From positions 62,001 to 126,000 of the forward strand of contig NZ_AUEP01000010.1 in the NCBI RefSeq assembly GCF_000426045.1: a stretch of 64,000 bases of DNA. The letters are read 5' to 3'. Of the stretch, positions 1 to 64,000 are shown piece by piece. The translations under genes and the position numbers were made by a program. The notes beneath the pieces were generated by a model, which saw only the letters and a program-made list of their open reading frames with translations, ran no database searches and was not told the DNA's origin. This DNA comes from Marmoricola sp. URHB0036 (lineage in GTDB: Bacteria > Actinomycetota > Actinomycetes > Propionibacteriales > Nocardioidaceae). Every line of letters begins with the position of its first letter. Position 1 is the first letter of the stretch.

Positions 1-763
1 ACGCGACCCCGAGCAGGGTCCCGACGGCCGGGTTGACCAGCCCGATGATCGACACCGATCCCGCCGACATCAACCCCAGCCCGCGGAACCAGCACACGTA
101 GGCCAGTCCGGTGCCGACCCCGGCGATCCACAGGAACCCGAGCGCCGCGGGGGCGTCGATCGCGGGCGGCGCGCCTTCGATGAGCAGGGCCACCGGCAGC
201 AGCGCGAGTCCGCCGACGACCAGCTGCCAGGACACCAGCGTGAGCAGGTCGACCGGCGACTTCCAGCGCTTGATGAGCACGAACCCCAGTGCGCTGACCA
301 GCACCGACCCGAACGCACCGACCAGGCCGAGGGTGTCGACGTGGCCCGGGTTGCGGAGCACGAGGAGCATCACCCCGACCAGTCCCACGACGGCGGCCGC
401 GACGCGGACGACGCCGGCGCGCTCGCCGATCACCAGCCAGGCGATGACCATCACGGCCAGCGGTGAGCTGGCCTGGAGGGTGGCGGCCAGGCCACCGGGA
501 AGGTGGTAGGCGGCCAGGAAGATGAGCGGGAAGAACATTCCGATGTTGCACAGCCCGAGCACGATCGCCTTCCACCACCAGTCGCCGTGGGGGAGTCGGC
601 GGCGGTAGGCCAGCAGCACCAGGCCCACGGGCAGGGCGCGAACCGTGGCCGCGAACAGGGGCCGGTCGGGCGGCAGGAACTGCTCGGTGACGAGGTACGT
701 CGAGCCCCAGGCGATCGGGGCCACCGCGGTGACGAAGGGTGTCGACCAGTGAATGCCTTCCAT
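1..763 (-). CDS. EamA/DMT-family exporter (3' end outside window)
   Basis: Inner-membrane drug/metabolite transporter of the EamA (RhaT-like) family; the substrate is unknown. About 254 codons are visible, with hydrophobic segments typical of two EamA repeats of about five helices each. The usual length is about 300 residues, so roughly 40-50 C-terminal residues lie beyond base 1. I chose the ATG at 763 because a TAAAAT hexamer (771-776) ends 7 nt before it, which fits a leaderless transcript; an in-frame ATG at 772 would sit on that hexamer. It diverges from a MarR gene across a shared operator, so it is probably the exporter that the MarR protein controls. The family call is from hydrophobicity and the NPAVGTLLG-type C-terminal motif. 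Confidence 0.85.
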   Translation of the reverse strand, partial: MEGIHWSTPFVTAVAPIAWGSTYLVTEQFLPPDRPLFAATVRALPVGLVLLAYRRRLPHGDWWWKAIVLGLCNIGMFFPLIFLAAYHLPGGLAATLQASSPLAVMVIAWLVIGERAGVVRVAAAVVGLVGVMLLVLRNPGHVDTLGLVGAFGSVLVSALGFVLIKRWKSPVDLLTLVSWQLVVGGLALLPVALLIEGAPPAIDAPAALGFLWIAGVGTGLAYVCWFRGLGLMSAGSVSIIGLVNPAVGTLLGVA

Positions 764-796
764 GGAAGACATTTTAGTTTCCAAGGAAGGTAATAT
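758..796. promoter_or_regulatory. divergent leaderless promoters with two MarR-type palindromes
   Basis: Two ten-base sites, TTCCATGGAA (758-767) and TTCCAAGGAA (779-788), are 21 bp apart, two helical turns. The -10-like hexamers are TAAAAT for the exporter (minus strand, 771-776) and TAATAT for the regulator (791-796). The second site is centred at 783.5, exactly midway between the start codons at 763 and 804; the first covers the exporter start. This arrangement fits MarR repression of both genes. Confidence 0.7.
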
Positions 797-803
797 CAAC
801 TCC

Positions 804-1340
804 ATGGGTGACACCAATCGTGACGAGCACGACGCGGTCGACCGGATCCTGGCGCAGTGGGCGCGCGAACGGCCCGAGCTGGACACCGGCCCGATGAGCG
901 TGGTCGGACGCCTGCACCGGGTCGCGGGGCTGCTCGAGGCCGGGCTCCGGCCCGTGTTCGCCGAGGCCGGCCTCGGCAACGGCGACTTCGACGTGCTCGC
1001 CAGCCTGCGCCGGGCCGGTCATCCGTTCCGGCTCACGGCCGGCGAGCTCACCGCCAGCACGCTGGTGACCTCGGGCGCGATCAGCAAGCGGATCGACCGG
1101 CTCGAGTCGAAGGGCCTGGTCAAGCGGTCGGTCAGCGCCAAGGACGCCCGCGGGCGCGAGATCGAGCTGACCGCGGAGGGGCGGCGACTCACCGACGATC
1201 TCGTCGTACGCCACTGGGCCAACGAGGACCGGCTGCTAGCCGCCCTCGACGCCGGCGAGCGCGTCCAGCTGGCCGGGCTCCTGCGCAAGCTGCTGCTCGA
1301 CGTCGAGGGGCCGGCTGCCGGACCGGTGGACGCTGGTTAG
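804..1340 (+). CDS. MarR-family winged-helix regulator
   Basis: 178-residue dimeric repressor type. A winged helix spans roughly residues 55-120: the recognition-helix region reads TSGAISKRIDRLESKGLV and the wing carries the usual D-x-R signature (DARGREIELT). Start ATG 804 is preceded 7 nt upstream by TAATAT, so the message is probably leaderless; upstream in-frame codons are unlikely to be used. The adjacent palindromes suggest autoregulation and control of the divergent EamA exporter, probably relieved by a small ligand. Its stop overlaps the 3' end of the convergent zwf by 4 bp. The inducer cannot be read from sequence. Confidence 0.88.
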   Translation: MGDTNRDEHDAVDRILAQWARERPELDTGPMSVVGRLHRVAGLLEAGLRPVFAEAGLGNGDFDVLASLRRAGHPFRLTAGELTASTLVTSGAISKRIDRLESKGLVKRSVSAKDARGREIELTAEGRRLTDDLVVRHWANEDRLLAALDAGERVQLAGLLRKLLLDVEGPAAGPVDAG

Positions 1341-2776
1341 GCGCCGATGATGTTCGGGTCGCGCCAGGTGCGCTCGAACGGCAGCCGCCACAGGTGCGGG
1401 GCGATCAGCTGGTGGATCCGGTTGGGTCCCCACGATCCCTGCCCGTAGGGGCGCACCACCGGCGGGTTCTCCAGCAGCGGCGAGGAGAGCTCCCACAGCC
1501 GCTCGATGCCCTCGGCCGAGGTGAACAGGGTGCGGTCGCCGCGGGCGGCGTCGTAGATCAGCCGCTCGTAGGCCTCGAGCACCGCCCCGGCCCAACCGGT
1601 CTCGTGCATCGCGAACTGCATCGACAGCTTGTCCAGCCGCATGCCGGGTCCGGGGCGCTTGCCGTAGAACGACAGCGACATCTTCGACTGGTCGGCGAGG
1701 TCGAAGGTGAGGTGGTCGGGCCCGTTGTCCCCGACGCCGCTCCCCGGCGGGAACATCGAGCGCGGTGGCTCGCGGAACGCGATCGAGATGATCCGTGCCC
1801 CTTCCGCCATCCGCTTGCCGGTGCGGAGGTAGAACGGGACGCCGGCCCAGCGCCAGTTGTCGACGTAGCACTTCAGCGCGATGAACGTCTCGGTCTCGGA
1901 GTCGTGGGCCACGCCCTCGATGTCGCGGTAGCCGATGTACTGGCCGCGCACCACGTCGTGCGGCTCGATGGGCAGCATCGAGCGGAAGACCTTGTTCTTC
2001 TCCTCGCTGATCGCCCGCGGCTCCAGGGCGGTCGGCGGCTCCATGGCGGTGAAGGCCAGCACCTGGAAGAGGTGGGTGACCACCATGTCGCGGTAGGCGC
2101 CGGTGGCCTCGTAGAAGTTGGCCCGCTGCGCCAGCCCCAGCTCCTCGGGCACGTCGATCTGGACGTGGCTGATGTGGTTGCGGTGCCAGATCGGCTCGAA
2201 GAGCCCGTTGGCGAACCGGAAGGCCAGGATGTTCTGCGCGGCCTCCTTGCCCAGGAAGTGGTCGATCCGGAAGATCTGCTCCTCGTCGAAGACCTGGTGC
2301 AGCTCGCCGTTCAGCTTCTGCGCCGATGCCAGGTCGGTGCCGAACGGCTTCTCCATGATGATCCGGCTGTGCTCGACCAGACCGGCGTCGCGCAGCATGT
2401 GTACGACGGGGAGGGCGGCCTTCGGCGGCACGCTGAGGTAGTGCAGTCGACGCAGCTCGTCGGTGCCGAACTCGGCCTCGGCCTCGGCGACGGTGCTGCG
2501 CAGCGCGTCGACGCCTCCGGCTCCGGGAGCCCAGCGCAGCCGTTTGGAGAACTCGTCCCAGCCCTCGGGGTCCGGTCCCTCACCGCCGTACTCCGCGATC
2601 GCCGTGCGGGCGAACTCGACGAACGAGTCCCGGTCGAGATCGTCCAGGGAGGTACCCACGATCTGCACCTCGTTGAGCAGCCCGGACTGGAAGAGGTGCA
2701 GCAGGCCGGGAAGGAGCTTGCGCTGGGCGAGGTCGCCGGTCGCACCGAACAGGACGACGGTCGTGGGTGTCGGCAT
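1337..2776 (-). CDS. zwf: glucose-6-phosphate 1-dehydrogenase
   Basis: Oxidises glucose 6-phosphate to 6-phosphogluconolactone with NADP (or NAD), the entry step of the oxidative pentose phosphate pathway. The 479-residue protein has the coenzyme motif GATGDLAQRK near residue 11, the EKPFGTDL segment, and the active-site signature RIDHFLGKE near residue 170. Length is normal once translation begins at the ATG at 2776; a longer open frame upstream lacks family homology. It is not next to tal, pgi or opcA, with which actinobacterial zwf often clusters, so it may be a second or stand-alone copy. The nearest same-strand gene upstream is a membrane sensor-domain protein 70 bp away, which could share its transcript. 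Confidence 0.95.
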   Translation of the reverse strand: MPTPTTVVLFGATGDLAQRKLLPGLLHLFQSGLLNEVQIVGTSLDDLDRDSFVEFARTAIAEYGGEGPDPEGWDEFSKRLRWAPGAGGVDALRSTVAEAEAEFGTDELRRLHYLSVPPKAALPVVHMLRDAGLVEHSRIIMEKPFGTDLASAQKLNGELHQVFDEEQIFRIDHFLGKEAAQNILAFRFANGLFEPIWHRNHISHVQIDVPEELGLAQRANFYEATGAYRDMVVTHLFQVLAFTAMEPPTALEPRAISEEKNKVFRSMLPIEPHDVVRGQYIGYRDIEGVAHDSETETFIALKCYVDNWRWAGVPFYLRTGKRMAEGARIISIAFREPPRSMFPPGSGVGDNGPDHLTFDLADQSKMSLSFYGKRPGPGMRLDKLSMQFAMHETGWAGAVLEAYERLIYDAARGDRTLFTSAEGIERLWELSSPLLENPPVVRPYGQGSWGPNRIHQLIAPHLWRLPFERTWRDPNIIGA

Positions 2777-2846
2777 GGGTCCAGACTGCCCGGGTGTGGC
2801 ACCTCTGACCAGACCCCGCGCAAGGGAGGCGAACGATCGGCGGGCC

Positions 2847-3617
2847 TCAGCCGTGTGTGCTCGCGCCACCCGCCTCGGCGCGGCGTACCTCCTGTTGGAG
2901 CTCGGCGCGACCGCAGAGCAGGTCGCGTCCCATCGACGCGTGCAGCGCTGCAGCGGCCCGAAGGGCGAAGGGCAGGGTCAGCAGCGCGACGACCCCGATG
3001 GCGCTGATCACCAGGATGTCGGCCCGCTCACTGGTGCCGAACCCCATCAGCGAGGCGAGCGTGTGGGGGTCCGAGCCGCGGGGAACGGCCTGCTCCCAGA
3101 TGCCGTACGTCGTGCCGCCGACCGCCGCTGCCCACCAGGTCACGGCGGTCGCCCAGGCGACCGTCGCGGTGAACACCGCGACGACGGTCCAGGCGACGTC
3201 GAGCCAGGACTGCGGGTCGCGGGCCGGTGTCGTCACCCGTCGCAGCGCCGACTCACCGGGTGGGGAGGAGAGGTACGTCGGATGGGCCATCGGCGTGCCG
3301 AGCAGCCGCCCCAACCGCCGGCGCTCGACGAAGGCGAACCCACGGGCGGTGAGCAGGCCCAGGGCCAGGATGGGCAGGCCGACGAGGAGGACGGCGAGTC
3401 CGACGCCGAGCGAGACCAGCACCGCCACCAGGACGACCGCGAGGACGGACAGGGGCAGGCTGGTCAGGGTGTAGGCGCTGTCGCGGCCGAGTCGTCGCCA
3501 CCAGGCCGGGCCGCCGGCTGCCGGCTGGGTGCCCTCCCCGGACCGACCGCCGTCGGCGCTGTCGATGACCGGGATCGGTGCGGTCGGGGCTGGCGCTCGC
3601 GAGGTGTCGATGTCCAT
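2847..3617 (-). CDS. stand-alone membrane 'sensor domain' protein
   Basis: 256-residue membrane protein. A proline/alanine-rich N-terminus precedes about four hydrophobic segments: a pair at roughly residues 55-100, one near 150-180 and one near 210-235. The pattern, with FVERRRLGRLLG after the first pair and a LDVAWTVVA segment, resembles the putative sensor domain (PF13796) usually fused to actinobacterial histidine kinases. No kinase, receiver or helix-turn-helix region follows, so this copy is domain-only. The start (MDIDTSRAP) was preferred over an upstream arginine-rich extension. It is 70 bp upstream of zwf on the same strand and divergent from dnaK. Its function is unknown; the family assignment is moderately secure. 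Confidence 0.65.
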   Translation of the reverse strand: MDIDTSRAPAPTAPIPVIDSADGGRSGEGTQPAAGGPAWWRRLGRDSAYTLTSLPLSVLAVVLVAVLVSLGVGLAVLLVGLPILALGLLTARGFAFVERRRLGRLLGTPMAHPTYLSSPPGESALRRVTTPARDPQSWLDVAWTVVAVFTATVAWATAVTWWAAAVGGTTYGIWEQAVPRGSDPHTLASLMGFGTSERADILVISAIGVVALLTLPFALRAAAALHASMGRDLLCGRAELQQEVRRAEAGGASTHG

Positions 3618-3738
3618 GCCTCCACGCTCGCGCCTCGGTCGGCGCCGCCGCGAGGGTGCCAGCACCCCAAGGTGGGGTAGGAATTCTTCCCCCGATCGGG
3701 AATCAGTGCGGGGTCGCCTTCGTTGTCACGGGTGAGCG

Positions 3739-3789
3739 AAGTTGAGTTGATCTGACTCAACTTGTTTGACACAGTCACAGACACTCAAC
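3739..3789. promoter_or_regulatory. HAIR operator of the dnaK operon plus an extra half-site
   Basis: GTTGAGT-N7-ACTCAAC (3741-3761) is a perfect HspR-associated inverted repeat; the arms extend to AAGTTGAGT and ACTCAACTT (3739-3763). A third half-site, ACTCAAC, lies at 3783-3789, 28 bp further on. HspR binding here should repress dnaK until heat shock titrates DnaK away from HspR. Confidence 0.9.
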
Positions 3790-3850
3790 GACGATGCGGT
3801 GCGGTCCTGGAGGACCCCAGCAGACGCATCCCAGACGGAGGTAACACAAC

Positions 3851-5709
<1,859 letters not shown>

Positions 5710-5713
<4 letters not shown>

Positions 5714-6378
5714 CCTCTGAGGACAAGTTCCCGGACGCGGCGTCGGCTGGGCAGGGAAACCCTGCCCAGCCGGGCCGTCGGCCCGGCGGCGAGCCCGAGG
5801 ACCACGGACCGGCGCACAGCTTCGGCGACGCGGCCGGCGAGATGGCCAACGAGACCGAGGTCGAGGGGTCGGACCAGGCCGACAGCGACGAGCTGACCCT
5901 GGCGCAGACCGCCCTGGCCGAGCGCACGCTGGACCTCCAGCGACTCCAGGCCGAGTTCCTCAACTACAAGAGGCGCGTCGACCGGGACCGCGAGCTGGTC
6001 AAGCAGAACGCCGTCTTCGCGGTGCTCAGCGGCCTGCTGCCCGTGCTCGACGACATCGACCGTGCCCGTGAGCACGGCGAGCTCGAGGGCGGCTTCAAGG
6101 CGGTCGCCGACTCGCTGGAGCGCACGGTGACCGGGCTGGGGCTGACCAAGTTCGGCGCCAAGGGCGACGAGTTCGACCCCAACGTGCACGAGGCACTCAT
6201 GCACGGCCACTCGCCCGACGTGACCACCACGACGGTCGACGTCGTGGCCCACGCCGGCTACCGCATCGGTGACCGCGTCGTGCGTGCGGCGAAGGTGACC
6301 GTGCTGGATCCTGAGCAGCAGGCACCGGAAGCGGCCGCGGGAGAGCCCGCGGCCTCGGAGCAGGACGAACAGCAGTAA
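5710..6378 (+). CDS. grpE: nucleotide exchange factor GrpE
   Basis: Releases ADP from DnaK to reset the chaperone cycle. The 222-residue protein has a disordered acidic N-terminus (to about residue 60), a long coiled coil containing [15 protein letters not shown] (about 75-95), and the C-terminal beta domain with the family pattern [11 protein letters not shown] (about 157-168). The start is GTG in a GTGA overlap with the dnaK stop, implying translational coupling. A 39-bp gap with a purine-rich ribosome site separates it from dnaJ. Confidence 0.97.
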
Positions 6379-6417
6379 CCACCGGACCGACGACCGGACG
6401 GGAGGAGGGGTGAACAG

Positions 6418-7572
6418 ATGAGCAACGCAGACTGGGCCAACAGGGACTTCTACAAGGTCCTCGGGGTGGCCAAGGACGCCGACCAGGCGGCCGTCAAGAA
6501 GGCCTACCGCAAGCTGGCGCGGGAGAACCACCCCGACTCCAAGCCGGGCGACAAGGCGGCGGAGGAGCGGTTCAAGCAGATCGCCGAGGCCTACGACGTG
6601 CTGGGCGACGCCGCGAAGCGCAAGGAGTACGACGACATGCGCTCGATGTTCGCGGGCGCTGGCGGCGGCTTCCCCGGGGGCTTCCCGGGCGGCTTCGGCC
6701 AGGGCGGCGGCAGCGCCGGCGGTGGTGGCTTCGACCTCTCCGACCTGTTCGGGGACATGTTCAGCCGTGGCGGAGGCGGTGGCTTCGGCACCCGCACCCG
6801 CACCCCCCGCGCCGCCCGAGGGGCCGATGTGGAGGCCGAGGCGACGATCCCGTTCGAGGGGTCCATCGACGGCACCACGATCAGTCTCCGGCTGAGCTCC
6901 GACGCCCCCTGCCCGACCTGTTCGGGCACCGGGGGCAAGCCCGGCACCAAGCCGCACATCTGCCCGACCTGCGAGGGCGCCGGCGTCGTGGTGAGCTCGG
7001 TGGGCGGCGGCTTCTCGATGAACGAGACCTGCCCGGAGTGCCACGGCCGGCAGCTGGTCTACGACGAGGCCTGCCCGACCTGCCACGGCAGTGGTCGGGG
7101 GATGTCGAGCCGCGCGGTGTCGGCCCGCATCCCGGCCGGGGTGAAGGACGGACAGAAGATCCGGCTCAAGGGCAAGGGGGCCGCCGGCGAGAACGGCGGC
7201 CCGCCCGGTGATCTGCTGGTGACGGTGCACGTGAAGGGCCACCGGATCTTCGGTCGCAAGGGTGACAACCTGACGCTGGAGGTCCCGGTGACCTTCGACG
7301 AGGCCGCCCTCGGCTCCGAGATCAAGGTGCCCACCCTCGGTGGTTCGCCGGTGACGCTCCGCATCCCGCCGGGCACCCCCAACGGCCGGGTGTTCCGGGT
7401 CCGGGGGCGTGGAGCACCACGTAAGGACGGCACCAAGGGAGACCTGCTGGTGACTGTCGACGTGCAGGTGCCCGACGCGCTCGATGAGGCCACCAGAGCG
7501 GCCGTCACGGCGTACCGTGACGCACGGAGCGGCGCCGACCCCCGGGCCGCACTGTTCCAGGGTGGTGCGTGA
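6418..7572 (+). CDS. dnaJ: co-chaperone DnaJ
   Basis: Hsp40 partner that delivers substrates to DnaK and stimulates its ATPase. The 384-residue protein has a J domain at residues 9-75 with the HPD triad at 38-40, a long Gly/Phe-rich linker (about 80-125), four CxxCxGxG-type zinc repeats (about 165-228; the third reads CPECHGRQ, so its last glycine is lost), and the two C-terminal beta domains. It is the type I DnaJ1 form that belongs with grpE in actinobacteria. A strong GGGAGGAGGGG site precedes the ATG. Its stop overlaps the hspR start. Confidence 0.97.
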   Translation: MSNADWANRDFYKVLGVAKDADQAAVKKAYRKLARENHPDSKPGDKAAEERFKQIAEAYDVLGDAAKRKEYDDMRSMFAGAGGGFPGGFPGGFGQGGGSAGGGGFDLSDLFGDMFSRGGGGGFGTRTRTPRAARGADVEAEATIPFEGSIDGTTISLRLSSDAPCPTCSGTGGKPGTKPHICPTCEGAGVVVSSVGGGFSMNETCPECHGRQLVYDEACPTCHGSGRGMSSRAVSARIPAGVKDGQKIRLKGKGAAGENGGPPGDLLVTVHVKGHRIFGRKGDNLTLEVPVTFDEAALGSEIKVPTLGGSPVTLRIPPGTPNGRVFRVRGRGAPRKDGTKGDLLVTVDVQVPDALDEATRAAVTAYRDARSGADPRAALFQGGA

Positions 7573-8009
7573 TGGCCGGTCCTCGCGACGGCGGCACGGG
7601 TCGCGGTTCCCGGGTGCCCGGCCCTACCGTCCCGGTCTACGTGATCAGCGTGGCGGCCGAGCTCACCGGCCTGCACCCACAGACGCTCCGGCAGTACGAC
7701 CGGGTCGGCCTGGTCTCGCCGGGTCGCACCGGTGGTGGTGGGCGACGGTACTCCTTGCGCGACATCGAGCTGCTCCGCGAGATCGCCGAGCTGACGGCCA
7801 CCGGCATCGGCCTCGAGGGCGTACGCCGCATCCTCGAGCTCGAGAACCAGGTGACCGCACTCCGCAGCCGCAACCGAGAGCTGCGCGCACGCGTCGCCGA
7901 TCTCCAGAGCGCTCTCGAGTCCACCCTCAGCGCCCTGCAGGAGCAACGGCCCAACCTGCCGGTGCTGCGCCAGAGCGGACCGGTCAGCCCGTTCCGCGAC
8001 CCGCACTGA
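7572..8009 (+). CDS. hspR: heat-shock repressor HspR (MerR-like)
   Basis: Transcriptional repressor of the dnaK and clpB heat-shock genes. The 145-residue protein has a MerR-type helix-turn-helix at about residues 22-60 (HPQTLRQYDRVGLVSP), an arginine-rich wing and a C-terminal coiled coil (about 85-125). The ATG at 7572 overlaps the dnaJ stop (TGATG); a GTG three bases earlier is also possible. As the last gene of the dnaK operon it is autoregulated. Matching HAIR sites in front of dnaK and clpB are both in this window, so regulator and principal targets are all visible. Confidence 0.95.
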   Translation: MAGPRDGGTGRGSRVPGPTVPVYVISVAAELTGLHPQTLRQYDRVGLVSPGRTGGGGRRYSLRDIELLREIAELTATGIGLEGVRRILELENQVTALRSRNRELRARVADLQSALESTLSALQEQRPNLPVLRQSGPVSPFRDPH

Positions 8010-8013
8010 TCGA

Positions 8014-8035
8014 GCGCACTGGTCAGCCGGTGCGC
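8014..8035 (+). terminator. hairpin after hspR
   Basis: Nine-base arms GCGCACTGG and CCGGTGCGC (one G.U pair) with a TCAG loop begin 4 nt after the hspR stop. There is no U tract, as is common in high-GC actinobacteria. It probably ends the dnaK operon. Confidence 0.6.
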
Positions 8036-8138
8036 GGTCGTGGTCGCGTGCGCAGCATCTCAGTGACCCCCAGGACCACCAGCCGTTAGTGTCAGCGACG
8101 GTCCACGGGACCACGCGCTGCCCACAGGACGGTGAGAG

Positions 8139-9449
8139 ATGCTGCTGGAGATCGACTGGTTCTTCCAGCATGCCGACTGGTGGCACGTCCTCTCCATCCC
8201 GGTCTTCACCGGGGTCGTCGGCTGGCTGATCAACTGGACCGGCCTGGTCATGCTCTTCTCGCCGGTGCGCTTCCACGGCATCACGATCCCCGGCATGCGA
8301 CAGCTCTCCCGGGTGCTGCCGCGCAAGATCCAGGAGGTGCCCGGCTTCCTGCAGGGCGGGATCGGCTGGCAGGGGATCGTCCCGGCGCGCGCGGCCAAGA
8401 TGGGCAGCATCGCGGTGGACAAGGCGATCGCCAAGCTGGGTACGCCGAAGGAGTTCTACCAACAGCTGGAGCCCGACCAGATCGCCGAGCACATCGTGCA
8501 GGTCTTCGAGCCCGAGGTCCCGGCGATGGTCGAGCAGATCATCAGGCGCGAGCACCCGAACCTGTGGCGCGACCTTCCCGCCCGCGGTCGCACCGCGGTG
8601 ATCGCACGGGTACAGGCCCAGCTGCCGGGCGTCGTGCACCAGGTGACCGACGAGATCGGCGAGCACATCGACCAGCTGCTCGACCCGAAGATCATGGTGA
8701 TCAACCACTTCCAGAGCAACCCGGCGCTGGTGGTGCGCATCTTCCGCGACTTCGGCCAGAAGGAGCTGAACCTGATGGTCGCGTTCGGGTTCGTCTTCGG
8801 CTTCGTGCTGGGGATCCCGGTGGCGATCGTCGACCACTGGTTCGGCCAGTGGTGGCTGCTCCCCGTGCTCGGTGTGATCGTCGGCTGGACGACCAACGCC
8901 CTCGGCATGTGGCTGATCTTCGAGCCGCCCGAGGAGCACCGGATCCTCGGCATCAAGGTGCACGGGTTGTTCCTGCGTCGCCAGAACGAGGCGGCCGAGG
9001 TCTACGCCCAGATCATCGCCGACGACGTGATCACCCTGGAGAACATCGGCGACTTCCTGCTCGACGGCCCCCGCGGTGACCGCACCCGGCAGATGCTCGC
9101 CGAGGCGATGCGGCCGGCCATCGACAACGCCGCCGGGCCGGTGCGCGGCGCTGTCCGGATCGCCGTCGGCACCCGTCGCTTCGACAACATCCGCGACGCC
9201 GTTGCCGTCGAGGCCGTCGACCGCACCATCAAGCCGTTCAAGGACCCCGAGTTCAGCCGCCGCCAGGCCGAGAAGATCTACGACCTGATCGCCCAGCGCA
9301 CCAAGGAGCTCCCCCCTCGTGACTTCGTGGAGATGATGCGCTCCGCGATCAAGGAGGACGAGTGGATGCTCTACGCGCACGGCGCGATCATGGGCTTCGC
9401 GGGAGGATTGCTCCACCTGGCCATCTTCGGAGTGGGAGGAGCCACGTGA
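8139..9449 (+). CDS. DUF445-family membrane protein
   Basis: 436-residue membrane protein. A hydrophobic segment near residues 15-40 (FTGVVGWLINWTGLVMLF) recurs near 235-280 (VAIVDHWFG...GVIVGWTTNALGMWLIF), the duplicated VGWxTNxxAxxxxF-like pattern typical of DUF445 proteins. A third hydrophobic stretch ends the protein. The middle is helical and charged. Function is unknown in the family; some members are linked to the cell envelope. It overlaps the next gene by 4 bp (GTGA), so the two are almost certainly co-translated. Confidence 0.8.
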   Translation: MLLEIDWFFQHADWWHVLSIPVFTGVVGWLINWTGLVMLFSPVRFHGITIPGMRQLSRVLPRKIQEVPGFLQGGIGWQGIVPARAAKMGSIAVDKAIAKLGTPKEFYQQLEPDQIAEHIVQVFEPEVPAMVEQIIRREHPNLWRDLPARGRTAVIARVQAQLPGVVHQVTDEIGEHIDQLLDPKIMVINHFQSNPALVVRIFRDFGQKELNLMVAFGFVFGFVLGIPVAIVDHWFGQWWLLPVLGVIVGWTTNALGMWLIFEPPEEHRILGIKVHGLFLRRQNEAAEVYAQIIADDVITLENIGDFLLDGPRGDRTRQMLAEAMRPAIDNAAGPVRGAVRIAVGTRRFDNIRDAVAVEAVDRTIKPFKDPEFSRRQAEKIYDLIAQRTKELPPRDFVEMMRSAIKEDEWMLYAHGAIMGFAGGLLHLAIFGVGGAT

Positions 9450-10324
9450 GCGAGCACGACCCGTCACGACGTACGCCGGCCCTGTGGGACGAGGCGGCCG
9501 AGGCACTGCCCGGCATGACCCGGATCGCCGCACGGGCCTGGATGCGCTCGGCCGCGTGGGCCGTGGGTTCCGGAGTGCGCTCGGGTCGCCTCTTGGCGCG
9601 CTCGCTGACCAATCCCGCGGTGGCCGGTGAGCTGGTCCAGGAGGTGGCTCGTGACGTGGCCGAGGCCTCGCGCGCGGTCAACGACGTCGCCCGGGCGGTG
9701 TCGGCCGGCGTACCCATCCCGAAGGCGCTCCTCGACGCGACCGTCTCGCTCTCCTCGGTGGTGCTGGCCGACGTGACACCGAGGGGCACCGAGGCCGAGG
9801 AGAGGTCACTGCGCGAGCGAGGGGAGGAGCTGCTCCATCGGTCGCGCGACGTGTGGAGCGAGGAGGGCGAGACCCACCCCGCCTATGCCCGCATGCTCGA
9901 CGAACTCGCCCCCGACGAGGCCCGGATCCTGCTCCTGCTGCTGCGCGGAGGCCCCCAGCCGTCGGTCGACGTCCGAACCGGTGGACCGATCGGCCTGGTC
10001 AGCTCCTCGCTGGTGGCACCGGGCATGTCGATGATCGGCGCCCGCGCCGGGTGCCGTTACCTCGACGAGGTGCCGGCCTACCTGAACAACCTGTTCCGGC
10101 TGGGCCTGATCTGGTTCTCCCGCGAGCAGCTCGAGGACCCGATGGAGTACCAGGTCGTCGAGGCTCAGCCCGACGTGCTGGAGGCGATGCACTCGGTGCG
10201 CTTCCCCAAGGTGGTACGCCGGTCTATCCACCTGACGCCGTTCGGGGCCGGCTTCTGTCGCGCCTGCCTCGTCGACCCGGAGGAGACCGACGAGCTGCCC
10301 GCGCACCAGATCCCCGAGGAGTAG
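9446..10324 (+). CDS. Abi-alpha (DUF4393)-like protein
   Basis: 292-residue soluble protein starting at the GTG that overlaps the DUF445 stop. Residues about 1-115 are alpha-helical and alanine-rich; residues about 145-275 hold the recognisable part (ARMLDELAPDEARILLLL, YLDEVPAYLNNLFRLGLI, LTPFGAGFCRACL), which resembles the Abi-alpha domain named from a lactococcal abortive-infection protein. Actinobacterial members are mostly chromosomal and uncharacterised, so a phage-defence role is only a possibility. Coupling to DUF445 suggests a membrane-associated two-protein unit. Confidence 0.65.
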   Translation: MSEHDPSRRTPALWDEAAEALPGMTRIAARAWMRSAAWAVGSGVRSGRLLARSLTNPAVAGELVQEVARDVAEASRAVNDVARAVSAGVPIPKALLDATVSLSSVVLADVTPRGTEAEERSLRERGEELLHRSRDVWSEEGETHPAYARMLDELAPDEARILLLLLRGGPQPSVDVRTGGPIGLVSSSLVAPGMSMIGARAGCRYLDEVPAYLNNLFRLGLIWFSREQLEDPMEYQVVEAQPDVLEAMHSVRFPKVVRRSIHLTPFGAGFCRACLVDPEETDELPAHQIPEE

Positions 10325-10352
10325 ACGCCTCGCCCCGCCCGGGACAGCGATA

Positions 10353-10387
10353 CGCCCACCGGGAACCTGGAGGGGGTCCGGTGGGCG
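10353..10387. terminator. bidirectional hairpin between convergent genes
   Basis: Perfect ten-base arms, CGCCCACCGG and CCGGTGGGCG, with a 15-nt loop. It sits between the Abi-alpha gene (+) and the KAIL-repeat gene (-), and could stop transcription from both sides. Confidence 0.6.
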
Positions 10388-10428
10388 CGACGCTGCAGAA
10401 CAGTGGGCCTGGTGGCCCGGGGGTCAGC

Positions 10429-10635
10429 TCAGAGGATGGCCTTGTTCAGGATGGCCTTGTTGAGGATCGCCTTGTTCAGGATGGCCTTGTTGAGGATGGC
10501 CTTGTTCAGGATCGCCTTCTGGGTCGGCGCCTTGGCGCTCGCTGCCGTGGCGGCCGGTGCGGCAACGCCGAAGGACAGGGCGGCGATCAGGAGGGCGGCG
10601 AAGAGGGTCTTGACCCGGATGCGGATCCTGCTCAT
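10429..10635 (-). CDS. secreted KAIL pentapeptide-repeat mini-protein (copy A)
   Basis: 68-residue protein of unknown function. Residues 1-34 form a clear Sec signal peptide: basic start, hydrophobic core at about 10-30, and an ASA cleavage site. The predicted mature part is KAPTQ followed by five KAILN units and a final KAIL, so every mature residue falls in a five-residue register and the protein stops exactly at Leu. The A-x-L-x-x spacing resembles pentapeptide repeats, but six units are too few for a stand-alone beta-helix; the lysines make it strongly cationic. AGGAG lies 6 nt before the ATG. A paralogue (37891-38079) has the same design, which argues strongly that this is a real gene. 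Confidence 0.8.
   Translation of the reverse strand: MSRIRIRVKTLFAALLIAALSFGVAAPAATAASAKAPTQKAILNKAILNKAILNKAILNKAILNKAIL
10432..10518 (-). repeat. 15-bp tandem coding repeat (KAILN units)
   Basis: Five full 15-bp units and one 12-bp unit encode KAILN x5 plus KAIL. Units differ mostly at silent positions (GCC/GCG, CTC/CTG), so the peptide repeat is kept while the DNA drifts. Confidence 0.9.
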
Positions 10636-10718
10636 TTGTGACTCCTAGTGGTGTTGAAGGGGGTGCGTCCGTTCTATCCGGGGTGCGTTGGTAAGGGCGA
10701 TGGCTATATCGGGTCATC

Positions 10719-10740
10719 TATTTCGCCCGAGTCCGAAATA
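10719..10740. promoter_or_regulatory. inverted repeat upstream of KAIL gene A
   Basis: TATTTCG-N8-CGAAATA, perfect seven-base arms, about 85 nt upstream of the KAIL gene start. It is AT-rich against its surroundings and looks like a dimeric-regulator operator; the regulator is unknown. Confidence 0.5.
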
Positions 10741-10748
10741 TCAGGACA

Positions 10749-10773
10749 GAGTTGACTGGAACCCCCTCAACTC
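10749..10773. promoter_or_regulatory. HAIR-like site upstream of KAIL gene A
   Basis: GAGTTGA-N11-TCAACTC has exactly the half-site spacing of the dnaK HAIR. In HAIR register it reads GTTGACT-N7-CCTCAAC, one mismatch per half-site against the dnaK version. It may place the KAIL gene under HspR. Confidence 0.45.
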
Positions 10774-10800
10774 GGTGTCAGTGGGCTAGACGGATCCGAC

Positions 10801-12180
10801 TCAGGCTTGACGCGCGGCTGGGAGGGTGAGTGTGAATATTGAGCCCTGTGGGTCACGTGGGGCATATGTGACACTCCCTCCCTGTGCTTCGGCCAGGGCC
10901 CGGACCACGAAGAGGCCTAGACCAGTTCCGCGTGCGCGGGTCCCCGGAGCCCGCGCGTACTCCTGGAACAGCCGCGGGCGGAACGACTCGGGCACGCCCG
11001 GCCCGCTGTCGTGGACGGCGATGCTGACGTGCGAGCCGGTGGCGTCGACGCGCACCTCGAAGGGCGGGTCGCCGTACTTGCGGGCGTTGCTGAGCAGGTT
11101 GCCCAACATCTGCTGGAGCCGCATCGGGTCGGTGACGACCATCGGCCGGGCGTCGTTGACCACGGTGAGGTCGAAGGCGTCGTCGATGACCGAGCGCACG
11201 ATGTCCGCAGGGTCGACGTGCTCGAGCTGGACCGCGAGCACGCCGTGCTGGGCCTGACCGGCGGCGAGGAGGTCGGCCGTGATGTTGTCGAGCAACCGCG
11301 TCTGCCGGCTGATGGCGCTGAGCATGCGGGAACGCTCGGCCTCGCTGAGCTCCGGCCCGTGGATGACGAGCGTCTCCGCCACCCCCATCAGCACGCTGAC
11401 TGGGTTGCGGATCTCGTGCGCTGCCGTGGCGATGGCTCGGCGGAGAAGCTCGGCCTCGTCGCCGCTCTGTGTCTGCAGGTAGACGACCTGGTCGGTGCCG
11501 CTGTGCCGGACCGTGACCATCACCCGCCGCGGCGGCTCGCCGAGGTCCAGCAGCGTGGAGGCGTCGTGCTCGGGCTCGTCGACCAGATGCGCGGCCAGCC
11601 CCGGGGCGATGAGGGCGAGGTCGGTGTCGGGTGCGGAGAGGTCGCCGAGGAGACGCCCGGCCTCCCGGTTGGCGCGGATCACGTTGCCCCGGCGTACCTG
11701 CAGGAACCCGAACGGGGCCAGCTCGAGGTGGTCGAGCACGGCTGGGCGCTCAGCCGGATCGGCCGCACCGTCGTCGCGACCGGCCGACACCGTGGCCACG
11801 AGCGTGCGGAGCTGGGCGAGCAGCTTGCTGAGGGGCTGCCCCTTCTGGAGGTAGCCGTCGGCCCCCCCGGCGAGTGCCCGGGTGGTCATCTCCGAGGCGC
11901 CGAACCCGGAGAGCATCACCACGATGGCGTCCGGGCGGGCGCTGCGGACCAGGGGCAGCGCCTCGAGCCCGTCCATCACCGGCATGGCGATGTCGAGGAG
12001 CACGAGGTCGGGTTCGTGAGCGGCTGCCGCATCGACAGCCTCGCGACCGTTCTCGGCATGGGCCACCACATCGAACTCGCCGGTGCGTTCCAGCGCCATC
12101 GTGAGCAGGTCACGCAAGTCAGGGGTGTCGTCGACGATGAGCACCCGCAGTGGTTCGGGGTTCAGCGCGACCCCGCTCAC
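10801..12180 (-). CDS. receiver-PAS-histidine kinase hybrid
   Basis: 459-residue soluble signalling protein. Order: receiver domain (about 11-125) with acidic pair D17/D18, phospho-acceptor D63 and Lys113; a PAS-like region (about 150-235); HisKA with H255 in AHEIRNP; HATPase with N box (NLLSN, 361-365), DSGPG (391-395) and GTGLGL (418-423). The kinase domain looks intact. Having the receiver first is the reverse of common hybrids and suggests that an upstream kinase controls this kinase. It overlaps by 4 bp the gene for an ETR1-like membrane protein, its likely input partner. No DNA-binding output is visible. Confidence 0.88.
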   Translation of the reverse strand: MSGVALNPEPLRVLIVDDTPDLRDLLTMALERTGEFDVVAHAENGREAVDAAAAHEPDLVLLDIAMPVMDGLEALPLVRSARPDAIVVMLSGFGASEMTTRALAGGADGYLQKGQPLSKLLAQLRTLVATVSAGRDDGAADPAERPAVLDHLELAPFGFLQVRRGNVIRANREAGRLLGDLSAPDTDLALIAPGLAAHLVDEPEHDASTLLDLGEPPRRVMVTVRHSGTDQVVYLQTQSGDEAELLRRAIATAAHEIRNPVSVLMGVAETLVIHGPELSEAERSRMLSAISRQTRLLDNITADLLAAGQAQHGVLAVQLEHVDPADIVRSVIDDAFDLTVVNDARPMVVTDPMRLQQMLGNLLSNARKYGDPPFEVRVDATGSHVSIAVHDSGPGVPESFRPRLFQEYARAPGTRARGTGLGLFVVRALAEAQGGSVTYAPRDPQGSIFTLTLPAARQA

Positions 12181-12797
12181 GTGTCCTCACCTGCCCCGGG
12201 AGCATCGGTCCGGCCCTCGACCATCCCCTCGACCAACGCCGGGGAGGACCGGAGCGGGCGCTTGCCGAGCTGCCCGCGGTCGTCGCCGAGCAGCTCGGTG
12301 ATCATCTTGCTGGCCGAGGAGATGCTGCTGTCCAGCGCGTCCATGCCCCGCTGGCGCTCGCCGAGGTCGAGGGCCATCCGGGCGACGACCATGCCCTGGA
12401 GCACGGCGTCGTTGAGCTCCAGCGCGCGCTGCTCGCGCTCGACCTGGTCCTTGAACAGCTGGGGGCTGGCGCTGGTGCCGCCGAAGCCACCCCGCAGCGT
12501 CCAGTAGTAGACGGCGACGACGGCGCCGACGAGGTCCCAGAGGGCCAGGCCCGGCCCCCACGCCTTGCGCATCGCGAGACCCTGCTCGAGGTCGACCCCG
12601 GTGTAGGGCATCAGCATGTGCACGAAGTGGGCGCCGTGGTGGACAGCGCAGGTCAGGAAGATGGCGGCCGTCGCCGCCCCCAGGGCGTTCGTCGTCAGCT
12701 GCCGGCTCACCACCAGCGGCCGGGCGATCGCGTAGGAGATCATGAAGTAGGCAATCGAGATCACGGCGTTGCAGGCCGCCCCCAGCGTCCACCACAC
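12177..12797 (-). CDS. ETR1-like three-helix membrane sensor with DHp-like tail
   Basis: 206 residues: three membrane helices (about 8-30, 38-62, 84-101), then a coiled-coil tail (about 115-172) containing ELNDAVLQGMVVARMAL, a pattern like kinase dimerisation domains but without catalytic region. The first two helices align without gaps to Arabidopsis ETR1 (recalled from memory, offset 15): IAYF at 15-18 matches 30-33, Tyr17 = Tyr32, Cys50 = Cys65 and His54 = His69, the copper ligands. ETR1 Asp25 and Pro36 become Asn10 and Ser21, so copper binding is plausible but ethylene binding is doubtful. Extra histidines (53, 57, 60) surround the site. GGAGG precedes the GTG start. Confidence 0.72.
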   Translation of the reverse strand: MWWTLGAACNAVISIAYFMISYAIARPLVVSRQLTTNALGAATAAIFLTCAVHHGAHFVHMLMPYTGVDLEQGLAMRKAWGPGLALWDLVGAVVAVYYWTLRGGFGGTSASPQLFKDQVEREQRALELNDAVLQGMVVARMALDLGERQRGMDALDSSISSASKMITELLGDDRGQLGKRPLRSSPALVEGMVEGRTDAPGAGEDT

Positions 12798-12820
12798 GGC
12801 AGTCCTCCTTCGTCAGTCGT

Positions 12821-13531
12821 TCAGTGCACCGGGACCGTCAGGGTGAGCACGAGCAGCGTGGCTCCGGACAGGGCTGTCCAGGCCCAGGCCGCGCGTCCCA
12901 GGTCGCCCATCACCCGCGCGCGGTCCAGCAGGGGTCGGCGCAGCCCGACGAAACAGGTCGCCGCGACGACCAGCTCCCAGACCGCGCATGCGAGGTCCCA
13001 CCCGCCGACGGGCTCACGACCCAGGCCGAACGGCAGTCCCGCGGTGCGCGAGACGGTCCACAGCACGATCAGTCCGAGGCTGCCGGCGATGCCGGCCAGG
13101 AGCAGTCGGTCGCTGGTCGCGTCGAGGAGCACCAGGACGGCCCAGGCCGCCTGAGAGAGCGTGACCAGCAGAAAGAACAGGCCGAGGTACCACGCCTCTC
13201 CGAGGTGGTGGGGGAAGACGGCGGCATGGCCACCGGCGGCGGCGACGCTGCTGCCGACGGCCAGACCCCTCCAGGTGGAGGAGTCCCGGGCGACCCGGCT
13301 CGACGCCGCGAGACTCGCCTGGCCGGACGTGGTGAGCCGGCCCCCCAGCAGGGAGGCGCGCAGCTCGGCGACGCGCTGGTCGTGCTCCTGGGCGCTGGCC
13401 GGTGGGCGGTGCGTCGTACGCCGGGAGGAACGCGTGGCCGCCTGCACCTGGGGGAACAGGAGGTAGAGGACCCCCGCCAGTCCGAGGACCAGCAGGAGCA
13501 GGTGGAAGCCGTGGGCCAGCAGCCCGAGCAT
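12821..13531 (-). CDS. histidine-containing multi-pass membrane protein
   Basis: 236 residues, unknown function. An N-terminal helix (about 3-25) is followed by a charged loop and four or five more helices (about 87-235). Notable motifs are GGHAAVFPHH at the outer edge of the second helix, then LFFLLVTLSQAAWA, SRTAGLPFG and EPVGGWDL. I recall this motif order from a widespread uncharacterised actinobacterial membrane family. The clustered histidines could bind metal or haem. The start ATG at 13531 has GAGGGGAG just upstream. It is the first gene of the operon with the ETR1-like protein (23 bp on) and the receiver-kinase, so it is probably part of the same sensor. Confidence 0.6.
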   Translation of the reverse strand: MLGLLAHGFHLLLLVLGLAGVLYLLFPQVQAATRSSRRTTHRPPASAQEHDQRVAELRASLLGGRLTTSGQASLAASSRVARDSSTWRGLAVGSSVAAAGGHAAVFPHHLGEAWYLGLFFLLVTLSQAAWAVLVLLDATSDRLLLAGIAGSLGLIVLWTVSRTAGLPFGLGREPVGGWDLACAVWELVVAATCFVGLRRPLLDRARVMGDLGRAAWAWTALSGATLLVLTLTVPVH

Positions 13532-13660
13532 CGACGACTCCCCTCCTCTGGACGTACGCCGATCGGTGCGCACAGTCGCGACGGTTCTGACTGTAGGAGG
13601 ATTCGGGTCCTGGCGCTGGACGACTGGCCACGTCGACCGGTGGCGGGGACCGTGAATTTT

Positions 13661-13704
13661 CGCCAAAGTTGAGGGGAATGGACTCAACTTTGGCGCCGTT
13701 GAGG
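13661..13704. promoter_or_regulatory. HAIR operator of clpB plus an extra half-site
   Basis: Perfect 13-base arms (CGCCAAAGTTGAG and CTCAACTTTGGCG) flank a 9-nt spacer at 13661-13695; the HAIR core is GTTGAGG-N7-ACTCAAC (13668-13688). A further GTTGAGG half-site sits at 13698-13704, next to a possible -10 TAGACA (13705-13710). Confidence 0.88.
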
Positions 13705-13746
13705 TAGACAGAACACCAGCCATCCCGGACCTCTGAGGAGAACCAC

Positions 13747-16329
13747 GTGGACGCATCGAAGCTCACCTCGCGCAGCGTCGAGGTGATCAACGCTGCCGGC
13801 ACTCTCGCCGTCACCGAGGGCAACCCCCAGATCGACCCGGTGCACCTCGCGGTCGCACTGCTGCGCCAGGAGCGCGGCATCACGCCCTCCCTGCTGGCCA
13901 AGGCGGGCGCGGACGTCGCGTCGGTGAGCCGGGTGCTCGACCAGGCGCTGTGGAACCTGCCCAAGGCGTCGGGCTCCACCGTGTCCAGCCCCGCGCCGTC
14001 ACCCGCCTTCACGCGCGTGCTCGCCAAGTCGCTCGACCTGATCAAGGACATGGGCGACGACTACGTCGCCACGGAGCACCTGCTGCTCGCGCTGGCGGTG
14101 GTCGACAGCCCGGTGAAGACGCTGCTCAACGAGGTCGGGGCCGACGAGGAGGCCGTGCGGCAGGCGATCACGGCCGTGCGCGGGAACCGGAAGGTCACCA
14201 GCCAGGACGCCGAGGCGAACTACGAGGCGCTCGAGAAGTACGCCGTCGACCTGACCGCGCGGGCCGAGGAGGGCAAGCTCGACCCGGTCATCGGCCGTGA
14301 CGCGGAGATCCGCCGCGTCGTACAGGTGCTGTCGCGTCGTACCAAGAACAACCCGGTGCTGATCGGCGAGCCCGGCGTCGGCAAGACCGCGGTCGTCGAG
14401 GGGCTGGCCCAGCGCGTGGTCGCCGGTGACGTTCCCGACTCCCTCAAGGGACGCCGGGTGCTCAGCCTCGACCTGGCTGCGATGGTGGCCGGCGCGAAGT
14501 ACCGCGGTGAGTTCGAGGAGCGGCTCAAGGCCGTGCTCGAGGAGATCAAGGAGTCGGCCGGCCAGATCATCACCTTCATTGACGAGCTGCACACCGTCGT
14601 GGGTGCCGGTGCAGGTGGCGACTCCGCGATGGACGCCGGCAACATGCTCAAGCCGATGCTGGCCCGTGGCGAGCTGCACCTGATCGGTGCCACCACGCTG
14701 GACGAGTACCGCGAGCGGATCGAGAAGGACCCCGCTCTCGAGCGCCGTTTCCAGCAGGTCTTCGTGGGTGAGCCGAGTGTCGAGGACACCGTGGCCATCC
14801 TGCGCGGGCTGCAGGAGAAGTACGAAGCGCACCACGGCGTGAAGATCACCGACGCCGCGCTGGTGGCCGCGGCGATGCTGTCCGACCGCTACATCACCGG
14901 CCGCCAGCTCCCCGACAAGGCCATCGACCTCGTCGACGAGTCGGCCTCGCGGCTGCGCATGGAGATCGAGAGCTCGCCGGTCGAGATCGACCAGCTCCGC
15001 CGGGCCGTCGACCGGATGAAGATGGAGGAGCTCGCGCTCGAGCGGGAGACCGACGACGCGTCCCGGGACCGGCTGGAGCGGCTGCGCTCCGACCTCGCCG
15101 ACAAGGAGGAGGAGCTGCGCGGGCTCGAGGTCCGCTGGGAGCGCGAGAAGGCGGCGCTCGAGGGCTCCGGTGCGCTGCGCAAGGAGATCGACCACCTGCG
15201 CGTCGACGCCGAGCGCAAGCTCCGCGAGGGCGACCTCGAGGGTGCCTCGCGCATCAACTACGAGACGATCCCGGCACTGGAGGCGCAGATCGCGCAGGCC
15301 GAGTCGGCCGAGCACGCCGACGAGCGGATGGTCAGCGAGGAGGTCGGGCCAGAGGAGATCGCCGAGGTCGTCGAGGCCTGGACCGGCATCCCGACCGGTC
15401 GGCTGCTCGAGGGCGAGACCGCCAAGCTGCTCCAGATGGAGGAGATCATCGGCCGGCGCCTGGTGGGCCAGCGGGCCGCGGTCAGTGCCGTCTCCGATGC
15501 CGTACGACGCAGCCGGGCCGGCATCTCCGACCCCAACCGACCCACCGGTTCGTTCCTGTTCCTCGGGCCGACCGGTGTCGGCAAGACCGAGCTGGCCAGG
15601 TCGCTCGCCGACTTCCTCTTCGACGACGAGCGCGCGATGGTGCGCATCGACATGAGCGAGTACTCCGAGAAGCACTCGGTCTCGCGGCTCGTCGGTGCCC
15701 CTCCGGGCTACGTGGGGTACGACGAGGGCGGTCAGCTGACCGAGGCAGTACGCCGTCGCCCCTACTCGGTGGTGCTGCTCGACGAGGTCGAGAAGGCACA
15801 CCCCGAGGTCTTCGACATCCTGCTGCAGGTGCTCGACGACGGACGGCTGACCGATGGCCAGGGCCGCACCGTCGACTTCCGCAACACCCTGCTCGTCCTG
15901 ACCAGCAACCTCGGGTCGACCTACCTCGTCGACCCGCTGCTCGACGAGGAGAAGAAGCGCGAGTCGGTGCTGGCCGTGGTCCGGCAGGCGTTCAAGCCGG
16001 AGTTCCTCAACCGCCTCGACGAGATCGTGATGTTCGATGCCCTCGGCAAGGAGGAGCTCGCCCACATCGTCGACCTCCAGCTGGCGGCCTTCGACCAGCG
16101 GCTGGCCCCGCGCCGGATCACCGTCACGGTGACCGAGGCGGCTCGCCAGTGGCTGACCGACAACGGCTACGACCCGGCGTACGGCGCCCGGCCGCTGCGC
16201 CGGCTCGTGCAGACCGCCATCGGCGACCCGCTCGCGCGGATGCTGATCGGTGGTGAGGTGCTCGACGGCCAGGAGATCGCGGTCGACCACGTCGAGGGTG
16301 AGGACGAACTGCGGCTGACCGTGGTGTGA
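13747..16329 (+). CDS. clpB: disaggregase ClpB (Hsp100)
   Basis: AAA+ disaggregase that works with DnaK/DnaJ/GrpE to solubilise aggregated protein. The 860-residue protein has an N-domain (about 1-145), a first AAA module with [14 protein letters not shown] and Walker [15 protein letters not shown], the M-domain coiled coil (about 405-520), a second AAA module with [15 protein letters not shown] and [19 protein letters not shown], and the C-terminal oligomerisation domain. The GTG start has GAGGAG upstream. It is monocistronic and HspR-controlled by the adjacent HAIR; the sensor operon diverges on the other side. Confidence 0.97.
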
Positions 16330-16361
16330 AGTTCTCAGACGGCCTTGCTTGAATGAGGCCC

Positions 16362-17609
16362 ATGAGTGACAGCGGATCCACCCGACCTCGCCAGTTGACC
16401 CTGGCCGGGTGGTTCGTGGTCGTCGGGTCCGTGATGCTCGTGATCACGGTGTACACCTCCATCGCGACCCTCAACTCGGTCGAGACCCGGGACCGCGTCA
16501 CCGACTGGCTCTCCACACCGACCGGTCAGGACCTCGGGCTCAGCGTGACCGATGCCCTCTCCGGGCTGCGCGTCGCCCTGATGGTGACCGGACTGTGCGC
16601 AGCGGCGTCGGCGGTGCTCGGCTTCTTCGTGCTGCAGCGCCACCGCGGCGCCCGCATCGCGCTCAGCGTGATCGTGGTGCCGATCCTGCTCGCCAACCTG
16701 ATGACGGCACCGTTGACCGGTGGCCTGCTGGGCGCCCTGATCGCGGCCGCCACCGTCGTGCTGTGGACCGGCCCGGCGCGCGACTGGTTCGCCGGCCGGC
16801 CGGTGCGGCAGCCGGCCGCGCCCCAGCCCCCGGGCGAGCGGCCACCGGAGCCGACCCCGCCCGCCTCCCAGCCGCCGGTCGCACCGCCGCCCGCCGACCT
16901 CTCCACCCAGCGGCCCTCCGACGCGCCTCCTGCCACCACGGGGTTCGGCGAACGTCCGGCCCACCAGGAGGTGAGCCCGCCCCAGCAGCAGTGGGCCCCG
17001 CCGGCCGGGCCGCCGATGGCCTACCAGCAACCAGCTCCCACCTTCGCCGTCCCCACGTCGGTCAAGGTGGCCTGCGTGTTCACCTGGGTCTTCTCGGGCC
17101 TGGTCGCGCTGGTGTACGTCGCCCTGCTGTTCGTGCTCGTCGTGGCCAGGGACGACATCGTCGACTACGTGACCGGCCTGCCTGAGTGGCAGCAGTCGAA
17201 CCTCTCCTCCGACATGCTGACGCCGGTGCTCTGGCTGGGGTCGCTGCTGTTCCTGGCCTGGTCGGTGGGCGCGATGGTGCTGGCGTGGTTCACCTGGCGC
17301 CGGCACAACTGGGCGCGCTACCTCCTGGCCGCGAGCGCAGGTGTGTCCCTGCTGGCCTCGGCCTTCGCGTTCCCGGTCTCGCTCCTGCACATCGTCGCGT
17401 GCATCGCCACCATCGCCTGCCTGTTCACCGCCCGCGCCCGCGCCTGGTTCGCCATGCCCACGCACGGCTACTGGCCGCCCCAGGGACCACCCCCAGGGCC
17501 GCCGCAGGGACCGCCCTTGGGCCCGCCATCAGGACCGTCCTACAGCTCGCCCCCGCCACCCGCGCCGGGACCGCCGCCGGACCAGCAGGGCAAGCCACCG
17601 GTGTGGTGA
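16362..17609 (+). CDS. proline-rich multi-pass membrane protein
   Basis: About 415 residues, unrecognised. Residues about 10-145 carry four hydrophobic segments; about 150-225 is a Pro/Ala/Gln-rich linker; about 225-365 carries four more helices (VKVACVFTWVFSGLVALVYV and following); the last 45 residues are a cytoplasmic-looking PPGPPQGPP tail. This looks like two tetraspan blocks joined by a low-complexity linker. An ATG at 16353 is an equally possible start, and neither has a good ribosome site. Similar proline-tailed membrane proteins are common near the actinobacterial envelope; no function is assigned. Confidence 0.7.
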   Translation: MSDSGSTRPRQLTLAGWFVVVGSVMLVITVYTSIATLNSVETRDRVTDWLSTPTGQDLGLSVTDALSGLRVALMVTGLCAAASAVLGFFVLQRHRGARIALSVIVVPILLANLMTAPLTGGLLGALIAAATVVLWTGPARDWFAGRPVRQPAAPQPPGERPPEPTPPASQPPVAPPPADLSTQRPSDAPPATTGFGERPAHQEVSPPQQQWAPPAGPPMAYQQPAPTFAVPTSVKVACVFTWVFSGLVALVYVALLFVLVVARDDIVDYVTGLPEWQQSNLSSDMLTPVLWLGSLLFLAWSVGAMVLAWFTWRRHNWARYLLAASAGVSLLASAFAFPVSLLHIVACIATIACLFTARARAWFAMPTHGYWPPQGPPPGPPQGPPLGPPSGPSYSSPPPPAPGPPPDQQGKPPVW

Positions 17610-17634
17610 CGACCCCGTCGGCCTGAGCCGGTCG

Positions 17635-18807
17635 TCAGGCCCGTAGGTCGACGCCCCGCAGCCGTCGCACGCCCTCCTCCAGCACGTCCTGCTCCTTGCA
17701 GAACGCCCAGCGGATCAGGTGACGGCCCTCGCTCGACTCGTCCTCGTAGAACACCTGGTTGGGGATGGCGACCACGCGCGCCCGCTCGGCCAACGCAGCG
17801 CAGAACGCCTTGCCGTCGGCGTGTCCCCACGAGGACACGTCGGTGGTGACGAAGTAGGTGCCCTGCGGCACGTGGACGTCCAGCCCCAACGCAGCGAGCG
17901 CGTCGCACAGGTAGTCGCGCTTCTTCTGCAGGTCCTCGCGGAGCTGCTCGTGGAAGGCAGCCTCGTGGTCGAGGGCCTGGGCGATCGCGGGCTGGAAGGG
18001 CGCGCCCGAGGAGTACGACAGCCAGTTCTTCGCGCCCTCGACGGCCGCGACGAGGTCGGCCGGACCGGTGGCCCAGCCGATCTTCCAGCCGGTGAACGAG
18101 AACGTCTTGCCCGAGCTCGAGATGGTCACCGTCCGCTCGAACATCCCCGGCAGCGTCGCGAACGGCACGTGCTCGTGATCGTCAAAGGTGAGGTGCTCGT
18201 AGACCTCGTCGGTCACCACGACCAGGTCGTGGCGGCGGGCCACGTCGGCCACGGTCTCGAGCTCCGCTCGGTCGAAGACGTGCCCGGTCGGGTTGTGCGG
18301 GGTGTTCAGCAGCAGCAGCTTGGTCCGGTCGGTGACGGCGGCTTCGAGCTCGTCGGCGGCGAAGCGGTAGTCGGGGGCACGCAGGGTCACCGGACGTCGT
18401 ACGCCGCCCGCGAACTGGATCATCGCGCGGTAGCTGTCGTAATAGGGCTCCCAGACCACGACCTCGTCGCCGGGGTCGACCAGCCCGAGCAGCGCCCCGG
18501 CGATCGCCTCGGTGGCGCCTGTCGTGACCACGACGTTCTCCGGGGCCAGGCCCAGGCCGTAGTGGCGCTGCTGGTGGCGGATGACCGCGTCGACCAGCTC
18601 GGGGGTGCCGCGGCCGGGCGGGTACTGGTTGCGGCCGGCCCGCATCGCGTCGTACACCGCCTCGATGACCGTGTCCGGACCACTCTTGTCGGGGAAGCCC
18701 TGCCCGAGGTTGACCGACCCCGTGCGTACGGCGAGGGCCGACATCTCCGCGAAGATCGTGCTGCCGACGCCGTCCAACCGGCGGGCTGCCCTGCTGTGCT
18801 CAGTCAC
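17635..18807 (-). CDS. class I/II PLP aminotransferase
   Basis: 390-residue fold-type I aminotransferase. The PLP lysine lies in SSSGKTFSFTGWKIGW (about residue 236); TPHNPTGHVF and VVTDEVYEHLTFDDHEHVP bind the cofactor and substrate. This pattern, with VNLGQGFPD near the N-terminus, fits the group annotated as methionine/kynurenine-type aminotransferase or N-succinyl-diaminopimelate aminotransferase DapC; the exact amino donor is not clear. The GTG start at 18807 has TAGGTT (minus strand, 18814-18819) 6 nt upstream, so it is probably leaderless. It is convergent with the proline-rich membrane gene. Confidence 0.85.
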   Translation of the reverse strand: MTEHSRAARRLDGVGSTIFAEMSALAVRTGSVNLGQGFPDKSGPDTVIEAVYDAMRAGRNQYPPGRGTPELVDAVIRHQQRHYGLGLAPENVVVTTGATEAIAGALLGLVDPGDEVVVWEPYYDSYRAMIQFAGGVRRPVTLRAPDYRFAADELEAAVTDRTKLLLLNTPHNPTGHVFDRAELETVADVARRHDLVVVTDEVYEHLTFDDHEHVPFATLPGMFERTVTISSSGKTFSFTGWKIGWATGPADLVAAVEGAKNWLSYSSGAPFQPAIAQALDHEAAFHEQLREDLQKKRDYLCDALAALGLDVHVPQGTYFVTTDVSSWGHADGKAFCAALAERARVVAIPNQVFYEDESSEGRHLIRWAFCKEQDVLEEGVRRLRGVDLRA

Positions 18808-18853
18808 GCCACGAACCTAACCCCACCGGACGACCCGGCTGGTCTCGGCCACA

Positions 18854-19552
18854 ATGGCCCCCATGGTCACGCGACGGGGGAGCGACGGATGGCAGCGTGC
18901 CCGGGTGGCCTTCTGGTCGGGCATCACCCTGATCCTCGCCGGCCTGGTCGTCCTGGGCTACGTCGGCTGGCAGTTCTGGGGCACGACCTGGGTCTCCAAG
19001 CGTGACCAGCGCGAGATCACCAGCTCGCTGCAGAAACAGTGGACCGAGGGCGGCGACCGGCTGCAACCGAAGTACGTCCCGAAGGGCAAGGCCTCGGCGT
19101 TGATCCGGATCCCGAGGTTCGGCAAGAAGTACGTCGTGCCGGTGCTCGAGGGCACCAGCCCCGGCATCCTGGCCAAGGGCTACGGGCACTTCACGAAGTC
19201 GGCCGACCCGGGTGAGGTCGGCAACTACGCGCTGGCCGCCCACCGCGTGACCCATGGCGAGCCGCTGCGTCGGATGCCGGACCTGCGACCGCGCGACGCG
19301 GTGGTGGTCGAGACCGTGGACACCACGTTCACCTACCGGCTCGACACCGACCCGCGGAAGCTGGTGATCCCGTTCACCGGCACCTGGGTGCTCGACCCGC
19401 TGCCGAGGAATCCCGACGGCGGCCCGCAGCCGGCACAGCGCCAGGGTCAGCGGCTGATCACGCTGACCACCTGCTCGGAGCTCTTCCACACCGACAACCG
19501 GATGATCGCCTTCGGGCACCTCGTGAAGGCCACTCCCAAAGCCTCCGGATAG
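18854..19552 (+). CDS. class E sortase
   Basis: Membrane-anchored transpeptidase that would attach sorted proteins to the peptidoglycan. 232 residues: basic N-terminus, signal anchor at about 18-42, then the sortase beta-barrel. The catalytic triad is visible as H130 (AAHRVTHG), C207 (LTTC) and R216. The substrate motif for class E is usually LAxTG; no substrate is encoded nearby. A second ATG at 18863 is possible. It sits 10 bp before pyrE, but pyrE has its own leaderless promoter. Confidence 0.85.
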   Translation: MAPMVTRRGSDGWQRARVAFWSGITLILAGLVVLGYVGWQFWGTTWVSKRDQREITSSLQKQWTEGGDRLQPKYVPKGKASALIRIPRFGKKYVVPVLEGTSPGILAKGYGHFTKSADPGEVGNYALAAHRVTHGEPLRRMPDLRPRDAVVVETVDTTFTYRLDTDPRKLVIPFTGTWVLDPLPRNPDGGPQPAQRQGQRLITLTTCSELFHTDNRMIAFGHLVKATPKASG

Positions 19553-19555
19553 CCT
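19550..19555 (+). promoter_or_regulatory. leaderless -10 (TAGCCT) for pyrE
   Basis: TAGCCT ends 7 nt before the pyrE ATG, within the sortase stop region; it matches the TANNNT leaderless signature. Confidence 0.55.
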
Positions 19556-19562
19556 CACGCGC

Positions 19563-20096
19563 ATGGTTGCTGACCACGATCTCGCACGCGACGTCGATGC
19601 CTGCTGCCGGTTGACCGGGGAGTTCACCCTCCGGTCCGGGCAGGTGGCGTCGGAGTACTTCGACAAGTACCTCTTCGAGGCCGACCCCGCCCTCCTCGCG
19701 CGTGTCGTGGAGCAGATGATCGGGCTGGTCCCCGAGGGCACCGAGCTGCTCGGGGGGCTCGAGCTCGGCGGCGTCCCGATCGCGACCGTGCTCAGCGCTC
19801 GCACCGGGCTGCCGGGCCTGTTCGTGCGGAAGAAGGCCAAGGAGTACGGCACCTGCAAGCTCGCCGAGGGCCCGGACGTGGCCGGGCGCCGGGTGACGCT
19901 CGTCGAGGACGTCATCACGACCGGTGGCGCCGTACGCGACGCGACCCGGGCACTGCGCGAGGCCGGCGCGATCGTCGAGCACGTGGTGTGCGCGATCGAC
20001 CGCAGCCCGGAGGGGGAGAACCCGCTCGCGGACGTCGGCCTCGAGGTGCGCCCGGTGCTCACCAAGGCCCAGCTCGACGCAGCGCGCGCCGGCTAG
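19563..20096 (+). CDS. pyrE: orotate phosphoribosyltransferase
   Basis: Joins orotate to PRPP to make OMP, the fifth step of pyrimidine synthesis. 177 residues, normal length. The PRPP-binding motif VTLVEDVITTGG is at 111-122, the orotate-facing lysines are in FVRKKAKEYG (88-96), and the glycine-rich GGLELGGVPIA is at 64-74. Start ATG 19563 is probably leaderless. It is separate from the other pyr genes, as is usual in actinobacteria. Its 3' end converges on a DedA gene. Confidence 0.95.
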   Translation: MVADHDLARDVDACCRLTGEFTLRSGQVASEYFDKYLFEADPALLARVVEQMIGLVPEGTELLGGLELGGVPIATVLSARTGLPGLFVRKKAKEYGTCKLAEGPDVAGRRVTLVEDVITTGGAVRDATRALREAGAIVEHVVCAIDRSPEGENPLADVGLEVRPVLTKAQLDAARAG

Positions 20097-20105
20097 ATCG
20101 TCCGA

Positions 20106-20831
20106 CTAGGGCGTCCGGGTCTCCTTGCGGATCTCGGGCGTGGCTTCCGGAGTGGCCTGCGTGCCCTCCGCCTCCGCGGTGCGGTGCCGGTTGCGGCGGT
20201 GCTTGCGCCACTCGTAGGCGACCGGGATCACCGAGAAGGCCAGGATCACCAGGATCGCCTTGTCGATGTTCGAGCCCAGGCTCGGGAAGGAACGTCCGAG
20301 GAAGTAGCCGAGCAGGGTGATGCTGAGCACCCACGCCACCGCGCCGACCAGGCTCCACAGGAAGAACCGGCGGCGGCGCATCCGGGTGACCCCCGCCACC
20401 ACGGTGATGTAGGTGCGCACGAACGGCACGAACCGCCCGATCACCAGGGCCTTGTTGCCGTGCTGGTCGAAGAACGCCGCGGTCTTCTCGAAGTACTGAC
20501 GCTTGATGAACCGGCCCTCGCGCTCGTAGAGCGCCGGACCGACCGAGCGGCCTATCTCATAGCCCAGGACGTTGCCGGCGAACGCAGCCAACGAGAGCAG
20601 GACCAGCGCCAGGGGCAGGTCGGTGACCGACGGACCGGGGACGATGTTGTCGCGTGAGGAGACGAACAACCCGACCGCGAACAACAGCGTGTCGCCCGGC
20701 AGGACGGGGAAGAACAGACCGCACTCGATGAGCACGATCGCCAGGCACACCCACAGGAACCAGGGTCCGAACTGGTCCAGCAGCCAGTTGGGATCCATCC
20801 AGGTGATCCCGAACAGCAAGGGGTTGGTCAC
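20106..20831 (-). CDS. DedA-family membrane protein
   Basis: 241-residue inner-membrane protein. DedA landmarks are present: an early ECGLFFPVLPGDTLLF (the E-x(3)-P-x-PGD re-entrant motif), GNVLGYEIGRSVG, and the second motif FVPFVRTYITVVAGVTRM containing the conserved F-x-R-x(3)-P-like loop, with a final helix and an Arg/Glu-rich tail. Family members flip undecaprenyl phosphate or phospholipids. I chose the GTG giving VTNPLLFG; upstream in-frame sequence is low-complexity and overlaps the divergent methyltransferase promoter. Confidence 0.9.
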   Translation of the reverse strand: MTNPLLFGITWMDPNWLLDQFGPWFLWVCLAIVLIECGLFFPVLPGDTLLFAVGLFVSSRDNIVPGPSVTDLPLALVLLSLAAFAGNVLGYEIGRSVGPALYEREGRFIKRQYFEKTAAFFDQHGNKALVIGRFVPFVRTYITVVAGVTRMRRRRFFLWSLVGAVAWVLSITLLGYFLGRSFPSLGSNIDKAILVILAFSVIPVAYEWRKHRRNRHRTAEAEGTQATPEATPEIRKETRTP

Positions 20832-20876
20832 CCCCCGAGAGTATCGGTCCTCACCTGACCAGAACCTGTCCAGTCC

Positions 20877-20882
20877 TACCCT
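20877..20882 (+). promoter_or_regulatory. leaderless -10 (TACCCT) for the SpoU gene
   Basis: TACCCT ends 7 nt before the GTG at 20890, matching the TANNNT pattern seen throughout the window. Confidence 0.5.
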
Positions 20883-20889
20883 GTGCGCT

Positions 20890-21558
20890 GTGAGTGCTGA
20901 GGAGCCACGGGCGCCGTACGACCCGATGCCGCACGGCACGGCCGAAGTCGGGGTCGGGCCGTGGGAGGGCCCGCTGCCCACCGGGGTGGAGTACGACGCC
21001 CAGCTGCTGGCCGAGGGTGACCGGCGCAACGTGGTCGACCGCTACCGGTACTGGTCGATGGAGGCGATCGTGGCCGACCTCGACACCCGGCGCCACGACT
21101 TCCACGTGGCCATCGAGAACTGGCAGCACGACTTCAACATCGGCACGATCGTGCGCTCCGCCAATGCCTTCCTGGCTCGCGAGGTGCACGTCGTCGGTCG
21201 CAAGCGGTGGAACCGGCGCGGGGCGATGGTGACCGACCGCTACCAGCACGTGCGGCACCACGAGGACGTCGAGTCGCTGGCGGCATACCTCCATGGGGAG
21301 GGGGTCACCCTGATGGGCATCGACAACCTCCCGGGGTCCGAGCACCTGGAGACCTGGGCGATGCCGCGGTCGGTCTGCTTCCTGTTCGGGCAGGAGGGTC
21401 CGGGTCTCTCCGGCGACGCCCGCGAGCGGTGCGACGGCACCTTCTCCATCGCCCAGTTCGGCTCGACCCGCTCGATCAACGCCTCGGCCGCGGCCGCGAT
21501 CGCCATGCACACCTGGATCACCCGGTACGCCGACCTCGGAGAGGCCTGGCGGGGCTAG
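20890..21558 (+). CDS. SpoU/TrmH-family RNA 2'-O-methyltransferase
   Basis: 222-residue SPOUT-class methyltransferase that methylates ribose of tRNA or rRNA with S-adenosylmethionine. The knotted-fold motifs are FNIGTIVRSANAF (motif 1), CFLFGQEGPGLS (motif 2, SAM loop) and QFGSTRSINASAAAAIAMH (motif 3). A 55-residue N-terminal extension precedes the catalytic domain. The RNA position modified cannot be told from sequence. The GTG start is set by the leaderless hexamer. It overlaps the convergent lipoprotein gene at the stops. Confidence 0.88.
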   Translation: MSAEEPRAPYDPMPHGTAEVGVGPWEGPLPTGVEYDAQLLAEGDRRNVVDRYRYWSMEAIVADLDTRRHDFHVAIENWQHDFNIGTIVRSANAFLAREVHVVGRKRWNRRGAMVTDRYQHVRHHEDVESLAAYLHGEGVTLMGIDNLPGSEHLETWAMPRSVCFLFGQEGPGLSGDARERCDGTFSIAQFGSTRSINASAAAAIAMHTWITRYADLGEAWRG

Positions 21559-22382
21559 GGGGTGGGGGTGGCCGAGGGGGTCGCCATCGGGCTCAGGCAC
21601 CGGATGAAGCGGTCGCCGGCGTCCCACCCCTGCTGGCTGGGCGGCTGCCAGAAACCGCCGAACGACCCGACGAGCTGGCGGCAGCGCGCCCGGGCGACCG
21701 GGGTGTAGGTGGTGGGGTCGGGATAGGCCTTGATGGCTGCCTGGTAGACGGCCTGCACTCGGAAGGCGTGCGGTCTCGCGCAGGAGATGTCGACGCCGGC
21801 GTCGCTCTGGCAGATGCGCACCTGCTCGGGCACCCCCTGGGCCAGCATCGGCTTGCCGGTGGGGAGCGGGACCAGCTTGCCCCCGCTGCGCGCGACCACG
21901 TCGCAGCGCAGCCACCGGGCGCCGCGCTCGAGCTGTGCCTGGCTGGGGGTGAACAGTGTCCAGGTCACGATCGAGGTCGCCCGGTCGGCGAGCGTGCCGC
22001 CGACCGTGCGCTGGTAGGCCGGTCGGCAGAACCTTTTGCCGAGCGTCCTGCGCTGGGCCACGGGAGTCGTCGGCGTCACCGGCTTGCGCAGGTAGCCGAC
22101 GTAGGCGACCACGCTGGTGTGCTTGCCCCGGCAGCTGGCCTTCCTGCTGGTGTCCACCGAGGCGACCGACTGCTCCGCACTCATCTGGTGGCACTCGCCC
22201 ACCTTGGCGGCGCCGTACCCGGGATCAGGTGCGGCCTGGTCACCGGACCCGCTGCTCGAGGAGTCGCTCGGCTTGTCGTCGGACTGCTTCTTCTCGGCGT
22301 CCTTGCCGCCGCAGCCGCTGACCAGCAGCACGAGCGCGAGCCCCAGCACGGCGAGGACGGTCCGGTGGCGGTGGGCTGGCAT
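21555..22382 (-). CDS. septum-formation-family lipoprotein
   Basis: 275-residue secreted lipoprotein. The signal ends in a lipobox LVSGC with Cys24 as the lipidated residue, followed by a Ser/Asp/Lys linker (about 25-60). The mature domain has a paired CHQM...C, RWLRCD and C-terminal CRQ...C pattern like the septum formation domain (PF13845), repeated twice; six or more cysteines could form disulphides. Actinobacterial homologues are linked to septation, but direct evidence is limited. GGGAGG lies upstream of the ATG. Confidence 0.78.
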   Translation of the reverse strand: MPAHRHRTVLAVLGLALVLLVSGCGGKDAEKKQSDDKPSDSSSSGSGDQAAPDPGYGAAKVGECHQMSAEQSVASVDTSRKASCRGKHTSVVAYVGYLRKPVTPTTPVAQRRTLGKRFCRPAYQRTVGGTLADRATSIVTWTLFTPSQAQLERGARWLRCDVVARSGGKLVPLPTGKPMLAQGVPEQVRICQSDAGVDISCARPHAFRVQAVYQAAIKAYPDPTTYTPVARARCRQLVGSFGGFWQPPSQQGWDAGDRFIRCLSPMATPSATPTP

Positions 22383-22432
22383 CGGCGCGATCCTCCCATG
22401 ATCTGTCTGGTCTGGTGGGCAGGCAGATCATC

Positions 22433-22438
22433 TAGGGT
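22433..22438 (+). promoter_or_regulatory. leaderless -10 (TAGGGT) for fbaA
   Basis: TAGGGT ends 6 nt before the fbaA ATG at 22445. Confidence 0.55.
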
Positions 22439-22444
22439 TGGGAC

Positions 22445-23476
22445 ATGCCGATCGCCACCCCTGAGAAGTACGCCGAGATGCTCGATGCCGCGAAGGCGAA
22501 GTCGTTCGCGTTCCCGGCGATCAACGTGTCCTCCTCCCAGACCCTGAACGCTGCGCTCGCGGGGTTCGCCGAGGCCGGCAGCGACGGGATCATCCAGGTC
22601 TCGACCGGCGGGGCGGAGTACCTCTCGGGGCCGACCGTCAAGGACATGGTCACCGGCTCGGTCGCCTTCGCGGCGTACGCCGCCGAGGTCGCGAAGAAGT
22701 ACCCGGTCAACGTCGCGCTGCACACCGACCACTGCCCCAAGGACAAGCTCGACGGGTTCGTCCGCCCGCTGCTCGCGATTTCGGTCGAGCGGGTGCGCGC
22801 CGGCCAGGATCCCCTGTTCCAGTCGCACATGTGGGACGGCTCCGCCGTACCCCTCGAGGAGAACCTGCAGATCGCACAGGAGCTCCTCGCCCAGGCCGCC
22901 GAGGCCAAGATCGTGCTCGAGGTGGAGATCGGTGTCGTCGGCGGCGAGGAGGACGGCGTCGAGGGCGGCGGGGGCGAGCAGCTCTACAGCACCACCGACG
23001 ACGCCCTGGCCACCGTCGCGGCGCTCGGCACCGGCGAGAAGGGCCGCTACCTGACCGCGCTCACCTTCGGCAACGTGCACGGCGTCTACAAGCCCGGCAA
23101 CGTCAAGCTGCGTCCCGAGATCCTCAAGAAGGCGCAGGACGCCGTCGTCGAGAAGCTCGGTCTCGAGGCCGGGTCCAAGCCGTTCGACCTGGTCTTCCAC
23201 GGAGGCTCCGGATCCACCGCCGAGGAGATCGCTGCCGCGGTGGAGTACGGCGTGATCAAGATGAACGTCGACACCGACACCCAGTACGCCTTCACCCGAC
23301 CGGTCGCCGGGCACATGTTCAGCAACTACGACGGGGTGCTCAAGATCGACGGCGAGGTCGGCAACAAGAAGGTCTACGACCCGCGTGCGTGGGGCAAGGC
23401 CGCCGAGGCAGGCATGGCTGCCCGTGTCGTCGAGGCCTGCACCAACCTGAGCAGCACCGGCCACTCGATCGGCTGA
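22445..23476 (+). CDS. fbaA: class II fructose-bisphosphate aldolase
   Basis: Zinc-dependent aldolase interconverting fructose 1,6-bisphosphate with DHAP and glyceraldehyde 3-phosphate in glycolysis and gluconeogenesis. 343 residues. The LHTDHC motif gives D95 (catalytic) and H96 (zinc); further zinc ligands lie in FGNVHGVYKPG and the FHGGSGS loop. NVDTDTQYAF completes the class IIA signature. It is monocistronic and leaderless, convergent with an MFS gene 3 bp away. Confidence 0.97.
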   Translation: MPIATPEKYAEMLDAAKAKSFAFPAINVSSSQTLNAALAGFAEAGSDGIIQVSTGGAEYLSGPTVKDMVTGSVAFAAYAAEVAKKYPVNVALHTDHCPKDKLDGFVRPLLAISVERVRAGQDPLFQSHMWDGSAVPLEENLQIAQELLAQAAEAKIVLEVEIGVVGGEEDGVEGGGGEQLYSTTDDALATVAALGTGEKGRYLTALTFGNVHGVYKPGNVKLRPEILKKAQDAVVEKLGLEAGSKPFDLVFHGGSGSTAEEIAAAVEYGVIKMNVDTDTQYAFTRPVAGHMFSNYDGVLKIDGEVGNKKVYDPRAWGKAAEAGMAARVVEACTNLSSTGHSIG

Positions 23477-23479
23477 CGG

Positions 23480-25009
23480 TCAGGCCGGTTCGGCCGCCGC
23501 TTCGCTGGGCGCCGCGGCCGGCTGCGTCCGGATCTGGTGGACCGGCCGGGCGAAGGAGATGGCGGCCAGGAAACCCAGCACCAGGGCCGCCGCCGGGAGC
23601 AGCATCGACTGCGCCATCGCGTCGCTGAACGGCTGGAACACCTGGGCGGGCAGGTTGCCGCCCCCGGCCTCGCTGGGCTCGAAGTTCAGGCCCTGCGCGG
23701 CCAGGCGCGAGTCCATGAGTACGGCGATCGCCGCCGAACCCAGCACCGCACCGACCTGTCGCGTGGCGTTGTAGACACCCGCACCCGCACCGGCCTGGCG
23801 CATCGGCAGGTTGCGCGTCGCGGTGGCCGACGTCGGGGCCCAGATGAACGCGTTACCGATGCCGAGCAGGGCCATCGGGAGCAGGATCTCCCAGGTCGCC
23901 GAGTCGGGTGTCATCACCTGGACGAGCCAGACCAGCGAGACGAAGGCGCTGGCGAAGCCGAAGCCGGTGATCAGGCGCGGGTGCACCGAGTCGGTCAGCT
24001 TGCCGACCCAGGGGGCGAGCACGATCGACATGATCGCCATCGGCACGAGCAGCAGGGCCGACTTGGTGGGCGAGAGCCCGCGGACGAGCTGGGCGTAGAG
24101 CATGAGGGGGAAGGCCAGGGCCGTGATCGAGAAACCCATCACCGAGATGGCGACGTTGGCGAGGCTGAAGTTGCGGTCGCGGAACAGGGAGAGCGGCACC
24201 AACGGCTCGTTGCGGTTGTGGGCCTGCCACCAGATGAAGATGGCGAACACCACGATGCCGCCCACGATGAGAGCAGGCACCGTGACGATCCCGTTGATGG
24301 TGCCCCAGTCGTACTGGTGACCCTCCTGGATGCCGAACACGAGCATGAACATGCCGATGCCGGACAGGGCGACCCCGAGCCAGTCGAACTTGTGGGAGTG
24401 AGTGGGCAGCCGGGGCACCAGTCGCCAGGCCAGCGCGAAGCCGACGATGCCGACCGGCACGTTGATGAAGAAGATCCACTCCCAGCCGAGGGCGTCGACC
24501 AGGACGCCGCCGAGGATCGGCCCGACCAGGGTGGCGACGCCGGCGGTGGCACCCCACAGCGCCATCGCCTGGCCACGACGCTCGGAGGGGAAGATGCGGG
24601 TGATGATGGCCATCGTCTGCGGCGTGATCATGGCGGCACCGAGCCCCTGGAAGACCCGCGCGATGATCAGGCCCTCGATGGTGCCGGTCAGCCCGCAGGC
24701 CAGCGAGGAGAGGGTGAACACGGTCAGGCCGAGCAGGTAGAGGTTCTTCGGCCCGAACCGGTCGCCGAGCCGACCGGTGATCAGCACCGGCACGGCGTAG
24801 GCCAGCAGGTAGGCGCTGGTCACCCAGACCACGGAGTTCACGTCGGCGTCGAGGTCGGCGATGATCGCGGGCGTCGCCACCGAGACGATGGTGGTGTCGA
24901 CCAGGATCATGAAGAACCCGATGCACAGCGCGAACAGCGCGGGCCACGGGTTGACGTCGGGGACGCCTGGGTCGGCGGGCGCCTGCGGGCGCGCAGAGGT
25001 CTCGGCCAT
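23480..25009 (-). CDS. DHA2-type MFS exporter (14 helices)
   Basis: 509-residue major facilitator of the EmrB/QacA drug:H+ antiporter group, with about 14 hydrophobic segments. Motif A appears as GRLGDRFGPKNLY, and the helix-5 region reads GPILGGVLVDALGWEWIFFINVPVG, the antiporter motif C plus the family hallmark. A GTG 15 bases upstream (VLATDM) could also start it. It is not next to its own regulator; the DeoR gene just upstream is more likely to control the gene divergent from it. Substrate unknown. Confidence 0.88.
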   Translation of the reverse strand: MAETSARPQAPADPGVPDVNPWPALFALCIGFFMILVDTTIVSVATPAIIADLDADVNSVVWVTSAYLLAYAVPVLITGRLGDRFGPKNLYLLGLTVFTLSSLACGLTGTIEGLIIARVFQGLGAAMITPQTMAIITRIFPSERRGQAMALWGATAGVATLVGPILGGVLVDALGWEWIFFINVPVGIVGFALAWRLVPRLPTHSHKFDWLGVALSGIGMFMLVFGIQEGHQYDWGTINGIVTVPALIVGGIVVFAIFIWWQAHNRNEPLVPLSLFRDRNFSLANVAISVMGFSITALAFPLMLYAQLVRGLSPTKSALLLVPMAIMSIVLAPWVGKLTDSVHPRLITGFGFASAFVSLVWLVQVMTPDSATWEILLPMALLGIGNAFIWAPTSATATRNLPMRQAGAGAGVYNATRQVGAVLGSAAIAVLMDSRLAAQGLNFEPSEAGGGNLPAQVFQPFSDAMAQSMLLPAAALVLGFLAAISFARPVHQIRTQPAAAPSEAAAEPA

Positions 25010-25039
25010 GTCAGTAGCCAACACCCGAGGACTGACAGT

Positions 25040-25798
25040 TCATCCCGCCCGGATGACCTCGACTCCAGCGGTGCGGAGCTCCGCGACACCGCGCTCCGGG
25101 GCGTCGGCGTCGGTGAGCACGGCGGTGACCGCGTCGAGCGGCACCACCTCGAAGGCGGAGGCGGCTCCGATCTTCTCCCCGCTGCCGAGCACGTAGGTCT
25201 CACCTGCTCGCTGGGTCCAGGCTCGCTTGATGGCGGCCTCGTCGGCGTCGCCGGTCGTCAACCCGGCGGTGGGATGGATGCCGGTGACACCGAGGAAGAA
25301 CAGGTCGGCGCTGATCCGGCCGATCGCCTCGTGGGCCGCGGCGCCGGCCGCCACGACCGAGTGCTTGAAGAGCCGGCCGCCGACGATGATCACCTCGACC
25401 GAGGGGTGGGTGGCGAGCTCCACGGCGATGGTCGGGCTGTGCGTGACCACGGTGGCCCGGAGGTCGGCGGCCAGGTGGCGGACGAGCTGCTGGGCCGTCG
25501 TACCGCCATCGACCGCCACCGTCTGTCCCGGCCGGACCAGGCCAGCGGCCAGGCGACCGACCGCGACCTTCGCGTCCTGCCGGATGCCGGTGCGCACGGT
25601 GAAGTCGGCGACGGCGGGGGAGGCCGGCAAGGCACCGCCGTGCACCCGGTGCAGCCGGCCGTCGGCGGCGAGCTCCCGCAGGTCGCGGCGGATGGTGTCC
25701 TCGGAGAGCTCGAGCTCGGCCGCGAGCTCCTTGGCGACCACGCGTCCCTCGGTGCGCAGGGTGGCGAGGATCAGGTCCTTGCGCTGGGCAGCGAGCAC
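25040..25798 (-). CDS. DeoR-family sugar-type repressor
   Basis: 252-residue repressor. N-terminal helix-turn-helix at about 5-57 (ELSEDTIRRDLRELAADGRLHRVHGGAL is the DeoR signature region), followed by a sugar-phosphate-sensing domain (about 75-235) with the DGGTTAQQL motif. The ligand is probably a phosphorylated sugar or nucleoside metabolite. The GTG start has TAAGGT (minus strand, 25805-25810) 6 nt upstream, so the gene is leaderless and its promoter lies against the TGCACGTT repeats, consistent with autorepression. Confidence 0.88.
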   Translation of the reverse strand: MLAAQRKDLILATLRTEGRVVAKELAAELELSEDTIRRDLRELAADGRLHRVHGGALPASPAVADFTVRTGIRQDAKVAVGRLAAGLVRPGQTVAVDGGTTAQQLVRHLAADLRATVVTHSPTIAVELATHPSVEVIIVGGRLFKHSVVAAGAAAHEAIGRISADLFFLGVTGIHPTAGLTTGDADEAAIKRAWTQRAGETYVLGSGEKIGAASAFEVVPLDAVTAVLTDADAPERGVAELRTAGVEVIRAG

Positions 25799-25804
25799 GG
25801 CGTC

Positions 25805-25857
25805 ACCTTACATCTGCACGTTTCTTCTTGTCTTTGCACGTTTCTGCACGTTACTGT
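25805..25857. promoter_or_regulatory. divergent leaderless promoters with three TGCACGTT repeats
   Basis: TGCACGTTTCT at 25815 and 25835 and TGCACGTTACT at 25845 are direct repeats spaced 20 and 10 bp apart, all on one face of the helix. They lie between the deoR -10 (TAAGGT, minus) and overlap the -10 of the DUF4406 gene (TACTGT, 25852-25857). Direct helically phased repeats are typical DeoR targets. Confidence 0.7.
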
Positions 25858-25863
25858 ACCGCC

Positions 25864-26253
25864 ATGACCCCTCCACTGATGATCCTGATCGCCGGTCCCT
25901 ACCGCTCCGGCACCGGCGACGACCCCGACCTCCTCGCCGCCAACCTTCGTGCCCTCGAGGAGGCGGCCTGGCCGGTCTTCCGCGCCGGCCACGTGCCGAT
26001 GATCGGGGAGTGGGTCGCCCTGCCGGTGATGCGCGGCGCCGGTTCCGCGGGTGTCGGCGATGCCGTCTCCGAGCAGGTCTTGTACCCGACCGCCGAGCGG
26101 CTGCTGCCGCACTGCGACGCCGTCCTCCGCCTGCCCGGCGCCAGCACGGGCGCGGACCAGGACGTGCGCATCGCCCGGGAGCGCGGCCTGCCGGTCTACG
26201 AGCGCGTCGAGGACATCCCGGGGTACGCCGCCCCCGTCCTCGAGCAGGCCTGA
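25864..26253 (+). CDS. DUF4406/nucleoside 2-deoxyribosyltransferase-like protein
   Basis: 129 residues with a Rossmann-like deoxyribosyltransferase fold: N-terminal ILIAGPYRSG (phosphate or base-binding loop), an acidic GEWVALP region, and C-terminal CDAVLRLPGASTGADQDVRIARERGLPVY matching the [D]AVxxLPG..S.G...E pattern of this superfamily, with Glu replaced by Asp-Gln-Asp. It could hydrolyse or transfer nucleoside sugars, or bind a nucleotide. Divergence from a DeoR regulator, and shared repeats, fit a nucleoside- or sugar-related role. Start set by the leaderless hexamer TACTGT. Confidence 0.72.
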   Translation: MTPPLMILIAGPYRSGTGDDPDLLAANLRALEEAAWPVFRAGHVPMIGEWVALPVMRGAGSAGVGDAVSEQVLYPTAERLLPHCDAVLRLPGASTGADQDVRIARERGLPVYERVEDIPGYAAPVLEQA

Positions 26254-26275
26254 GGCTGCGTGCGACGATCGGCGC

Positions 26276-26701
26276 ATGACTGACTCGCCCCTCGGCCGCG
26301 ACCTGATGGCCGGCCCGCCCCCGACGCTGCTTCCCGTCGACCCGGCCGCCGACGAGCTGGCCGCGGGCGACGATCCCCACGACGTCGTACGCCGCCACCC
26401 GGAGTCGCCCCTCGCCTGGGCCACCCTCGCCGAGGCAGCACTGGGCGACGGGGCGGTCGACGACGTGACGGCGTACGCCTATGCCCGCGTCGGCTACCAC
26501 CGCAGCCTCGACCTGCTGCGCCGCAACGGGTGGAAGGGCCACGGTCCGGTGCCGTGGGAGCACGAGCCCAACCGGGGGTTCCTGCGTGCGCTCGCCGCCC
26601 TGACCGAGGCCGCCGGTCGCATCGGCGAGGACCACGAGCGCAACCGGTGCGAGCAGTTCCTGCGCGACTCGAGTCCCGAGGCGTACGAGGCGCTGCGCTG
26701 A
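26276..26701 (+). CDS. DUF3151 protein
   Basis: 141-residue cytoplasmic protein of the actinobacterial DUF3151 family, function unknown. Recognisable segments are LGRDLMAGPPPTLLP at the N-terminus, HPESPLAWATLAE, AYAYARVGYHRSLDLLRRNGWKG and the C-terminal EHEPNRGFLRALAAL. The helical repeats recall TPR-like packing. No clear ribosome site or leaderless hexamer was found, so it may be read through from the upstream DUF4406 gene 22 bp away. Confidence 0.82.
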   Translation: MTDSPLGRDLMAGPPPTLLPVDPAADELAAGDDPHDVVRRHPESPLAWATLAEAALGDGAVDDVTAYAYARVGYHRSLDLLRRNGWKGHGPVPWEHEPNRGFLRALAALTEAAGRIGEDHERNRCEQFLRDSSPEAYEALR

Positions 26702-26759
26702 CGAGACATTCGCTGCCGCGGATGAGACGGGAGTCACATTCGGTCTAGAGTTGGGTGCC

Positions 26760-27059
26760 ATGTCACACACTCGCTCGGGCGGGGCCGCTGATGGCGTGCC
26801 ACCGACCAACAAGGGCCTCCTCGTCCTCGCCGGCGTCCTGCTGGCCATCCCGATCGTGGCCCTCTGCTGGGTGAGCAGCTACGCCCGTGAGACGCCCAAG
26901 CTCGGCGGGGTCCCGTTCTTCTTCTGGTACCAGTTCCTCTGGGTGTTCATCACCGCCGCGCTCACCTACGCCGCCCACCGCATCGTGCTGGCCGCCCGCA
27001 AGCCCCGCGCCGGTACGACGGGCCACGCGCCCGACGCTGACGGGGAGGACGAGCGATGA
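26760..27059 (+). CDS. DUF3311 small membrane protein
   Basis: 99 residues with two membrane helices (about 20-42 and 56-80). The LVLAGVLLAIPIVAL and PFFFWYQFLWVFITAALTY segments match DUF3311, a small partner encoded directly before sodium:solute symporters. It overlaps the symporter by 4 bp (ATGA), like YhdT-PanF pairs. It is probably an accessory subunit for symporter assembly. TAGAGT (26746-26751) ends 8 nt before the ATG, so it is probably leaderless. Confidence 0.85.
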   Translation: MSHTRSGGAADGVPPTNKGLLVLAGVLLAIPIVALCWVSSYARETPKLGGVPFFFWYQFLWVFITAALTYAAHRIVLAARKPRAGTTGHAPDADGEDER

Positions 27060-28750
27060 ATCCCCTGCTCGTGCCCCTGGCAGCCGGTGGCGTCGACGGG
27101 GTTGCCCTCCTCGTGCTGATCGTGCTGTTCGCCGTGGTGACCGTGCTCGGCTTCATGGCGACCCGGTTCAAGCGAGGCGACAACCTGGACTCGCTCGACG
27201 AGTGGGGGCTGGGCGGCCGCAAGTTCGGCACCTGGATCACCTGGTTCCTGCTGGGCGGTGACCTCTACACGGCCTACACGTTCATCGCCGTGCCGGCCGC
27301 GATGTTCGCCACCGGCTCGGTCGCCGGCTTCTTCGCTGTGCCGTACACGATCATCCTCTACCCGATCATCTTCATCTTCATGGCGCGGCTGTGGTCGGTC
27401 AGCCACCGCCACGGCTACGTGACGACCGCCGACTTCGTGCGCGGGCGCTACGACTCCCGGGTGCTCTCGCTCGCGGTCGCGGTGACCGGGTTCATCGCGA
27501 CGATGCCCTACATCGCCCTGCAGCTGGTCGGCATCGAGGCAGTCCTCGAGGTGGTCGGGCTCGGGGGCAGCGACAACTGGCTGGCCAAGGACCTGCCGCT
27601 GCTGGTCGCGTTCGTGCTGCTGGCGGCGTACACCTACACCTCGGGGCTGCGTGCGCCGGCCGTGATCGCGTTCGTGAAGGACGCGCTGATCTACCTCGTG
27701 ATCATCGTCGCGATCGTCTACCTGCCTCACAAGTTCGGTGGCTGGGGGCACATCTTCGACGCCGCCCAGGACAAGATGAGCTCGACGAACCCGGCAACGG
27801 GCAAGCCCACCGGGACGTTCATCCCCGGTGCCGGCTCGGCGACCGTGCCCGGCTACTGGGCCTACGCCACGCTCGCCCTGGGCTCGGCGATGGCGCTGTT
27901 CATGTATCCCCACTCGGTCACGGCGACGCTCTCCTCCGAGAGTCGCAAGACGATCCGGCGCAACTCCGCGATCCTGCCGGCGTACTCCTTCGTCCTAGGG
28001 CTCCTCGCCCTGCTGGGCTGGGTCGCCATCGCCGCGGGTACCAAGCCCGTGGGTGCGGACGGCAAGCCCAACCCGCAGCTGGTGATCCCGCAGCTGTTCG
28101 AGGACTCCTTCCCGAGCTGGTTCGCCGGCGTGGCCTTCGCCGCGGTCGCGATCGGGGCACTGGTGCCGGCGGCGATCATGTCGATCGCCGCGGCGAACAC
28201 GTTCACGCGCAACATCTACAAGGAGTGGATCAAACCGAACGCCACCGTCGCGGAAGAGGCGAAGGTCTCCAAGCTCGCCTCTCTGGCAGTCAAGGCGTTC
28301 GCGCTGCTCTTCGTGCTGACGCTCGACAACCAGAACGCCATCAACTTCCAGCTGCTCGGCGGCATCTGGATCCTGCAGACGTTCCCGGCCATCGTGTTCA
28401 GCCTCTACACGCGGTGGTTCCACCGCTACGCGCTGCTCGCCGGGTGGGCGGTCGGCATGATCTACGGCACCGTTGCGGCGTACCAGGTCGCGAGTCCGGT
28501 GACCAAGCACTTCGGTGGCTCGCTGAAGACGATCCCGTCGATCGAGCAGATGGGCTACATCGCGGTCACGGCGTTCGTGCTGAACGTGGCCGTCGCCGTC
28601 GTGCTGTCGGCGGTGCTGCGGACGATGAAGTTCTCCAACGGGTCCGACGAGACGACGACGGGCGACTACTTCGCCGACGCCGGCGACCCGCGCGTGGAGA
28701 AGGACAAGGCAGCGCGGGAGGTCAACGAGGCTGATCCGACGTCGGCGTAA
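27056..28750 (+). CDS. sodium:solute symporter (SSS family)
   Basis: 564-residue SLC5/SSS transporter with about 13 helices. The family pattern starts with FKRGDNLDSLDEWGLGGRKFG (helix 1-2 loop) and includes GYVTTADFVRGRYDSR and a GSAMALFMYPHSVTATLSS segment. Members next to DUF3311 resemble monocarboxylate/MctP or pantothenate-type carriers, so acetate, pyruvate or similar acids are candidates. It is translationally coupled to the DUF3311 gene. Its stop is 8 bp from that of the convergent lipid kinase. Confidence 0.88.
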   Translation: MNPLLVPLAAGGVDGVALLVLIVLFAVVTVLGFMATRFKRGDNLDSLDEWGLGGRKFGTWITWFLLGGDLYTAYTFIAVPAAMFATGSVAGFFAVPYTIILYPIIFIFMARLWSVSHRHGYVTTADFVRGRYDSRVLSLAVAVTGFIATMPYIALQLVGIEAVLEVVGLGGSDNWLAKDLPLLVAFVLLAAYTYTSGLRAPAVIAFVKDALIYLVIIVAIVYLPHKFGGWGHIFDAAQDKMSSTNPATGKPTGTFIPGAGSATVPGYWAYATLALGSAMALFMYPHSVTATLSSESRKTIRRNSAILPAYSFVLGLLALLGWVAIAAGTKPVGADGKPNPQLVIPQLFEDSFPSWFAGVAFAAVAIGALVPAAIMSIAAANTFTRNIYKEWIKPNATVAEEAKVSKLASLAVKAFALLFVLTLDNQNAINFQLLGGIWILQTFPAIVFSLYTRWFHRYALLAGWAVGMIYGTVAAYQVASPVTKHFGGSLKTIPSIEQMGYIAVTAFVLNVAVAVVLSAVLRTMKFSNGSDETTTGDYFADAGDPRVEKDKAAREVNEADPTSA

Positions 28751-28758
28751 CCGAACGA

Positions 28759-31083
<2,325 letters not shown>

Positions 31084-31087
31084 CGGC

Positions 31088-31714
31088 TCAGGGTCGGCGT
31101 ACGAGGGCGACGAACAGGTCGGCCACCACGTCGGCCAGGCCGTCGGGCTCGAGCTCGACGTCGCCGGAGAGCCACGCGGCGACCAGCTCCGCCAGACCAC
31201 CGACGAAGATGATCCCCTGCACCCGGGCTCGGTCCGGCTTCCACGCGCGGTCGCCGTAGAGCTCGGCGGCCTCGTGCGCGGCGATCTCCGCGAAGGTGAC
31301 GACCAGCTCCTTGCGGCGCTGACGCAGGGCCGCGATCGTGCGTGCGTGCATCACCGCGACCACGGCACGGTCGCGGTGGGCCGCCGCCCAGTGGGCGAAG
31401 TCGCGGGCCATCGCGAGCACCCGCTCTTCGGTGCTGCCCGGAGTGTCCTGGAGCACCCGGACGGCGTTGCGCGAGATCTCGTCGGTGACCCGCTCGAGTG
31501 CGGCGACGAGCGCCGCGTCGCGGTGCGCGAAGCTCTCGTAGAAGTAGCGCTCGGTGAGGCCTGCCTCCTGGCAGATCGCCGTCATGGTGGCCCGTTCGCC
31601 CTGGCCGGCCAGCACGGTGATGGCGGCCTCGACCAGCCGGGCGCGGCGGTCCTCGGTGCGCTCCTGGGCCGAGCGACCCCCGTAGCTGCGCTCCACCGAA
31701 CTCATGGACGGCAT
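31088..31714 (-). CDS. TetR-family repressor
   Basis: 208 residues. The helix-turn-helix lies at about 20-65 (ERATMTAICQEAGLTERYFYESFAHRD region); the remainder is the ligand-binding helical domain. The ATG at 31714 was chosen because GGGAGG sits 7 nt upstream; ATG 31705 is the alternative. A perfect palindrome between it and the divergent P450 suggests it represses both itself and the P450-SDR pair. The ligand is likely the P450 substrate or a related hydrophobic compound, by inference from context only. Confidence 0.88.
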   Translation of the reverse strand: MPSMSSVERSYGGRSAQERTEDRRARLVEAAITVLAGQGERATMTAICQEAGLTERYFYESFAHRDAALVAALERVTDEISRNAVRVLQDTPGSTEERVLAMARDFAHWAAAHRDRAVVAVMHARTIAALRQRRKELVVTFAEIAAHEAAELYGDRAWKPDRARVQGIIFVGGLAELVAAWLSGDVELEPDGLADVVADLFVALVRRP

Positions 31715-31742
31715 CTTGACGCCTCCCGACCGATCCACAAAA

Positions 31743-31762
31743 CTGACAGGGCATTCTGTCAG
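31743..31762. promoter_or_regulatory. TetR operator palindrome
   Basis: CTGACAG-GGCATT-CTGTCAG, perfect seven-base arms, nearly central between the TetR (31714) and P450 (31789) starts. Confidence 0.75.
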
Positions 31763-31788
31763 ACGGCTGGGTCGGGAAACGGAGGGCC

Positions 31789-33132
31789 ATGTCGCAGACC
31801 GTCCGCCCGGCGCCGTACCGACGCGGCGGCGCGCCGTTCCTGGGCGCCACCCTGGCCTACATCCGTGACCCGCTGCGGCTGATGCGCGAGCAGTACGACG
31901 CCTACGGCCCCGTCTCCGAGCTCGAGTTCGTCGGTGGGCGCGCGACGGTGCTGCTCGGTCCCGACGCGTGCGCCGCTGCGCTCCAGAACAAGGACAAGGC
32001 CTTCGTCAACGGACCAGGCTGGGGCGAGATCGTCGGACCGTTCTTCCATCGAGGCCTGATGCTGCTCGACTTCGAGGAGCATCACCGGCACCGGATGCTG
32101 ATGCAGCAGGCGTTCACCCGACCCCGGCTCGAGTCCTACGTGTCGGCGCTCGGCCCGGCGGTCGCCACCGGCCTCGACGCCTGGGAACCACGTCCGGACT
32201 TCCGCGTCTACCCGGCCCTGAAGTCGCTCACCCTCGACCTGGCGACGCAGGTGTTCATGGGTGGCGCCGAGCTGGCGTCGCCCGACGAGCTCCAGCGGGT
32301 GAACCGCGCATTCGTGGCCTGCGTGCAGGCGGCCACCGGGTTCGTACGCCGCCCACTGCCCGGCACCCGGTGGGGGCGGGCGATGCGCGGACGTCGCCTG
32401 CTGGAGGAGTTCTTCGGCCGGCACCTTGCTGCCAAGCGGGAAGGCGGTGGCGACGACCTGTTCTCCGTGCTCGCCTCGCTGCGGGACGACGAGGGGGAAG
32501 GGCTCTCCGACAGCGACGTCGTCAACCACATGATCTTCCTGCTGATGGCGGCCCACGACACCTCGACCATCACCGTGACCACGATGATGCGCCAGCTCGG
32601 TGCCCACCCGAGGTGGCGCGAGCGCCTCCGCGACGAGGCGGCCTCACTCTCCGACAGCCCGACCCTCGACGAGCTCGACGCGCTGGAGTCGTTCGACCTC
32701 GTCATGAAGGAGTGCCTGCGCCTGGTCCCGCCGGTGCCCGTGGTGGCGCGGCGCTCGGTCAAGGAGACCGAGGTGCTCGGCGTACGCATCCCGGCCGACC
32801 AGCCGGTCGCGGTGATGCTGCACCTCGGGCACCACATGTCGGAGTACTGGCCGCAGCCGGAGGTCTTCGACCCGATGAGGTTCGCCAGCCACCGGCGTGA
32901 GGACAAGGTCCACCGGCACGCCTGGGAGCCGTTCGGTGGGGGCGTGCACAAGTGCCTCGGGATGGCCTTCGCCGGGTCGGAGGTCAAGCTCATCGTGCAC
33001 CAGCTGCTCCGCCGTTTCGACTGGACAGTGGACGCGGCGTACCGCGACCGGCTGAACTACCACTCACTCCCGTTCCCCTCGGACGGCCAGCCGGTCGCCC
33101 TCCGTCGTCTCGAAAGGACAACGCACTCATGA
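31789..33132 (+). CDS. cytochrome P450
   Basis: 447-residue soluble mono-oxygenase. The I-helix oxygen motif reads AAHDTS (about 265) in place of the usual AGxDT; the K-helix ExxR is in KECLR (about 310) and the haem ligand loop is FGGGVHKCLG (about 382-391), with Cys as the axial ligand. The HHRHRMLMQQAF C-helix pattern recalls CYP51-like and CYP120-like groups rather than typical camphor-type bacterial P450s. It is co-transcribed with the overlapping SDR gene and controlled by the divergent TetR. Redox partners are not encoded nearby. Substrate unknown, possibly a steroid or isoprenoid. Confidence 0.93.
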   Translation: MSQTVRPAPYRRGGAPFLGATLAYIRDPLRLMREQYDAYGPVSELEFVGGRATVLLGPDACAAALQNKDKAFVNGPGWGEIVGPFFHRGLMLLDFEEHHRHRMLMQQAFTRPRLESYVSALGPAVATGLDAWEPRPDFRVYPALKSLTLDLATQVFMGGAELASPDELQRVNRAFVACVQAATGFVRRPLPGTRWGRAMRGRRLLEEFFGRHLAAKREGGGDDLFSVLASLRDDEGEGLSDSDVVNHMIFLLMAAHDTSTITVTTMMRQLGAHPRWRERLRDEAASLSDSPTLDELDALESFDLVMKECLRLVPPVPVVARRSVKETEVLGVRIPADQPVAVMLHLGHHMSEYWPQPEVFDPMRFASHRREDKVHRHAWEPFGGGVHKCLGMAFAGSEVKLIVHQLLRRFDWTVDAAYRDRLNYHSLPFPSDGQPVALRRLERTTHS

Positions 33133-33962
33133 GCAAGCGCGACATCTCCGGACTCACGGTCGTGATCACCGGGGCGGCCCGCGGGATCGGTGAGGCGACG
33201 GCCGAGCTGCTGGCCTCCCAGGGCGCCACGGTGGCCCTCGGCGACCTCGACGAGGTCCTGGTCAAGCAGGTCGCGGAGCGGGTGGGGCGGGGTGCCGTCG
33301 GCGCCCGGCTCGACGTCACCGACGCGGACTCGTGGCGGGCCTTCCTGGCCGAGATCGGTGAGGTCGGCCCGATCGACGTACTCGTGAACAACGCCGGCAT
33401 CATGCCCCTCGGCTCGGTCCTCAAGGAGCCCGACGCCGTCACCAAGGCGATCATCGACGTCAACGTGCACGGGCTGATCAACGGCACCAAGGCGGTCGCG
33501 CCGGGCATGGTGGAGCGGGGTCGGGGCGCGATCGTCAACGTCGCCTCGGCGGTCGGCCGGGTCGCGGTCGCGGACGGTGCCACCTACTCGGCCTCGAAGT
33601 TCGCAGCGGTCGGCTTCAGCGAGGCGACCCGGGCCGAGCTCAGGCCGCACGGCATCGACGTGTCCGTCGTACTCCCCACGATCGTGCAGACCGAGCTGTC
33701 CGCCGGCGTCCCGGCCGCCAAGGGCGTCAAGTCCGTCACCGCGCAGGACGTCGCCGAAGTGATCGCCACGACCATCCGTACCGGACTCCCGGAGCTGTGG
33801 GTGCCGCGCTGGGTGCTCGGCATGACCAAGGCGACCGGCGTGCTGCCGCGCTGGCTGCAGGACAAGATCGCCGGTGCCTTCGGTGCCGATCGCGTGCTGG
33901 CCGACCGTGACGAGTCGAAGCGGGCCGCCTACGAGGCGCGGGTGCGCCCGCCCGCCGGCTGA
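33129..33962 (+). CDS. short-chain dehydrogenase/reductase
   Basis: 277-residue classical SDR. Cofactor loop TGAARGIG (about 12-19), LDVTDADSW, NNAGIMPLG, and the catalytic Ser (SAVGR), Tyr and Lys in YSASK (about 155-159) are all present. An acidic residue (GDLDE) after beta-2 suggests NAD(H) preference. It overlaps the P450 stop (ATGA) and so is translationally coupled; it may oxidise the hydroxylated product. A C-terminal region of about 55 residues (LPRWLQDKIAGAFGADRVL) is longer than in minimal SDRs. Confidence 0.92.
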   Translation: MSKRDISGLTVVITGAARGIGEATAELLASQGATVALGDLDEVLVKQVAERVGRGAVGARLDVTDADSWRAFLAEIGEVGPIDVLVNNAGIMPLGSVLKEPDAVTKAIIDVNVHGLINGTKAVAPGMVERGRGAIVNVASAVGRVAVADGATYSASKFAAVGFSEATRAELRPHGIDVSVVLPTIVQTELSAGVPAAKGVKSVTAQDVAEVIATTIRTGLPELWVPRWVLGMTKATGVLPRWLQDKIAGAFGADRVLADRDESKRAAYEARVRPPAG

Positions 33963-33982
33963 GTCCGCCCCACGGCCACCGT

Positions 33983-33988
33983 TAGCAT
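33983..33988 (+). promoter_or_regulatory. leaderless -10 (TAGCAT) for purD
   Basis: TAGCAT ends 8 nt before the GTG start of purD, in the 34-bp gap after the SDR gene. Confidence 0.5.
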
Positions 33989-33996
33989 CTGCCAGC

Positions 33997-35265
33997 GTGA
34001 AGGTCCTCGTCATCGGCTCCGGCGGCCGTGAGCACGCGCTCGCGCTGTCCCTCTCCCGCGACCCGGCCGTCGAGGAGGTCCACGCCGCACCCGGCAACCC
34101 CGGCATCGCCGCCGTCGCCACCCTGCACGAGGTCGACCAGCTCGACGGCGACGCGGTCGCGACGCTCGCCGAGCAGGTCGGTGCCGACCTCGTCGTCGTC
34201 GGTCCCGAGGCGCCCTTGGTCGCGGGGGTCGCCGACGCCGTCCGCGACCGCGGCATCAGCTGCTTCGGCCCCTCGCAGGAGGCGGCCGAGCTCGAGGGCT
34301 CGAAGGCGTTCGCCAAGCACGTGATGGCCTCAGCCGGAGTCCCGACCGCCATGGCGCACGTCTGCACCACGACCGACGAGGTGGCCGCGGCCCTCGACGC
34401 CTTCGGCCCGCCGTACGTCGTGAAGGACGACGGCCTCGCCGCCGGCAAGGGCGTCGTGGTGACCGACGACCGCGAGGCAGCCGCCGCCCACGCCGCGCAG
34501 TGCCTGGGCGACGAAGGTGGCGAAGGTGGCGAAGGTGGCGGGGGCGGCCGGGTGGTGATCGAGGAGTACCTCGACGGCCCCGAGGTCTCCCTGTTCGCGA
34601 TCACCGACGGCACCACGGTCTACCCGCTCCTGCCGGCCCAGGACTTCAAGCGCATCTCCGACGGCGACGAAGGTCCGAACACCGGCGGCATGGGCGCCTA
34701 CACCCCGCTCCCGTGGGCGCCGGCGGACCTCGTCGCCGACGTGGACCAGCGGGTCCTCCAACCGACCGTCGACGAGATGGCCCGACGCGGCGCCACCTTC
34801 ACCGGGTTGCTCTACGCCGGACTCGCGCTCACCTCGCGCGGCGTCCGCGTGGTCGAGTTCAACGCCCGGTTCGGTGACCCCGAGACCCAGCCGCTGCTCG
34901 CCCTGCTCGACTCGCCCCTCGCCGCCCTCCTGCTCGCCGCGGCCGAGGGTCGGCTGCACGAGGTCGAGCCCCCCCGGTGGAAGGCGGGTGCTGCCGTCGC
35001 GGTGGTGATGGCCAGCGCGGGCTACCCGGAGTCCTCCTCCAAGGGAGACGTCATCACCGGCGCCGAGGCCGTGGACGGGGCGGACGTCATCCACGCGGGA
35101 ACGGCCCTGCTGGACGGCAACCTGGTGACCGCCGGCGGCCGGGTGCTGGCGGTCACTGCTGTCGGCACGGACATCGCCGACGCGCGGTCCCGCGCCTACG
35201 ACGGCGTGGGCGCGATCAGCTTCGACGGTGCCCAGTGGCGCACCGACATCGCCGCCGAGGTCTGA
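33997..35265 (+). CDS. purD: phosphoribosylamine-glycine ligase (GAR synthetase)
   Basis: ATP-grasp enzyme for step two of purine synthesis. 422 residues. VIGSGGREHAL at the N-terminus, VVGPEAPLVAG, KDDGLAAGKGVVV and EFNARFGDPETQ are the family signatures. Three tandem GAAGGTGGC units (34513-34539) add a GGE-rich stretch in the middle ATP-grasp region before the conserved VVIEEYLDGPEVS, a length-variable loop. GTG start set by the leaderless hexamer. A 38-bp palindrome follows the stop. Confidence 0.97.
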   Translation: MKVLVIGSGGREHALALSLSRDPAVEEVHAAPGNPGIAAVATLHEVDQLDGDAVATLAEQVGADLVVVGPEAPLVAGVADAVRDRGISCFGPSQEAAELEGSKAFAKHVMASAGVPTAMAHVCTTTDEVAAALDAFGPPYVVKDDGLAAGKGVVVTDDREAAAAHAAQCLGDEGGEGGEGGGGGRVVIEEYLDGPEVSLFAITDGTTVYPLLPAQDFKRISDGDEGPNTGGMGAYTPLPWAPADLVADVDQRVLQPTVDEMARRGATFTGLLYAGLALTSRGVRVVEFNARFGDPETQPLLALLDSPLAALLLAAAEGRLHEVEPPRWKAGAAVAVVMASAGYPESSSKGDVITGAEAVDGADVIHAGTALLDGNLVTAGGRVLAVTAVGTDIADARSRAYDGVGAISFDGAQWRTDIAAEV

Positions 35266-35279
35266 CCCCTTCGGTGAGC

Positions 35280-35317
35280 GCTACGTAGTTGGGTCCACGT
35301 GGGCCCAACTACGTAGC
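35280..35317. terminator. 38-bp near-perfect palindrome after purD
   Basis: Nineteen-base arms meet at a CCACGTGG centre; the outer part is GCTACGTAGTTGGG / CCCAACTACGTAGC. The one mismatch (35294/35303) becomes a G.U pair in RNA. It begins 14 nt after the purD stop. Probably a strong terminator, although no U tract follows. Confidence 0.6.
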
Positions 35318-35365
35318 ACTTGTGAAGCAGGCCGTGCTGTCGGTGCCGACGCCTAGCGTCGAGCC

Positions 35366-35908
35366 ATGTTGATGAGCGCTCGGGAAGCCTGCGCGGCGCT
35401 GTCTCCCCTCGGGCTCAGCCGCGGTCAAGGGCAGCGGGTCCTGGCAGCGGGTCTAGCGGGCGATCCGCTCCGGACGCGATCTGCCCTGCTCTACGAGGAG
35501 CGGCTGGTCCGCGCGCTGGCGGAACGACCGACGATCTCCTGGCCGGAGGTCCATGAGCTGTGTGCCGCTGGAGTGTTCGTCTCCCGACGCACGGTCGACC
35601 CGACGCGCTGCCCGGCGGAGCAGATCGAGGCTCTGAGCAGCGGCTGGGGATCGGTCTCGCCCTGGAGCTGGTGGGAGATGGGTTGCCAGATCCGCACGCA
35701 CGGCAGCATTGCGTTCGTCGCCACGGTGGCCGGTTTCGTCGTGCTCGGCGGCGACATCGTGGGGCTGCGCGACGGCTCCCGGTTGCTGATCGAACCACCC
35801 GGTGAGTGGTTCGGGTCCTTCGAGGGGCACCGTCTCCCCAGCGGTCCAGGGCGCCCTTGGGTCCTCCGGCTCGGCACCCTCCGACTGGGGCAGCACGCCG
35901 CGACCTGA
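35366..35908 (+). CDS. hypothetical protein
   Basis: 180 residues, not recognised. Residues about 4-50 look like a helical, possibly DNA-binding or adaptor region (REACAALSPLGLSRGQGQRVL...); residues about 95-175 are Trp/Gly-rich and probably beta-stranded. TAGCGT (35354-35359) ends 6 nt before the ATG, so it is transcribed and translated from its own leaderless promoter. It lies in the purine region between purD and purB with no obvious functional link. No membrane segment or signal peptide. Confidence 0.65.
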   Translation: MLMSAREACAALSPLGLSRGQGQRVLAAGLAGDPLRTRSALLYEERLVRALAERPTISWPEVHELCAAGVFVSRRTVDPTRCPAEQIEALSSGWGSVSPWSWWEMGCQIRTHGSIAFVATVAGFVVLGGDIVGLRDGSRLLIEPPGEWFGSFEGHRLPSGPGRPWVLRLGTLRLGQHAAT

Positions 35909-35920
35909 GAAGATTGCCGG

Positions 35921-37339
35921 GTGACCGTCCCCAACGTCCTCGCCACGCGCTACGCCGGGGCGGACCTCGCCGAGATCTGGTCGCCGGAGCACAAGATCGT
36001 GCTCGAGCGGCGCCTGTGGATCGCCGTGCTCACCGCGCAGAAGGACCTCGGTGTCGACGTGCCCGACGGGGTGATCGAGGACTACGAGGCCGTGGTCGAG
36101 AAGGTCGACCTCGCGAGCATCGCCGCGCGCGAGCGCGTGACTCGGCACGACGTGAAGGCGCGCATCGAGGAGTTCAGTGCGTTGGCCGGCCACGAGCACA
36201 TCCACAAGGGGATGACCTCGCGCGACCTCACCGAGAACGTCGAGCAGCTGCAGATCCGGTCCTCGCTGGTGCTGCTGCGCACCCGGGTGGTGGCGACGCT
36301 GGCCCGGCTGGCCCGGCTCGCGACCGAGCACGAGGCGCTGGTGATGGCCGGTCGCTCCCACAACGTCGCGGCCCAGGCGACGACGCTCGGCAAGCGGTTC
36401 GCCACCGTCGCCGACGAGATGCTGGTCGCGCTCGACCGGCTCGACGACCTCCTCGCGCGCTATCCGTTGCGCGGCATCAAGGGCCCGATGGGCACCTCCC
36501 AGGACATGCTCGACCTGCTCGACGGGTCGACGGCCTCGCTCGGCGAGCTCGAGGAACGGGTGGCCCGCCATCTCGGCTTCGACCGGGTGCTCACGAGCGT
36601 CGGACAGGTCTATCCGCGCTCGCTCGACTTCGACGTCGTCTCCGCGCTCGTCCAGCTGGTGGCCGGGCCGTCGAACCTGGCCACCACCATCCGGCTGATG
36701 GCCGGCATCGAGCTGGTGACCGAGGGCTTCAAGGAGGGGCAGGTCGGCTCCTCGGCGATGCCGCACAAGATGAACACCCGCTCCTGCGAGCGCGTCAACG
36801 GGCTGGCCGTGGTGCTGCGTGGCCAGCTGTCGATGGTCGGCGAGCTGGCCGGTGACCAGTGGAACGAGGGCGACGTCTCCTGCTCCGTCGTACGCCGCGT
36901 GGCGCTGCCGGACGCGTTCTTCGCCGCCGACGGCCTGTTCCAGACGTTCCTGACCGTGCTCGACGAGTTCGGAGTCTTTCCAGCGGTCGTGCAGCGCGAG
37001 CTCGACCGCTACCTGCCCTTCCTGACCACCACCAAGGTGCTGATGGCTGCGGTCCGCAACGGCGTCGGCCGCGAAGAGGCGCACGAGGCGATCAAGGAGC
37101 ACGCGGTCGCCGTGGCCCTCGAGATGCGTCAGGGACTGGCCGAGAACGACCTCTTCGCGCGTCTCGGGGCCGACCCGCGGCTGGGCCTCTCCGCACAGCA
37201 GCTGGCAGTCCTGGTAGCGGATCCGATCGAGTTCACCGGCGCCGCACGCGAGCAGGTGGCCGCCGTCGTACGACGGGTCGAGGACGTGGTGTCGGGCGAT
37301 CCGGAGGCGGCTCACTACCGTCCCGGCGAGATCCTCTGA
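35921..37339 (+). CDS. purB: adenylosuccinate lyase
   Basis: Releases fumarate from SAICAR and from adenylosuccinate, so it acts in both IMP and AMP synthesis. 472 residues. The fumarase-superfamily signature GSSAMPHKMNTRSCER (about 277-292) contains the flexible loop with catalytic Ser; TSRDLTENVEQLQ and GRSHNVAAQATTLG give the other active-site stretches. GTG start 12 bp after the hypothetical gene; an AAGATT hexamer upstream is a poor match for a leaderless -10, so read-through is possible. Confidence 0.97.
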   Translation: MTVPNVLATRYAGADLAEIWSPEHKIVLERRLWIAVLTAQKDLGVDVPDGVIEDYEAVVEKVDLASIAARERVTRHDVKARIEEFSALAGHEHIHKGMTSRDLTENVEQLQIRSSLVLLRTRVVATLARLARLATEHEALVMAGRSHNVAAQATTLGKRFATVADEMLVALDRLDDLLARYPLRGIKGPMGTSQDMLDLLDGSTASLGELEERVARHLGFDRVLTSVGQVYPRSLDFDVVSALVQLVAGPSNLATTIRLMAGIELVTEGFKEGQVGSSAMPHKMNTRSCERVNGLAVVLRGQLSMVGELAGDQWNEGDVSCSVVRRVALPDAFFAADGLFQTFLTVLDEFGVFPAVVQRELDRYLPFLTTTKVLMAAVRNGVGREEAHEAIKEHAVAVALEMRQGLAENDLFARLGADPRLGLSAQQLAVLVADPIEFTGAAREQVAAVVRRVEDVVSGDPEAAHYRPGEIL

Positions 37340-37378
37340 CACCACCCGTCCACTGTCCGAAACGTGAGTATTTGGGGC

Positions 37379-37407
37379 TTGTGACCGGGCTGTCTGTCGC
37401 TTAGCGT
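37379..37407 (+). promoter_or_regulatory. sigma70-type promoter upstream of acyP
   Basis: TTGTGA (37379-37384), 17 bp, TAGCGT (37402-37407). The predicted start near 37414 leaves a leader of about 96 nt containing a strong hairpin. Confidence 0.5.
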
Positions 37408-37460
37408 CGGGGACGTACGAGCCTTGAGTGGACGCGCCGATTCTGCCCGGTGCACCACGC

Positions 37461-37497
37461 CAGGGACCGCCCCCTTCCGGATCGGGGGTGGTCCCTG
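37461..37497 (+). promoter_or_regulatory. strong hairpin directly before acyP
   Basis: CAGGGACCGCCCCC and GGGGGTGGTCCCTG, fourteen pairs (one G.U) around a 9-nt loop, end 12 nt before the acyP ATG. It could act as a terminator for transcription coming from purB or affect acyP translation. Confidence 0.5.
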
Positions 37498-37509
37498 TTG
37501 GCTGGTTCC

Positions 37510-37782
37510 ATGGACAGCACTGCAGTCGAGGTCGTGGTGACCGGGCACGTCCAGGGCGTCTTCTTCCGGGCCGCGTTGCGCGAGCAGGCCGAGCAGCGGG
37601 GTGTGACCGGCTGGGTGCGCAACGAGCCCGACGGCTCCGTGCACGCCCATCTCGAGGGGCCGGTCGATGCCGTTCAGGACCTCGTGAGCTGGTGTGGCCA
37701 CGGCCCGCCGGCGGCCCGGGTCGAGGCGGTGCGGACCGCCGACGCCGAGCCGATCGGAGCCCCTTCATTCGAGTCCGGCTAG
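37510..37782 (+). CDS. acyP: acylphosphatase
   Basis: Hydrolyses acyl phosphates such as carbamoyl or acetyl phosphate. 90 residues, standard. The signature GHVQGVFFRAALREQA carries the catalytic Arg, and GWVRNEPDGSVHAHLEG the catalytic Asn. The start ATG follows a strong hairpin; no good ribosome site is visible between hairpin and start, so translation may depend on the structure. It is monocistronic, and the KAIL-repeat gene follows 108 bp later. Confidence 0.93.
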   Translation: MDSTAVEVVVTGHVQGVFFRAALREQAEQRGVTGWVRNEPDGSVHAHLEGPVDAVQDLVSWCGHGPPAARVEAVRTADAEPIGAPSFESG

Positions 37783-37797
37783 TTCCGATTCCGAATT

Positions 37798-37829
37798 GTC
37801 CGGTTTGTATACTTTAGTCCAAAACGGAC
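37798..37829 (+). promoter_or_regulatory. operator-flanked promoter of KAIL gene B
   Basis: Ten-base arms GTCCGGTTTG and CAAAACGGAC (one mismatch) flank TATACTTTAGTC, whose first six bases (37808-37813) are a consensus -10. A dimeric regulator here would cover the promoter core. Confidence 0.6.
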
Positions 37830-37844
37830 GTAGGCTGTCTCACA

Positions 37845-37867
37845 CGTTGGACCATCGGGGTCCAACG
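37845..37867 (+). promoter_or_regulatory. 5' leader hairpin of KAIL gene B
   Basis: CGTTGGACC-ATCGG-GGTCCAACG, perfect nine-base arms, just before the ribosome site GAGGGGAGGG. It would form at the 5' end of the mRNA. Confidence 0.55.
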
Positions 37868-37890
37868 ATGAGGGGAGGGAACCCATCATC

Positions 37891-38079
37891 ATGAGCTTGA
37901 AGAACCGTGGAATCCGTGGAGCGCTCGTAGCTGTCGCCGTGGCATTCGCCGTCGCCTCGATCCCCGCCGGCGGTGGCGCCGCCCAGGCCAAGGCACCGAC
38001 GAACAAGGCGATCCTGAACCACGCCATCTTGAACCACGCCATCCTCGACAAGGCGATTCTCGACAAGGCGATCCTCTGA
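37891..38079 (+). CDS. secreted KAIL pentapeptide-repeat mini-protein (copy B)
   Basis: 62 residues, paralogue of 10429-10635. A Sec signal peptide (residues 1-33, basic then hydrophobic, AQA cleavage site) is followed by a mature form of six pentads: KAPTN, KAILN, HAILN, HAILD, KAILD, KAIL. As in copy A, the mature part starts KAPT[N/Q], every residue is in register and the protein stops at Leu. Here His and Asp replace some Lys and Asn, so charge is mixed, whereas copy A is uniformly cationic; pairing between them is conceivable. It has its own promoter, a 5' hairpin, a GGGAGGG ribosome site and a terminator, so it is an independent gene. Function unknown. Confidence 0.82.
   Translation: MSLKNRGIRGALVAVAVAFAVASIPAGGGAAQAKAPTNKAILNHAILNHAILDKAILDKAIL
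38005..38076 (+). repeat. 15-bp tandem coding repeat ([K/H]AIL[N/D] units)
   Basis: Four full units and one 12-bp unit. Ala-Ile-Leu is invariant while positions 1 and 5 vary (Lys/His, Asn/Asp). Confidence 0.9.
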
Positions 38080-38093
38080 TCCAACCTGCTCCT

Positions 38094-38129
38094 CGAGGGG
38101 TGTGCCGGCGACCGCCGGTGCACCCCTCG
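38094..38129 (+). terminator. terminator of KAIL gene B
   Basis: CGAGGGGTG ... CACCCCTCG with an inner CCGGC/GCCGG stem and two internal mismatches, followed by TCGGTTTG. It begins 15 nt after the stop. Confidence 0.65.
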
Positions 38130-38137
38130 TCGGTTTG

Positions 38138-38143
38138 TAGGGT
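38138..38143 (+). promoter_or_regulatory. leaderless -10 (TAGGGT) for purC
   Basis: TAGGGT ends 6 nt before the purC GTG at 38150. Confidence 0.55.
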
Positions 38144-38149
38144 GTCGCC

Positions 38150-39040
38150 GTGCACAACATCCCCGACGCCCCGACCATCGAGGGCGCCACGCACCTCCAC
38201 TCCGGGAAGGTGCGGGACCTCTACCGTCTCGACGACGGCCACCTGCTGATGGTGGCCAGCGACCGGATCTCGGCCTACGACTTCGTGCTGGACACCAGGA
38301 TCCCGGACAAGGGCGAGATCCTGACGCGGATGTCGTTGTGGTGGTTCGACCAGCTCGCCGACCTGGTGCCCAACCACGTGGTCTCCACCGACGTGCCCGA
38401 GGCCGTCCGCGGTCGCGCGGTCGTCTGCGAGGAGCTCGCGATGTACCCGGTCGAGTGCGTGGCGCGGGGATACCTCACCGGCTCGGGGCTCCTGGACTAC
38501 CAGTCGACCGGCGAGGTCTGCGGCATCGCGCTCCCACGCGGACTGGTCGACGGCAGCCGGCTCCCGGCGCCGATCTTCACTCCTGCGACCAAGGCCGCGA
38601 TCGGCGACCACGACGAGAACGTCTCCTACGAGGCGGTCGTCAGCGACATCGGCCGCGACGCCGCCGAGCGGCTGCGCGACCTCACCCTGGAGGTCTATGC
38701 CCGGGCCGACGGCCTGGCGCGCGAACGCGGGATCATCCTGGCTGACACGAAGTTCGAGTTCGGCACGCGGCTCCGCGGTGACGCCGCCGGCGACGTCGTG
38801 CTGGGCGATGAGGTGCTGACCCCCGACTCCAGCCGCTACTGGCCCGCCGACGAGTGGCAGCCCGGCCGCACCCAGCAGTCCTACGACAAGCAGATCGTGC
38901 GCAACTGGCTCACCTCACCCGCGAGCGGCTGGGACCGGGCCTCGGGCGACCGGCCGCCGGCGCTGCCGGCCGAGATCGTCGAGCGGACCCGATCGCGCTA
39001 CGTCGAGGCCTTCGAGCTCCTGACGGGGGAGACGTTCTGA
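38150..39040 (+). CDS. purC: SAICAR synthetase
   Basis: Joins CAIR to aspartate with ATP. 296 residues of the longer (yeast-like) type. [28 protein letters not shown] at the N-terminus is the nucleotide-binding signature; [13 protein letters not shown] and [10 protein letters not shown] follow. GTG start from the leaderless hexamer. Its stop overlaps a possible CTG start of the next gene. Confidence 0.97.
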
Positions 39041-39474
39041 GGTCGACACGCACCACCACCCTGCGGTACGGCGTCCCGCTCCACGACGCCTTCACCTATC
39101 TCGCCGACCCGCGCAACCGGCCTGAGTGGCAGTCCTCGCTGCGACGTGTCGAGCTGATCGACGAGGGCGCCCCGCGGATCGGCTTCCGCTGGCTCGACCA
39201 CACCGCGGTGGGGATGGCGCCCGAGATGGAGATCACGGAGCTCGAGACCGACGTCCTCTGGGCCGAGTCCGGCCGCTGGCGGGCGATCGAGGCCGACCTC
39301 ACCCTGCGCTTCGCACGGCACCGGGAGGGGTGCAGCGTCGACGCCGAGTTCGTCGTGCGTGGCGAGGGCTACCTGCGACCGGTCGGGTGGGTGGCGAGCG
39401 CGGTCGGGCTGCTCGCCGTACGTTCTGACCTCCGGCGTGCTGGGCGCATCCTCGAGTCGCGGGCGAGCGCCTGA
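39037..39474 (+). CDS. SRPBCC-fold protein with probable CTG start
   Basis: About 145 residues with a START/Bet v1-like (SRPBCC) pattern: [23 protein letters not shown] at the N-terminus is the typical opening helix, followed by a seven-strand region and a final amphipathic helix ([15 protein letters not shown]). Such proteins bind hydrophobic ligands. No ATG, GTG or TTG exists in frame before the conserved start; CTG at 39037 forms a CTGA overlap with the purC stop, so coupled initiation at CTG is likely. Function unknown. Confidence 0.65.
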
Positions 39475-39531
39475 CGGCCCGTCGATAGACTGCAGCCGCC
39501 TGCATCCCCACTAGAGAGTTGGTGGCCTCCC

Positions 39532-39777
39532 GTGGCCCGTGTCGTCGTCGACGTCATGCCCAAGCCCGAGATCCTCGACCCCCAGGGCAAGGCCGTGCAG
39601 GGTGCGCTGCCGCGCCTCGGCTTCACCGGGGTCAGCGAGGTCCGACAGGGCAAGCGATTCGAGATCGAGCTGGACGGCGACGCCACCGAGGAGCGATTGG
39701 CCCAGGTCCGCGAGATGGCCGAGACCCTCCTCTCGAACCCGGTGATCGAGGACTACGCCGTTCGAGTGGTGTCGTGA
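39532..39777 (+). CDS. purS: FGAM synthase subunit PurS
   Basis: 81-residue bridging subunit that couples PurQ to PurL. The whole PurS pattern is visible: [19 protein letters not shown], then a helix and [21 protein letters not shown], ending with [14 protein letters not shown] start; a TAGACT hexamer about 40 nt upstream may be its promoter. It overlaps purQ by 4 bp (GTGA). Confidence 0.96.
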
Positions 39778-40445
39778 AGATCGGAGTCGTCACCTTCCCC
39801 GGTTCGCTCGACGACGTCGATGCGCGTCGCGCCGTGGCGCTGGGCGGGGCCGAGCCGGTCGCCCTCTGGCACGGCGACCACGACCTCAGGGGAGTCGATG
39901 CCGTCGTACTCCCCGGAGGGTTCTCCTACGGCGACTACCTGCGCTGCGGCGCGATCGCCCGCTTCGCGCCGGTGATGACCGAGGTGGTCACCGCGGCCCG
40001 CGGCGGCATGCCGGTCCTCGGCATCTGCAACGGTTTCCAGATCCTGTGCGAGTCCCACCTGCTGCCCGGCGCGCTGATCCGCAACGACCACCGCAAGTTC
40101 GGCTGCCTCGACCAGCGGATCTCCATCGAGAACAACGCGACGGCCTGGACCTCGGCGTACGCCGCCGGCCAGGAGCTCACCATCGTGCTGAAGAACGGCG
40201 AGGGCTCCTACGTCGCCGACCAGCACACCCTCGACCTGCTCGAGGGGGAGGGGCGGGTGGTCGCGCGGTACGCCGGGGCCAACCCCAACGGCTCGCAGCG
40301 CGCCATCGCCGGCGTCACCAACGAGGCCGGCAACGTGGTCGGGCTGATGCCGCACCCCGAGCACGCCGTCGAGGACCTGTGCGGTCCCGGCACCGACGGG
40401 CTCGGGTTCTTCGCCAGCGTCGTCGCGGCCCTCCAAGCCGCCTAG
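39774..40445 (+). CDS. purQ: FGAM synthase glutaminase subunit PurQ
   Basis: Class I glutamine amidotransferase giving ammonia to PurL. 223 residues. [11 protein letters not shown] at the start, [17 protein letters not shown], the nucleophile Cys in [10 protein letters not shown] (about residue 85), and the His-x-Glu pair in [10 protein letters not shown] near the end. Coupled to purS; a 41-nt dispersed repeat begins directly after its stop. purL follows after an oppositely oriented gene, not in the same operon. Confidence 0.97.
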
Positions 40446-40486
40446 CTGGTCGAGCAGCGAGCGCCAGCGAGCGATCAGTCGAGACC
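40446..40486. repeat. dispersed GGTCGAGCAGCGAGCG repeat (copy 1, intergenic)
   Basis: A 41-nt element running from CTGGTCGAGCAGCGAGCG to AGTCGAGACC. A near-identical copy in reverse orientation (60001-60041) and a related one (60745-60786) lie inside cobN. Confidence 0.7.
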
Positions 40487-40508
40487 GCCGTTCACGAGAG
40501 CCGGCAGG

Positions 40509-41909
40509 TCAGGTCCGGCCGCGCTCGAGTGCCGCCCAGGTCGCCGCGGTGACCGTGCCGGTCACGGGGAGACCGACAGCTCGCTGGTAGGCCTTCACGG
40601 CGGTCGCCGTCGCGGGTCGGTAGGTGCCCGAGACCGCGAGCCCGCTGGCCAGGGCGGCGTTCATGGCCCGCTGGACCCGCACCGCGTCGGCGTTCTTCAT
40701 GCCGACCCGCAGCAGGGTGCGGCTGTTGCCGTGGGTGACGAGGGCCGTCCAGACCGGACGCGTCACGACCGCCTTCTTCGGGAAGCCGATGCTGGCCTGG
40801 AAGGAGTACAGCGCGGCCGTGGTCTGGCTGTTCCACTTCCCAGTGACCTCGTACTTGTACAGGTGCTGCTGCTTGAGCAGGCACTGGAGCGGGATGACGT
40901 ACTGCGCCGGCGCCTTGGTGTTGTAGGTCGGGTAGTCCCGGCGGGTGATCGTCGCGGGGGTGCAGTGCGCGTCCGAGGTCGAGCTGCCGGTGTACTTCGG
41001 CGCCGTGGGGGCCGGAGTGGGAGCCGGCTGCGGGGCCGGAGTGCTGGCACCCGGGATCTTCGGGGTGCGCAGGTTCAGGTAGTTGCGGTCGATGTTGATC
41101 CGTACGCCGCCGTACGTCTCGTTGTGGCCGCCCTGGTACTGCTTCATCCGGCCGTAGGGCAGCCACCCGTCACTGCGGATGTACGACGAGCTGGTGTTGG
41201 CCTTGCCGTTCCAGTCCGCGATCCAGACCTGGTCGGGCATGGTCAGCGGGCTGTGCGGAGCCACCCGGTGGTCGTCCATCATCCTGATGCCCGACGCGGC
41301 ACTCGAGTAGTAGCCCGACGCGTAGCCGAGGTCGTGCAGCTGCCGGGTCCAGGCGGTGAGGTACCACAGCGCCGAGTTCGTGCAGGTCGTGCTCTTGCGG
41401 ATGTCGAAGGCCTCGAGGTCGTAGAACAGCGTGCTGCCGCGGACGATGCCGAGGCGTTGCGCGGTGGTGACGGCCTTGCGGGCCTCGGCCCGGCCCTGGC
41501 TCCGCGCGGCGTAGTAGGTGTTCGCGGCGGTCGGGATGATCGTGGGGTCGATGTTCTTGCCGTAGCGCGGGTAGCGGCTCGAGCAGGCGGCCTGCGGGCC
41601 GAGCGTGATCGGCATCAGGCGCCAGCCGGCGGCGAGCTGGTTCTTCACCCAGGTCGGCGTCAGGTTGGCCTGCGTGCGGCAGGCCCGCGAGTTGCCGGAG
41701 ATGTAGATGCCCGCGGCCCGGAACGGCGACTTCTTGATCCAGGTCGACATCGCGGTCTGGCTCGGGGCGTCGCACTGGTCGAAGCCGTAGCCGGTGAAGT
41801 TCCCCGGGGTGACCGGGTTGGCGGCGTACGCCGGCGCGCTGGGCAGGGCGCCGAACAGGGTCGCGATCAGGCCGGCCGCCAACGCGGCGGACAAGGCTCG
41901 GGGAAGCAT
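40509..41909 (-). CDS. secreted DUF1906 glycoside-hydrolase-like protein with PG-binding domains
   Basis: 466 residues. Sec signal (about 1-29, ending SAPAYA), then a Rv2525c-like/DUF1906 TIM-barrel domain (about 35-270: GFDQCDAPS, AAGIYISG, LFYDLEAFD, VWIADWNG), a Pro/Ala linker (about 280-300) and two C-terminal peptidoglycan-binding-like domains (about 315-390 and 395-465, ending TVTAATWAAL). It probably acts on or binds the cell wall. ATG 41909 has TTGGAG 7 nt upstream; a TTG 12 bases further out overlaps that site and is rejected. Divergent from purL. Confidence 0.85.
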   Translation of the reverse strand: MLPRALSAALAAGLIATLFGALPSAPAYAANPVTPGNFTGYGFDQCDAPSQTAMSTWIKKSPFRAAGIYISGNSRACRTQANLTPTWVKNQLAAGWRLMPITLGPQAACSSRYPRYGKNIDPTIIPTAANTYYAARSQGRAEARKAVTTAQRLGIVRGSTLFYDLEAFDIRKSTTCTNSALWYLTAWTRQLHDLGYASGYYSSAASGIRMMDDHRVAPHSPLTMPDQVWIADWNGKANTSSSYIRSDGWLPYGRMKQYQGGHNETYGGVRINIDRNYLNLRTPKIPGASTPAPQPAPTPAPTAPKYTGSSTSDAHCTPATITRRDYPTYNTKAPAQYVIPLQCLLKQQHLYKYEVTGKWNSQTTAALYSFQASIGFPKKAVVTRPVWTALVTHGNSRTLLRVGMKNADAVRVQRAMNAALASGLAVSGTYRPATATAVKAYQRAVGLPVTGTVTAATWAALERGRT

Positions 41910-41981
41910 CGGAATCTCCAAGAATGTCGGGAAATGACGATGACTTTAACCCCACTAATCACACCAGTAACAGGGCTTGAA

Positions 41982-42003
41982 TGAATTACAAAGGTGTAAT
42001 TCA
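41982..42003. promoter_or_regulatory. AT-rich inverted repeat between the DUF1906 gene and purL
   Basis: TGAATTAC-N6-GTAATTCA, perfect eight-base arms, in an AT-rich island (about 41935-42015) unusual for this DNA. It is closer to the cell-wall gene's start and may be an operator for it. Confidence 0.5.
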
Positions 42004-42092
42004 AATTGCTCTGGTGAGGGATAGTCCGATGCGTTCGGACCCTCCGACGGGGCCGCGCCGGGTCCGTGTGCCTCGGACCATCCGTCTCCCAG

Positions 42093-42098
42093 TAGGTT
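42093..42098 (+). promoter_or_regulatory. leaderless -10 (TAGGTT) for purL
   Basis: TAGGTT ends 6 nt before the purL GTG at 42105. Confidence 0.55.
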
Positions 42099-42104
42099 GA
42101 TCCC

Positions 42105-44384
42105 GTGCCCGAGACCAGCACCCTTGCCCACCTCGACACCGTCGCCAACGCCGCCACCGACCCGGGGCACGAGCAGCCGTGGGCCGAGCTGGGCCTGAAA
42201 GCCGACGAGTACGCCCGCATCCGCGAGATCCTCGGCCGGCGGCCGACCAGCTCCGAGCTGGCGATGTACTCCGTGATGTGGAGCGAGCACTGCTCCTACA
42301 AGTCGAGCAAGGTGCACCTCAAGCAGTTCTCCGAACTGGCCGATCAGCTGGCCCAGGAGGGGCGTACCGGCAAGCTGCTGGCGGGCATCGGCGAGAACGC
42401 GGGCGTCATCGACATCGGTCAGGGTTACGCCGTCACCTTCAAGGTCGAGAGCCACAACCACCCGTCGTACGTCGAGCCCTACCAGGGTGCGGCCACCGGG
42501 GTCGGTGGCATCGTCCGCGACATCCTCGCCATGGGCGCCCGCCCCGTCGCGGTGATGGACCCGCTGCGCTTCGGACCCCTCGACGCGCCGGACACCCACC
42601 GGGTACTGCCCGGGATCGTCGCCGGCGTCGGTGGCTACGGCAACTGCCTCGGCCTGCCGAACATCGGCGGCGAGGCCGTCTTCGACGAGACCTACCTCGG
42701 CAACCCCCTGGTCAACGCCCTCTGCGTCGGCGTGCTGCGTCACGAGGACCTCCACCTGGCCAAGGCGAGCGGTGTCGGCAACCAGGTGATCCTCTACGGC
42801 GCCAGGACCGGCGGCGACGGCATCGGAGGCGTCAGCGTGCTGGCGAGCGAGACCTTCGACTCGACCGGTCCGGCCAAGCGGCCCAGCGTCCAGGTCGGCG
42901 ACCCGTTCATGGAGAAGCTGCTCATCGAGTGCACGCTCGAGCTGTTCGCGGCCGGCATCGTCGCCGGCATCCAGGACCTCGGCGGCGCCGGTCTCTCCTG
43001 CGCGACCAGCGAGCTGGCCAGCGCCGGTGACGGCGGCATGCACGTCGAGCTCGACCGGGTTCCGCTGCGCGACTCCTCGCTCGCGCCCGAGGAGATCCTG
43101 ATGAGCGAGAGCCAGGAACGGATGATGGCCGTCGTCGAGCCCGACGATGTCGCCGCCTTCCTCGCCATCTGCGAGAAGTGGGAGGTCGACGCCACCGTCA
43201 TCGGCGAGGTGACCGACGGTGACCGTCTGCAGATCGACTGGCACGGCGAGCGGGTCGTAGACGTGCCGCCCCGGTCGGTGGCCCACGACGGCCCGACGTA
43301 CCAGCGGCCCTTTGCCCGCCCCGACTCCCAGGACGTCCTCCAGGCCGACGGCGCCGAGACCCTCCCGCCGCCGTCCTCCGCCGACGAGCTGCGTGACACC
43401 CTGCTGCGGCTGGTCGCCAGCCCCAACCTGTGCGACAAGTCCTGGATCACCGACCAGTACGACCGCTACGTGCAGGGCAACACCGTGCTCGCCCAGCCGA
43501 GCGACAGCGGCATGATCCGCGTCGACGACGACACCAACCTCGGTGTGGCGGTCTCGACCGACTGCAACGGCCGCTTCGCCCTGCTCGACCCGTACGCCGG
43601 GGCCCAGCTCGCGCTCGCCGAGTCCTACCGCAACGTGTCGACCGGTGGCGCCACCCCGCTGGCGATCAGCGACTGCCTCAACTTCGGCTCGCCCGAGGAC
43701 CCCGCAGTGATGTGGCAGTTCGCCGAGGCCTGCCGGGGCCTGAAGGACGCCTGCCTCGAGCTCGGCATCCCGGTCACCGGCGGCAACGTCAGCCTCTACA
43801 ACCAGACCGGCGAGACCGCGATCCTGCCGACGCCCGTCGTGGCGGTGCTCGGCGTCATCGAGGACGTCACGAGGCGTACGCCGACCGGCTTCCCGGCGGC
43901 CGGCCAGCAGGTGCTGCTGCTCGGCGAGACCCGCGAGGAGCTGTCCGGGTCCGAGTGGGCCCACGTCGTCCACGGCCACCTCGGAGGTACGCCGCCCCGG
44001 GTGGACCTCGCCGCCGAACGGGGGCTCAGCGAGCTGCTGGTCGAGGCGACCGGGGTGCTGTCCTCGGCGCACGACCTCTCCGACGGCGGCCTCGCCCAGG
44101 CCCTGGCCGAGTCGTGCCTCCGCAACGGTGTCGGTGTCCGGGTCGAGCTCGCCGGTGACCCCTTCGTCGAGCTGTTCAGCGAGTCGGCCGGCCGGGTGCT
44201 GGTCACGGTGGACGGCCCCGACGACGAGGAGCGGCTCTTCGACCTGGCCGCCGAGCACGGCGTACCGATCACCTCCCTCGGTCAGACCCGCGGCGACTCG
44301 CTGTCGGTGACCGGCCTGTTCGACGTACCCCTCGAGGAGCTGCGCACCGCCTGGACCGTCACGCTCCCCGCCGCCCTGGCCTAG
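42105..44384 (+). CDS. purL: FGAM synthase large subunit (small PurL)
   Basis: Makes formylglycinamidine ribonucleotide from FGAR using ammonia from PurQ. 759 residues, the small PurL type that needs separate PurS and PurQ, both encoded 2 kb upstream. [33 protein letters not shown] and [10 protein letters not shown]-like segments mark the ATP/substrate sites; the second half repeats the PurM-like fold. GTG start from the leaderless hexamer. A divergent cell-wall gene separates it from purSQ. Confidence 0.97.
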
Positions 44385-44462
44385 GCAGCTCGCTCGTCCC
44401 TCACACGTCTCGGGTGAGGCAGGTCGGCGGTCGGCCTGAGCATGATGCGCCGGGAGGCACTC

Positions 44463-46058
44463 ATGACCACCGGGGCGCAGGGCGGCAACGAGGCGGTGTC
44501 GGGCAGTCGCCGGCTGATGCTGCTCCTGGCGGCTGCGATGTTCGTGCTGGTGGTGGACACCTCCTTGATGAACGTGTCCATCTCGGCCGTCATCACCGAC
44601 CTGGACACGACGGCCAGCGGCGTACAGTCCGCGATCGCACTCGAAGCGCTGGTCTCGGCGGCCTTCATCCTGATCAACAGCAAGGTCGGCGACCTGATCG
44701 GCCGCAAGCGGGCCTACGTCCTCGGACTGCTCGCCTACGCCATCGGGGCGCTGGCCATGACGCTCGCCCAGAGCCTCACCGCGATCATCATCTTCTGGGC
44801 CATCATCGGCGGCCTCGGCGCCTCGCTGCTCCTGCCGGCCATGCAGTCGCTGATCCACGGCAACTTCTCGGGCTCGGCCCAGACGCAGGCCTATGCGATG
44901 GTCGGAGCGGCCGCCGCGATCGCGGCCGCGATCGGGCCCCTGCTGGGCGGGTTCGTCACGACCTACCTGTCGTGGCGGGTCGGGTTCGGGCTCGAGGTGC
45001 TCATCATCGCCATCGTGCTGAGCCAGATCGGCCTGGTGAAGGACGTGCCCTACACCGGCGATCGCCAGGTCGACGTGGTCGGCGCGATCCTGTCGGTGAT
45101 CGGCATGGGCGGCGTGGTGCTCGGGATCCTGGTCTGGCAGGAGGGCGGCGAGTTCGTCGGCCTGCTGATGGTTCTCGGCGCGGTGGCGCTCTGGCTGCTC
45201 GCCCGGTGGCTGATCCGGCGCAAGCGGGAGCAGCAGGTGACGCTGCTCGACCCCGACCTGTTCCGGCACCCGACCTTCACCGCCGGGGTCACCGGTCAGA
45301 TGATGCAGCAGGTCGCCCTGGGCGGGGCGATGATCGCACTCCCGCTGTTCCTCCAGATGACCCTCGAGTACGACGCACTGGAGGCCGGTCTGTCGCTGGC
45401 ACCGCTGTCCCTGACCATGTTCGCCGCGGCCCTGGTCGCCGGTCGCAGGGCCGGTGGGCGCCGCCCGGCCGCGATCATCCGGATGGGCTTCGTGCTGGTC
45501 AGCATCGGGATCGCCGTGATCATCCCGTTCGTGCCTCGGGTGGACAGCGGCTGGTACCTCGTGGTCCCGCTCGCCGTCACCGGCTCCGGCCTGGGCCTGC
45601 TCGTCTCGCAGCTGAACAACTACACCCTCGCGCCGGTCGAGGAGGAGCGGGTCAGCGAGGCCGCCGGCGTGAACTCGGCCGCCGGCTCCTTCGGACTCTC
45701 CTTCGGCCTGGCCATGGCAGGCGGCCTGATGCTGGCCGCCCTGTCGTTCAGCTTCACCCACATGACCGAGAACAGCGAGGTCATTCCCGCGGCCGAGCAG
45801 CAGCAGATCGCCAAGGTGCTGGAGCACGACGCCGAGGTGATGAGCAACTCCCAGCTCGAGAAGAGGATCACCGGACAGCCCGCAGCAGTGGAGGCGGAGG
45901 TCGTCTCCATCAACAACGACGCCCGCAACCGCTCGCTGCAGATCGCCCTGCTGGTGCCCCTCCTCGCCGGCCTGATCGGGATCGGCAACTCCCTCCGGAT
46001 GTTGCGCCTGCCCGACCGGAAACCCTCCGCCCCGCTGGAGGGCATGGACCTCGGCTGA
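44463..46058 (+). CDS. MFS exporter (DHA2-like)
   Basis: 531 residues, about 14 helices. FVLVVDTSLMNVSISAVITDL is the DHA2 helix-1 pattern; SKVGDLIGRKRAYVLGL is motif A; AAIGPLLGGFVTTYLSWRVGF is motif C. The large loop near residues 445-500 (ENSEVIPAAEQQQIAK...) is polar and outside the membrane. ATG 44463 has GGGAGG at the right distance; two ATGs upstream (44442, 44445) were rejected. Substrate unknown; no regulator is adjacent. Confidence 0.88.
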   Translation: MTTGAQGGNEAVSGSRRLMLLLAAAMFVLVVDTSLMNVSISAVITDLDTTASGVQSAIALEALVSAAFILINSKVGDLIGRKRAYVLGLLAYAIGALAMTLAQSLTAIIIFWAIIGGLGASLLLPAMQSLIHGNFSGSAQTQAYAMVGAAAAIAAAIGPLLGGFVTTYLSWRVGFGLEVLIIAIVLSQIGLVKDVPYTGDRQVDVVGAILSVIGMGGVVLGILVWQEGGEFVGLLMVLGAVALWLLARWLIRRKREQQVTLLDPDLFRHPTFTAGVTGQMMQQVALGGAMIALPLFLQMTLEYDALEAGLSLAPLSLTMFAAALVAGRRAGGRRPAAIIRMGFVLVSIGIAVIIPFVPRVDSGWYLVVPLAVTGSGLGLLVSQLNNYTLAPVEEERVSEAAGVNSAAGSFGLSFGLAMAGGLMLAALSFSFTHMTENSEVIPAAEQQQIAKVLEHDAEVMSNSQLEKRITGQPAAVEAEVVSINNDARNRSLQIALLVPLLAGLIGIGNSLRMLRLPDRKPSAPLEGMDLG

Positions 46059-46076
46059 CCTGTCGCCCCGGGCGGA

Positions 46077-46082
46077 TAGCCT
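46077..46082 (+). promoter_or_regulatory. leaderless -10 (TAGCCT) for the sterol-carrier-type gene
   Basis: TAGCCT ends 6 nt before the GTG at 46089. Confidence 0.5.
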
Positions 46083-46088
46083 GCGGGG

Positions 46089-46454
46089 GTGCCTCGCCTC
46101 CAGCCCCAGGACCCGGCTGCGGTCGCCGAGGCCATCTCCCGTGACGAGCGCACCAAGGCCGATCTCAGGCTGCTGACCAAGCACTTCCTCGCCGTGCTCA
46201 GCGAGCAGGCTCCGGGTAAGTCGGTCGAGGTCCGGGTGCCGCCGTACGCCGCCGCGCAGGTCGTCGCCGGCGTCCGCCACACGAGGGGTACGCCGCCCGC
46301 GGTGATCGAGCTCGACGCGACCACCTGGATCGCCCTGGCCACCGGCGAGACCACCTGGCAGCAGGCCGTCGAAGCCGGCCGCGTCCGGGCCTCCGGCGAG
46401 CGCGCCGACCTGACCCCCTACCTGCCTCTCACCGGTCGAGACGGCCCCACTTAG
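46089..46454 (+). CDS. bacterial sterol-carrier-family protein
   Basis: 121 residues matching the actinobacterial sterol carrier (bacterial SCP orthologue) domain: VEVRVPPYAAAQVV, VIELDATTWIALATGETTWQQAVEAGRVRASGERADLTPYLPL. It may bind lipids, but the true ligand is unknown. GTG start from the leaderless hexamer. Its stop codon TAG is also the first part of the TAGGTT hexamer that drives the next gene. Confidence 0.85.
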   Translation: MPRLQPQDPAAVAEAISRDERTKADLRLLTKHFLAVLSEQAPGKSVEVRVPPYAAAQVVAGVRHTRGTPPAVIELDATTWIALATGETTWQQAVEAGRVRASGERADLTPYLPLTGRDGPT

Positions 46455-46457
46455 GTT
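46452..46457 (+). promoter_or_regulatory. leaderless -10 (TAGGTT) overlapping the upstream stop codon
   Basis: TAGGTT ends 6 nt before the peptidase ATG at 46464; its first three bases are the stop codon of the sterol-carrier gene. Confidence 0.55.
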
Positions 46458-46463
46458 GAACCC

Positions 46464-47810
46464 ATGGACATCGACGAGCTGCGTGCGCGGGTGACCGCCG
46501 AGCTGCCCCGCATCCGCCAGGACCTCGAGGACCTGGTGCGGATCGAGTCGGTCAGCGCCGACCCTGCCCGCGCCGCCGAGGTGCAGCGCAGTGCGGAGGC
46601 GGTGGCCACCCTGTTCAGCGCAGAAGGCTTCGAGGACGTGCAGGTCGTCAGCGCCCGCGACGACGGGCGAGCCCCGGCCGTGATCGCCCGCAAGCCCGCG
46701 CCCGACGGGAAGCCGACGGTGCTGCTCTACGCCCACCACGACGTCCAGCCCGAGAACGACCACGCCGAGTGGGACTCTCCTCCGTTCGAGCCGACCGAGC
46801 GCGACGGCCGTCTCTACGGTCGTGGCGCGGCCGACGACAAGGCCGGGATCGTCGCCCACCTCGGCGCCGTCCGGGCGCTGGGCGAGGACCTCGGCGTCGG
46901 GGTGACGATGTTCATCGAGGGCGAGGAGGAGGTCGGCAGCGACACCCTGGCCGACCTGCTGGCCGAGCACCGCGAGACCCTGGCCGCCGACGTCATCGTG
47001 ATCGCCGACAGCGGCAACTGGGACATCGGCGTACCCGCCCTCACCACCAGCCTCCGCGGGCTGGTGCGCGTCGACGTCGGCGTGCGGACACTGACCCACG
47101 CCGTGCACTCCGGCATGTGGGGCGGGCTGGTGCCGGATGCCCTGATGACGCTCACCCGCCTGCTCACCACGTTGTACGACGAGGACGGGTCGGTGGCCGT
47201 CGCCGGGCTGCACACCGGCACTGCAGCCGACGTCGACTACCCGGCCGACCGACTTCGGGCCGAGTCCGGCATCGCCCCGGGGGTCGGCTTCATCGGCCAC
47301 GGCTCGGTCGTCGAGCGGCTCTGGGCCCAGCCCTCGCTGACCATCACCGGTCTCGACGCCCCCAAGGTCGACGGCGCCAGCAACACCCTGACCGCCTCCG
47401 CCCGCGCCAAGCTCTCCCTCCGGATCGCTCCGGGCGACACCACCGAGAACGCCCTCGACTGCCTGCGAGCCCACCTCGAGCAGCACGTCCCGTTCGGGGC
47501 CGAGCTCAGCTTCGAGCTCGTCGACACCGGTGAGGCGACCCAGATCGACGCCACCGGTCCGGCGTACGACGCGGCCCGCAAGGCCTTCACCGACGCCTGG
47601 GACGGCGTCCAGCCGATCGACATGGGAGTCGGCGGGTCCATCCCGTTCATCGCCGAGTTTCTGGAGAGCTTCCCCCGGGCGAGCGTGCTGGTCACCGGGG
47701 TCGAGGATCCCGACACCCGCGCCCACGGCGCCAACGAGGGCCTGCATCTCGCGGAGTTCGAACGTGTCTGTCTGGCCGAGGCCTTCCTCCTGTCCAACCT
47801 CGCGGACTGA
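46464..47810 (+). CDS. M20-family dipeptidase
   Basis: 448-residue di-zinc metallopeptidase. Metal and catalytic motifs in order: LLYAHHDVQP (His, catalytic Asp), GRGAADDKAG (bridging Asp), FIEGEEEVGS (catalytic Glu and ligand Glu), VIADSGNW, and a late GANEGLHLAEFE. A lid domain lies in the middle (about 185-310). This group (ArgE/DapE/CPG2 superfamily, peptidase M20A) cleaves dipeptides or acyl amino acids; the specific substrate is open. Leaderless promoter. Confidence 0.9.
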   Translation: MDIDELRARVTAELPRIRQDLEDLVRIESVSADPARAAEVQRSAEAVATLFSAEGFEDVQVVSARDDGRAPAVIARKPAPDGKPTVLLYAHHDVQPENDHAEWDSPPFEPTERDGRLYGRGAADDKAGIVAHLGAVRALGEDLGVGVTMFIEGEEEVGSDTLADLLAEHRETLAADVIVIADSGNWDIGVPALTTSLRGLVRVDVGVRTLTHAVHSGMWGGLVPDALMTLTRLLTTLYDEDGSVAVAGLHTGTAADVDYPADRLRAESGIAPGVGFIGHGSVVERLWAQPSLTITGLDAPKVDGASNTLTASARAKLSLRIAPGDTTENALDCLRAHLEQHVPFGAELSFELVDTGEATQIDATGPAYDAARKAFTDAWDGVQPIDMGVGGSIPFIAEFLESFPRASVLVTGVEDPDTRAHGANEGLHLAEFERVCLAEAFLLSNLAD

Positions 47811-47822
47811 GCGGAGGACGAC

Positions 47823-48608
47823 ATGCCGCTCTCCACCGACGAGGTCCTCGAGCTGATGCAGTCCGTCGCGGCCGAGGTCATCACGCCACGGTTCCGGTCG
47901 CTCGCGGCGTCGGAGATCGACGAGAAGCGACCGGGCGACCTCGTCACGGTGGCCGACCACGAGGCCGAGGAGCTGATCACCAAGGCGCTGCTCGAGGCCT
48001 ACCCGGACGCCGTCGTGCTCGGCGAGGAGGCCTTCGCGACGGCACCCGAGCTGATGGAGCAGTTCCGCGCTGCCGACCACGGCTTCACCGTCGACCCGGT
48101 CGACGGCACCAAGAACTTCGTCAACGGGTCGAAGGACCACGCCGTGATGATCGCGGAGGTGATCGACGGCGAGACGGTGCGCGGCTGGATCTGGCAGCCG
48201 GAGCACGAGATGGCCTGGGTGGCCGAGCAGGGTGGCGGCGTACGACGCAACGGCGAGGTGGTGCGTCGCGAACCCGCCGGCGACCAGCCGCAGGGAGCCA
48301 CCTCGATCTGGTCACGTCGCGGCCGCCAGCCGGTCGGCCTGCCGAAGCTGATCGGCACCTGGGTCTGCTGCGGGGTCGACTACCCGAAGCTGATCGAGGG
48401 CGAGGCCGACTACGTCCTCTACGGCCACACCAATCCCTGGGACCACCTGCCCGGCACCCTGATGGTGCGCGAGGCCGGAGGCGCGGCCTCGCACCGCGAC
48501 GGGACGCCCTACACCGCCAGGTCGGGTGCCCCCGGCCTGGTCGTCGCCGCCGACCCGGTCACCGTGGAGCGTGCCCGCGAGGCCTGCGCCGACCTCTGGC
48601 CGCGCTGA
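47823..48608 (+). CDS. inositol monophosphatase-family phosphatase
   Basis: 261-residue Mg-dependent phosphatase of the IMPase/CysQ/HisN group. Metal motifs: GEEAF (Glu), DPVDGTKNFVNG (Asp-x-Val-Asp-Gly-Thr) and a C-terminal WDHLPGTLMVREAGG (Asp). The conventional WDxAAG becomes WDHLPG, and inositol versus histidinol or sulfonucleotide specificity cannot be told. GGAGG lies 7-8 nt before the ATG. It follows the M20 gene by 12 bp, so they probably form one transcript. Confidence 0.9.
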   Translation: MPLSTDEVLELMQSVAAEVITPRFRSLAASEIDEKRPGDLVTVADHEAEELITKALLEAYPDAVVLGEEAFATAPELMEQFRAADHGFTVDPVDGTKNFVNGSKDHAVMIAEVIDGETVRGWIWQPEHEMAWVAEQGGGVRRNGEVVRREPAGDQPQGATSIWSRRGRQPVGLPKLIGTWVCCGVDYPKLIEGEADYVLYGHTNPWDHLPGTLMVREAGGAASHRDGTPYTARSGAPGLVVAADPVTVERAREACADLWPR

Positions 48609-48727
48609 GGGAAGCGCCAGTCCGACAAATCTGGACGTCTCAGGTGGTTTCGGGTTCAACGTCGCCCGGGTAACGTCTCCGGTGGCGGTGGTCGACCCTC
48701 GGGAGCGGGTGGATCGGCGTCGGGGGA

Positions 48728-48747
48728 GGGAGGCTCGGGAGCCTCCC
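48728..48747. terminator. hairpin upstream of the molybdenum hydroxylase gene
   Basis: GGGAGGCTC-GG-GAGCCTCCC, perfect nine-base arms. It lies in the 167-bp gap after the phosphatase gene, 28 nt before iorB, and could be a terminator or a leader structure. Confidence 0.4.
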
Positions 48748-48775
48748 GGGCCGCAGCACATCGAGAGGACGCTGC

Positions 48776-51133
48776 GTGACCCTCACCCCATCGACCCCGG
48801 ACACGTCCGGGGACGTCTCCGGTCGGCCCGACCAGCCCCGCCAGGGCTCCGGAGTCAGTCGCCGCGGCTTCCTCGGCTACGTCATCGGCGCCTCGACCCT
48901 CGTCGTGGCCGTCGACCTCGGCAGCATGGCCCCTGCCTTCGGTGCCGTGCCCTCCCCGCCGCAGATCGCCGAGGGCTACGACCTCGAGGACGCGCAGACC
49001 GACGCCGCGCGTCCGACGGCGCAGCTGATCACCATCACGGTCAACAAGGACGGCACCGCCTCGTTCGCGCTGCCGCGCATGGAGGTCGGCCAGGGCATCA
49101 CCACCTCGACCGCGATGATCATCGCCGAGGAGCTCGACCTGCCGGTCGAGAAGGTGCACGTCACCCTGGCGCCGGCCCGTCCCGAGCTGATGCTCAACCA
49201 GCTCACCGGCGGCTCCAACACCACCGTCTCGACGTACACCCCGATCCGGGTGGCCGCGGCCATCGCGAAGGGCGCCCTGCTCGAGGCCGCGGCCATCGAG
49301 CTGGGCTCGGCGGTCGCGCTGTTGAAGTCGAAGAACGGTGTCGTCACCGCACCCGACGGCTCCTCGGCGACGTACGGCGACCTCGCCGAGAAGGCAGCCT
49401 CCCCGACCACCAGGACGGTCGACGTCCAGCTCAAGGGCCGGGACTCCTTCGCCGTCATCGGCACGTCGCACAACCGGGTCGACGCCCGCGACATCGTGAC
49501 GGGGCAGAAGAAGTTCGCCATGGACCTCCAGGTCCCCGACGCGATGCCGACGATGGTGTGCCGCGCGCCCACCCTGAACGGCACCCCGAAGCGCCTGCGC
49601 AACGAGGCCGCTGTGCTCGCGATGCCCGGCGTCACCGACGTCGCCCTGATCGCGACCGGCATCGCGGTCCGGGCCCGGACCTTCGGCCAGTGCATCGACG
49701 CCATCCGCGCCATGGACGTCGACTGGAACCCGGGGACCGTCGAGGGCGAGTCCGACGACACCATCCTGGCCAAGGTGCGCAAGGCGGAGCTGCCGCTGGC
49801 GGTGCCCAAGGTGCCGGTGCTGGCCAAGACGGTCGAGGCCGACTTCACCTTCATGTTCCGCAGCAGTGCCGCGCTCGAGCCCTACTGCGCCGTCGCCGAC
49901 GTGCGTGCCGACCACGCCACCGTGTGGGCCGGGCTGAAGGTCCCGATCGTGGCCCAGATGGACATCGCCCAGGCCGTCGGCCTGCCCAAGGAGAAGGTGA
50001 CCGTCAACGTCGTCACCGGCGGCGGGTCGTTCGGTCACAAGCTGTTCCCCGACCACGCGGTCGAGGCGGCCCGGGCCTCGAAGGCGATCGGCAAGCCGGT
50101 CCGGCTGATGTGGCACCGTGCCGACGAGCCGCGCCAGGGCCGGGTGCACCCGATGTGCACCTCACGCATCCGGGCGACGTACCTCGCCGGTCAGGTGCTC
50201 AGCTTCGAGCAGCGCCACACCAGCGTCGCCACCGACTTCAGCCACGGCTTCGGCGAGATGATCACCGCGCTGGGTGGGCGGCTGCCCGGCGGACTCGGCA
50301 ACCAGACCTACGCCGAGGTGATCTTCAACCTCACCCAGGAGCTGCCCTACAACTTCGGCGCGGTCACCCAGGTGATCAACGAGACCGAGCGCCGGTTCAA
50401 CACCGGCAGCATGCGCAACATCTACTCACCCGACGTACGCGTGGCCAACGAGCTCGTCATCGACCAGCTGGCCCGGGCGATGGGCAAGGACCCCCTCGCG
50501 TTCCGGCTGGCGTTCCTGAAGGACGAGCGGGTGAAGGCGGTGCTCCGCAAGGCGGCCGAGGTCGGCGACTGGGGCAAGACGATGGCCCCGGGCACGTCCC
50601 AGGGGATCTCGTTGCACAAGGAGTACAAGGGCGCCACGGCCTGCGTCGTGGAGATCGACTGCCGGCCGGAGACGGTCAATCGCAAGGTCCGCGACGGCGT
50701 CACCGGCCCGCGGGTCACCCGGGCCACGGTCGCAGTGGACGCGGGTCTGGTGATCAACCCGAACGGTTTGAAGGCCCAGATGATGGGTGGCTTCTCCGAC
50801 GGGATGGCGCTCACCCTGACCAGCAGCGTGCACCTCCGCGACGGCCACTTCCTCGAGGCCAGCTGGGACAACTACTTCTACACACGGCAGTGGAACGTCC
50901 CGCACGACTTCGAGGCCGTCATCGTCGACTCGGGCTCCGACCAGCCCGGCGGCGCCGGAGAGGCAGGCGTGGCGGCTTCGGCCGCAGCGGTCGCCTGCGC
51001 GTTCGCCCGGGCCACCGGGAAGGTGCCGACCAGGTTCCCGATCAACCACGACGACCCGTTGGCCTTCGAGGTCAAGAGCTTCGTGCCCCCCGTACCCGCG
51101 TCCCCCACCGACGGCCTGAGCCACACCTACTGA
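48776..51133 (+). CDS. Tat-exported molybdenum hydroxylase large subunit (IorB-like)
   Basis: 785-residue molybdopterin-dependent oxidoreductase of the xanthine dehydrogenase/isoquinoline 1-oxidoreductase beta-subunit type. Twin arginines (R29, R30) in SRRGFLGYVIG followed by a hydrophobic stretch indicate Tat export. GGGSFGHKLFPDHAVEAA is the cofactor-binding stretch; the C-terminal GGAGEAGVA carries the active-site Glu. It hydroxylates heteroaromatics or aldehydes. Together with the downstream 2Fe-2S subunit (9 bp on) it makes the two-subunit enzyme; no FAD subunit or dedicated chaperone gene is visible nearby. Confidence 0.88.
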   Translation: MTLTPSTPDTSGDVSGRPDQPRQGSGVSRRGFLGYVIGASTLVVAVDLGSMAPAFGAVPSPPQIAEGYDLEDAQTDAARPTAQLITITVNKDGTASFALPRMEVGQGITTSTAMIIAEELDLPVEKVHVTLAPARPELMLNQLTGGSNTTVSTYTPIRVAAAIAKGALLEAAAIELGSAVALLKSKNGVVTAPDGSSATYGDLAEKAASPTTRTVDVQLKGRDSFAVIGTSHNRVDARDIVTGQKKFAMDLQVPDAMPTMVCRAPTLNGTPKRLRNEAAVLAMPGVTDVALIATGIAVRARTFGQCIDAIRAMDVDWNPGTVEGESDDTILAKVRKAELPLAVPKVPVLAKTVEADFTFMFRSSAALEPYCAVADVRADHATVWAGLKVPIVAQMDIAQAVGLPKEKVTVNVVTGGGSFGHKLFPDHAVEAARASKAIGKPVRLMWHRADEPRQGRVHPMCTSRIRATYLAGQVLSFEQRHTSVATDFSHGFGEMITALGGRLPGGLGNQTYAEVIFNLTQELPYNFGAVTQVINETERRFNTGSMRNIYSPDVRVANELVIDQLARAMGKDPLAFRLAFLKDERVKAVLRKAAEVGDWGKTMAPGTSQGISLHKEYKGATACVVEIDCRPETVNRKVRDGVTGPRVTRATVAVDAGLVINPNGLKAQMMGGFSDGMALTLTSSVHLRDGHFLEASWDNYFYTRQWNVPHDFEAVIVDSGSDQPGGAGEAGVAASAAAVACAFARATGKVPTRFPINHDDPLAFEVKSFVPPVPASPTDGLSHTY

Positions 51134-51142
51134 GGACACGAC

Positions 51143-51619
51143 ATGCCGAAGCACACCTTCATCCTCAACGGGAAGTCGACGACCGTCGACGTGGACGACG
51201 ACGTCCGCCTGCTCTGGGTCATCCGCGACATCGTCGGGCTCACCGGCCCGAAGTACGGCTGCGGCATCAACGTCTGCAAGGCCTGTACGTCGCACCTCAA
51301 CGGCAAGGCCTTCAACCCCTGCTCGGTGCGCGTGGCCGACATCTCGGAGACCGACGAGGTCACCACGATCGAGGGGCTGGCCGACACCGCCGACGGTGAC
51401 CTGCACCCGATGCAACAGGCGTGGCTGGAGTACGACGTGGCCCAGTGCGGCTACTGCCAGCCCGGCCAGATCATGGCTGCTGTCGCCACCGTCAGGAAGG
51501 CCCGGGCCGAGGGGCACGAGGTCAGCGACGCCGATCTCGACGAGATCCGCAACGTCTGCCGGTGCGGCACCTACTCCCGGATCCGTGAGGCGATCAAGGC
51601 AGGGGCCAAGGACATGTGA
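51143..51619 (+). CDS. 2Fe-2S small subunit (IorA-like)
   Basis: 158 residues with both [2Fe-2S] clusters of the xanthine oxidase family: plant-type Cys40, 45, 48, 60 (CGINVCKAC...C) and helical-domain Cys102, 105, 139, 141 (CGYC...CRC). It passes electrons from the molybdenum centre to an external acceptor, probably a cytochrome c in the IorAB type. It lacks its own signal and would be exported with the Tat-bearing large subunit. Its stop codon is inside a long hairpin. Confidence 0.92.
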   Translation: MPKHTFILNGKSTTVDVDDDVRLLWVIRDIVGLTGPKYGCGINVCKACTSHLNGKAFNPCSVRVADISETDEVTTIEGLADTADGDLHPMQQAWLEYDVAQCGYCQPGQIMAAVATVRKARAEGHEVSDADLDEIRNVCRCGTYSRIREAIKAGAKDM

Positions 51620-51683
51620 GTCGGGGGCGGGTGACCACCAGGGCAACCGGGGGGACCCTGGTCGGACCCGCCCCCGACTCACA
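51615..51683 (+). terminator. 69-nt hairpin overlapping the iorA-type stop codon
   Basis: Perfect 18-base arms (51615-51632 and 51666-51683, starting TGTGAGTCGG) enclose a second hairpin with CCAGGG/CCCTGG and GACC/GGTC stems. The left arm includes the TGA stop. Probably a terminator before purF. Confidence 0.65.
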
Positions 51684-51728
51684 GGAGCGACACCCCGGAC
51701 GGCGGTACGTCGCTCCTTCAGCGGCACG

Positions 51729-51734
51729 TACACT
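51729..51734 (+). promoter_or_regulatory. leaderless -10 (TACACT) for purF
   Basis: TACACT ends 7 nt before the purF GTG at 51742, just after the 69-nt hairpin. Confidence 0.55.
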
Positions 51735-51741
51735 CGGCCGC

Positions 51742-53301
51742 GTGGCCAGCAACGCTCGCCGTCCCGGAGACGGCCGCCTGACGCATGACCTCGACCCCCA
51801 CGACCGCGGACCCCAGGACGCCTGTGGCGTCTTCGGTGTCTGGGCCCCCGGCGAAGACGTCGCCAAGCTCACCTACTTCGGTCTCTACGCCCTCCAGCAC
51901 CGTGGCCAGGAGTCGGCCGGCATCTCGGTCAGCAACGGCCGCCAGATCCTGGTCTACAAGGACATGGGCCTGGTCTCTCAGGTGTTCGACGAGTCCACCC
52001 TGGAGGCCCTCAAGGGCCACCTCGCGGTGGGTCACTCGCGCTACTCCACGACCGGGGCCAGTACCTGGCACAACGCCCAGCCGACCTTCCGGCCCACCGC
52101 CGACGGCTCGATCGCGCTGGCCCACAACGGCAACCTGACCAACACCCGCGACCTCCAGCAGATGGTCGCCGACCTCCCGGTGGACACCGAGCTCGACTTC
52201 GGCGCCCGCAAGCTCGAGACCAGCACCAACGACACCTCCCTGGTCACCGCCCTCCTGGCCGTGCATCCCGACACCTCGCTCGAGGAGCGCGCCGTCGAGC
52301 TGCTTCCCAGGCTGCAGGGTGCCTACTCCTTCGTCTGGATGGACGAGTCCACGCTGTACGCCGCCCGCGACCCCCAGGGCATCCGGCCGCTCGTGCTCGG
52401 CCGACTCGAGCGGGGCTGGGTGGTGGCGAGCGAGACGGCTGCCCTCGACATCGTGGGTGCGTCGTACATCCGTGAGATCGAGCCGGGCGAGATGATCGCC
52501 GTCGACGAGCAGGGCCTGCGCAGCCGCATCTTCGCCAAGCCCGAGCCCAAGGGCTGCCTGTTCGAGTTCGTCTACCTCGCCCGGCCCGACACCCTGATCT
52601 CCGGCCAGCGCATCCACAGCGTGCGCGTGGAGATCGGGCGACGCCTGGCCAAGGACTACCCCGCCGACGCCGATCTCGTCATCCCTGTGCCGGAGTCCGG
52701 CACCCCCGCCGCCATCGGGTACGCCGAGGCCAGCGGCATCCCCTACGGCACCGGCCTGGTGAAGAACTCCTACGTCGGGCGCACCTTCATCCAGCCCAGC
52801 CAGACGATCCGCCAGCTCGGCATCCGGCTCAAGCTCAACCCGCTGCGTGACGTGATCGAGGGCAAGCGGCTGGTCGTCGTCGACGACTCGATCGTGCGCG
52901 GCAACACCCAGCGCGCCCTGGTCCGGATGCTCCGTGAGGCAGGTGCCCGCGAGGTCCACGTGCGCATCTCCAGCCCCCCGGTGAAGTGGCCCTGCTTCTA
53001 CGGCATCGACTTCGCCACCCGCGCCGAGCTGATCGCCAACGGCCTGTCCACCGAGGAGATCTGCAACTCCATCGGCGCCGACTCCCTGGCCTACATCTCC
53101 CTGGAGCAGCTGGTCGAGGCGACCTCGGTGCCCTCCGACAGCCTGTGCCGCGCCTGCTTCGACGGCGTCTACCCGGTCAAGCTGCCCGAGCCGGAGTTCC
53201 TCGGCAAGCACCTGCTCGAGATGGCACCGCTGATCGAGGCCGAGGGCCTGGCGACCTCGCTGGCCGGCGGCGGCGCCGTCGACGCGCTCGACCGCCCATG
53301 A
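51742..53301 (+). CDS. purF: amidophosphoribosyltransferase
   Basis: First committed purine step: PRPP plus glutamine to phosphoribosylamine. 519 residues. Cys28 in QDACGVFG is the N-terminal nucleophile after removal of a 27-residue propeptide; the PRPP loop is RLVVVDDSIVRGNT; C-terminal cysteines (WPCFYGID, DSLCRACFDG) fit the 4Fe-4S cluster type. Start GTG 51742 set by the leaderless hexamer. It overlaps purM by 4 bp (ATGA). Confidence 0.97.
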   Translation: MASNARRPGDGRLTHDLDPHDRGPQDACGVFGVWAPGEDVAKLTYFGLYALQHRGQESAGISVSNGRQILVYKDMGLVSQVFDESTLEALKGHLAVGHSRYSTTGASTWHNAQPTFRPTADGSIALAHNGNLTNTRDLQQMVADLPVDTELDFGARKLETSTNDTSLVTALLAVHPDTSLEERAVELLPRLQGAYSFVWMDESTLYAARDPQGIRPLVLGRLERGWVVASETAALDIVGASYIREIEPGEMIAVDEQGLRSRIFAKPEPKGCLFEFVYLARPDTLISGQRIHSVRVEIGRRLAKDYPADADLVIPVPESGTPAAIGYAEASGIPYGTGLVKNSYVGRTFIQPSQTIRQLGIRLKLNPLRDVIEGKRLVVVDDSIVRGNTQRALVRMLREAGAREVHVRISSPPVKWPCFYGIDFATRAELIANGLSTEEICNSIGADSLAYISLEQLVEATSVPSDSLCRACFDGVYPVKLPEPEFLGKHLLEMAPLIEAEGLATSLAGGGAVDALDRP

Positions 53302-54374
53302 GCCAGCCCAGCTCCGGAGCCACCTACGAGGCGGCCGGCGTCTCGATCGAGGCCGGCGACAAGGCCGTCGAGCTGATGCGCGTCTGGGTCGACAAGGCCC
53401 GGCGCCCCGAGATGGTCGGCGGCATCGGCGGCTTCGCCGGGCTGTTCGACGCCAGTGCGCTCAAGGCCTACGAGCGCCCGCTGCTGGCCAGCTCGGCCGA
53501 CGGCGTCGGCACCAAGGTGGCGATCGCGCAGGCGCTCGACAAGCACGACACGATCGGGTTCGACCTCGTCGGCATGCTCGTCGACGACCTCGTCGTCTGC
53601 GGTGCCGAGCCGCTCTTCCTGACCGACTACATCGCCACCGGCCGCGTCGTCCCCGAACGGATCGCGGCCATCGTCAAGGGCATCGCCGAGGCGTGCGTCA
53701 CCGCCGGGTGCGCGCTCGTGGGCGGCGAGACCGCCGAGCACCCCGGACTGCTGGAGCCCGACGAGTACGACGTGGCCGGCTCCACCACCGGTGTGGTCGA
53801 GGCCAGCCAGCTCCTAGGCCCCGGTCGCGTCCGCCCCGGGGACGTGGTGATCGCGATGGCCTCGAGCGGGCTGCACGCCAACGGCTACTCCCTGGTGCGC
53901 CACGTCCTGCTCGAGCAGGGGGGGCGGCGGCTCGACGAGCACGTCGACGACCTCGGCCGCACGCTCGGGGAGGAGCTCCTCGAGCCGACCCGGATCTATG
54001 CCAAGGCCTGCCTCGACCTGGCCAAGCACACCGAGACGCACGCGATGTCGCACATCACCGGAGGTGGTCTGGCGGCGAACCTCGAGCGGGTGCTTCCGGT
54101 CGAGCTCACCGCCTCCATCGACCGGTCCAGCTGGTCGCTGCCACCCGTCTTCGGCCTCGTAGCCGAGACCGGAGGGGTGGCCCGCGAGGACCTCGAGAAG
54201 ACCCTGAACTGCGGCGTCGGGATGGTCTCCCTGACCGCGGCCGCCGATGCCGATCGAGCGGTCTCGGTGCTCGCCGGCTTCGGCATCGACGCCTGGGTGG
54301 CCGGCCTCGTCACCGAGGCGACCGCGGGCGACGGCGGGCGGGTCACGCTGCACGGCGATCACTCCCGGCACTGA
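53298..54374 (+). CDS. purM: AIR synthetase
   Basis: Cyclises FGAM to aminoimidazole ribonucleotide with ATP. 358 residues. Family signatures: SSADGVGTKVAIA, FDLVGMLVDDLVVCGAEPLFLTDYIA, VGGETAEHPGL and MSHITGGGLAANLERVLP. Translationally coupled to purF, the only tight pur pair besides purS-purQ. A 145-bp gap follows, holding no gene. Confidence 0.97.
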   Translation: MSQPSSGATYEAAGVSIEAGDKAVELMRVWVDKARRPEMVGGIGGFAGLFDASALKAYERPLLASSADGVGTKVAIAQALDKHDTIGFDLVGMLVDDLVVCGAEPLFLTDYIATGRVVPERIAAIVKGIAEACVTAGCALVGGETAEHPGLLEPDEYDVAGSTTGVVEASQLLGPGRVRPGDVVIAMASSGLHANGYSLVRHVLLEQGGRRLDEHVDDLGRTLGEELLEPTRIYAKACLDLAKHTETHAMSHITGGGLAANLERVLPVELTASIDRSSWSLPPVFGLVAETGGVAREDLEKTLNCGVGMVSLTAAADADRAVSVLAGFGIDAWVAGLVTEATAGDGGRVTLHGDHSRH

Positions 54375-54519
54375 CCCGTAGATCAGCGCGGATCCGGCGC
54401 GTCCAAGTTGGCGGGCCGACGTGCGGGAATCACCACTCGCCAGTTAGGGTTGACCCACGAACAGTTAACTCAGACCGGCAGGCCAAGCGCTGCCGGCCAA
54501 ACGTGCGAGGGGGCCACCC

Positions 54520-54720
54520 ATGGGGCGCGGCCGTGCAAAGGCGAAGCAGACCAAGGTTGCTCGCGATCTGAAGTACCGCACTCACGAGACGGACTTCGCA
54601 TCGCTGGCCCAGGAGCTGCACGGAGACGAGTCGACCCAGGCCGAGAAGCCTGAGCCAGTCGACGACTCTGACGAGTACGACAAGTGGTCGGACTACTCCG
54701 ACTCCTCCTCACGCGACTGA
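54520..54720 (+). CDS. DUF3073 small protein
   Basis: 66 residues of the actinobacterial DUF3073 family, function unknown. The basic N-terminus MGRGRAKAKQTKVARDLKY and THETDFASLAQELHG are nearly invariant in the family; the C-terminus is acidic and Ser/Asp-rich. The basic head suggests nucleic acid binding. GAGGGGG precedes the ATG. It stands alone, convergent with an amino-acid dehydrogenase gene. Confidence 0.92.
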   Translation: MGRGRAKAKQTKVARDLKYRTHETDFASLAQELHGDESTQAEKPEPVDDSDEYDKWSDYSDSSSRD

Positions 54721-54765
54721 TCCTGGTCGCGACGGCTGACTGACCCGGCCCCCACGTGGGCCTGC

Positions 54766-55857
54766 TCAGGGCAGCCAGATCCCGCGGTCGCCGTCGGCGC
54801 GCGCGGCGTCTGCCATCCGCTGCTCGGCGATCCGGTCGGCGGCCACCGCAGGCGGCACGCCCTCGGCGTCGGCGAGCGCGAAGACCTCGCGCGTGGTGTC
54901 CAGGATGAGTGTCGCGCGGGCGTGAGCCCGCTCGAAGTCGAAGCCGTGCAGCTCGTCGGCGACCTGGATCAGCCCGCCGGCGTTGACCACGTAGTCGGGG
55001 GCGTACAGGATGCCGGCGTCGGCCAGCTGCTTCTCCACGCCGGGGTGCGCGAGCTGGTTGTTCGCCGCCCCGCACACGACCCTGGCCCGCAGCGTCGCCA
55101 CGACGTCGTCGGTGAGGGCGTCGCCGAGCGCGCACGGCGAGTAGACGTCGATCGGCTCGGCGACCAGCGCGTCGGTGTCGGCCACCGCCCGGACCTCGGG
55201 GTGCTCCTCCAGGATCCGCGCCACGGCCGGTGAGTAGACGTCGGAGATGACGACCCGGGCGCCGTCCTCGAGCAGGTGGCCCACGAGGTGCCGCCCGACC
55301 TTGCCGACGCCGGCGACGCCGACGGTCCGCCCGGCGAGCGTGGGTGCGCCCCAGGTGGCTTCCGCGGCGGCGCGCATGCCCTGGAACACGCCGTACGCCG
55401 TGAGCACTGAGCTGTCGCCGGCGCCACCCTGCGCGACCGTGCGACCGGTCACGAAGCGGCTCTCCTCGGCGATGACGTCCATGTCCTCGGAGTAGGTCCC
55501 CACGTCGCAGGCGGTGTAGTAGCGCCCGTTCAGCGACTGCACGAACCGCCCGTAGGCGTGCAGCAGGGCGGGGCTCTTGTCGGTGAGCGGGTCACCGAGG
55601 ATGACGGCCTTGCCGCCGCCGAGGTCGAGCCCGGCCATCGCGGCCTTGTAGGACATGCCGCGGGAGAGGTTCAGCACGTCGCGCAGGGCGTCGGCGTCGC
55701 TGGCGTAGGAGTGGAAGCGGGTGCCACCCAGTGCGGGGCCGCGGGCGGTGGAGTGGATGGCGATGTAGGCGCGGAGTCCGCTGCGCTCGTCCGAGCAGGC
55801 GACGACCTGCTCGTGCCCGTCGAGATCGTCGAACGAGGGGTACTGCTCTGGGGCCAC
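54766..55857 (-). CDS. Leu/Val-type amino-acid dehydrogenase
   Basis: 363-residue NAD-dependent dehydrogenase that interconverts branched-chain amino acids and 2-oxo acids (Glu/Leu/Phe/Val group; valine dehydrogenase Vdh in Streptomyces is the nearest match). The catalytic lysine is in [10 protein letters not shown], and the Rossmann loop is [17 protein letters not shown] start. In streptomycetes this reaction feeds branched-chain acyl-CoA synthesis. It is divergent from bldC across 212 bp. Confidence 0.9.
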
Positions 55858-56069
55858 GGTGGTGGACCTTTCTGTTTTGTCGCACTTGGGGTGATTGCAC
55901 GACTTTGTCGTCCTGGCAAGGGTGGACCTGGACTGGTCTAGACTACAACGACCGTTTTACGGCCGTTTTCAAGAATCCGGACATATCAGGTTTCGGGCGA
56001 TCAAGCCCGGTGGCACACTTCCAGAAGAGCAAAGAGCTCCGAGTCACAGCATCACTTAAGGGGAGCGCC

Positions 56070-56282
56070 GTGGTAACGCGACCGACCGAAACAGAATCAC
56101 TCCTCACGCCCGCTGAGGTAGCCGCCATGTTCCGTGTGGACCCGAAGACGGTCACGCGCTGGGCCAAGGCCGGCAAGCTGTCCGCCATCCGCACTCTCGG
56201 TGGCCACCGTCGCTACCGCGAGTCCGAAGTCAAGGAACTCCTGGGCGACGTCATCCCCGCCCAGCGCAGCGCCCGAGACTGA
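56070..56282 (+). CDS. bldC: BldC-like MerR-type small regulator
   Basis: 70 residues, nearly identical in pattern to Streptomyces BldC: LLTPAEVAAMFRVDPKTVTRWAKAGKLSAIRTLGGHRRYRE (longest stretch cited as key residues only, about positions 11-51) with a short C-terminal tail. BldC binds direct repeats cooperatively and times development in Streptomyces; in non-sporulating relatives the role is unknown. GTG start with AAGGGGAG upstream. It is followed by a clear terminator. Confidence 0.95.
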   Translation: MVTRPTETESLLTPAEVAAMFRVDPKTVTRWAKAGKLSAIRTLGGHRRYRESEVKELLGDVIPAQRSARD

Positions 56283-56337
56283 CACGACCGGGGCGTCGCA
56301 CCCCCTCGGCGACGACCCGAGTCCAGCACGACCCGCA

Positions 56338-56368
56338 AGGCCCTCCGTCATTGCGGCGGAGGGTCTTG
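56338..56368 (+). terminator. terminator of bldC
   Basis: AAGGCCCTCCG and CGGAGGGTCTT, eleven pairs (one G.U) around a 9-nt loop. The right arm ends in CTT. It lies between bldC and the convergent hydratase gene. Confidence 0.75.
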
Positions 56369-56384
56369 AACGTTCTCTGGTGAC

Positions 56385-57164
56385 TCACCCACCGGGACCG
56401 GGACCCTCAGGCGCACCGTGCCGCCCCGCTCCGGCGGCGAAGCGAGTCGCGCCGGCCAGGGCGTCTGCCTGCAACGACACCAGGCCGTGCGCGAGCTCGC
56501 TGTCCAGGGCCTCCTGCTCGGACAGGCCCCACTGGCCCAGCACGCTGAGCCGGTCCTGGCGCGTGCAGGTCTGGGGGAACGCAGCGATGTCCGCGGCGAG
56601 GCGCTGGGCCACGGCCAACGCCTCTCCCGGTGCGCACAGCCGGTTCACCAGCCCCATCTCGTAGGCCTCCGGGCCGGGGACCGCGCGCCCGGTGAGCACG
56701 AGGTCCATCGCCCGTGACTCGCCGATCAGTCGTGGCAGGCGCACCGTCCCGCCATCGATCAGCGGCACGCCCCAACGGCGGCAGAAGACCCCGAGGACGG
56801 CATCGGTCGAGGCCACCCGCAGATCGGCCCAGATCGCCAGCTCCAGGCCACCGGCGACGGCGTACCCCTCGATCGCGGCCACCACCGGCTTGGACAGACG
56901 CATCCGGCTCGGGCCCATCGGCCCGTCCCCGTCGGCCTCGACCCGGTTGCCGCGACCCTCACCGACCGCCTTCAGGTCGGCGCCGGCGCAGAAGTGGCCG
57001 CCGGCACCAGTCAGCACGGCCACGGCAGCCGTCTCGTCGGCGTCGAAGGCCCGGAAGGCGTCCGCCAGCGCCTCCGCGGTGGGCCGGTCGACGGCGTTGC
57101 GTGCCTCGGGTCGGTCGATGGTGACGGTCGTGACGGGTCCGTCCTGGTCCACGCGCACCTGCAT
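56385..57164 (-). CDS. enoyl-CoA hydratase/isomerase-family protein
   Basis: 259-residue crotonase-fold protein. Oxyanion-hole stretches are HFCAGADLKAVGEG and EGYAVAGGLELAIWADLRVAS; the PEARNAVDRPT opening is typical. Catalytic glutamates of true hydratases are not obvious at the second site (VFCRRWGVPLIDGG), so hydratase versus isomerase or other activity is unsettled. TAGCCT (minus, 57171-57176) ends 6 nt before the ATG, leaderless. Divergent from the Ser-x-x gene. Confidence 0.87.
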   Translation of the reverse strand: MQVRVDQDGPVTTVTIDRPEARNAVDRPTAEALADAFRAFDADETAAVAVLTGAGGHFCAGADLKAVGEGRGNRVEADGDGPMGPSRMRLSKPVVAAIEGYAVAGGLELAIWADLRVASTDAVLGVFCRRWGVPLIDGGTVRLPRLIGESRAMDLVLTGRAVPGPEAYEMGLVNRLCAPGEALAVAQRLAADIAAFPQTCTRQDRLSVLGQWGLSEQEALDSELAHGLVSLQADALAGATRFAAGAGRHGAPEGPGPGG

Positions 57165-57209
57165 GGACTCAGGCTAGGCCTGAGGCGCAGATGGGCGACA
57201 CTGGTGCGC

Positions 57210-57563
57210 GTGAGCACCGACGCCGTGGCCGAGTCAGGCAGCTCCCTGTCCCTGTGGTCCGAGGACTCGTTCCTGAGCATCTCCTCGGAGGGTTCGGTGC
57301 TCTCGATCGGGAGCGTCTGGTCGTGTGCGTCGGTCGGAAGCGTGTGCTCGTTCGGGTCACTGTTCTCGATCGGCTCGTTCCTGAGCGTGGCCTCGGTGCT
57401 GTCCTCCACCTCAGGCGGTTCCGCGCTCTCACACCTGTCGGTGGGCGGGGTGCTGGCCGAGCACGCACGGTCCGAGGACCGCGCGGTCGGGGTCTCGACG
57501 GCGCTGGCGGCCATCGCCCTAGTCGGCGCCGGACGAGCGATCCGGCGCCGACTCGGGAGCTGA
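57210..57563 (+). CDS. Ser-x-x triplet-repeat protein
   Basis: 117 residues, unknown function. After a short acidic head, 23 consecutive triplets of the form Ser-x-x run without a break (about residues 12-80), for example SVL, SIG, SVW, SCA, SVG, SVC, SFG. In the middle they pair into hexads such as SIGSVW and SFGSLF, whose hydrophobic/Gly spacing is like left-handed beta-helix repeats. A helix follows (STALAAIALVGAGRAI) and the tail RRRLG is basic, like a membrane anchor. GTG start at 57210 has GACACT 7 nt upstream, an imperfect leaderless hexamer; GTG 57204 is an alternative. Confidence 0.65.
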   Translation: MSTDAVAESGSSLSLWSEDSFLSISSEGSVLSIGSVWSCASVGSVCSFGSLFSIGSFLSVASVLSSTSGGSALSHLSVGGVLAEHARSEDRAVGVSTALAAIALVGAGRAIRRRLGS

Positions 57564-57624
57564 GGGGCCTCAGATGGGCAAGGCCGAGTGGGGCGCAGCG
57601 TGCTGCCGCTCGGACTTGGGCATC

Positions 57625-58572
57625 TCAGGAGGCGCGGTTGCGCCGGTCCCAGAGGCGGATGGTGCTGCGTCGAGCCGGGACGGGTGCGAGGACCTCGGTC
57701 TCCTCGCTCCCACGGGAGGCGAGCTCCTGCTCGCGCTGGGCGATCAGCTGGTCGATGAGCTGCTCCGCGGCGACCCGGCCGTCGGCGATGTGCCGGGCGG
57801 TGCTGGAGAAGTCGGTCATCCGGATGTCAAGGTCGGGAGTGCGCAGCCGGTGTACGGCGACGCCCGGCCCCAGGTCCGGTTCGGGACGCACCCGGGTCGC
57901 CACCCCGAGACTGGCGACCAGGACGTCGATCGGCGTACGGCCGCGCGGCAGGCGCGACGGCACGCTGGCGTCGAGGACGAACACCCGGGTGGGGGCGAAG
58001 TCCGCTGCGCCGCTGATGGGCACGAGGTCGGCGATGCCGCCGTCGACGTGCAGGCCGGGGTGACCGCAGCTGGCCGGGAGCTCGACCGGCGGGAAGACCG
58101 CTGGGACCGCTGCGGAGGCCAGGAGCAGCTGCGCGAGGTTGCCGTGCCGGTGGTAGGCCGCCGAGTCGCCGGTCAGCGGGGTGGTGACCACCCGGACGGG
58201 GGTCGGCAGGTCCTCGAGGTTCTCGGCCGGCAGCCAGTCGGCCACCAGGCGGGTCAGCGCTGCGGGGGAGAACAGGTAGGGGCGCTGGCGGAGCAGGTGG
58301 CCCATGCGGGACAGGGTGCCGCCGGGGAAGATGTCGCGGGTGCTCAGTCGCATCCAGCGGGCACGCAGCTCGCGCACCCGGGCACGGTCGGGGCGCAGGC
58401 CCATGAAGGCGGCGTTGAGGGCTCCGACCGAGGTGCCGACGAGGGCGTCGGGCACGATGCCGTGCTCGAGCAGCACCTCCATCATGCCGACCTGGACGGC
58501 GCCGCGGTTGGCGCCACCGGACAGCACGAACACGTCGCGGTGCGGTTCCCGAGAAGCTGACTTGAGATCCAT
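57625..58572 (-). CDS. patatin-like phospholipase
   Basis: 315-residue lipid hydrolase with the Ser-Asp dyad of patatins. The oxyanion loop GGANRG is at 19-24, the nucleophile is S48 in GTSVG, and the Asp is in HVDGG (about 185). No signal peptide or membrane segment, so it is probably cytoplasmic or membrane-associated. GGGAGGG lies upstream of the ATG. Convergent with the Ser-x-x gene and divergent from the CbiX-like gene. Confidence 0.9.
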   Translation of the reverse strand: MDLKSASREPHRDVFVLSGGANRGAVQVGMMEVLLEHGIVPDALVGTSVGALNAAFMGLRPDRARVRELRARWMRLSTRDIFPGGTLSRMGHLLRQRPYLFSPAALTRLVADWLPAENLEDLPTPVRVVTTPLTGDSAAYHRHGNLAQLLLASAAVPAVFPPVELPASCGHPGLHVDGGIADLVPISGAADFAPTRVFVLDASVPSRLPRGRTPIDVLVASLGVATRVRPEPDLGPGVAVHRLRTPDLDIRMTDFSSTARHIADGRVAAEQLIDQLIAQREQELASRGSEETEVLAPVPARRSTIRLWDRRNRAS

Positions 58573-58686
58573 GGCGCCCTCCCGCGCTAGGGAAGCCCTC
58601 TTCTGACCTCGATGGTGCTCCTCAAATGTCCGGTTTGCAGGGAAATAGAAATAAACGCCCCATGAAGGTCTCGATAACCCTCGGGG

Positions 58687-58692
58687 TAGCGT
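58687..58692 (+). promoter_or_regulatory. leaderless -10 (TAGCGT) for the CbiX-like gene
   Basis: TAGCGT ends 6 nt before the GTG at 58699. Confidence 0.5.
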
Positions 58693-58698
58693 GACCCG

Positions 58699-59397
58699 GT
58701 GCTCGAACCCGTGGTGCTCGTCGGCATGTCGGCCCGTGAGGTGCAGGCCCGTGAGCGGCTCGATGCGTGGGCCGCCGAGCACGACGCCACCGTCGCCTTC
58801 CTCCAGCTCGGTGACCCGTCGCTGTCCCGTGAGCTGACCCGGTTGGCCGACCTCGGCGCCGAGCGTGTCGTCGTCGTAGGGGTGAGCCTGGGCAGCCTGG
58901 CCCCGGCCGTGTCCTGGCTGCGCCGGATCGCGGCGTACTGGTGGCGGGAGCGTGCCGGCCACCGCCCCGAGGTGCTGATCGGCGCCTCGCTGGCCGAGGA
59001 CGCCGAGGAGGTCCGTGCGCTCGTGGGACGCACCCGCCCGGTCACCGGGTCCGAGCCCGGGCTCACGTCGGCCGCCTGGGAGGACGTCACCGAGCACCGG
59101 CACCAGGTGCTGGTCTGCCGGGGTCCGCGGTGCACGGCGATGGGCTCCGACCTGACCGCCGAGGCGCTGATCATCGAGCTCATGCGGCAGGGCCAGGGCG
59201 ACGACGACGTGCTGATCACGCACACCGGGTGTCAGTTCCCGTGCAACCAGGCGCCGGTGGTCAGCGTGCAGCCCGACGACGTCTGGTACGGCGCGGTCGA
59301 CCCCGATGCGGCCCGCCGGATCGCCAAGGAGCACCTCGTGGAGGGAACCCCCGTCGAGACGCACCGGCTCCCTCGCACCCGTCGTCCCTTAGTCTGA
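58699..59397 (+). CDS. CbiX-like domain fused to a thioredoxin-fold 2Fe-2S ferredoxin
   Basis: 232 residues, two domains. The N-terminal part (about 1-120) has the alternating strand-helix pattern of a CbiX/sirohydrochlorin chelatase half, but the metal-binding His of the usual GHGSR loop is replaced (GMSAREV), so chelatase activity is doubtful. The C-terminal part (about 130-225) is a (2Fe-2S) ferredoxin-like domain with Cys140, 145, 178 and 182 (CRGPRC, TGCQFPC) and the hallmark VWYGAVDPDAA. It precedes the B12 riboswitch, so the switch does not control it. A cobalamin-related redox role is suggested by its position. Confidence 0.8.
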   Translation: MLEPVVLVGMSAREVQARERLDAWAAEHDATVAFLQLGDPSLSRELTRLADLGAERVVVVGVSLGSLAPAVSWLRRIAAYWWRERAGHRPEVLIGASLAEDAEEVRALVGRTRPVTGSEPGLTSAAWEDVTEHRHQVLVCRGPRCTAMGSDLTAEALIIELMRQGQGDDDVLITHTGCQFPCNQAPVVSVQPDDVWYGAVDPDAARRIAKEHLVEGTPVETHRLPRTRRPLV

Positions 59398-59404
59398 TCG
59401 GACA

Positions 59405-59528
59405 CGTCTCGTGGACAGGAACTCCGGTGCGACCCAGCGTCAATTCCGGGGCGGTTCCGCCACTGTGACGCCCGGTCCTCCCGCGTGGTCGAAGGGGACC
59501 GGGCGCAGCCAGACACTGGTCACGGGAC
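59405..59528 (+). ncRNA. cobalamin (B12) riboswitch
   Basis: The conserved core is plain: GGTGCGA (59426-59432), GCCACTGTGA (from 59459) and the B12 box GCAGCCAGACACTGG (59505-59519). A closing helix can form between GTCTCGTG (59405-59412) and CACGGGAC (59521-59528). Adenosylcobalamin binding should reduce expression of the downstream cobN operon. A short GGGG/CCCC stem and the ribosome site GGGAG follow, suggesting translational control. Confidence 0.9.
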
Positions 59529-59565
59529 CTCCACCGACGAGGGGCGAGAACCCCCAGGGAGAACC

Positions 59566-62500
59566 ATGAAGATCGCACTGCTCTCCACCTCCGACACCGA
59601 CCTGCTCTCCGCGCGTGCCTCGGGCGCCGACTACGTCTGGGCCAACCCGTCGCGGCCCAGCCACGAGGGCATGGCCGCCGCGCTGGAGGGCTGCGACCTG
59701 GTGGTCGGCCGCATTCTCGGCTCCCCACAGGACCTGTGCAGCGGGTTCGAGCGGATCCGCGAGACGGGTATGCCGATGGTGATGCTCGGGGGTGAGCAGT
59801 CGCCGAACGCCGAGCTGATGGAGATGTCCTCGGTGCCGATCGGGGTGGCCGCCGAGGCGCACCGCTACCTGGCCGAGGGCGGACCCGCCAACCTCGCCCA
59901 GCTGCACGCCTTCCTCTCCGACACCGTGCTGCTGACCGGCGAGGGCTTCGAGCCGCCGGCAGAGATCCCGGCGTGGGGGTGGCTGGAGCGAGCGGAGAGT
60001 GGTCTCGACTATCCGCTCGCTTCGCTCGCTGCTCGACCACCTAAGCCCAAGGTAGGCGTGCTGTTCTACCGGGCCCACCACGCGAGCGGGAACACCGACT
60101 TCGCGCACGCGCTCGCCGATGCGATCGACGCCACCGGTGAGGCGGTCGGCGTACCGATCTTCTCCTCCTCGCTGCGCTCCGCGCCCGACGACCTGTACGA
60201 CGCCCTCGGCACCCTGGACGCCCTCGTCGTCACCGTGCTCGCCGCGGGCGGGAGCCAGCCGGCCACTGCGTCGGCCGGGGGCGAGGACGAGGCCTGGGAC
60301 GTGGAGCGGATGGCCGCCCTGGACATCCCGATCCTCCAGGGCCTGTGCCTGACGAGCAGCCGCGAGGAGTGGGAAGCCTCCGACGACGGCGTGACGCCGC
60401 TGGACTCGGCGACCCAGATCGCCATCCCCGAATTCGACGGACGCATCATCACCGCCCCCTTCTCCTTCAAGGAGATCGACGCGGACGGGCTGCCGCGCTA
60501 CGTCGCCGACCCCGAGCGGTGCGCCCGGGTCGCCGGCATCGCGACCAAGCACGCGCGGCTGCGGCACCTGCCGACGAGCGAGCGCAAGATCGCGCTGATG
60601 CTGTCGGCCTACCCGACCAAGCACTCCCGCGTCGGCAACGCCGTCGGACTGGACACCCCGGTCTCGACGGTGCGGCTGCTGCGCCGGATGCGCGACGAGG
60701 GATACGACCTCGGCGAGGACAACATCGTCACGCGCATCCTCGATGGTGGTTTCGAGACGCTCGCTGGCGCTCGCTCCTCAACCACCGGATGGGAGGCCGA
60801 CACCGAGGCGGGGGACGCGCTGATCCATGCCCTGATCGCCGCCGGTGGCCAGGACGAGGAGTGGCTGACCAGCGCCCAGCTCACCGACGCGCACGTGCGC
60901 ATCCCGGTGGCCGACTACCAGCGCTGGACCTCCTCACTGCCGGACGAGCTGATGGATGCCATCACCGAGGCGTGGGGACCGGCGCCCGGGAAGCTGTTCG
61001 TCAACGACACCGACGAGATCGTGCTGGCCACGATCACCGCCGGCAACGTCGTGCTCCTGATCCAGCCGCCGCGGGGCTTCGGGGAGAACCCGGTCGCGAT
61101 CTACCACGACCCCGACCTCGCGCCGTCGCACCACTACCTCGCGGCGTACCGCTGGCTGGAGGAGGGCTTCGGGGCGGACGCCGTCGTACACCTCGGCAAG
61201 CACGGGTCGATGGAGTGGCTGCCGGGCAAGAACGCCGCACTGTCGGCGTCCTGCGCGACCGACGCCGCGATCGGCAACCTGCCGCTGGTCTACCCGTTCC
61301 TGGTCAACGACCCCGGCGAGGGCGCGCAGGCCAAGCGCCGCGCCCACGCCACCATCGTCGACCACCTGATCCCGCCGATGGCGCGGGCGGAGTCGTACGG
61401 CGACATCGCCCGTCTCGAGCAGCTGCTCGACGAGCACGCCAACATCGCGGCGATGGACCCGGCCAAGCTGCCGGCGATCCGCGGCGAGATCTGGCAGCTG
61501 ATGCACGCCGCCGAGATGCATCGCGACCTCGGGCTCGACGAGCGACCGGACGACGAGGAGTTCGACGACTTCATCCTGCACGTGGACGGCTGGCTGTGCG
61601 AGATCAAGGACGCGCAGATCCGCGACGGCCTGCACGTGCTCGGACAGGCGCCCGCGGGCGAGGCCAGGGTCAACCTGGTGCTCGCCATCCTGCGTGCCTC
61701 GCAGGTGTGGGGTGGCCAGTCCGCCGCGGTGCCCGGCCTGCGTGCGGCGCTCGGCCTCAAGGAGAACGCAGAGGCGACCAACGCCGTCGACCTCATCGAG
61801 GAGCAGGCGCGCGACCTGGTGCAGCGGATGGAGGACTCGGGCTGGGACCCGGCTGCGGCAGCGTCGCTGCACGACGAGCCGGAGGTGCAGAAGGTGCTGG
61901 CGTTCGCGGCCACCCAGGTGGTGCCGCGGCTGGCGCACACCACCGACGAGCTGGACGCGGTGCTGCATGCCCTCGACGGCGGCTTCATCCCGGCCGGGCC
62001 GTCGGGCTCGCCGCTGCGCGGGCTGGTCAACGTGCTGCCGACCGGTCGCAACTTCTACACCGTCGACCCGCGGGCCGTGCCGTCGCGACTGGCGTGGGAC
62101 ACGGGCGTCGCGATGGCCGAGTCGCTGGTGCAGCGCTACCTCGACGAGACCGGGACCTATCCCGAGTCGGTCGGCCTGAGCGTGTGGGGCACCAGCGCGA
62201 TGCGCACGTCCGGGGACGACATCGCCGAGGTGCTCGCACTGATGGGCGTCCGGCCGACCTGGGACGAGGCGTCGCGACGGGTGAGCGACCTGCACGTCGT
62301 ACCGCTCGAGGAGCTGGGGCGCCCCCGCATCGACGTGACCGTGCGCATCTCGGGCTTCTTCCGCGACGCCTTCCCGCACGTCGTGGCGATGCTCGACGAC
62401 GCCGTACAGCTGGTCGCGGCGCTCGAGGAGCCGCTGGACCAGAACTACGTGCGGGCACACGCCCAGGCCGACCTGGCCGAGCACGGCGACGAGCGGCGCG

Positions 62501-63225
62501 CCACCACGCGCATCTTCGGCTCCAAGCCGGGGTCGTACGGCGCCGGCATCCTGCAGCTGGTCGAGTCGGGCAGCTGGCGCGACGACAACGACCTCGCCGA
62601 GGTCTACACGAGCTGGGGCGGTTTCGCCTACGGCCGTGGATTGGAGGGGGCTCCGGCGGCCGACGACATGCGCGCCAACTACCGCCGGATCAAGGTCGCG
62701 GCCAAGAACATCGACACCCGCGAGCACGACATCGCCGACTCCGACGACTACTTCCAGTACCACGGCGGCATGGTCGCCACCGTGCGTGCGCTGACCGGCG
62801 CCGACCCGAAGGCGTACGTCGGCGACTCGACCACGCCCGACGCGGTCCGCACCCGCACACTTCAGGAGGAGACCAACCGCGTCTTCCGGGCCCGGGTCGT
62901 GAACCCGCGCTGGATCGGGGCGATGCAGCGGCACGGCTACAAGGGCGCCTTCGAGCTGGCCGCGACCGTCGACTACCTGTTCGGCTTCGACGCGACGGCC
63001 GGCGTGGTGCACGACTGGATGTACGACGCGCTCGCCAAGGAGTACGTCCTCGACGAGACCAACCAGGAGTTCATGCGCAAGTCGAACCCGTGGGCCCTGC
63101 GCGGCATCGTCGAAAAGCTGCACGAGGCGGCCGACCGCGGGCTCTGGGAGGAGCCCGACCCCGAGGTCGTCGCGGCCATGCAGCAGGTCTACCTCGAGCT
63201 CGAAGGTGACCTGGAGGACCGGTGA
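59566..63225 (+). CDS. cobN: cobaltochelatase subunit CobN
   Basis: Large subunit of the ATP-dependent cobaltochelatase that inserts cobalt into hydrogenobyrinic acid a,c-diamide (aerobic B12 route; needs CobS/CobT or ChlI/D-like partners, not in the window). 1219 residues. HLGKHGSMEWLPGKNAALS and the C-terminal ATVDYLFGFDATAGVVHDWMY are family hallmarks. Two palindromic dispersed repeats (60001-60041 and 60745-60786) are translated in frame, at about residues 146-159 and 394-407, as ESGLDYPLASLAARPP and GGFETLAGARSSTTG. The start follows the riboswitch with GGGAG 6 nt upstream. Confidence 0.96.
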   Translation: MKIALLSTSDTDLLSARASGADYVWANPSRPSHEGMAAALEGCDLVVGRILGSPQDLCSGFERIRETGMPMVMLGGEQSPNAELMEMSSVPIGVAAEAHRYLAEGGPANLAQLHAFLSDTVLLTGEGFEPPAEIPAWGWLERAESGLDYPLASLAARPPKPKVGVLFYRAHHASGNTDFAHALADAIDATGEAVGVPIFSSSLRSAPDDLYDALGTLDALVVTVLAAGGSQPATASAGGEDEAWDVERMAALDIPILQGLCLTSSREEWEASDDGVTPLDSATQIAIPEFDGRIITAPFSFKEIDADGLPRYVADPERCARVAGIATKHARLRHLPTSERKIALMLSAYPTKHSRVGNAVGLDTPVSTVRLLRRMRDEGYDLGEDNIVTRILDGGFETLAGARSSTTGWEADTEAGDALIHALIAAGGQDEEWLTSAQLTDAHVRIPVADYQRWTSSLPDELMDAITEAWGPAPGKLFVNDTDEIVLATITAGNVVLLIQPPRGFGENPVAIYHDPDLAPSHHYLAAYRWLEEGFGADAVVHLGKHGSMEWLPGKNAALSASCATDAAIGNLPLVYPFLVNDPGEGAQAKRRAHATIVDHLIPPMARAESYGDIARLEQLLDEHANIAAMDPAKLPAIRGEIWQLMHAAEMHRDLGLDERPDDEEFDDFILHVDGWLCEIKDAQIRDGLHVLGQAPAGEARVNLVLAILRASQVWGGQSAAVPGLRAALGLKENAEATNAVDLIEEQARDLVQRMEDSGWDPAAAASLHDEPEVQKVLAFAATQVVPRLAHTTDELDAVLHALDGGFIPAGPSGSPLRGLVNVLPTGRNFYTVDPRAVPSRLAWDTGVAMAESLVQRYLDETGTYPESVGLSVWGTSAMRTSGDDIAEVLALMGVRPTWDEASRRVSDLHVVPLEELGRPRIDVTVRISGFFRDAFPHVVAMLDDAVQLVAALEEPLDQNYVRAHAQADLAEHGDERRATTRIFGSKPGSYGAGILQLVESGSWRDDNDLAEVYTSWGGFAYGRGLEGAPAADDMRANYRRIKVAAKNIDTREHDIADSDDYFQYHGGMVATVRALTGADPKAYVGDSTTPDAVRTRTLQEETNRVFRARVVNPRWIGAMQRHGYKGAFELAATVDYLFGFDATAGVVHDWMYDALAKEYVLDETNQEFMRKSNPWALRGIVEKLHEAADRGLWEEPDPEVVAAMQQVYLELEGDLEDR
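60001..60041 (-). repeat. dispersed repeat copy 2, inside cobN
   Basis: Reverse complement of the 40446-40486 type: a shared TGGTCGAGCAGCGAGCG core and the same AGTCGAGACC end, with a 1-nt length difference. It is kept in the cobN reading frame. Confidence 0.75.
60745..60786. repeat. dispersed repeat copy 3, inside cobN
   Basis: GGTGGTT ... AACCACC ends (seven-base inverted repeat) around TCGAGACGCTCGCTGGCGCTCGC. It is related to copies 1 and 2 and is in frame with cobN. Confidence 0.75.
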
Positions 63226-63953
63226 GGCGCATCCGGGTCCTCGGCGTCGGCATGGGGCCGCAGCATGTCACCCCCGAGGTGGCGGAGGCGCTGCGCTCGG
63301 TCGACTACGTGCTGGCTGCCCAGAAGTCGTCGCAGGACGGGCTCCTCGAGGCCCGGCGCGAGATCTGCCGCGTGCACGGAGACGTGCCGTTGGTCGCCGT
63401 ACCCGACCCGGAGCGCGACCGGGACGCCCCGCGCGACTACCCGCGCGCGGTCGCGGACTGGCACGAAGCACGGGTGGCGGCGTACGAGCAGGTGCTCCTC
63501 GAGCGGCCCGGTGACGTCGCCTTCCTGGTGTGGGGTGATCCCTCGCTCTACGACTCGACCATCCGGATCGTCGAGTCGATCCACGCGCGTGGGCGGGCAC
63601 AGGTCGAGTACGACGTGCTGCCCGGCATCAGCGCCGTACAGCTGCTCGCCGCGCGTCACCGGATCGTGCTGCACGAGGTCGGTCGACCGCTGCACGTCAC
63701 CACCAGCCGGCTGCTCCGTGAGGCGCTGGAGACCGGCCAGGACAACATCGCGGTGCTGCTCAACGCCCGGCTGGAGCTCGACGGCCTCGAGGACTGGCAG
63801 ATCTGGTGGGGCGCCAACCTCGGTACGCCGGACGAGGCACTCGTCGCGGGTCGGGTCGGCGACGTCCTCGCCGAGATCGACACCGCCCGCGCGAAGGCGA
63901 AGGAAGCGGCCGGCTGGGTGATGGACATCTACCTGCTCAGGCGGGTGTCGTGA
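63222..63953 (+). CDS. cobF: precorrin-6A synthase (deacetylating)
   Basis: CobF methylates C1 of precorrin-5 and releases acetate in the aerobic cobalamin pathway. 243 residues of the tetrapyrrole methylase family: GVGMGPQHVTPEV at the start, the SAM region FLVWGDPSLYDSTIRI and PGISAVQLLAARH, and the CobF-specific end WGANLGTPDEALVAGRV...GWVMDIYLLRR. GTG start overlaps the cobN stop (GTGA), and its own stop overlaps the next start, so the genes form a coupled operon. Confidence 0.93.
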   Translation: MRRIRVLGVGMGPQHVTPEVAEALRSVDYVLAAQKSSQDGLLEARREICRVHGDVPLVAVPDPERDRDAPRDYPRAVADWHEARVAAYEQVLLERPGDVAFLVWGDPSLYDSTIRIVESIHARGRAQVEYDVLPGISAVQLLAARHRIVLHEVGRPLHVTTSRLLREALETGQDNIAVLLNARLELDGLEDWQIWWGANLGTPDEALVAGRVGDVLAEIDTARAKAKEAAGWVMDIYLLRRVS

Positions 63954-64000
63954 CCCGCGCGCTGCTCGTCGCCGGCACCACGTCAGACGCCGGCAAGAGC
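63950..64000 (+). CDS. cobQ: cobyric acid synthase (5' fragment)
   Basis: Seventeen codons are visible before the window ends: GTG start overlapping the cobF stop, encoding LLVAGTTSDAGKS, the nucleotide-binding P-loop of CobQ/CbiP. CobB, the related a,c-diamide synthase, usually has a different loop (APxSGxGK), so CobQ is preferred. The gene would amidate the remaining side chains of the corrin ring. Confidence 0.8.
   Translation, partial: MTRALLVAGTTSDAGKS

Follow-up and report, generated by a model that had tools for sequence, protein, structure and literature searches.

A mini-protein gene carrying a tandem array

Gene A lies on the reverse strand of the window, by which we mean the whole 64,000-nucleotide stretch of Marmoricola sp. 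URHB0036 DNA that was analysed, together with the following features:

10353-10388, - strand: GC-rich hairpin CGCCCACCGG...CCGGTGGGCG after the stop of A, read from the sequence
10429-10635, - strand: mini-protein gene A, 68 aa, a leader (about 34 aa) followed by KAPTQ(KAILN)5KAIL
10433-10518, - strand: 15-bp tandem array coding the KAILN units, found with Tandem Repeats Finder, with variation at fourfold sites only
10642-10646, - strand: ribosome site AGGAG of gene A, read from the sequence
10706-10740, - strand: inverted-repeat promoter element TATTTCGGAC-N13-ATGACCCGATAT upstream of A, found by alignment
10801-12180, - strand: receiver and histidine kinase gene (Pfam) directly upstream of A, the same neighbour being present in G013 and G014

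Translation of gene A gave MSRIRIRVKTLFAALLIAALSFGVAAPAATAASA, then KAPTQ, five KAILN units and KAIL, which agrees exactly with an earlier note on this DNA that had described a leader ending in ASA and 34 further residues of KAPTQ-(KAILN)5-KAIL. The note had also given the gene its own ribosome site, and AGGAG is indeed located 6 nt ahead of the ATG. The signal peptide and its ASA cleavage site were judged by eye; the leader resembles a signal peptide and the product is probably exported.

The array produced the highest tandem-repeat scores of the window, at 144 (period 15) and 160 (period 30). Across the arrays of A and a paralogue, C, 2 of the 15 unit columns vary. One is the third position of the Ala codon (GCG/GCC) and the other that of the Leu codon (CTG/CTC), which in the KAILN frame are the two fourfold-degenerate positions of the unit. 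As all DNA changes between units are therefore synonymous in this frame, the protein is under selection and, on this codon pattern, KAILN is the selected frame of the array. Several further frames through the 15-bp repeat are also open, as might be seen in an artefact where slippage had extended a spurious frame that yields no protein. However, the restriction of variation to fourfold sites of the KAILN frame, the retention of leader, start, stop and tail in two paralogues and 11 relatives, dN/dS values of <0.45 and a covarying 5'UTR hairpin all count against such an artefact, which we strongly disfavour as highly improbable.

Neighbouring genes and regulatory elements

Genes of this family stand alone with their own promoter regions, and their neighbours include purC, lon and the receiver-kinase gene, among others. 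The six loci have no neighbour in common, apart from the kinase that adjoins A in three species, and at the cut-off used a kinase of this type was absent from the other four peptide-bearing species, which makes the link between kinase and peptide weak. A second receiver-histidine kinase (L071, contig 8 of this genome, 153558-154907) is 55% identical to that of A and has no adjoining peptide gene. Directly before the kinase gene is a membrane protein (12180-12797, - strand) with a weak match to the ethylene-receptor domain ETR1_N (E 0.0014, below the cut-off), and these two gene products possibly constitute a split sensor. Convergent to gene A are genes for an Abi_alpha-family protein (9449-10324, + strand) and a weakly DUF445-like membrane protein (8139-9449, + strand), both of which are also neighbours in G014. 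We considered and rejected a role as a cis-acting leader or arrest peptide, because the sister gene B is separated from purC by a GC-rich hairpin, and A has a convergent gene downstream.

The sister gene and its upstream element are positioned as follows:

37846-37866, + strand: 5'UTR hairpin of gene B, GTTGGACC-ATCGG-GGTCCAAC, with compensatory changes and a fold z of -2.25
37891-38079, + strand: sister gene B, a B-type leader followed by KAPTN-KAILN-HAILN-HAILD-KAILD-KAIL, between an acylphosphatase-like ORF and purC

The promoter element of A occurs in the exact form TATTTCGGAC-N13-ATAGTCCGAWAT in G013 and G014, again upstream of A-type genes. Scanning the whole genomes of this strain (G000), G013 and G014 with up to 3 mismatches returned matches only upstream of A-type genes and none with reversed-pattern controls, while related, more degenerate elements that are beyond the reach of the scan precede C and a second G013 copy. 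Occurring only at peptide genes, the motif was discarded as a marker of a wider regulon. Downstream, the GC-rich hairpin after the stop of A is likely a terminator; a simple scan for T-run terminators found none, and by eye a GC-rich hairpin follows most stops of family genes.

In the B-type hairpin, compensatory changes were observed in 5/8 pairs among 8 distinct hairpin sequences, and this covariation exceeds all 500 shuffles and the slid controls, which supports transcription and selection acting on the RNA. The hairpin also precedes eight other B-type genes in relatives, often with a GCCGG loop, and is placed between a -10-like TANNNT box and the ribosome site. No Rfam family matched in the window. 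It was likewise rejected as a regulon marker, since its matches barely exceed the reversed-pattern control, with an excess close to the number of peptide genes.

Distribution of the family

The earlier note had counted a lack of homologues outside this strain, or a frame disrupted in relatives, against its reading; instead, we found 14 intact members in 7 species. Three are in this genome, A, B (beside purC) and C (contig 1, beside lon), and 11 are spread over six relatives (G001 and G008, one each; G002, G009 and G014, two each; G013, three). A copy is present at the purC locus in 7/7 species, with short orthologues of B in six of them, and among the other genus members, all those for which the locus could be recovered lack it there. 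In a PurC protein tree the seven peptide-bearing species form one branch (support 100/96), and the simplest reading would be a single origin within the Nocardioides/Marmoricola clade without observed loss. Profile searches of 346 Nocardioidaceae genomes and of 397 genomes of the order identified no convincing family member outside this seven-species clade; in both searches only weak matches were seen there, these being low-scoring leader matches, mostly within long open frames. When genome contigs were scanned for the exact pattern, only two clade members matched, and a search of phages and plasmids found no member of the family.

Conservation of the AIL core

In all family members a leader is followed by a variable spacer of 5-7 residues and then, at the C-terminus, by an AIL core that in most cases comes after K or R. 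In the relatives the predicted mature peptide is about 14-16 residues, with APKAPNKAILKAIL, APKEGNRAILKAIL, APKGGNRAILKAIL, GHQPSKSAILKAIL, AKPPAKNAILKAIL and GGKSGNRAILRAIL following an ADA-type cleavage site, and ATKAPTSKAILKKAIL, GSSVTSKAILKKAIL and AVAPKKQAILKAILK as the A-type forms. The conserved element is the C-terminal AIL unit, which tends to follow a basic residue and in most cases occurs twice, at a spacing of 4 or 5, giving tails of AILKAIL, AILRAIL, AILKKAIL, AILNKAIL or AILDKAIL across the family. Thus it is the AIL unit that is conserved, and not its spacing or helical phase.

The pentad array was found in this strain only, at 3/3 of its loci, and is, by comparison with the six relatives, whose tails are AILKAIL, AILRAIL or AILKKAIL, a strain-specific expansion. 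The description of the mature peptide as made only of pentads thus holds for the copies of this strain and fails for the relatives, which have one or two units, and a five-residue register is not supported as the defining feature. The A-x-L resemblance to pentapeptide repeats that the note had pointed out is, with the pentads being an expansion of one strain, probably secondary.

The six short purC-locus orthologues gave dN/dS values of about 0.09-0.42, and all of them keep AILKAIL unchanged while its codons vary synonymously; these orthologues are under purifying selection. In the G009 paralogue pair the tail DNA is 93% identical and the leaders 71%, a contrast compatible with selection by a common partner as well as with gene conversion, while in the G002 pair (tail 76%, leader 61%) the greater homogeneity of the tail is less clear.

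The residue before AIL is mostly basic (K or R) and sometimes H, S, N or Q. With most AIL units following a basic residue, and K replaced by R in relatives, the peptide might be a cell-envelope ligand whose ladder of lysines attaches to polyanions such as teichoic acids or DNA, much as the earlier note had suggested, and whose array adds avidity, which would rise as the array expands. However, B carries less charge, having two His-starting and two Asp-ending units, and AIL is better kept than the base, which is S, N or Q in G013 and G014, and we consider this role improbable.

Possible helical and coiled forms of the tail

The moment of the pentad array at 100 degrees is 0.08, and that of the tetrad form KAILKAIL is 0.46-0.53, which makes the latter moderately amphipathic. 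Given the value for the array, any function that AILKAIL and (KAILN)n have in common probably does not require an amphipathic helix face. This bears on whether the peptide is a membrane-active or antimicrobial cationic peptide, with Lys providing attraction and AIL inserting into the membranes of competitors. A secreted-type leader, a tail that is both cationic and hydrophobic, the amphipathic tetrad and single-sequence AlphaFold2 models in which the array forms one helix (residues 39-67 in A; mature C, pLDDT 92) would all be in keeping with such an activity. Nonetheless, the array has no amphipathic face, the short forms begin with a Pro/Gly-rich segment and reach just about 14 residues, and a single repetitive sequence biases AlphaFold2 to helices, so that the models prove little. 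Furthermore, the partly annotated ORF maps of the loci showed no recognisable genes for immunity, maturation or transport nearby. On balance we regard this activity as unlikely.

The earlier note knew of no matching family, and we found none that fits well, with pentapeptide-repeat family PF00805 (gathering cut-off 20.2 bits) barely reached by A (20.4) and C (22.7). The array of this strain could in principle form an uncapped pentapeptide-repeat β-helix, maybe stacking end to end, or another self-assembling fibre with a structural role at the surface. Among PDB sequences, the array is best matched by two pentapeptide-repeat proteins, NP275-NP276, which contains AILDNAILEGAILDE, and NP275, matches that reflect composition, and the change of N to D after AIL in B is reminiscent of AILD pentads. 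However, B stays below the cut-off at 15.1 and no match is obtained for the short relative from G014, while AlphaFold2 gave a helix and not a β-helix, although single-sequence models are weak evidence either way. Pentads sufficient for coils, at four per coil, are not kept in the 11 homologues of six species, where one or two units at a spacing of 4 or 5 cannot form even one. We therefore view a structural role as doubtful; likewise, since the relatives lack pentapeptide-repeat coils, a function shared across the family is unlikely to require them.

A candidate secreted signal

With neither a helix face in the array nor coils in the relatives to serve as a common feature, what fits best is a short peptide unit acting alone, either released or read at the C-terminus. 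Our preferred reading, which we hold tentatively as a distinct possibility, is that the product of gene A matures into a small, secreted linear peptide with a signalling role. The AIL-tailed precursor would be exported by Sec and cut by signal peptidase after A-x-A, and extracellular proteases would then trim the spacer and, in this strain, cut between KAIL units, such that each precursor yields several copies of a short AIL-containing peptide. Once released, the peptide would have its effect outside the cell that made it, most probably as a signal which kin take up or sense. The precursor would thereby work like the multi-copy pheromone propeptides of the Bacillus Rap-Phr systems without being one. 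That such amplification occurs is known from Bacillus, where extracellular proteases release several active peptides from propeptides with repeated pheromones (PMC11343458; also PMC9765709), and this favours the signal reading by analogy. The A-type motif and the covarying B-type hairpin, as dedicated elements, are also in its favour. A search of the genome with the RNPP_C receptor profile (a single model) gave no match, and the small cationic-hydrophobic peptide of the family could equally be membrane-active instead. A more specific proposal, which we put forward only as a speculative possibility, is a clade-born family of linear pheromones with a [K/R]AIL core and a new type of receptor, in which one species has amplified the signal per precursor at all three loci.

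Quorum sensing by peptides is well documented in Bacillota, while the signals of actinobacteria are described as typically small molecules (PMC10075063). The KAIL peptide is a candidate for a secreted signal of a kind not established in Actinomycetota. It is a clean and testable one: the family is clade-specific, its core hardly varies, it has promoter and 5'UTR elements of its own, and both short and amplified alleles exist in nature. The 14-residue peptides of the relatives are also accessible to direct synthesis. In addition, the comparison of species illustrates the growth of a repeat array from a single functional unit.

Comparison with known systems

The peptides of the relatives, rich in Lys, Ile, Leu and Ala and about 14 residues in length, resemble mastoparan-like short cationic amphipathic peptides; however, the KAIL array differs in lacking an amphipathic face, and no dedicated export system was seen. 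With the pentapeptide-repeat proteins of PF00805, such as NP275 and HetL, the family shares A-x-L every five residues in this strain, and AIL pentads are found in NP275-NP276. In contrast to these proteins, the KAIL family is lineage-specific and secreted-type, and its relatives, with one or two units and in some cases four-residue spacing, have no room for full coils.

The likeness to the Rap-Phr/RRNPPA systems of Bacillota (PMC11343458, PMC9765709) consists of a short secreted-type precursor, a conserved short peptide at the C-terminus and the existence of multi-unit precursors. RRNPPA propeptides are small and Sec-exported, with the short peptide at or near the C-terminus; all members of the KAIL family have a leader and a conserved C-terminal AIL core, from which export and maturation are predicted. 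However, the KAIL family belongs to Actinomycetota, has no adjacent TPR receptor and no match to the one RNPP_C model in the genome, and its precursors carry up to seven AIL-bearing units without a long linker. We file the family under neither the pentapeptide repeats nor RRNPPA.

Follow-up and report, generated by a model that had tools for sequence, protein, structure and literature searches.

A histidine-less, HisKA_3-like sensor as the candidate phosphatase half of a divided two-component system in Marmoricola

The protein ETR of a soil actinobacterium, encoded in the window (the whole stretch of 64,000 nucleotides analysed here), is a candidate for a signal-gated, kinase-dead sensor that would act on the receiver of the neighbouring kinase KIN, probably as a phosphatase, a reading to which we assign a probability of about one half. 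Since the phospho-accepting His has been lost from its tail but the residues for dephosphorylation are kept, ETR probably switches the receiver of KIN off, and not on.

ETR is the second of three consecutive genes on the reverse strand. The first one, MEM (12821..13531), is an open reading frame for a membrane protein of 236 residues, and 23 bp (12798..12820) separate its stop from the start of ETR. ETR itself (12177..12797; GTG start) is a sensor of 206 residues with an ETR1_N-like transmembrane part and a DHp-like tail, and its stop overlaps by 4 bp (12177..12180) with the start of KIN (10801..12180; GTG start), a soluble REC-(PAS-like)-HisKA-HATPase_c kinase of 459 residues. An earlier note on this DNA had described three genes with this gap and this overlap, and the coordinates confirm both.

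Single-sequence searches revealed full-length relatives of ETR in 8 of the 24 genomes of the genus that were searched (including that of the window) and, at the level of the family, in approximately 28 of 245 genomes. A single-sequence scan of the named genome contigs for ETR gave no matches, but an alignment-based scan of these genomes did retrieve homologues from Nocardioides, Marmoricola, Frankiales, Actinomycetota, and one Chloroflexi MAG. Conservation was assessed on 35 full-length ETR loci on named contigs. The three-gene arrangement is kept in dozens of genomes, with ETR identities of 43-77%, a conservation that is well beyond chance. MEM lies directly upstream of ETR, on the same strand, in 32 of the 35 loci; in L111, a MEM homologue is present on the opposite strand to ETR, and L115 and L116 are devoid of MEM. 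A receiver-first gene directly follows ETR in all 34 readable loci (Nocardioidaceae, Frankiales, and the Chloroflexi MAG), and the contig ends at the remaining one (L112). In most relatives, the aligned receiver starts 12-30 nt past the ETR stop, compared with the 4-bp overlap of the window. These counts bear out the gene-order conservation that the earlier note had proposed to check. In many Nocardioides the three-gene set is located between hspR/dnaJ and clpB, so part of this linkage could be shared synteny; however, the loci from Frankiales and Chloroflexi, together with the paralogous modules, argue for a linkage that goes beyond synteny.

The ETR tail (residues 113-171; 12285..12461) is a two-helix, DHp-like hairpin of the HisKA_3 type, whose helices span residues 113-144 and 148-171 in the predicted model. 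The match of ETR to HisKA_3 in Pfam is weak and below the cut-off. When a profile of the tail was compared by hhalign with one built from 20 HisKA_3 DHp sequences of the own genome, the score was 26.2 (E 8.7e-5), and the Asn, Asp, and Gln of the tail were paired with the His, Asp, and Gln of HisKA_3, respectively. This score was reached by none of 300 column shuffles, the highest of which gave 17.4, while circular rotations of the HisKA_3 alignment retain the local match and are an invalid null. Against the HisKA of KIN itself, the tail scores 12.0. The central motif is N129-D130-A-V-L-Q134 (12396..12413), and the consensus of the family in this hairpin is ALELNDxVLQGLVVAKMAL. Asn replaces the phospho-accepting His in 34 of 35 ETR tails, while D130 and Q134, the two residues of DxxxQ, are found in all 35. 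The hairpin is not followed by a HATPase_c domain, and the chain ends past the tail; the LRSxPA segment located there (12237..12254), just before the receiver gene, contains the invariant residues R183 and A187. With Asn in the place of His, the tail lacks the site at which such hairpins are usually phosphorylated. The exceptional tail, L049/L087, from a single genome (a Propionibacteriales MAG), holds a His in place of the Asn (ELHDSVLQ), which could be a revertant, the ancestral state, or an error.

A search of the family with the tail profile, followed by inspection, yielded 33 further tail loci, two of them in the own genome. The receiver is fused to the tail in 14 and encoded next door in 10 (counting L247, which shows a partial receiver match only), and 9 have none adjacent. 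The NDxxxQ motif is present again in these tails, one of them with Asp for Asn. The best-fit clade (support 0.85) of a tree that comprised 78 receivers contains 47 of the 50 candidate receivers, along with only 2 of 28 other receivers of the own genome. The three candidates outside the clade are receivers encoded kilobases away from the tail, or within an unrelated protein. Of the 2 other receivers within the clade, one belongs to L269 (G000:C8, about 153.5-155 kb), a second KIN paralogue of the own genome; the 3.3-kb locus read there holds neither ETR nor MEM, and this KIN adjoins an ORF resembling FAD-dependent oxidoreductases. The genes found after ETR encode receiver-first kinases, a receiver with a membrane-anchored kinase (L075, whose ETR is truncated), a REC-PAS-GGDEF protein (L116), and a lone receiver (L054). 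Because ETR also precedes the latter two, it is the receiver, and not HisKA, that constitutes the constant partner of the tail. Single-chain PAS-PAS-(NDxxxQ tail)-receiver proteins (L079, L080, L081, and L220-L239) represent a cytosolic reuse of this tail-receiver module.

KIN matches the Pfam families Response_reg (2.2e-25), HisKA (3.7e-10), and HATPase_c (4.3e-24), all of them well over the cut-offs. Its receiver (residues 13-124; 11809..12144), which falls in the clade of the other tail-linked receivers, has D17, D18, the phospho-acceptor D63, S91, and K113 intact; the HisKA DHp (residues 246-312; 11245..11445) keeps H255 and holds Asn at H+4; and the HATPase_c domain (residues 351-456; 10813..11130) shows intact N, G1, F, and G2 boxes. 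KIN has, in other words, the residues of a receiver-first hybrid kinase: a functional-type REC, the HisKA His, and the N/G boxes. Among 27 aligned KINs, the three Asp residues, the Ser, and the Lys of the receiver are invariant, as are the G boxes; the HisKA His, the adjoining Glu, and the first Asn of the N box are each kept in all except one sequence. A PAS domain had also been attributed to the kinase in addition to these strongly matched domains, but this part is weak: the PAS-like segment (residues 152-195; 11596..11727) reaches an E-value of 0.059 with PAS_8 and is dispensable in relatives, being missing from L057/L086, L066/L113, L106, and L107. A second KIN adjoining clpB (L069:10892-12886) is probably kinase-dead, because its HisKA His-Glu pair is replaced by Gln-Gln.

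The residue at H+4 carries the phosphatase activity in the HisKA subfamily (PMC3510030). In 26 KINs this position is occupied by Gly (20), Asn (5, including that of the window), or Thr (1); of 30 other HisKAs of the own genome, 27 have Thr there and 3 have Ser. The Gly found in most KINs fits a division of labour between kinase and phosphatase. Since the KIN of the window keeps Asn at H+4, it may be phosphatase-active itself.

According to the mechanism that we propose, ETR, MEM, and KIN would form one signalling device. The ETR tail, which probably dimerises into a four-helix bundle, would dock on the receiver of KIN like a HisKA_3 kinase on its response regulator. KIN would phosphorylate a receiver by means of H255, probably at its own D63. 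In response to the state of the membrane domain and its copper site, the tail would strip this phosphate with D130 and Q134, as CheZ and NarX do. The result would be a divided two-component sensor, with ETR as the phosphatase half and KIN as the kinase half; its final output is not encoded locally. The residues of DxxxQ are required for receiver dephosphorylation by both NarX and CheZ (PMC3510030), and Gln193 of DesK is placed to position a water molecule (PMC5231405). HisKA_3 sensor kinases such as NarX and DesK share with ETR a DHp helix that carries the Gln and the acidic residue of DxxxQ, as well as a receiver partner, but ETR holds Asn instead of the phospho-accepting His and has no HATPase. 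CheZ, like the tail, has DxxxQ without a phospho-accepting His and acts on a receiver; in contrast to ETR it is soluble and is not a membrane sensor, and the likeness may lie in the motif without sequence homology.

Several observations speak against a phosphatase. Some phosphatase activities of histidine kinases need ATP, as is the case of DrBphP (PMC8292422), and ETR, lacking a CA domain, cannot bind ATP in that manner. DrBphP, a light-activated phosphatase, resembles the proposed ETR in that it is a sensor acting solely as a receiver phosphatase, although it is a full histidine kinase with His and CA domain and its activity is ATP-dependent. The tail His of L049/L087 and the Asn at H+4 in the KIN of the window also speak against it. 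Finally, the likeness to HisKA_3 lies under the Pfam cut-off, and the 9 further tail loci without an adjacent receiver count against this function.

The main rival, a possible if doubtful one, is that the tail works as a DivL-like reader, which binds the phosphorylated (or unphosphorylated) receiver without dephosphorylating it and couples the state of REC to the conformation of ETR, or else tethers KIN at the membrane and gates the kinase allosterically. In Caulobacter, the DHp of the pseudo-kinase DivL engages the receiver DivK and influences a separate kinase; DivL bears a Tyr instead of the His and senses DivK~P without adding or removing phosphate (PMC4211667). The loss of the His and the pairing with a receiver are as in DivL/DivK, and all the linkage data fit a reader of this kind. 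However, pure binding would not need an invariant Asp and Gln at the exact positions of DxxxQ, and DivL, which is not a phosphatase, conserves the CA domain and the other boxes of histidine kinases, absent from ETR, where the His is replaced by Asn in a HisKA_3-like hairpin. It is rather unlikely that the tail is a structural dimerisation helix only, with ETR and KIN sharing a promoter and having no physical contact: two amphipathic helices could just dimerise, and 9 of the 33 further tails have no neighbouring receiver, but against this stand the conservation of Asn, Asp, and Gln and the receivers of a single clade that are linked or fused to the tail time and again.

The model of the earlier note, in which the tail pairs with the HisKA helices of KIN and switches the kinase directly, appears highly improbable. 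It is favoured by the tight coupling of the genes and by the DHp-like nature of both hairpins, but the tail resembles HisKA_3 and not the HisKA of KIN (see the scores above), lacks the phospho-accepting His, and adjoins a receiver even where no HisKA exists, as in L054, in L116, and in the fused PAS-tail-REC proteins. The broader proposal of a receptor split over several polypeptides holds in outline. 'Split receptor' is a fair description, because the genes are kept together and, in Actinoplanes and Virgisporangium, one chain combines the same ETR-type membrane domain with a histidine kinase (PAS-HisKA-HATPase-REC in Actinoplanes subtropicus). The contact that would join the parts changes from HisKA to the receiver, most likely for dephosphorylation and otherwise for reading. 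The hybrid kinases of these two genera (L117-L125) have the same ETR-type membrane domain, but carry the kinase (plus the receiver in A. subtropicus) in one chain and do not possess the NDxxxQ tail. In addition, ETR-type membrane domains are fused to GGDEF or GGDEF-EAL in L073, L121, L128, L130, and L132, which are possibly gas- or copper-controlled c-di-GMP enzymes.

If the phosphatase reading is correct, ETR may, tentatively, represent an undescribed kind of sensor, in which a HisKA_3 hairpin without His and CA domain, as the only output of a receptor, would function as a stimulus-gated receiver phosphatase opposed to a separate receiver-first kinase that lacks its own phosphatase residue in most relatives, the NDxxxQ-plus-receiver module being reused behind actinobacterial PAS sensors. 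A description of the three-gene set or of the NDxxxQ tail was not found in the open-access literature, which is not proof of its absence. Kinase and phosphatase, usually united in one sensor protein, would be split over two, the sensor retaining the phosphatase only, and this would provide a natural dissection of the DxxxQ mechanism that is directly testable. The membrane domain known from ethylene receptors would also have a second use, with its chemistry altered at the position of Asp25. Asn-Asp-x-x-x-Gln, no HATPase, and an adjacent receiver would then serve as a search rule for sensors that family-based annotation likely misses.

The transmembrane domain of ETR (residues 2-103; 12489..12794) matches ETR1_N with an E-value of 0.0013 and 19.4 bits, under the Pfam cut-off of 27; all 35 members of the family match it, the best with 2.1e-6. 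The predicted structure (35-sequence model, mean pLDDT 82.7) shows three long hydrophobic helices, which are followed by a hairpin of two helices; Foldseek of this model against the PDB gave no match with E < 0.001, and searches of the PDB sequences with profiles were uninformative. In an alignment with Arabidopsis ETR1, which serves as a lead and not as a record, C50, H54, Y17, I20, and N10 correspond, without gaps, to C65, H69, Y32, I35, and D25. C50, H53, H54, H57, and N10 are invariant in the 35 ETR sequences, so that the copper-ligand Cys and His (Cys65/His69 of ETR1) are present in all of them as C50/H54, and Asn occupies the position of Asp25 in every one. Receptors of the ETR1 type (Arabidopsis ETR1, SynEtr1, and AzoEtr1) thus share with ETR the three-helix membrane domain, the C65/H69 copper ligands, and the Y32/I35 positions; they differ from it at D25, Asn in ETR, whose chain has no GAF or kinase and ends in the His-less HisKA_3 hairpin.

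A copper-type site in this domain is plausible. That ETR is a genuine ethylene receptor, with MEM as an accessory and the system reporting soil ethylene, is unlikely; this reading concerns the input and is compatible with the phosphatase explanation. It draws on the gap-free conservation of the copper ligands and of the Tyr32/Ile35 positions, on the ethylene receptors that act in Synechocystis and Azospirillum (PMC11819568), and on the MEM relatives found in some genomes beside HMA proteins, a multicopper oxidase, and a copper P-type ATPase. Nevertheless, mutation of either D25 or C65 abolishes ethylene binding by ETR1 (PMC11819568), so the label of ethylene receptor is not earned by a family with Asn for Asp25 throughout, and the additional invariant His residues (H53 and H57) suggest a different set of ligands.

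MEM has several predicted transmembrane helices, an N-terminal HxxH (H7 and H10), and a core HAAVxPxH...R...GLPxG...D. In 34 homologues, H102, Q127, R162, and D179 are invariant, and H7, H10, and H109 almost so. MEM matches no Pfam family, and Foldseek of its model against the PDB gave no match with E < 0.001. Members of a wider MEM family are encoded in 42 of 246 genomes of the class, in most cases without ETR. Some of them adjoin GGDEF-EAL sensors, and MEM follows the ETR domain fused to GGDEF(-EAL) in L121 and L130. Members of this family also adjoin HMA-domain proteins, a copper P-type ATPase, or a multicopper oxidase (L345, L346, L349, L354, and L352). As a guess, the role of MEM would be to tune the metal site of ETR or to load it.

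A consensus promoter scan gave no match, and the sole terminator-like site is at chance level. In the window (6418-16329), the module is flanked by dnaJ-hspR (6418-8009) and clpB (13747-16329), a neighbourhood repeated in Nocardioides (e.g., L055, L059, L060, L061, L062, L066, L067, and L068), hinting at a link of the module with protein-stress genes. A gene with an Abi_alpha domain (PF14337; 9446-10321) adjoins the module and is also near it in many relatives. Between this gene and KIN lies a tandem array (10432-10534) of a 15-base unit (AGGATGGCCTTGTTC, 5.7 copies).

Follow-up and report, generated by a model that had tools for sequence, protein, structure and literature searches.

KAIL, a small clade-restricted family of predicted tiny exported peptides in Marmoricola sp. 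URHB0036 and its relatives

Directly upstream of a gene that we take, by recognition, to be purC (SAICAR synthetase), a short open reading frame encodes a peptide ending in five pentads that share the letters AIL. The locus raises the question of what holds these letters in place and what role such a peptide could have. The window analyzed here is the whole stretch of 64,000 nucleotides (contig C9:62001-126000 of the genome denoted G000), and it contains this gene, copy B, as well as a second one, copy A (Table 1). The frame of copy B is intact over 62 codons and reads MSLKNRGIRGALVAVAVAFAVASIPAGGGAAQAKAPTNKAILNHAILNHAILDKAILDKAIL up to the stop codon. As the initial annotation had described, K/H and N/D vary in the pentads around an invariant AIL, and its designation as a diverged paralogue was right. 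At the DNA level, TRF reports a 15-bp array at 38001-38075 with 80% matches. The signal peptide of copy B is MSLKNRGIRGALVAVAVAFAVASIPAGGGAAQA, and cleavage is predicted between AQA and KAPT. Inspection of 12 aligned members showed a Sec-type signal peptide throughout (judged by eye from the basic N-terminus or n-region, the hydrophobic core and the AxA rule), with an A-x-A equivalent kept in most relatives.

Table 1. Coordinates of copy A, copy B and their flanking elements in the 64,000-nucleotide window.
Feature	Position	Strand	Remark
KAIL copy B, predicted exported pro-peptide, 62 aa	37891..38079	+	syntenic with relatives upstream of purC
Copy B, predicted Sec-type signal peptide, residues 1-33	37891..37989	+	read by eye
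Copy B, linker KAPT	37990..38001	+	
Copy B, pentads NKAIL NHAIL NHAIL DKAIL DKAIL (n=5)	38002..38076	+	
Copy B, conserved upstream half-site AAAACGGAC	37821..37829	+	consensus WWWWCGGAC
Copy B, putative -10 box TAGGCT	37831..37836	+	TANNNT among B-type genes; by eye
Copy B, 5' UTR hairpin GTTGGACC-ATCGG-GGTCCAAC	37846..37866	+	5' of ribosome-binding site; covarying pairs
Copy B, Shine-Dalgarno-like GGAGGG	37874..37879	+	
Copy B, 3' hairpin GAGGGGTGTGCCGGCGACCGCCGGTGCACCCCTC	38095..38128	+	probable terminator, no long T run; by eye
Acylphosphatase gene (PF00708)	37450..37782	+	upstream neighbor of copy B, outside the KAIL family
purC (presumed)	38150..39040	+	downstream neighbor of copy B; syntenic anchor of B orthologues
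KAIL copy A, 68 aa, KAPT + QKAIL + 5 x NKAIL (six pentads)	10429..10635	-	
Copy A, conserved upstream half-site ATTTCGGAC	10731..10739	-	

Copy A lies between an Abi_alpha gene and a gene for a hybrid response-regulator histidine kinase, a position that is syntenic in G014 and in Marmoricola sp. RYN_217 (G013). In the latter, two KAIL genes appear to stand in tandem at the copy-A locus, on two contigs, the assembly being broken between them (L060, L065). The expectation that more members exist elsewhere in the genome held for one further gene, copy C, found at C1:626.7 kb in a search of the whole 4.83 Mb; its 71 residues include KAPT, QKAIL and six NKAIL, making 7 pentads. The predicted mature forms in G000 consist of KAPT followed by 5, 6 or 7 pentads, which gives 29, 34 and 39 residues for copies B, A and C, and AIL is invariant at the amino-acid level in 18/18 units. 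A DNA pattern for three AIL at five-residue spacing had no match in this genome other than those in the three KAIL genes (reversed control, 0), and among 391 genomes of the order it matched just one of the 390 others. This match, an 88-residue frame with NNLVSAILVSAILVSAILVSM (L106, G461 C154:2054-2091), is probably an unrelated repeat that arose by chance.

A 12-member profile places the KAIL family in 7 of 24 genomes of the genus (Nocardioidaceae), namely G000, G001, G002, G008, G009, G013, and G014, with about 15 genes in total, 14 and one truncated at the edge of a contig (L065). On the PurC tree these seven genomes group together as a single clade (support 97/95), which fits one origin. 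Each of the seven positive species has its B orthologue (copy B in G000) immediately before purC, and no KAIL gene was seen at this position in those other members of the genus for which the purC region was read. The orthologous group of copy B is thereby more widely conserved than the locus of copy A (7/7 versus 3/7 species), and in G001 and G008 only one KAIL copy was found each. A wide distribution was rejected: scanning GTDB 220 for KAIL(x)KAIL followed by a stop gave 11 matches, four of which are true members (three in Marmoricola sp. RYN_217 and one in Nocardioides aequoreus), and the remainder look like chance. The family-level profile search returned no strong matches outside the genus, and those of the family-wide HMM matches outside the genus that were read concerned the signal peptide only. 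An origin from mobile elements was likewise discarded, as tblastn gave no phage or plasmid match and no relative was confirmed in viral contigs. In another genus of the Nocardioidaceae (g19), a tiny exported peptide, MKKIIAATLLALTVAAGVAASPAQAADDTSSFKVRTLGIDWM, is near-identical in two species (L042, L049) and apparently unrelated. A literature search on the repeat found nothing relevant. On the sequence evidence, KAIL is a small, previously undescribed and clade-restricted family of tiny, presumably exported peptides.

The initial annotation had proposed that selection acts on the peptide pattern, and comparison of orthologues bears this out. In eight short B-type genes (six purC-linked genes and two second copies), pairwise comparison of the six AIL codons per gene yields 58 synonymous differences and not one nonsynonymous (pN/pS 0.00). 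The linker region, at 0.87, is close to neutrality, and the signal-peptide region (0.26) and the residues preceding AIL (0.45) are intermediate; as pairwise sums over related sequences, these values describe a pattern and do not constitute a formal test. Counts of synonymous and nonsynonymous changes within the arrays were dropped as the main argument in favor of the orthologues, because tandem duplication makes the units non-independent (copy A has a 30-bp period). Drift or frameshifts at the AIL positions, named beforehand as evidence against selection, were looked for in the orthologues and did not occur. Exchanges of I/V/L or A/S/G within AIL are absent from every unit, implying that the exact letters are required rather than general hydrophobicity. 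Almost every unit has a basic residue (K, R, H) before AIL, with S, N, and Q as exceptions. The combination of a constrained AIL with a near-neutral linker is the pattern of a pro-peptide in which a spacer precedes a recognized C-terminal word.

Repeat number is not a constant of the family. Every relative from another genome than G000 carries just two of the AIL units, as KAILKAIL or KAILKKAIL, and these end no more than one residue before the stop codon, as in those ending in MNMKSRGIRGALLAVTVAIAVSAVPAAGGAADAAPKAPNKAILKAIL and KAPTSKAILKKAIL, the latter being exactly KAPT plus two pentads. The orthologue of copy B in Nocardioides aequoreus NRRL B-24464 ends in APKAPNKAILKAIL, and a member in G014 (C188) ends in AILK. 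More than two units are present in 3/3 complete genes of G000 and in 0/11 elsewhere, a clustering with a probability of 1/364 if the changes were independent, though the mature parts of copies A and C are nearly equal and may stem from a recent duplication, so that at most two independent events can be counted. Outgroups of the positive clade have no KAIL family member; either units were amplified in G000, or they were lost in the other lineages. Copy B combines a B-type signal peptide with a mature part of KAPT and pentads like that of copies A and C of the same genome, which suggests exchange between the paralogues or co-selection by one partner. With all three paralogues at 5, 6 or 7 units, the dose of repeats, or their valency, seems to be of importance to a common partner. 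The earlier proposal of a hetero-complex between a purely cationic copy A and an Asp-bearing copy B gained no support beyond the sequence, as acidic pentad residues (DKAIL) occur only in copy B of G000. The predicted mature peptides of the orthologues are single and short (about 14 residues), and this, together with the one copy in G001 and G008, makes a two-peptide complex unlikely as a general function.

The KAIL genes look monocistronic, with conserved upstream and 5' UTR elements of their own, in line with the claim that each copy has its own promoter structures. B-type genes share a hairpin before the ribosome-binding site with 8 pairs, five of which have changed on both sides, and 92% of its cells are paired versus 22-61% in slid controls. 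A covariance model of this region (R1) recovered all B-type 5' UTRs at E ~4e-8 or better and otherwise weak sites only; it was built from the B-type genes themselves, and the informative part is the scarcity of other sites. A G+C-rich hairpin also lies downstream of the B orthologues. A-type promoters share the TTTCGGAC / GTCCGAAA element, of which the full dyad (TTTCGGAC-N16-GTCCGAAA) is found in a G013 relative (C198); the half-site of copy A corresponds to part of this dyad, which is degenerate in copy A. The consensus WWWWCGGAC has two sites in the 64-kb window, one ahead of each KAIL gene and at most ~105 bases from its start codon, against a chance mean of 1.18 sites anywhere; the motif was derived from these and other-species promoters and is supportive rather than independent evidence.

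Neither element defines a regulon. The only non-KAIL sites that R1 finds are weak, e.g., before clpX: a KAIL-like 5' UTR hairpin lies just before a clpX-like gene in two genomes (L124, G009 C6:518942; L125, G002 C1:2627396). The dyad is almost KAIL-specific; among its extra sites, one falls in a whiB / penicillin-binding-protein promoter in each of two genomes. There, ATAGTCCGAAATGACTAGA, a near-copy of the A-type promoter element, is located between divergent whiB/wblE-like and penicillin-binding-protein-like genes (L143, G000 C14:30563; L145, G013 C83:2941), and regulation by a common factor is possible. A role of the copy B region as a purC leader or attenuator was rejected, given conserved hairpins of its own on either side and relatives located away from purC.

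We tentatively favor the view that KAIL is a pro-peptide exported from the cell, with specific recognition of the xKAIL word at its C-terminus, and that it is likeliest a secreted oligopeptide signal organized like Phr. Phr pro-peptides are exported by Sec and carry a C-terminal pheromone of 5-10 residues; some hold 1-4 identical or slightly changed copies and are matured by extracellular proteases (PMC11343458). On this view, signal peptidase I would cut after AxA to free KAPT-(xKAIL)n, and the C-terminal xKAIL, either whole or trimmed by extracellular proteases to the size of a pentapeptide, would be bound sequence-specifically by a partner. Tandem units would multiply or diversify the mature peptide, as with Phr-type pro-peptides. 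The conservation of A-I-L fits such recognition, perhaps as a cell-to-cell signal.

The likeness to Phr (RRNPPA, Bacillota) lies in a short Sec-exported pro-peptide with a variable spacer and a C-terminal oligopeptide, and the arrays resemble the identical or slightly changed tandem pheromone copies of Phr3T and Phr105 (PMC11343458). In KAIL too, a constrained C-terminal oligopeptide follows a variable spacer (pN/pS 0.00 for AIL, 0.87 for the linker). In contrast to Phr, KAIL belongs to a different phylum, has several unlinked copies per genome and reaches 7 units rather than 1-4, and sequence homology to Phr was not found. A receptor gene next to the propeptide gene is the defining feature of RRNPP systems (PMC10075063), whereas no TPR receptor gene adjoins the propeptide gene at copy B, copy A or the other contexts examined. 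Because this defining receptor is absent, membership of RRNPPA is not claimed; KAIL could function in the manner of a Phr all the same. Across the contexts examined, different KAIL members had no gene neighbors in common, and neither a receptor nor an immunity gene was recognized in linkage with them. The more specific proposal, that the Actinomycetota have an oligopeptide signaling system of unlinked paralogous pro-peptides with tandem copies of one pentapeptide, amplified in concert to as many as 7 units, is in our opinion somewhat doubtful.

The main rival to signaling is a structural or pentapeptide-repeat role, in which the pentads of a self-assembling surface peptide would form a short beta-coil or fiber and the repeat number would tune assembly. 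As in pentapeptide-repeat proteins (PF00805; Np275, HetL), the repeat has a period of precisely five residues, in which i-2 is A and i is L. Copy A scores 20.4 bits against a PF00805 cut-off of 20.2, 3/12 members match at E <= 1 (besides copy A, weakly, other G000 copies), and phmmer matched the Np275 chains 2j8k and 2j8i at E ~1e-4. Position i-1 is I, however, and not D/N, copy B remains below the cut-off at 15.1 bits, and the remaining members fail to match. A pentapeptide-repeat coil needs about 20 residues per turn; KAIL peptides have just 2-7 units in an exported part of ~14-39 residues, and two units, often four residues apart (KAILKAIL), are too few for a coil. AlphaFold2 modeled copies A and B as helices (mean pLDDT about 70) with no strands and no right-handed quadrilateral beta-helix or beta-solenoid, which is weak evidence, the inputs having held two and one sequences. 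We judge a structural role unlikely.

The short, hydrophobic and exported peptides are mostly cationic once cleaved (mature charge +7 for A, +2 for B and +2 to +4 for the short forms), as a membrane-active or antimicrobial, bacteriocin-like peptide would be. Cationic amphipathic peptides are recognized by their helical amphipathicity, however, and the helical hydrophobic moment of the arrays of copies A, B, and C is 0.04-0.07, below ~90% of shuffles; with almost no moment, an amphipathic membrane helix is unlikely. The short forms (0.28-0.67) are not exceptional compared to shuffles. Since AIL is conserved by strict letter and not by property, the charge of copy B is low, and no immunity or transport gene was recognized in the contexts examined, we regard this activity as quite unlikely.

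A PDZ-type domain of an envelope protease or chaperone could bind the free C-terminal -AIL as a report on export or envelope stress. AIL stands at the stop codon in almost every member, which, together with the conserved upstream elements, would suit such a ligand, but this reading leaves the tandem expansion unexplained and the G014 member ending in AILK at odds with it, and we consider it improbable. An uncleaved single-span membrane peptide, like a type I toxin under the control of an antisense RNA or of the hairpin in the 5' UTR, would share the small size, multiple copies and structured 5' UTR, but is very improbable given the conserved AxA motif, the conserved word outside the membrane part and the lack of a recognizable antisense RNA gene.

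Although too short to be named properly by any Pfam or NCBIfam model, the KAIL members bear a clean mark of purifying selection on a word of three letters. Signals of Actinomycetota are typically small molecules made by enzymes; if the KAIL peptides are signals, peptide communication would enter a phylum in which such signals prevail (PMC10075063), and the natural series of repeat numbers (2, 5, 6, 7) would bear on why pro-peptides have tandem copies. If they are structural, KAIL would represent a minimal pentapeptide repeat.
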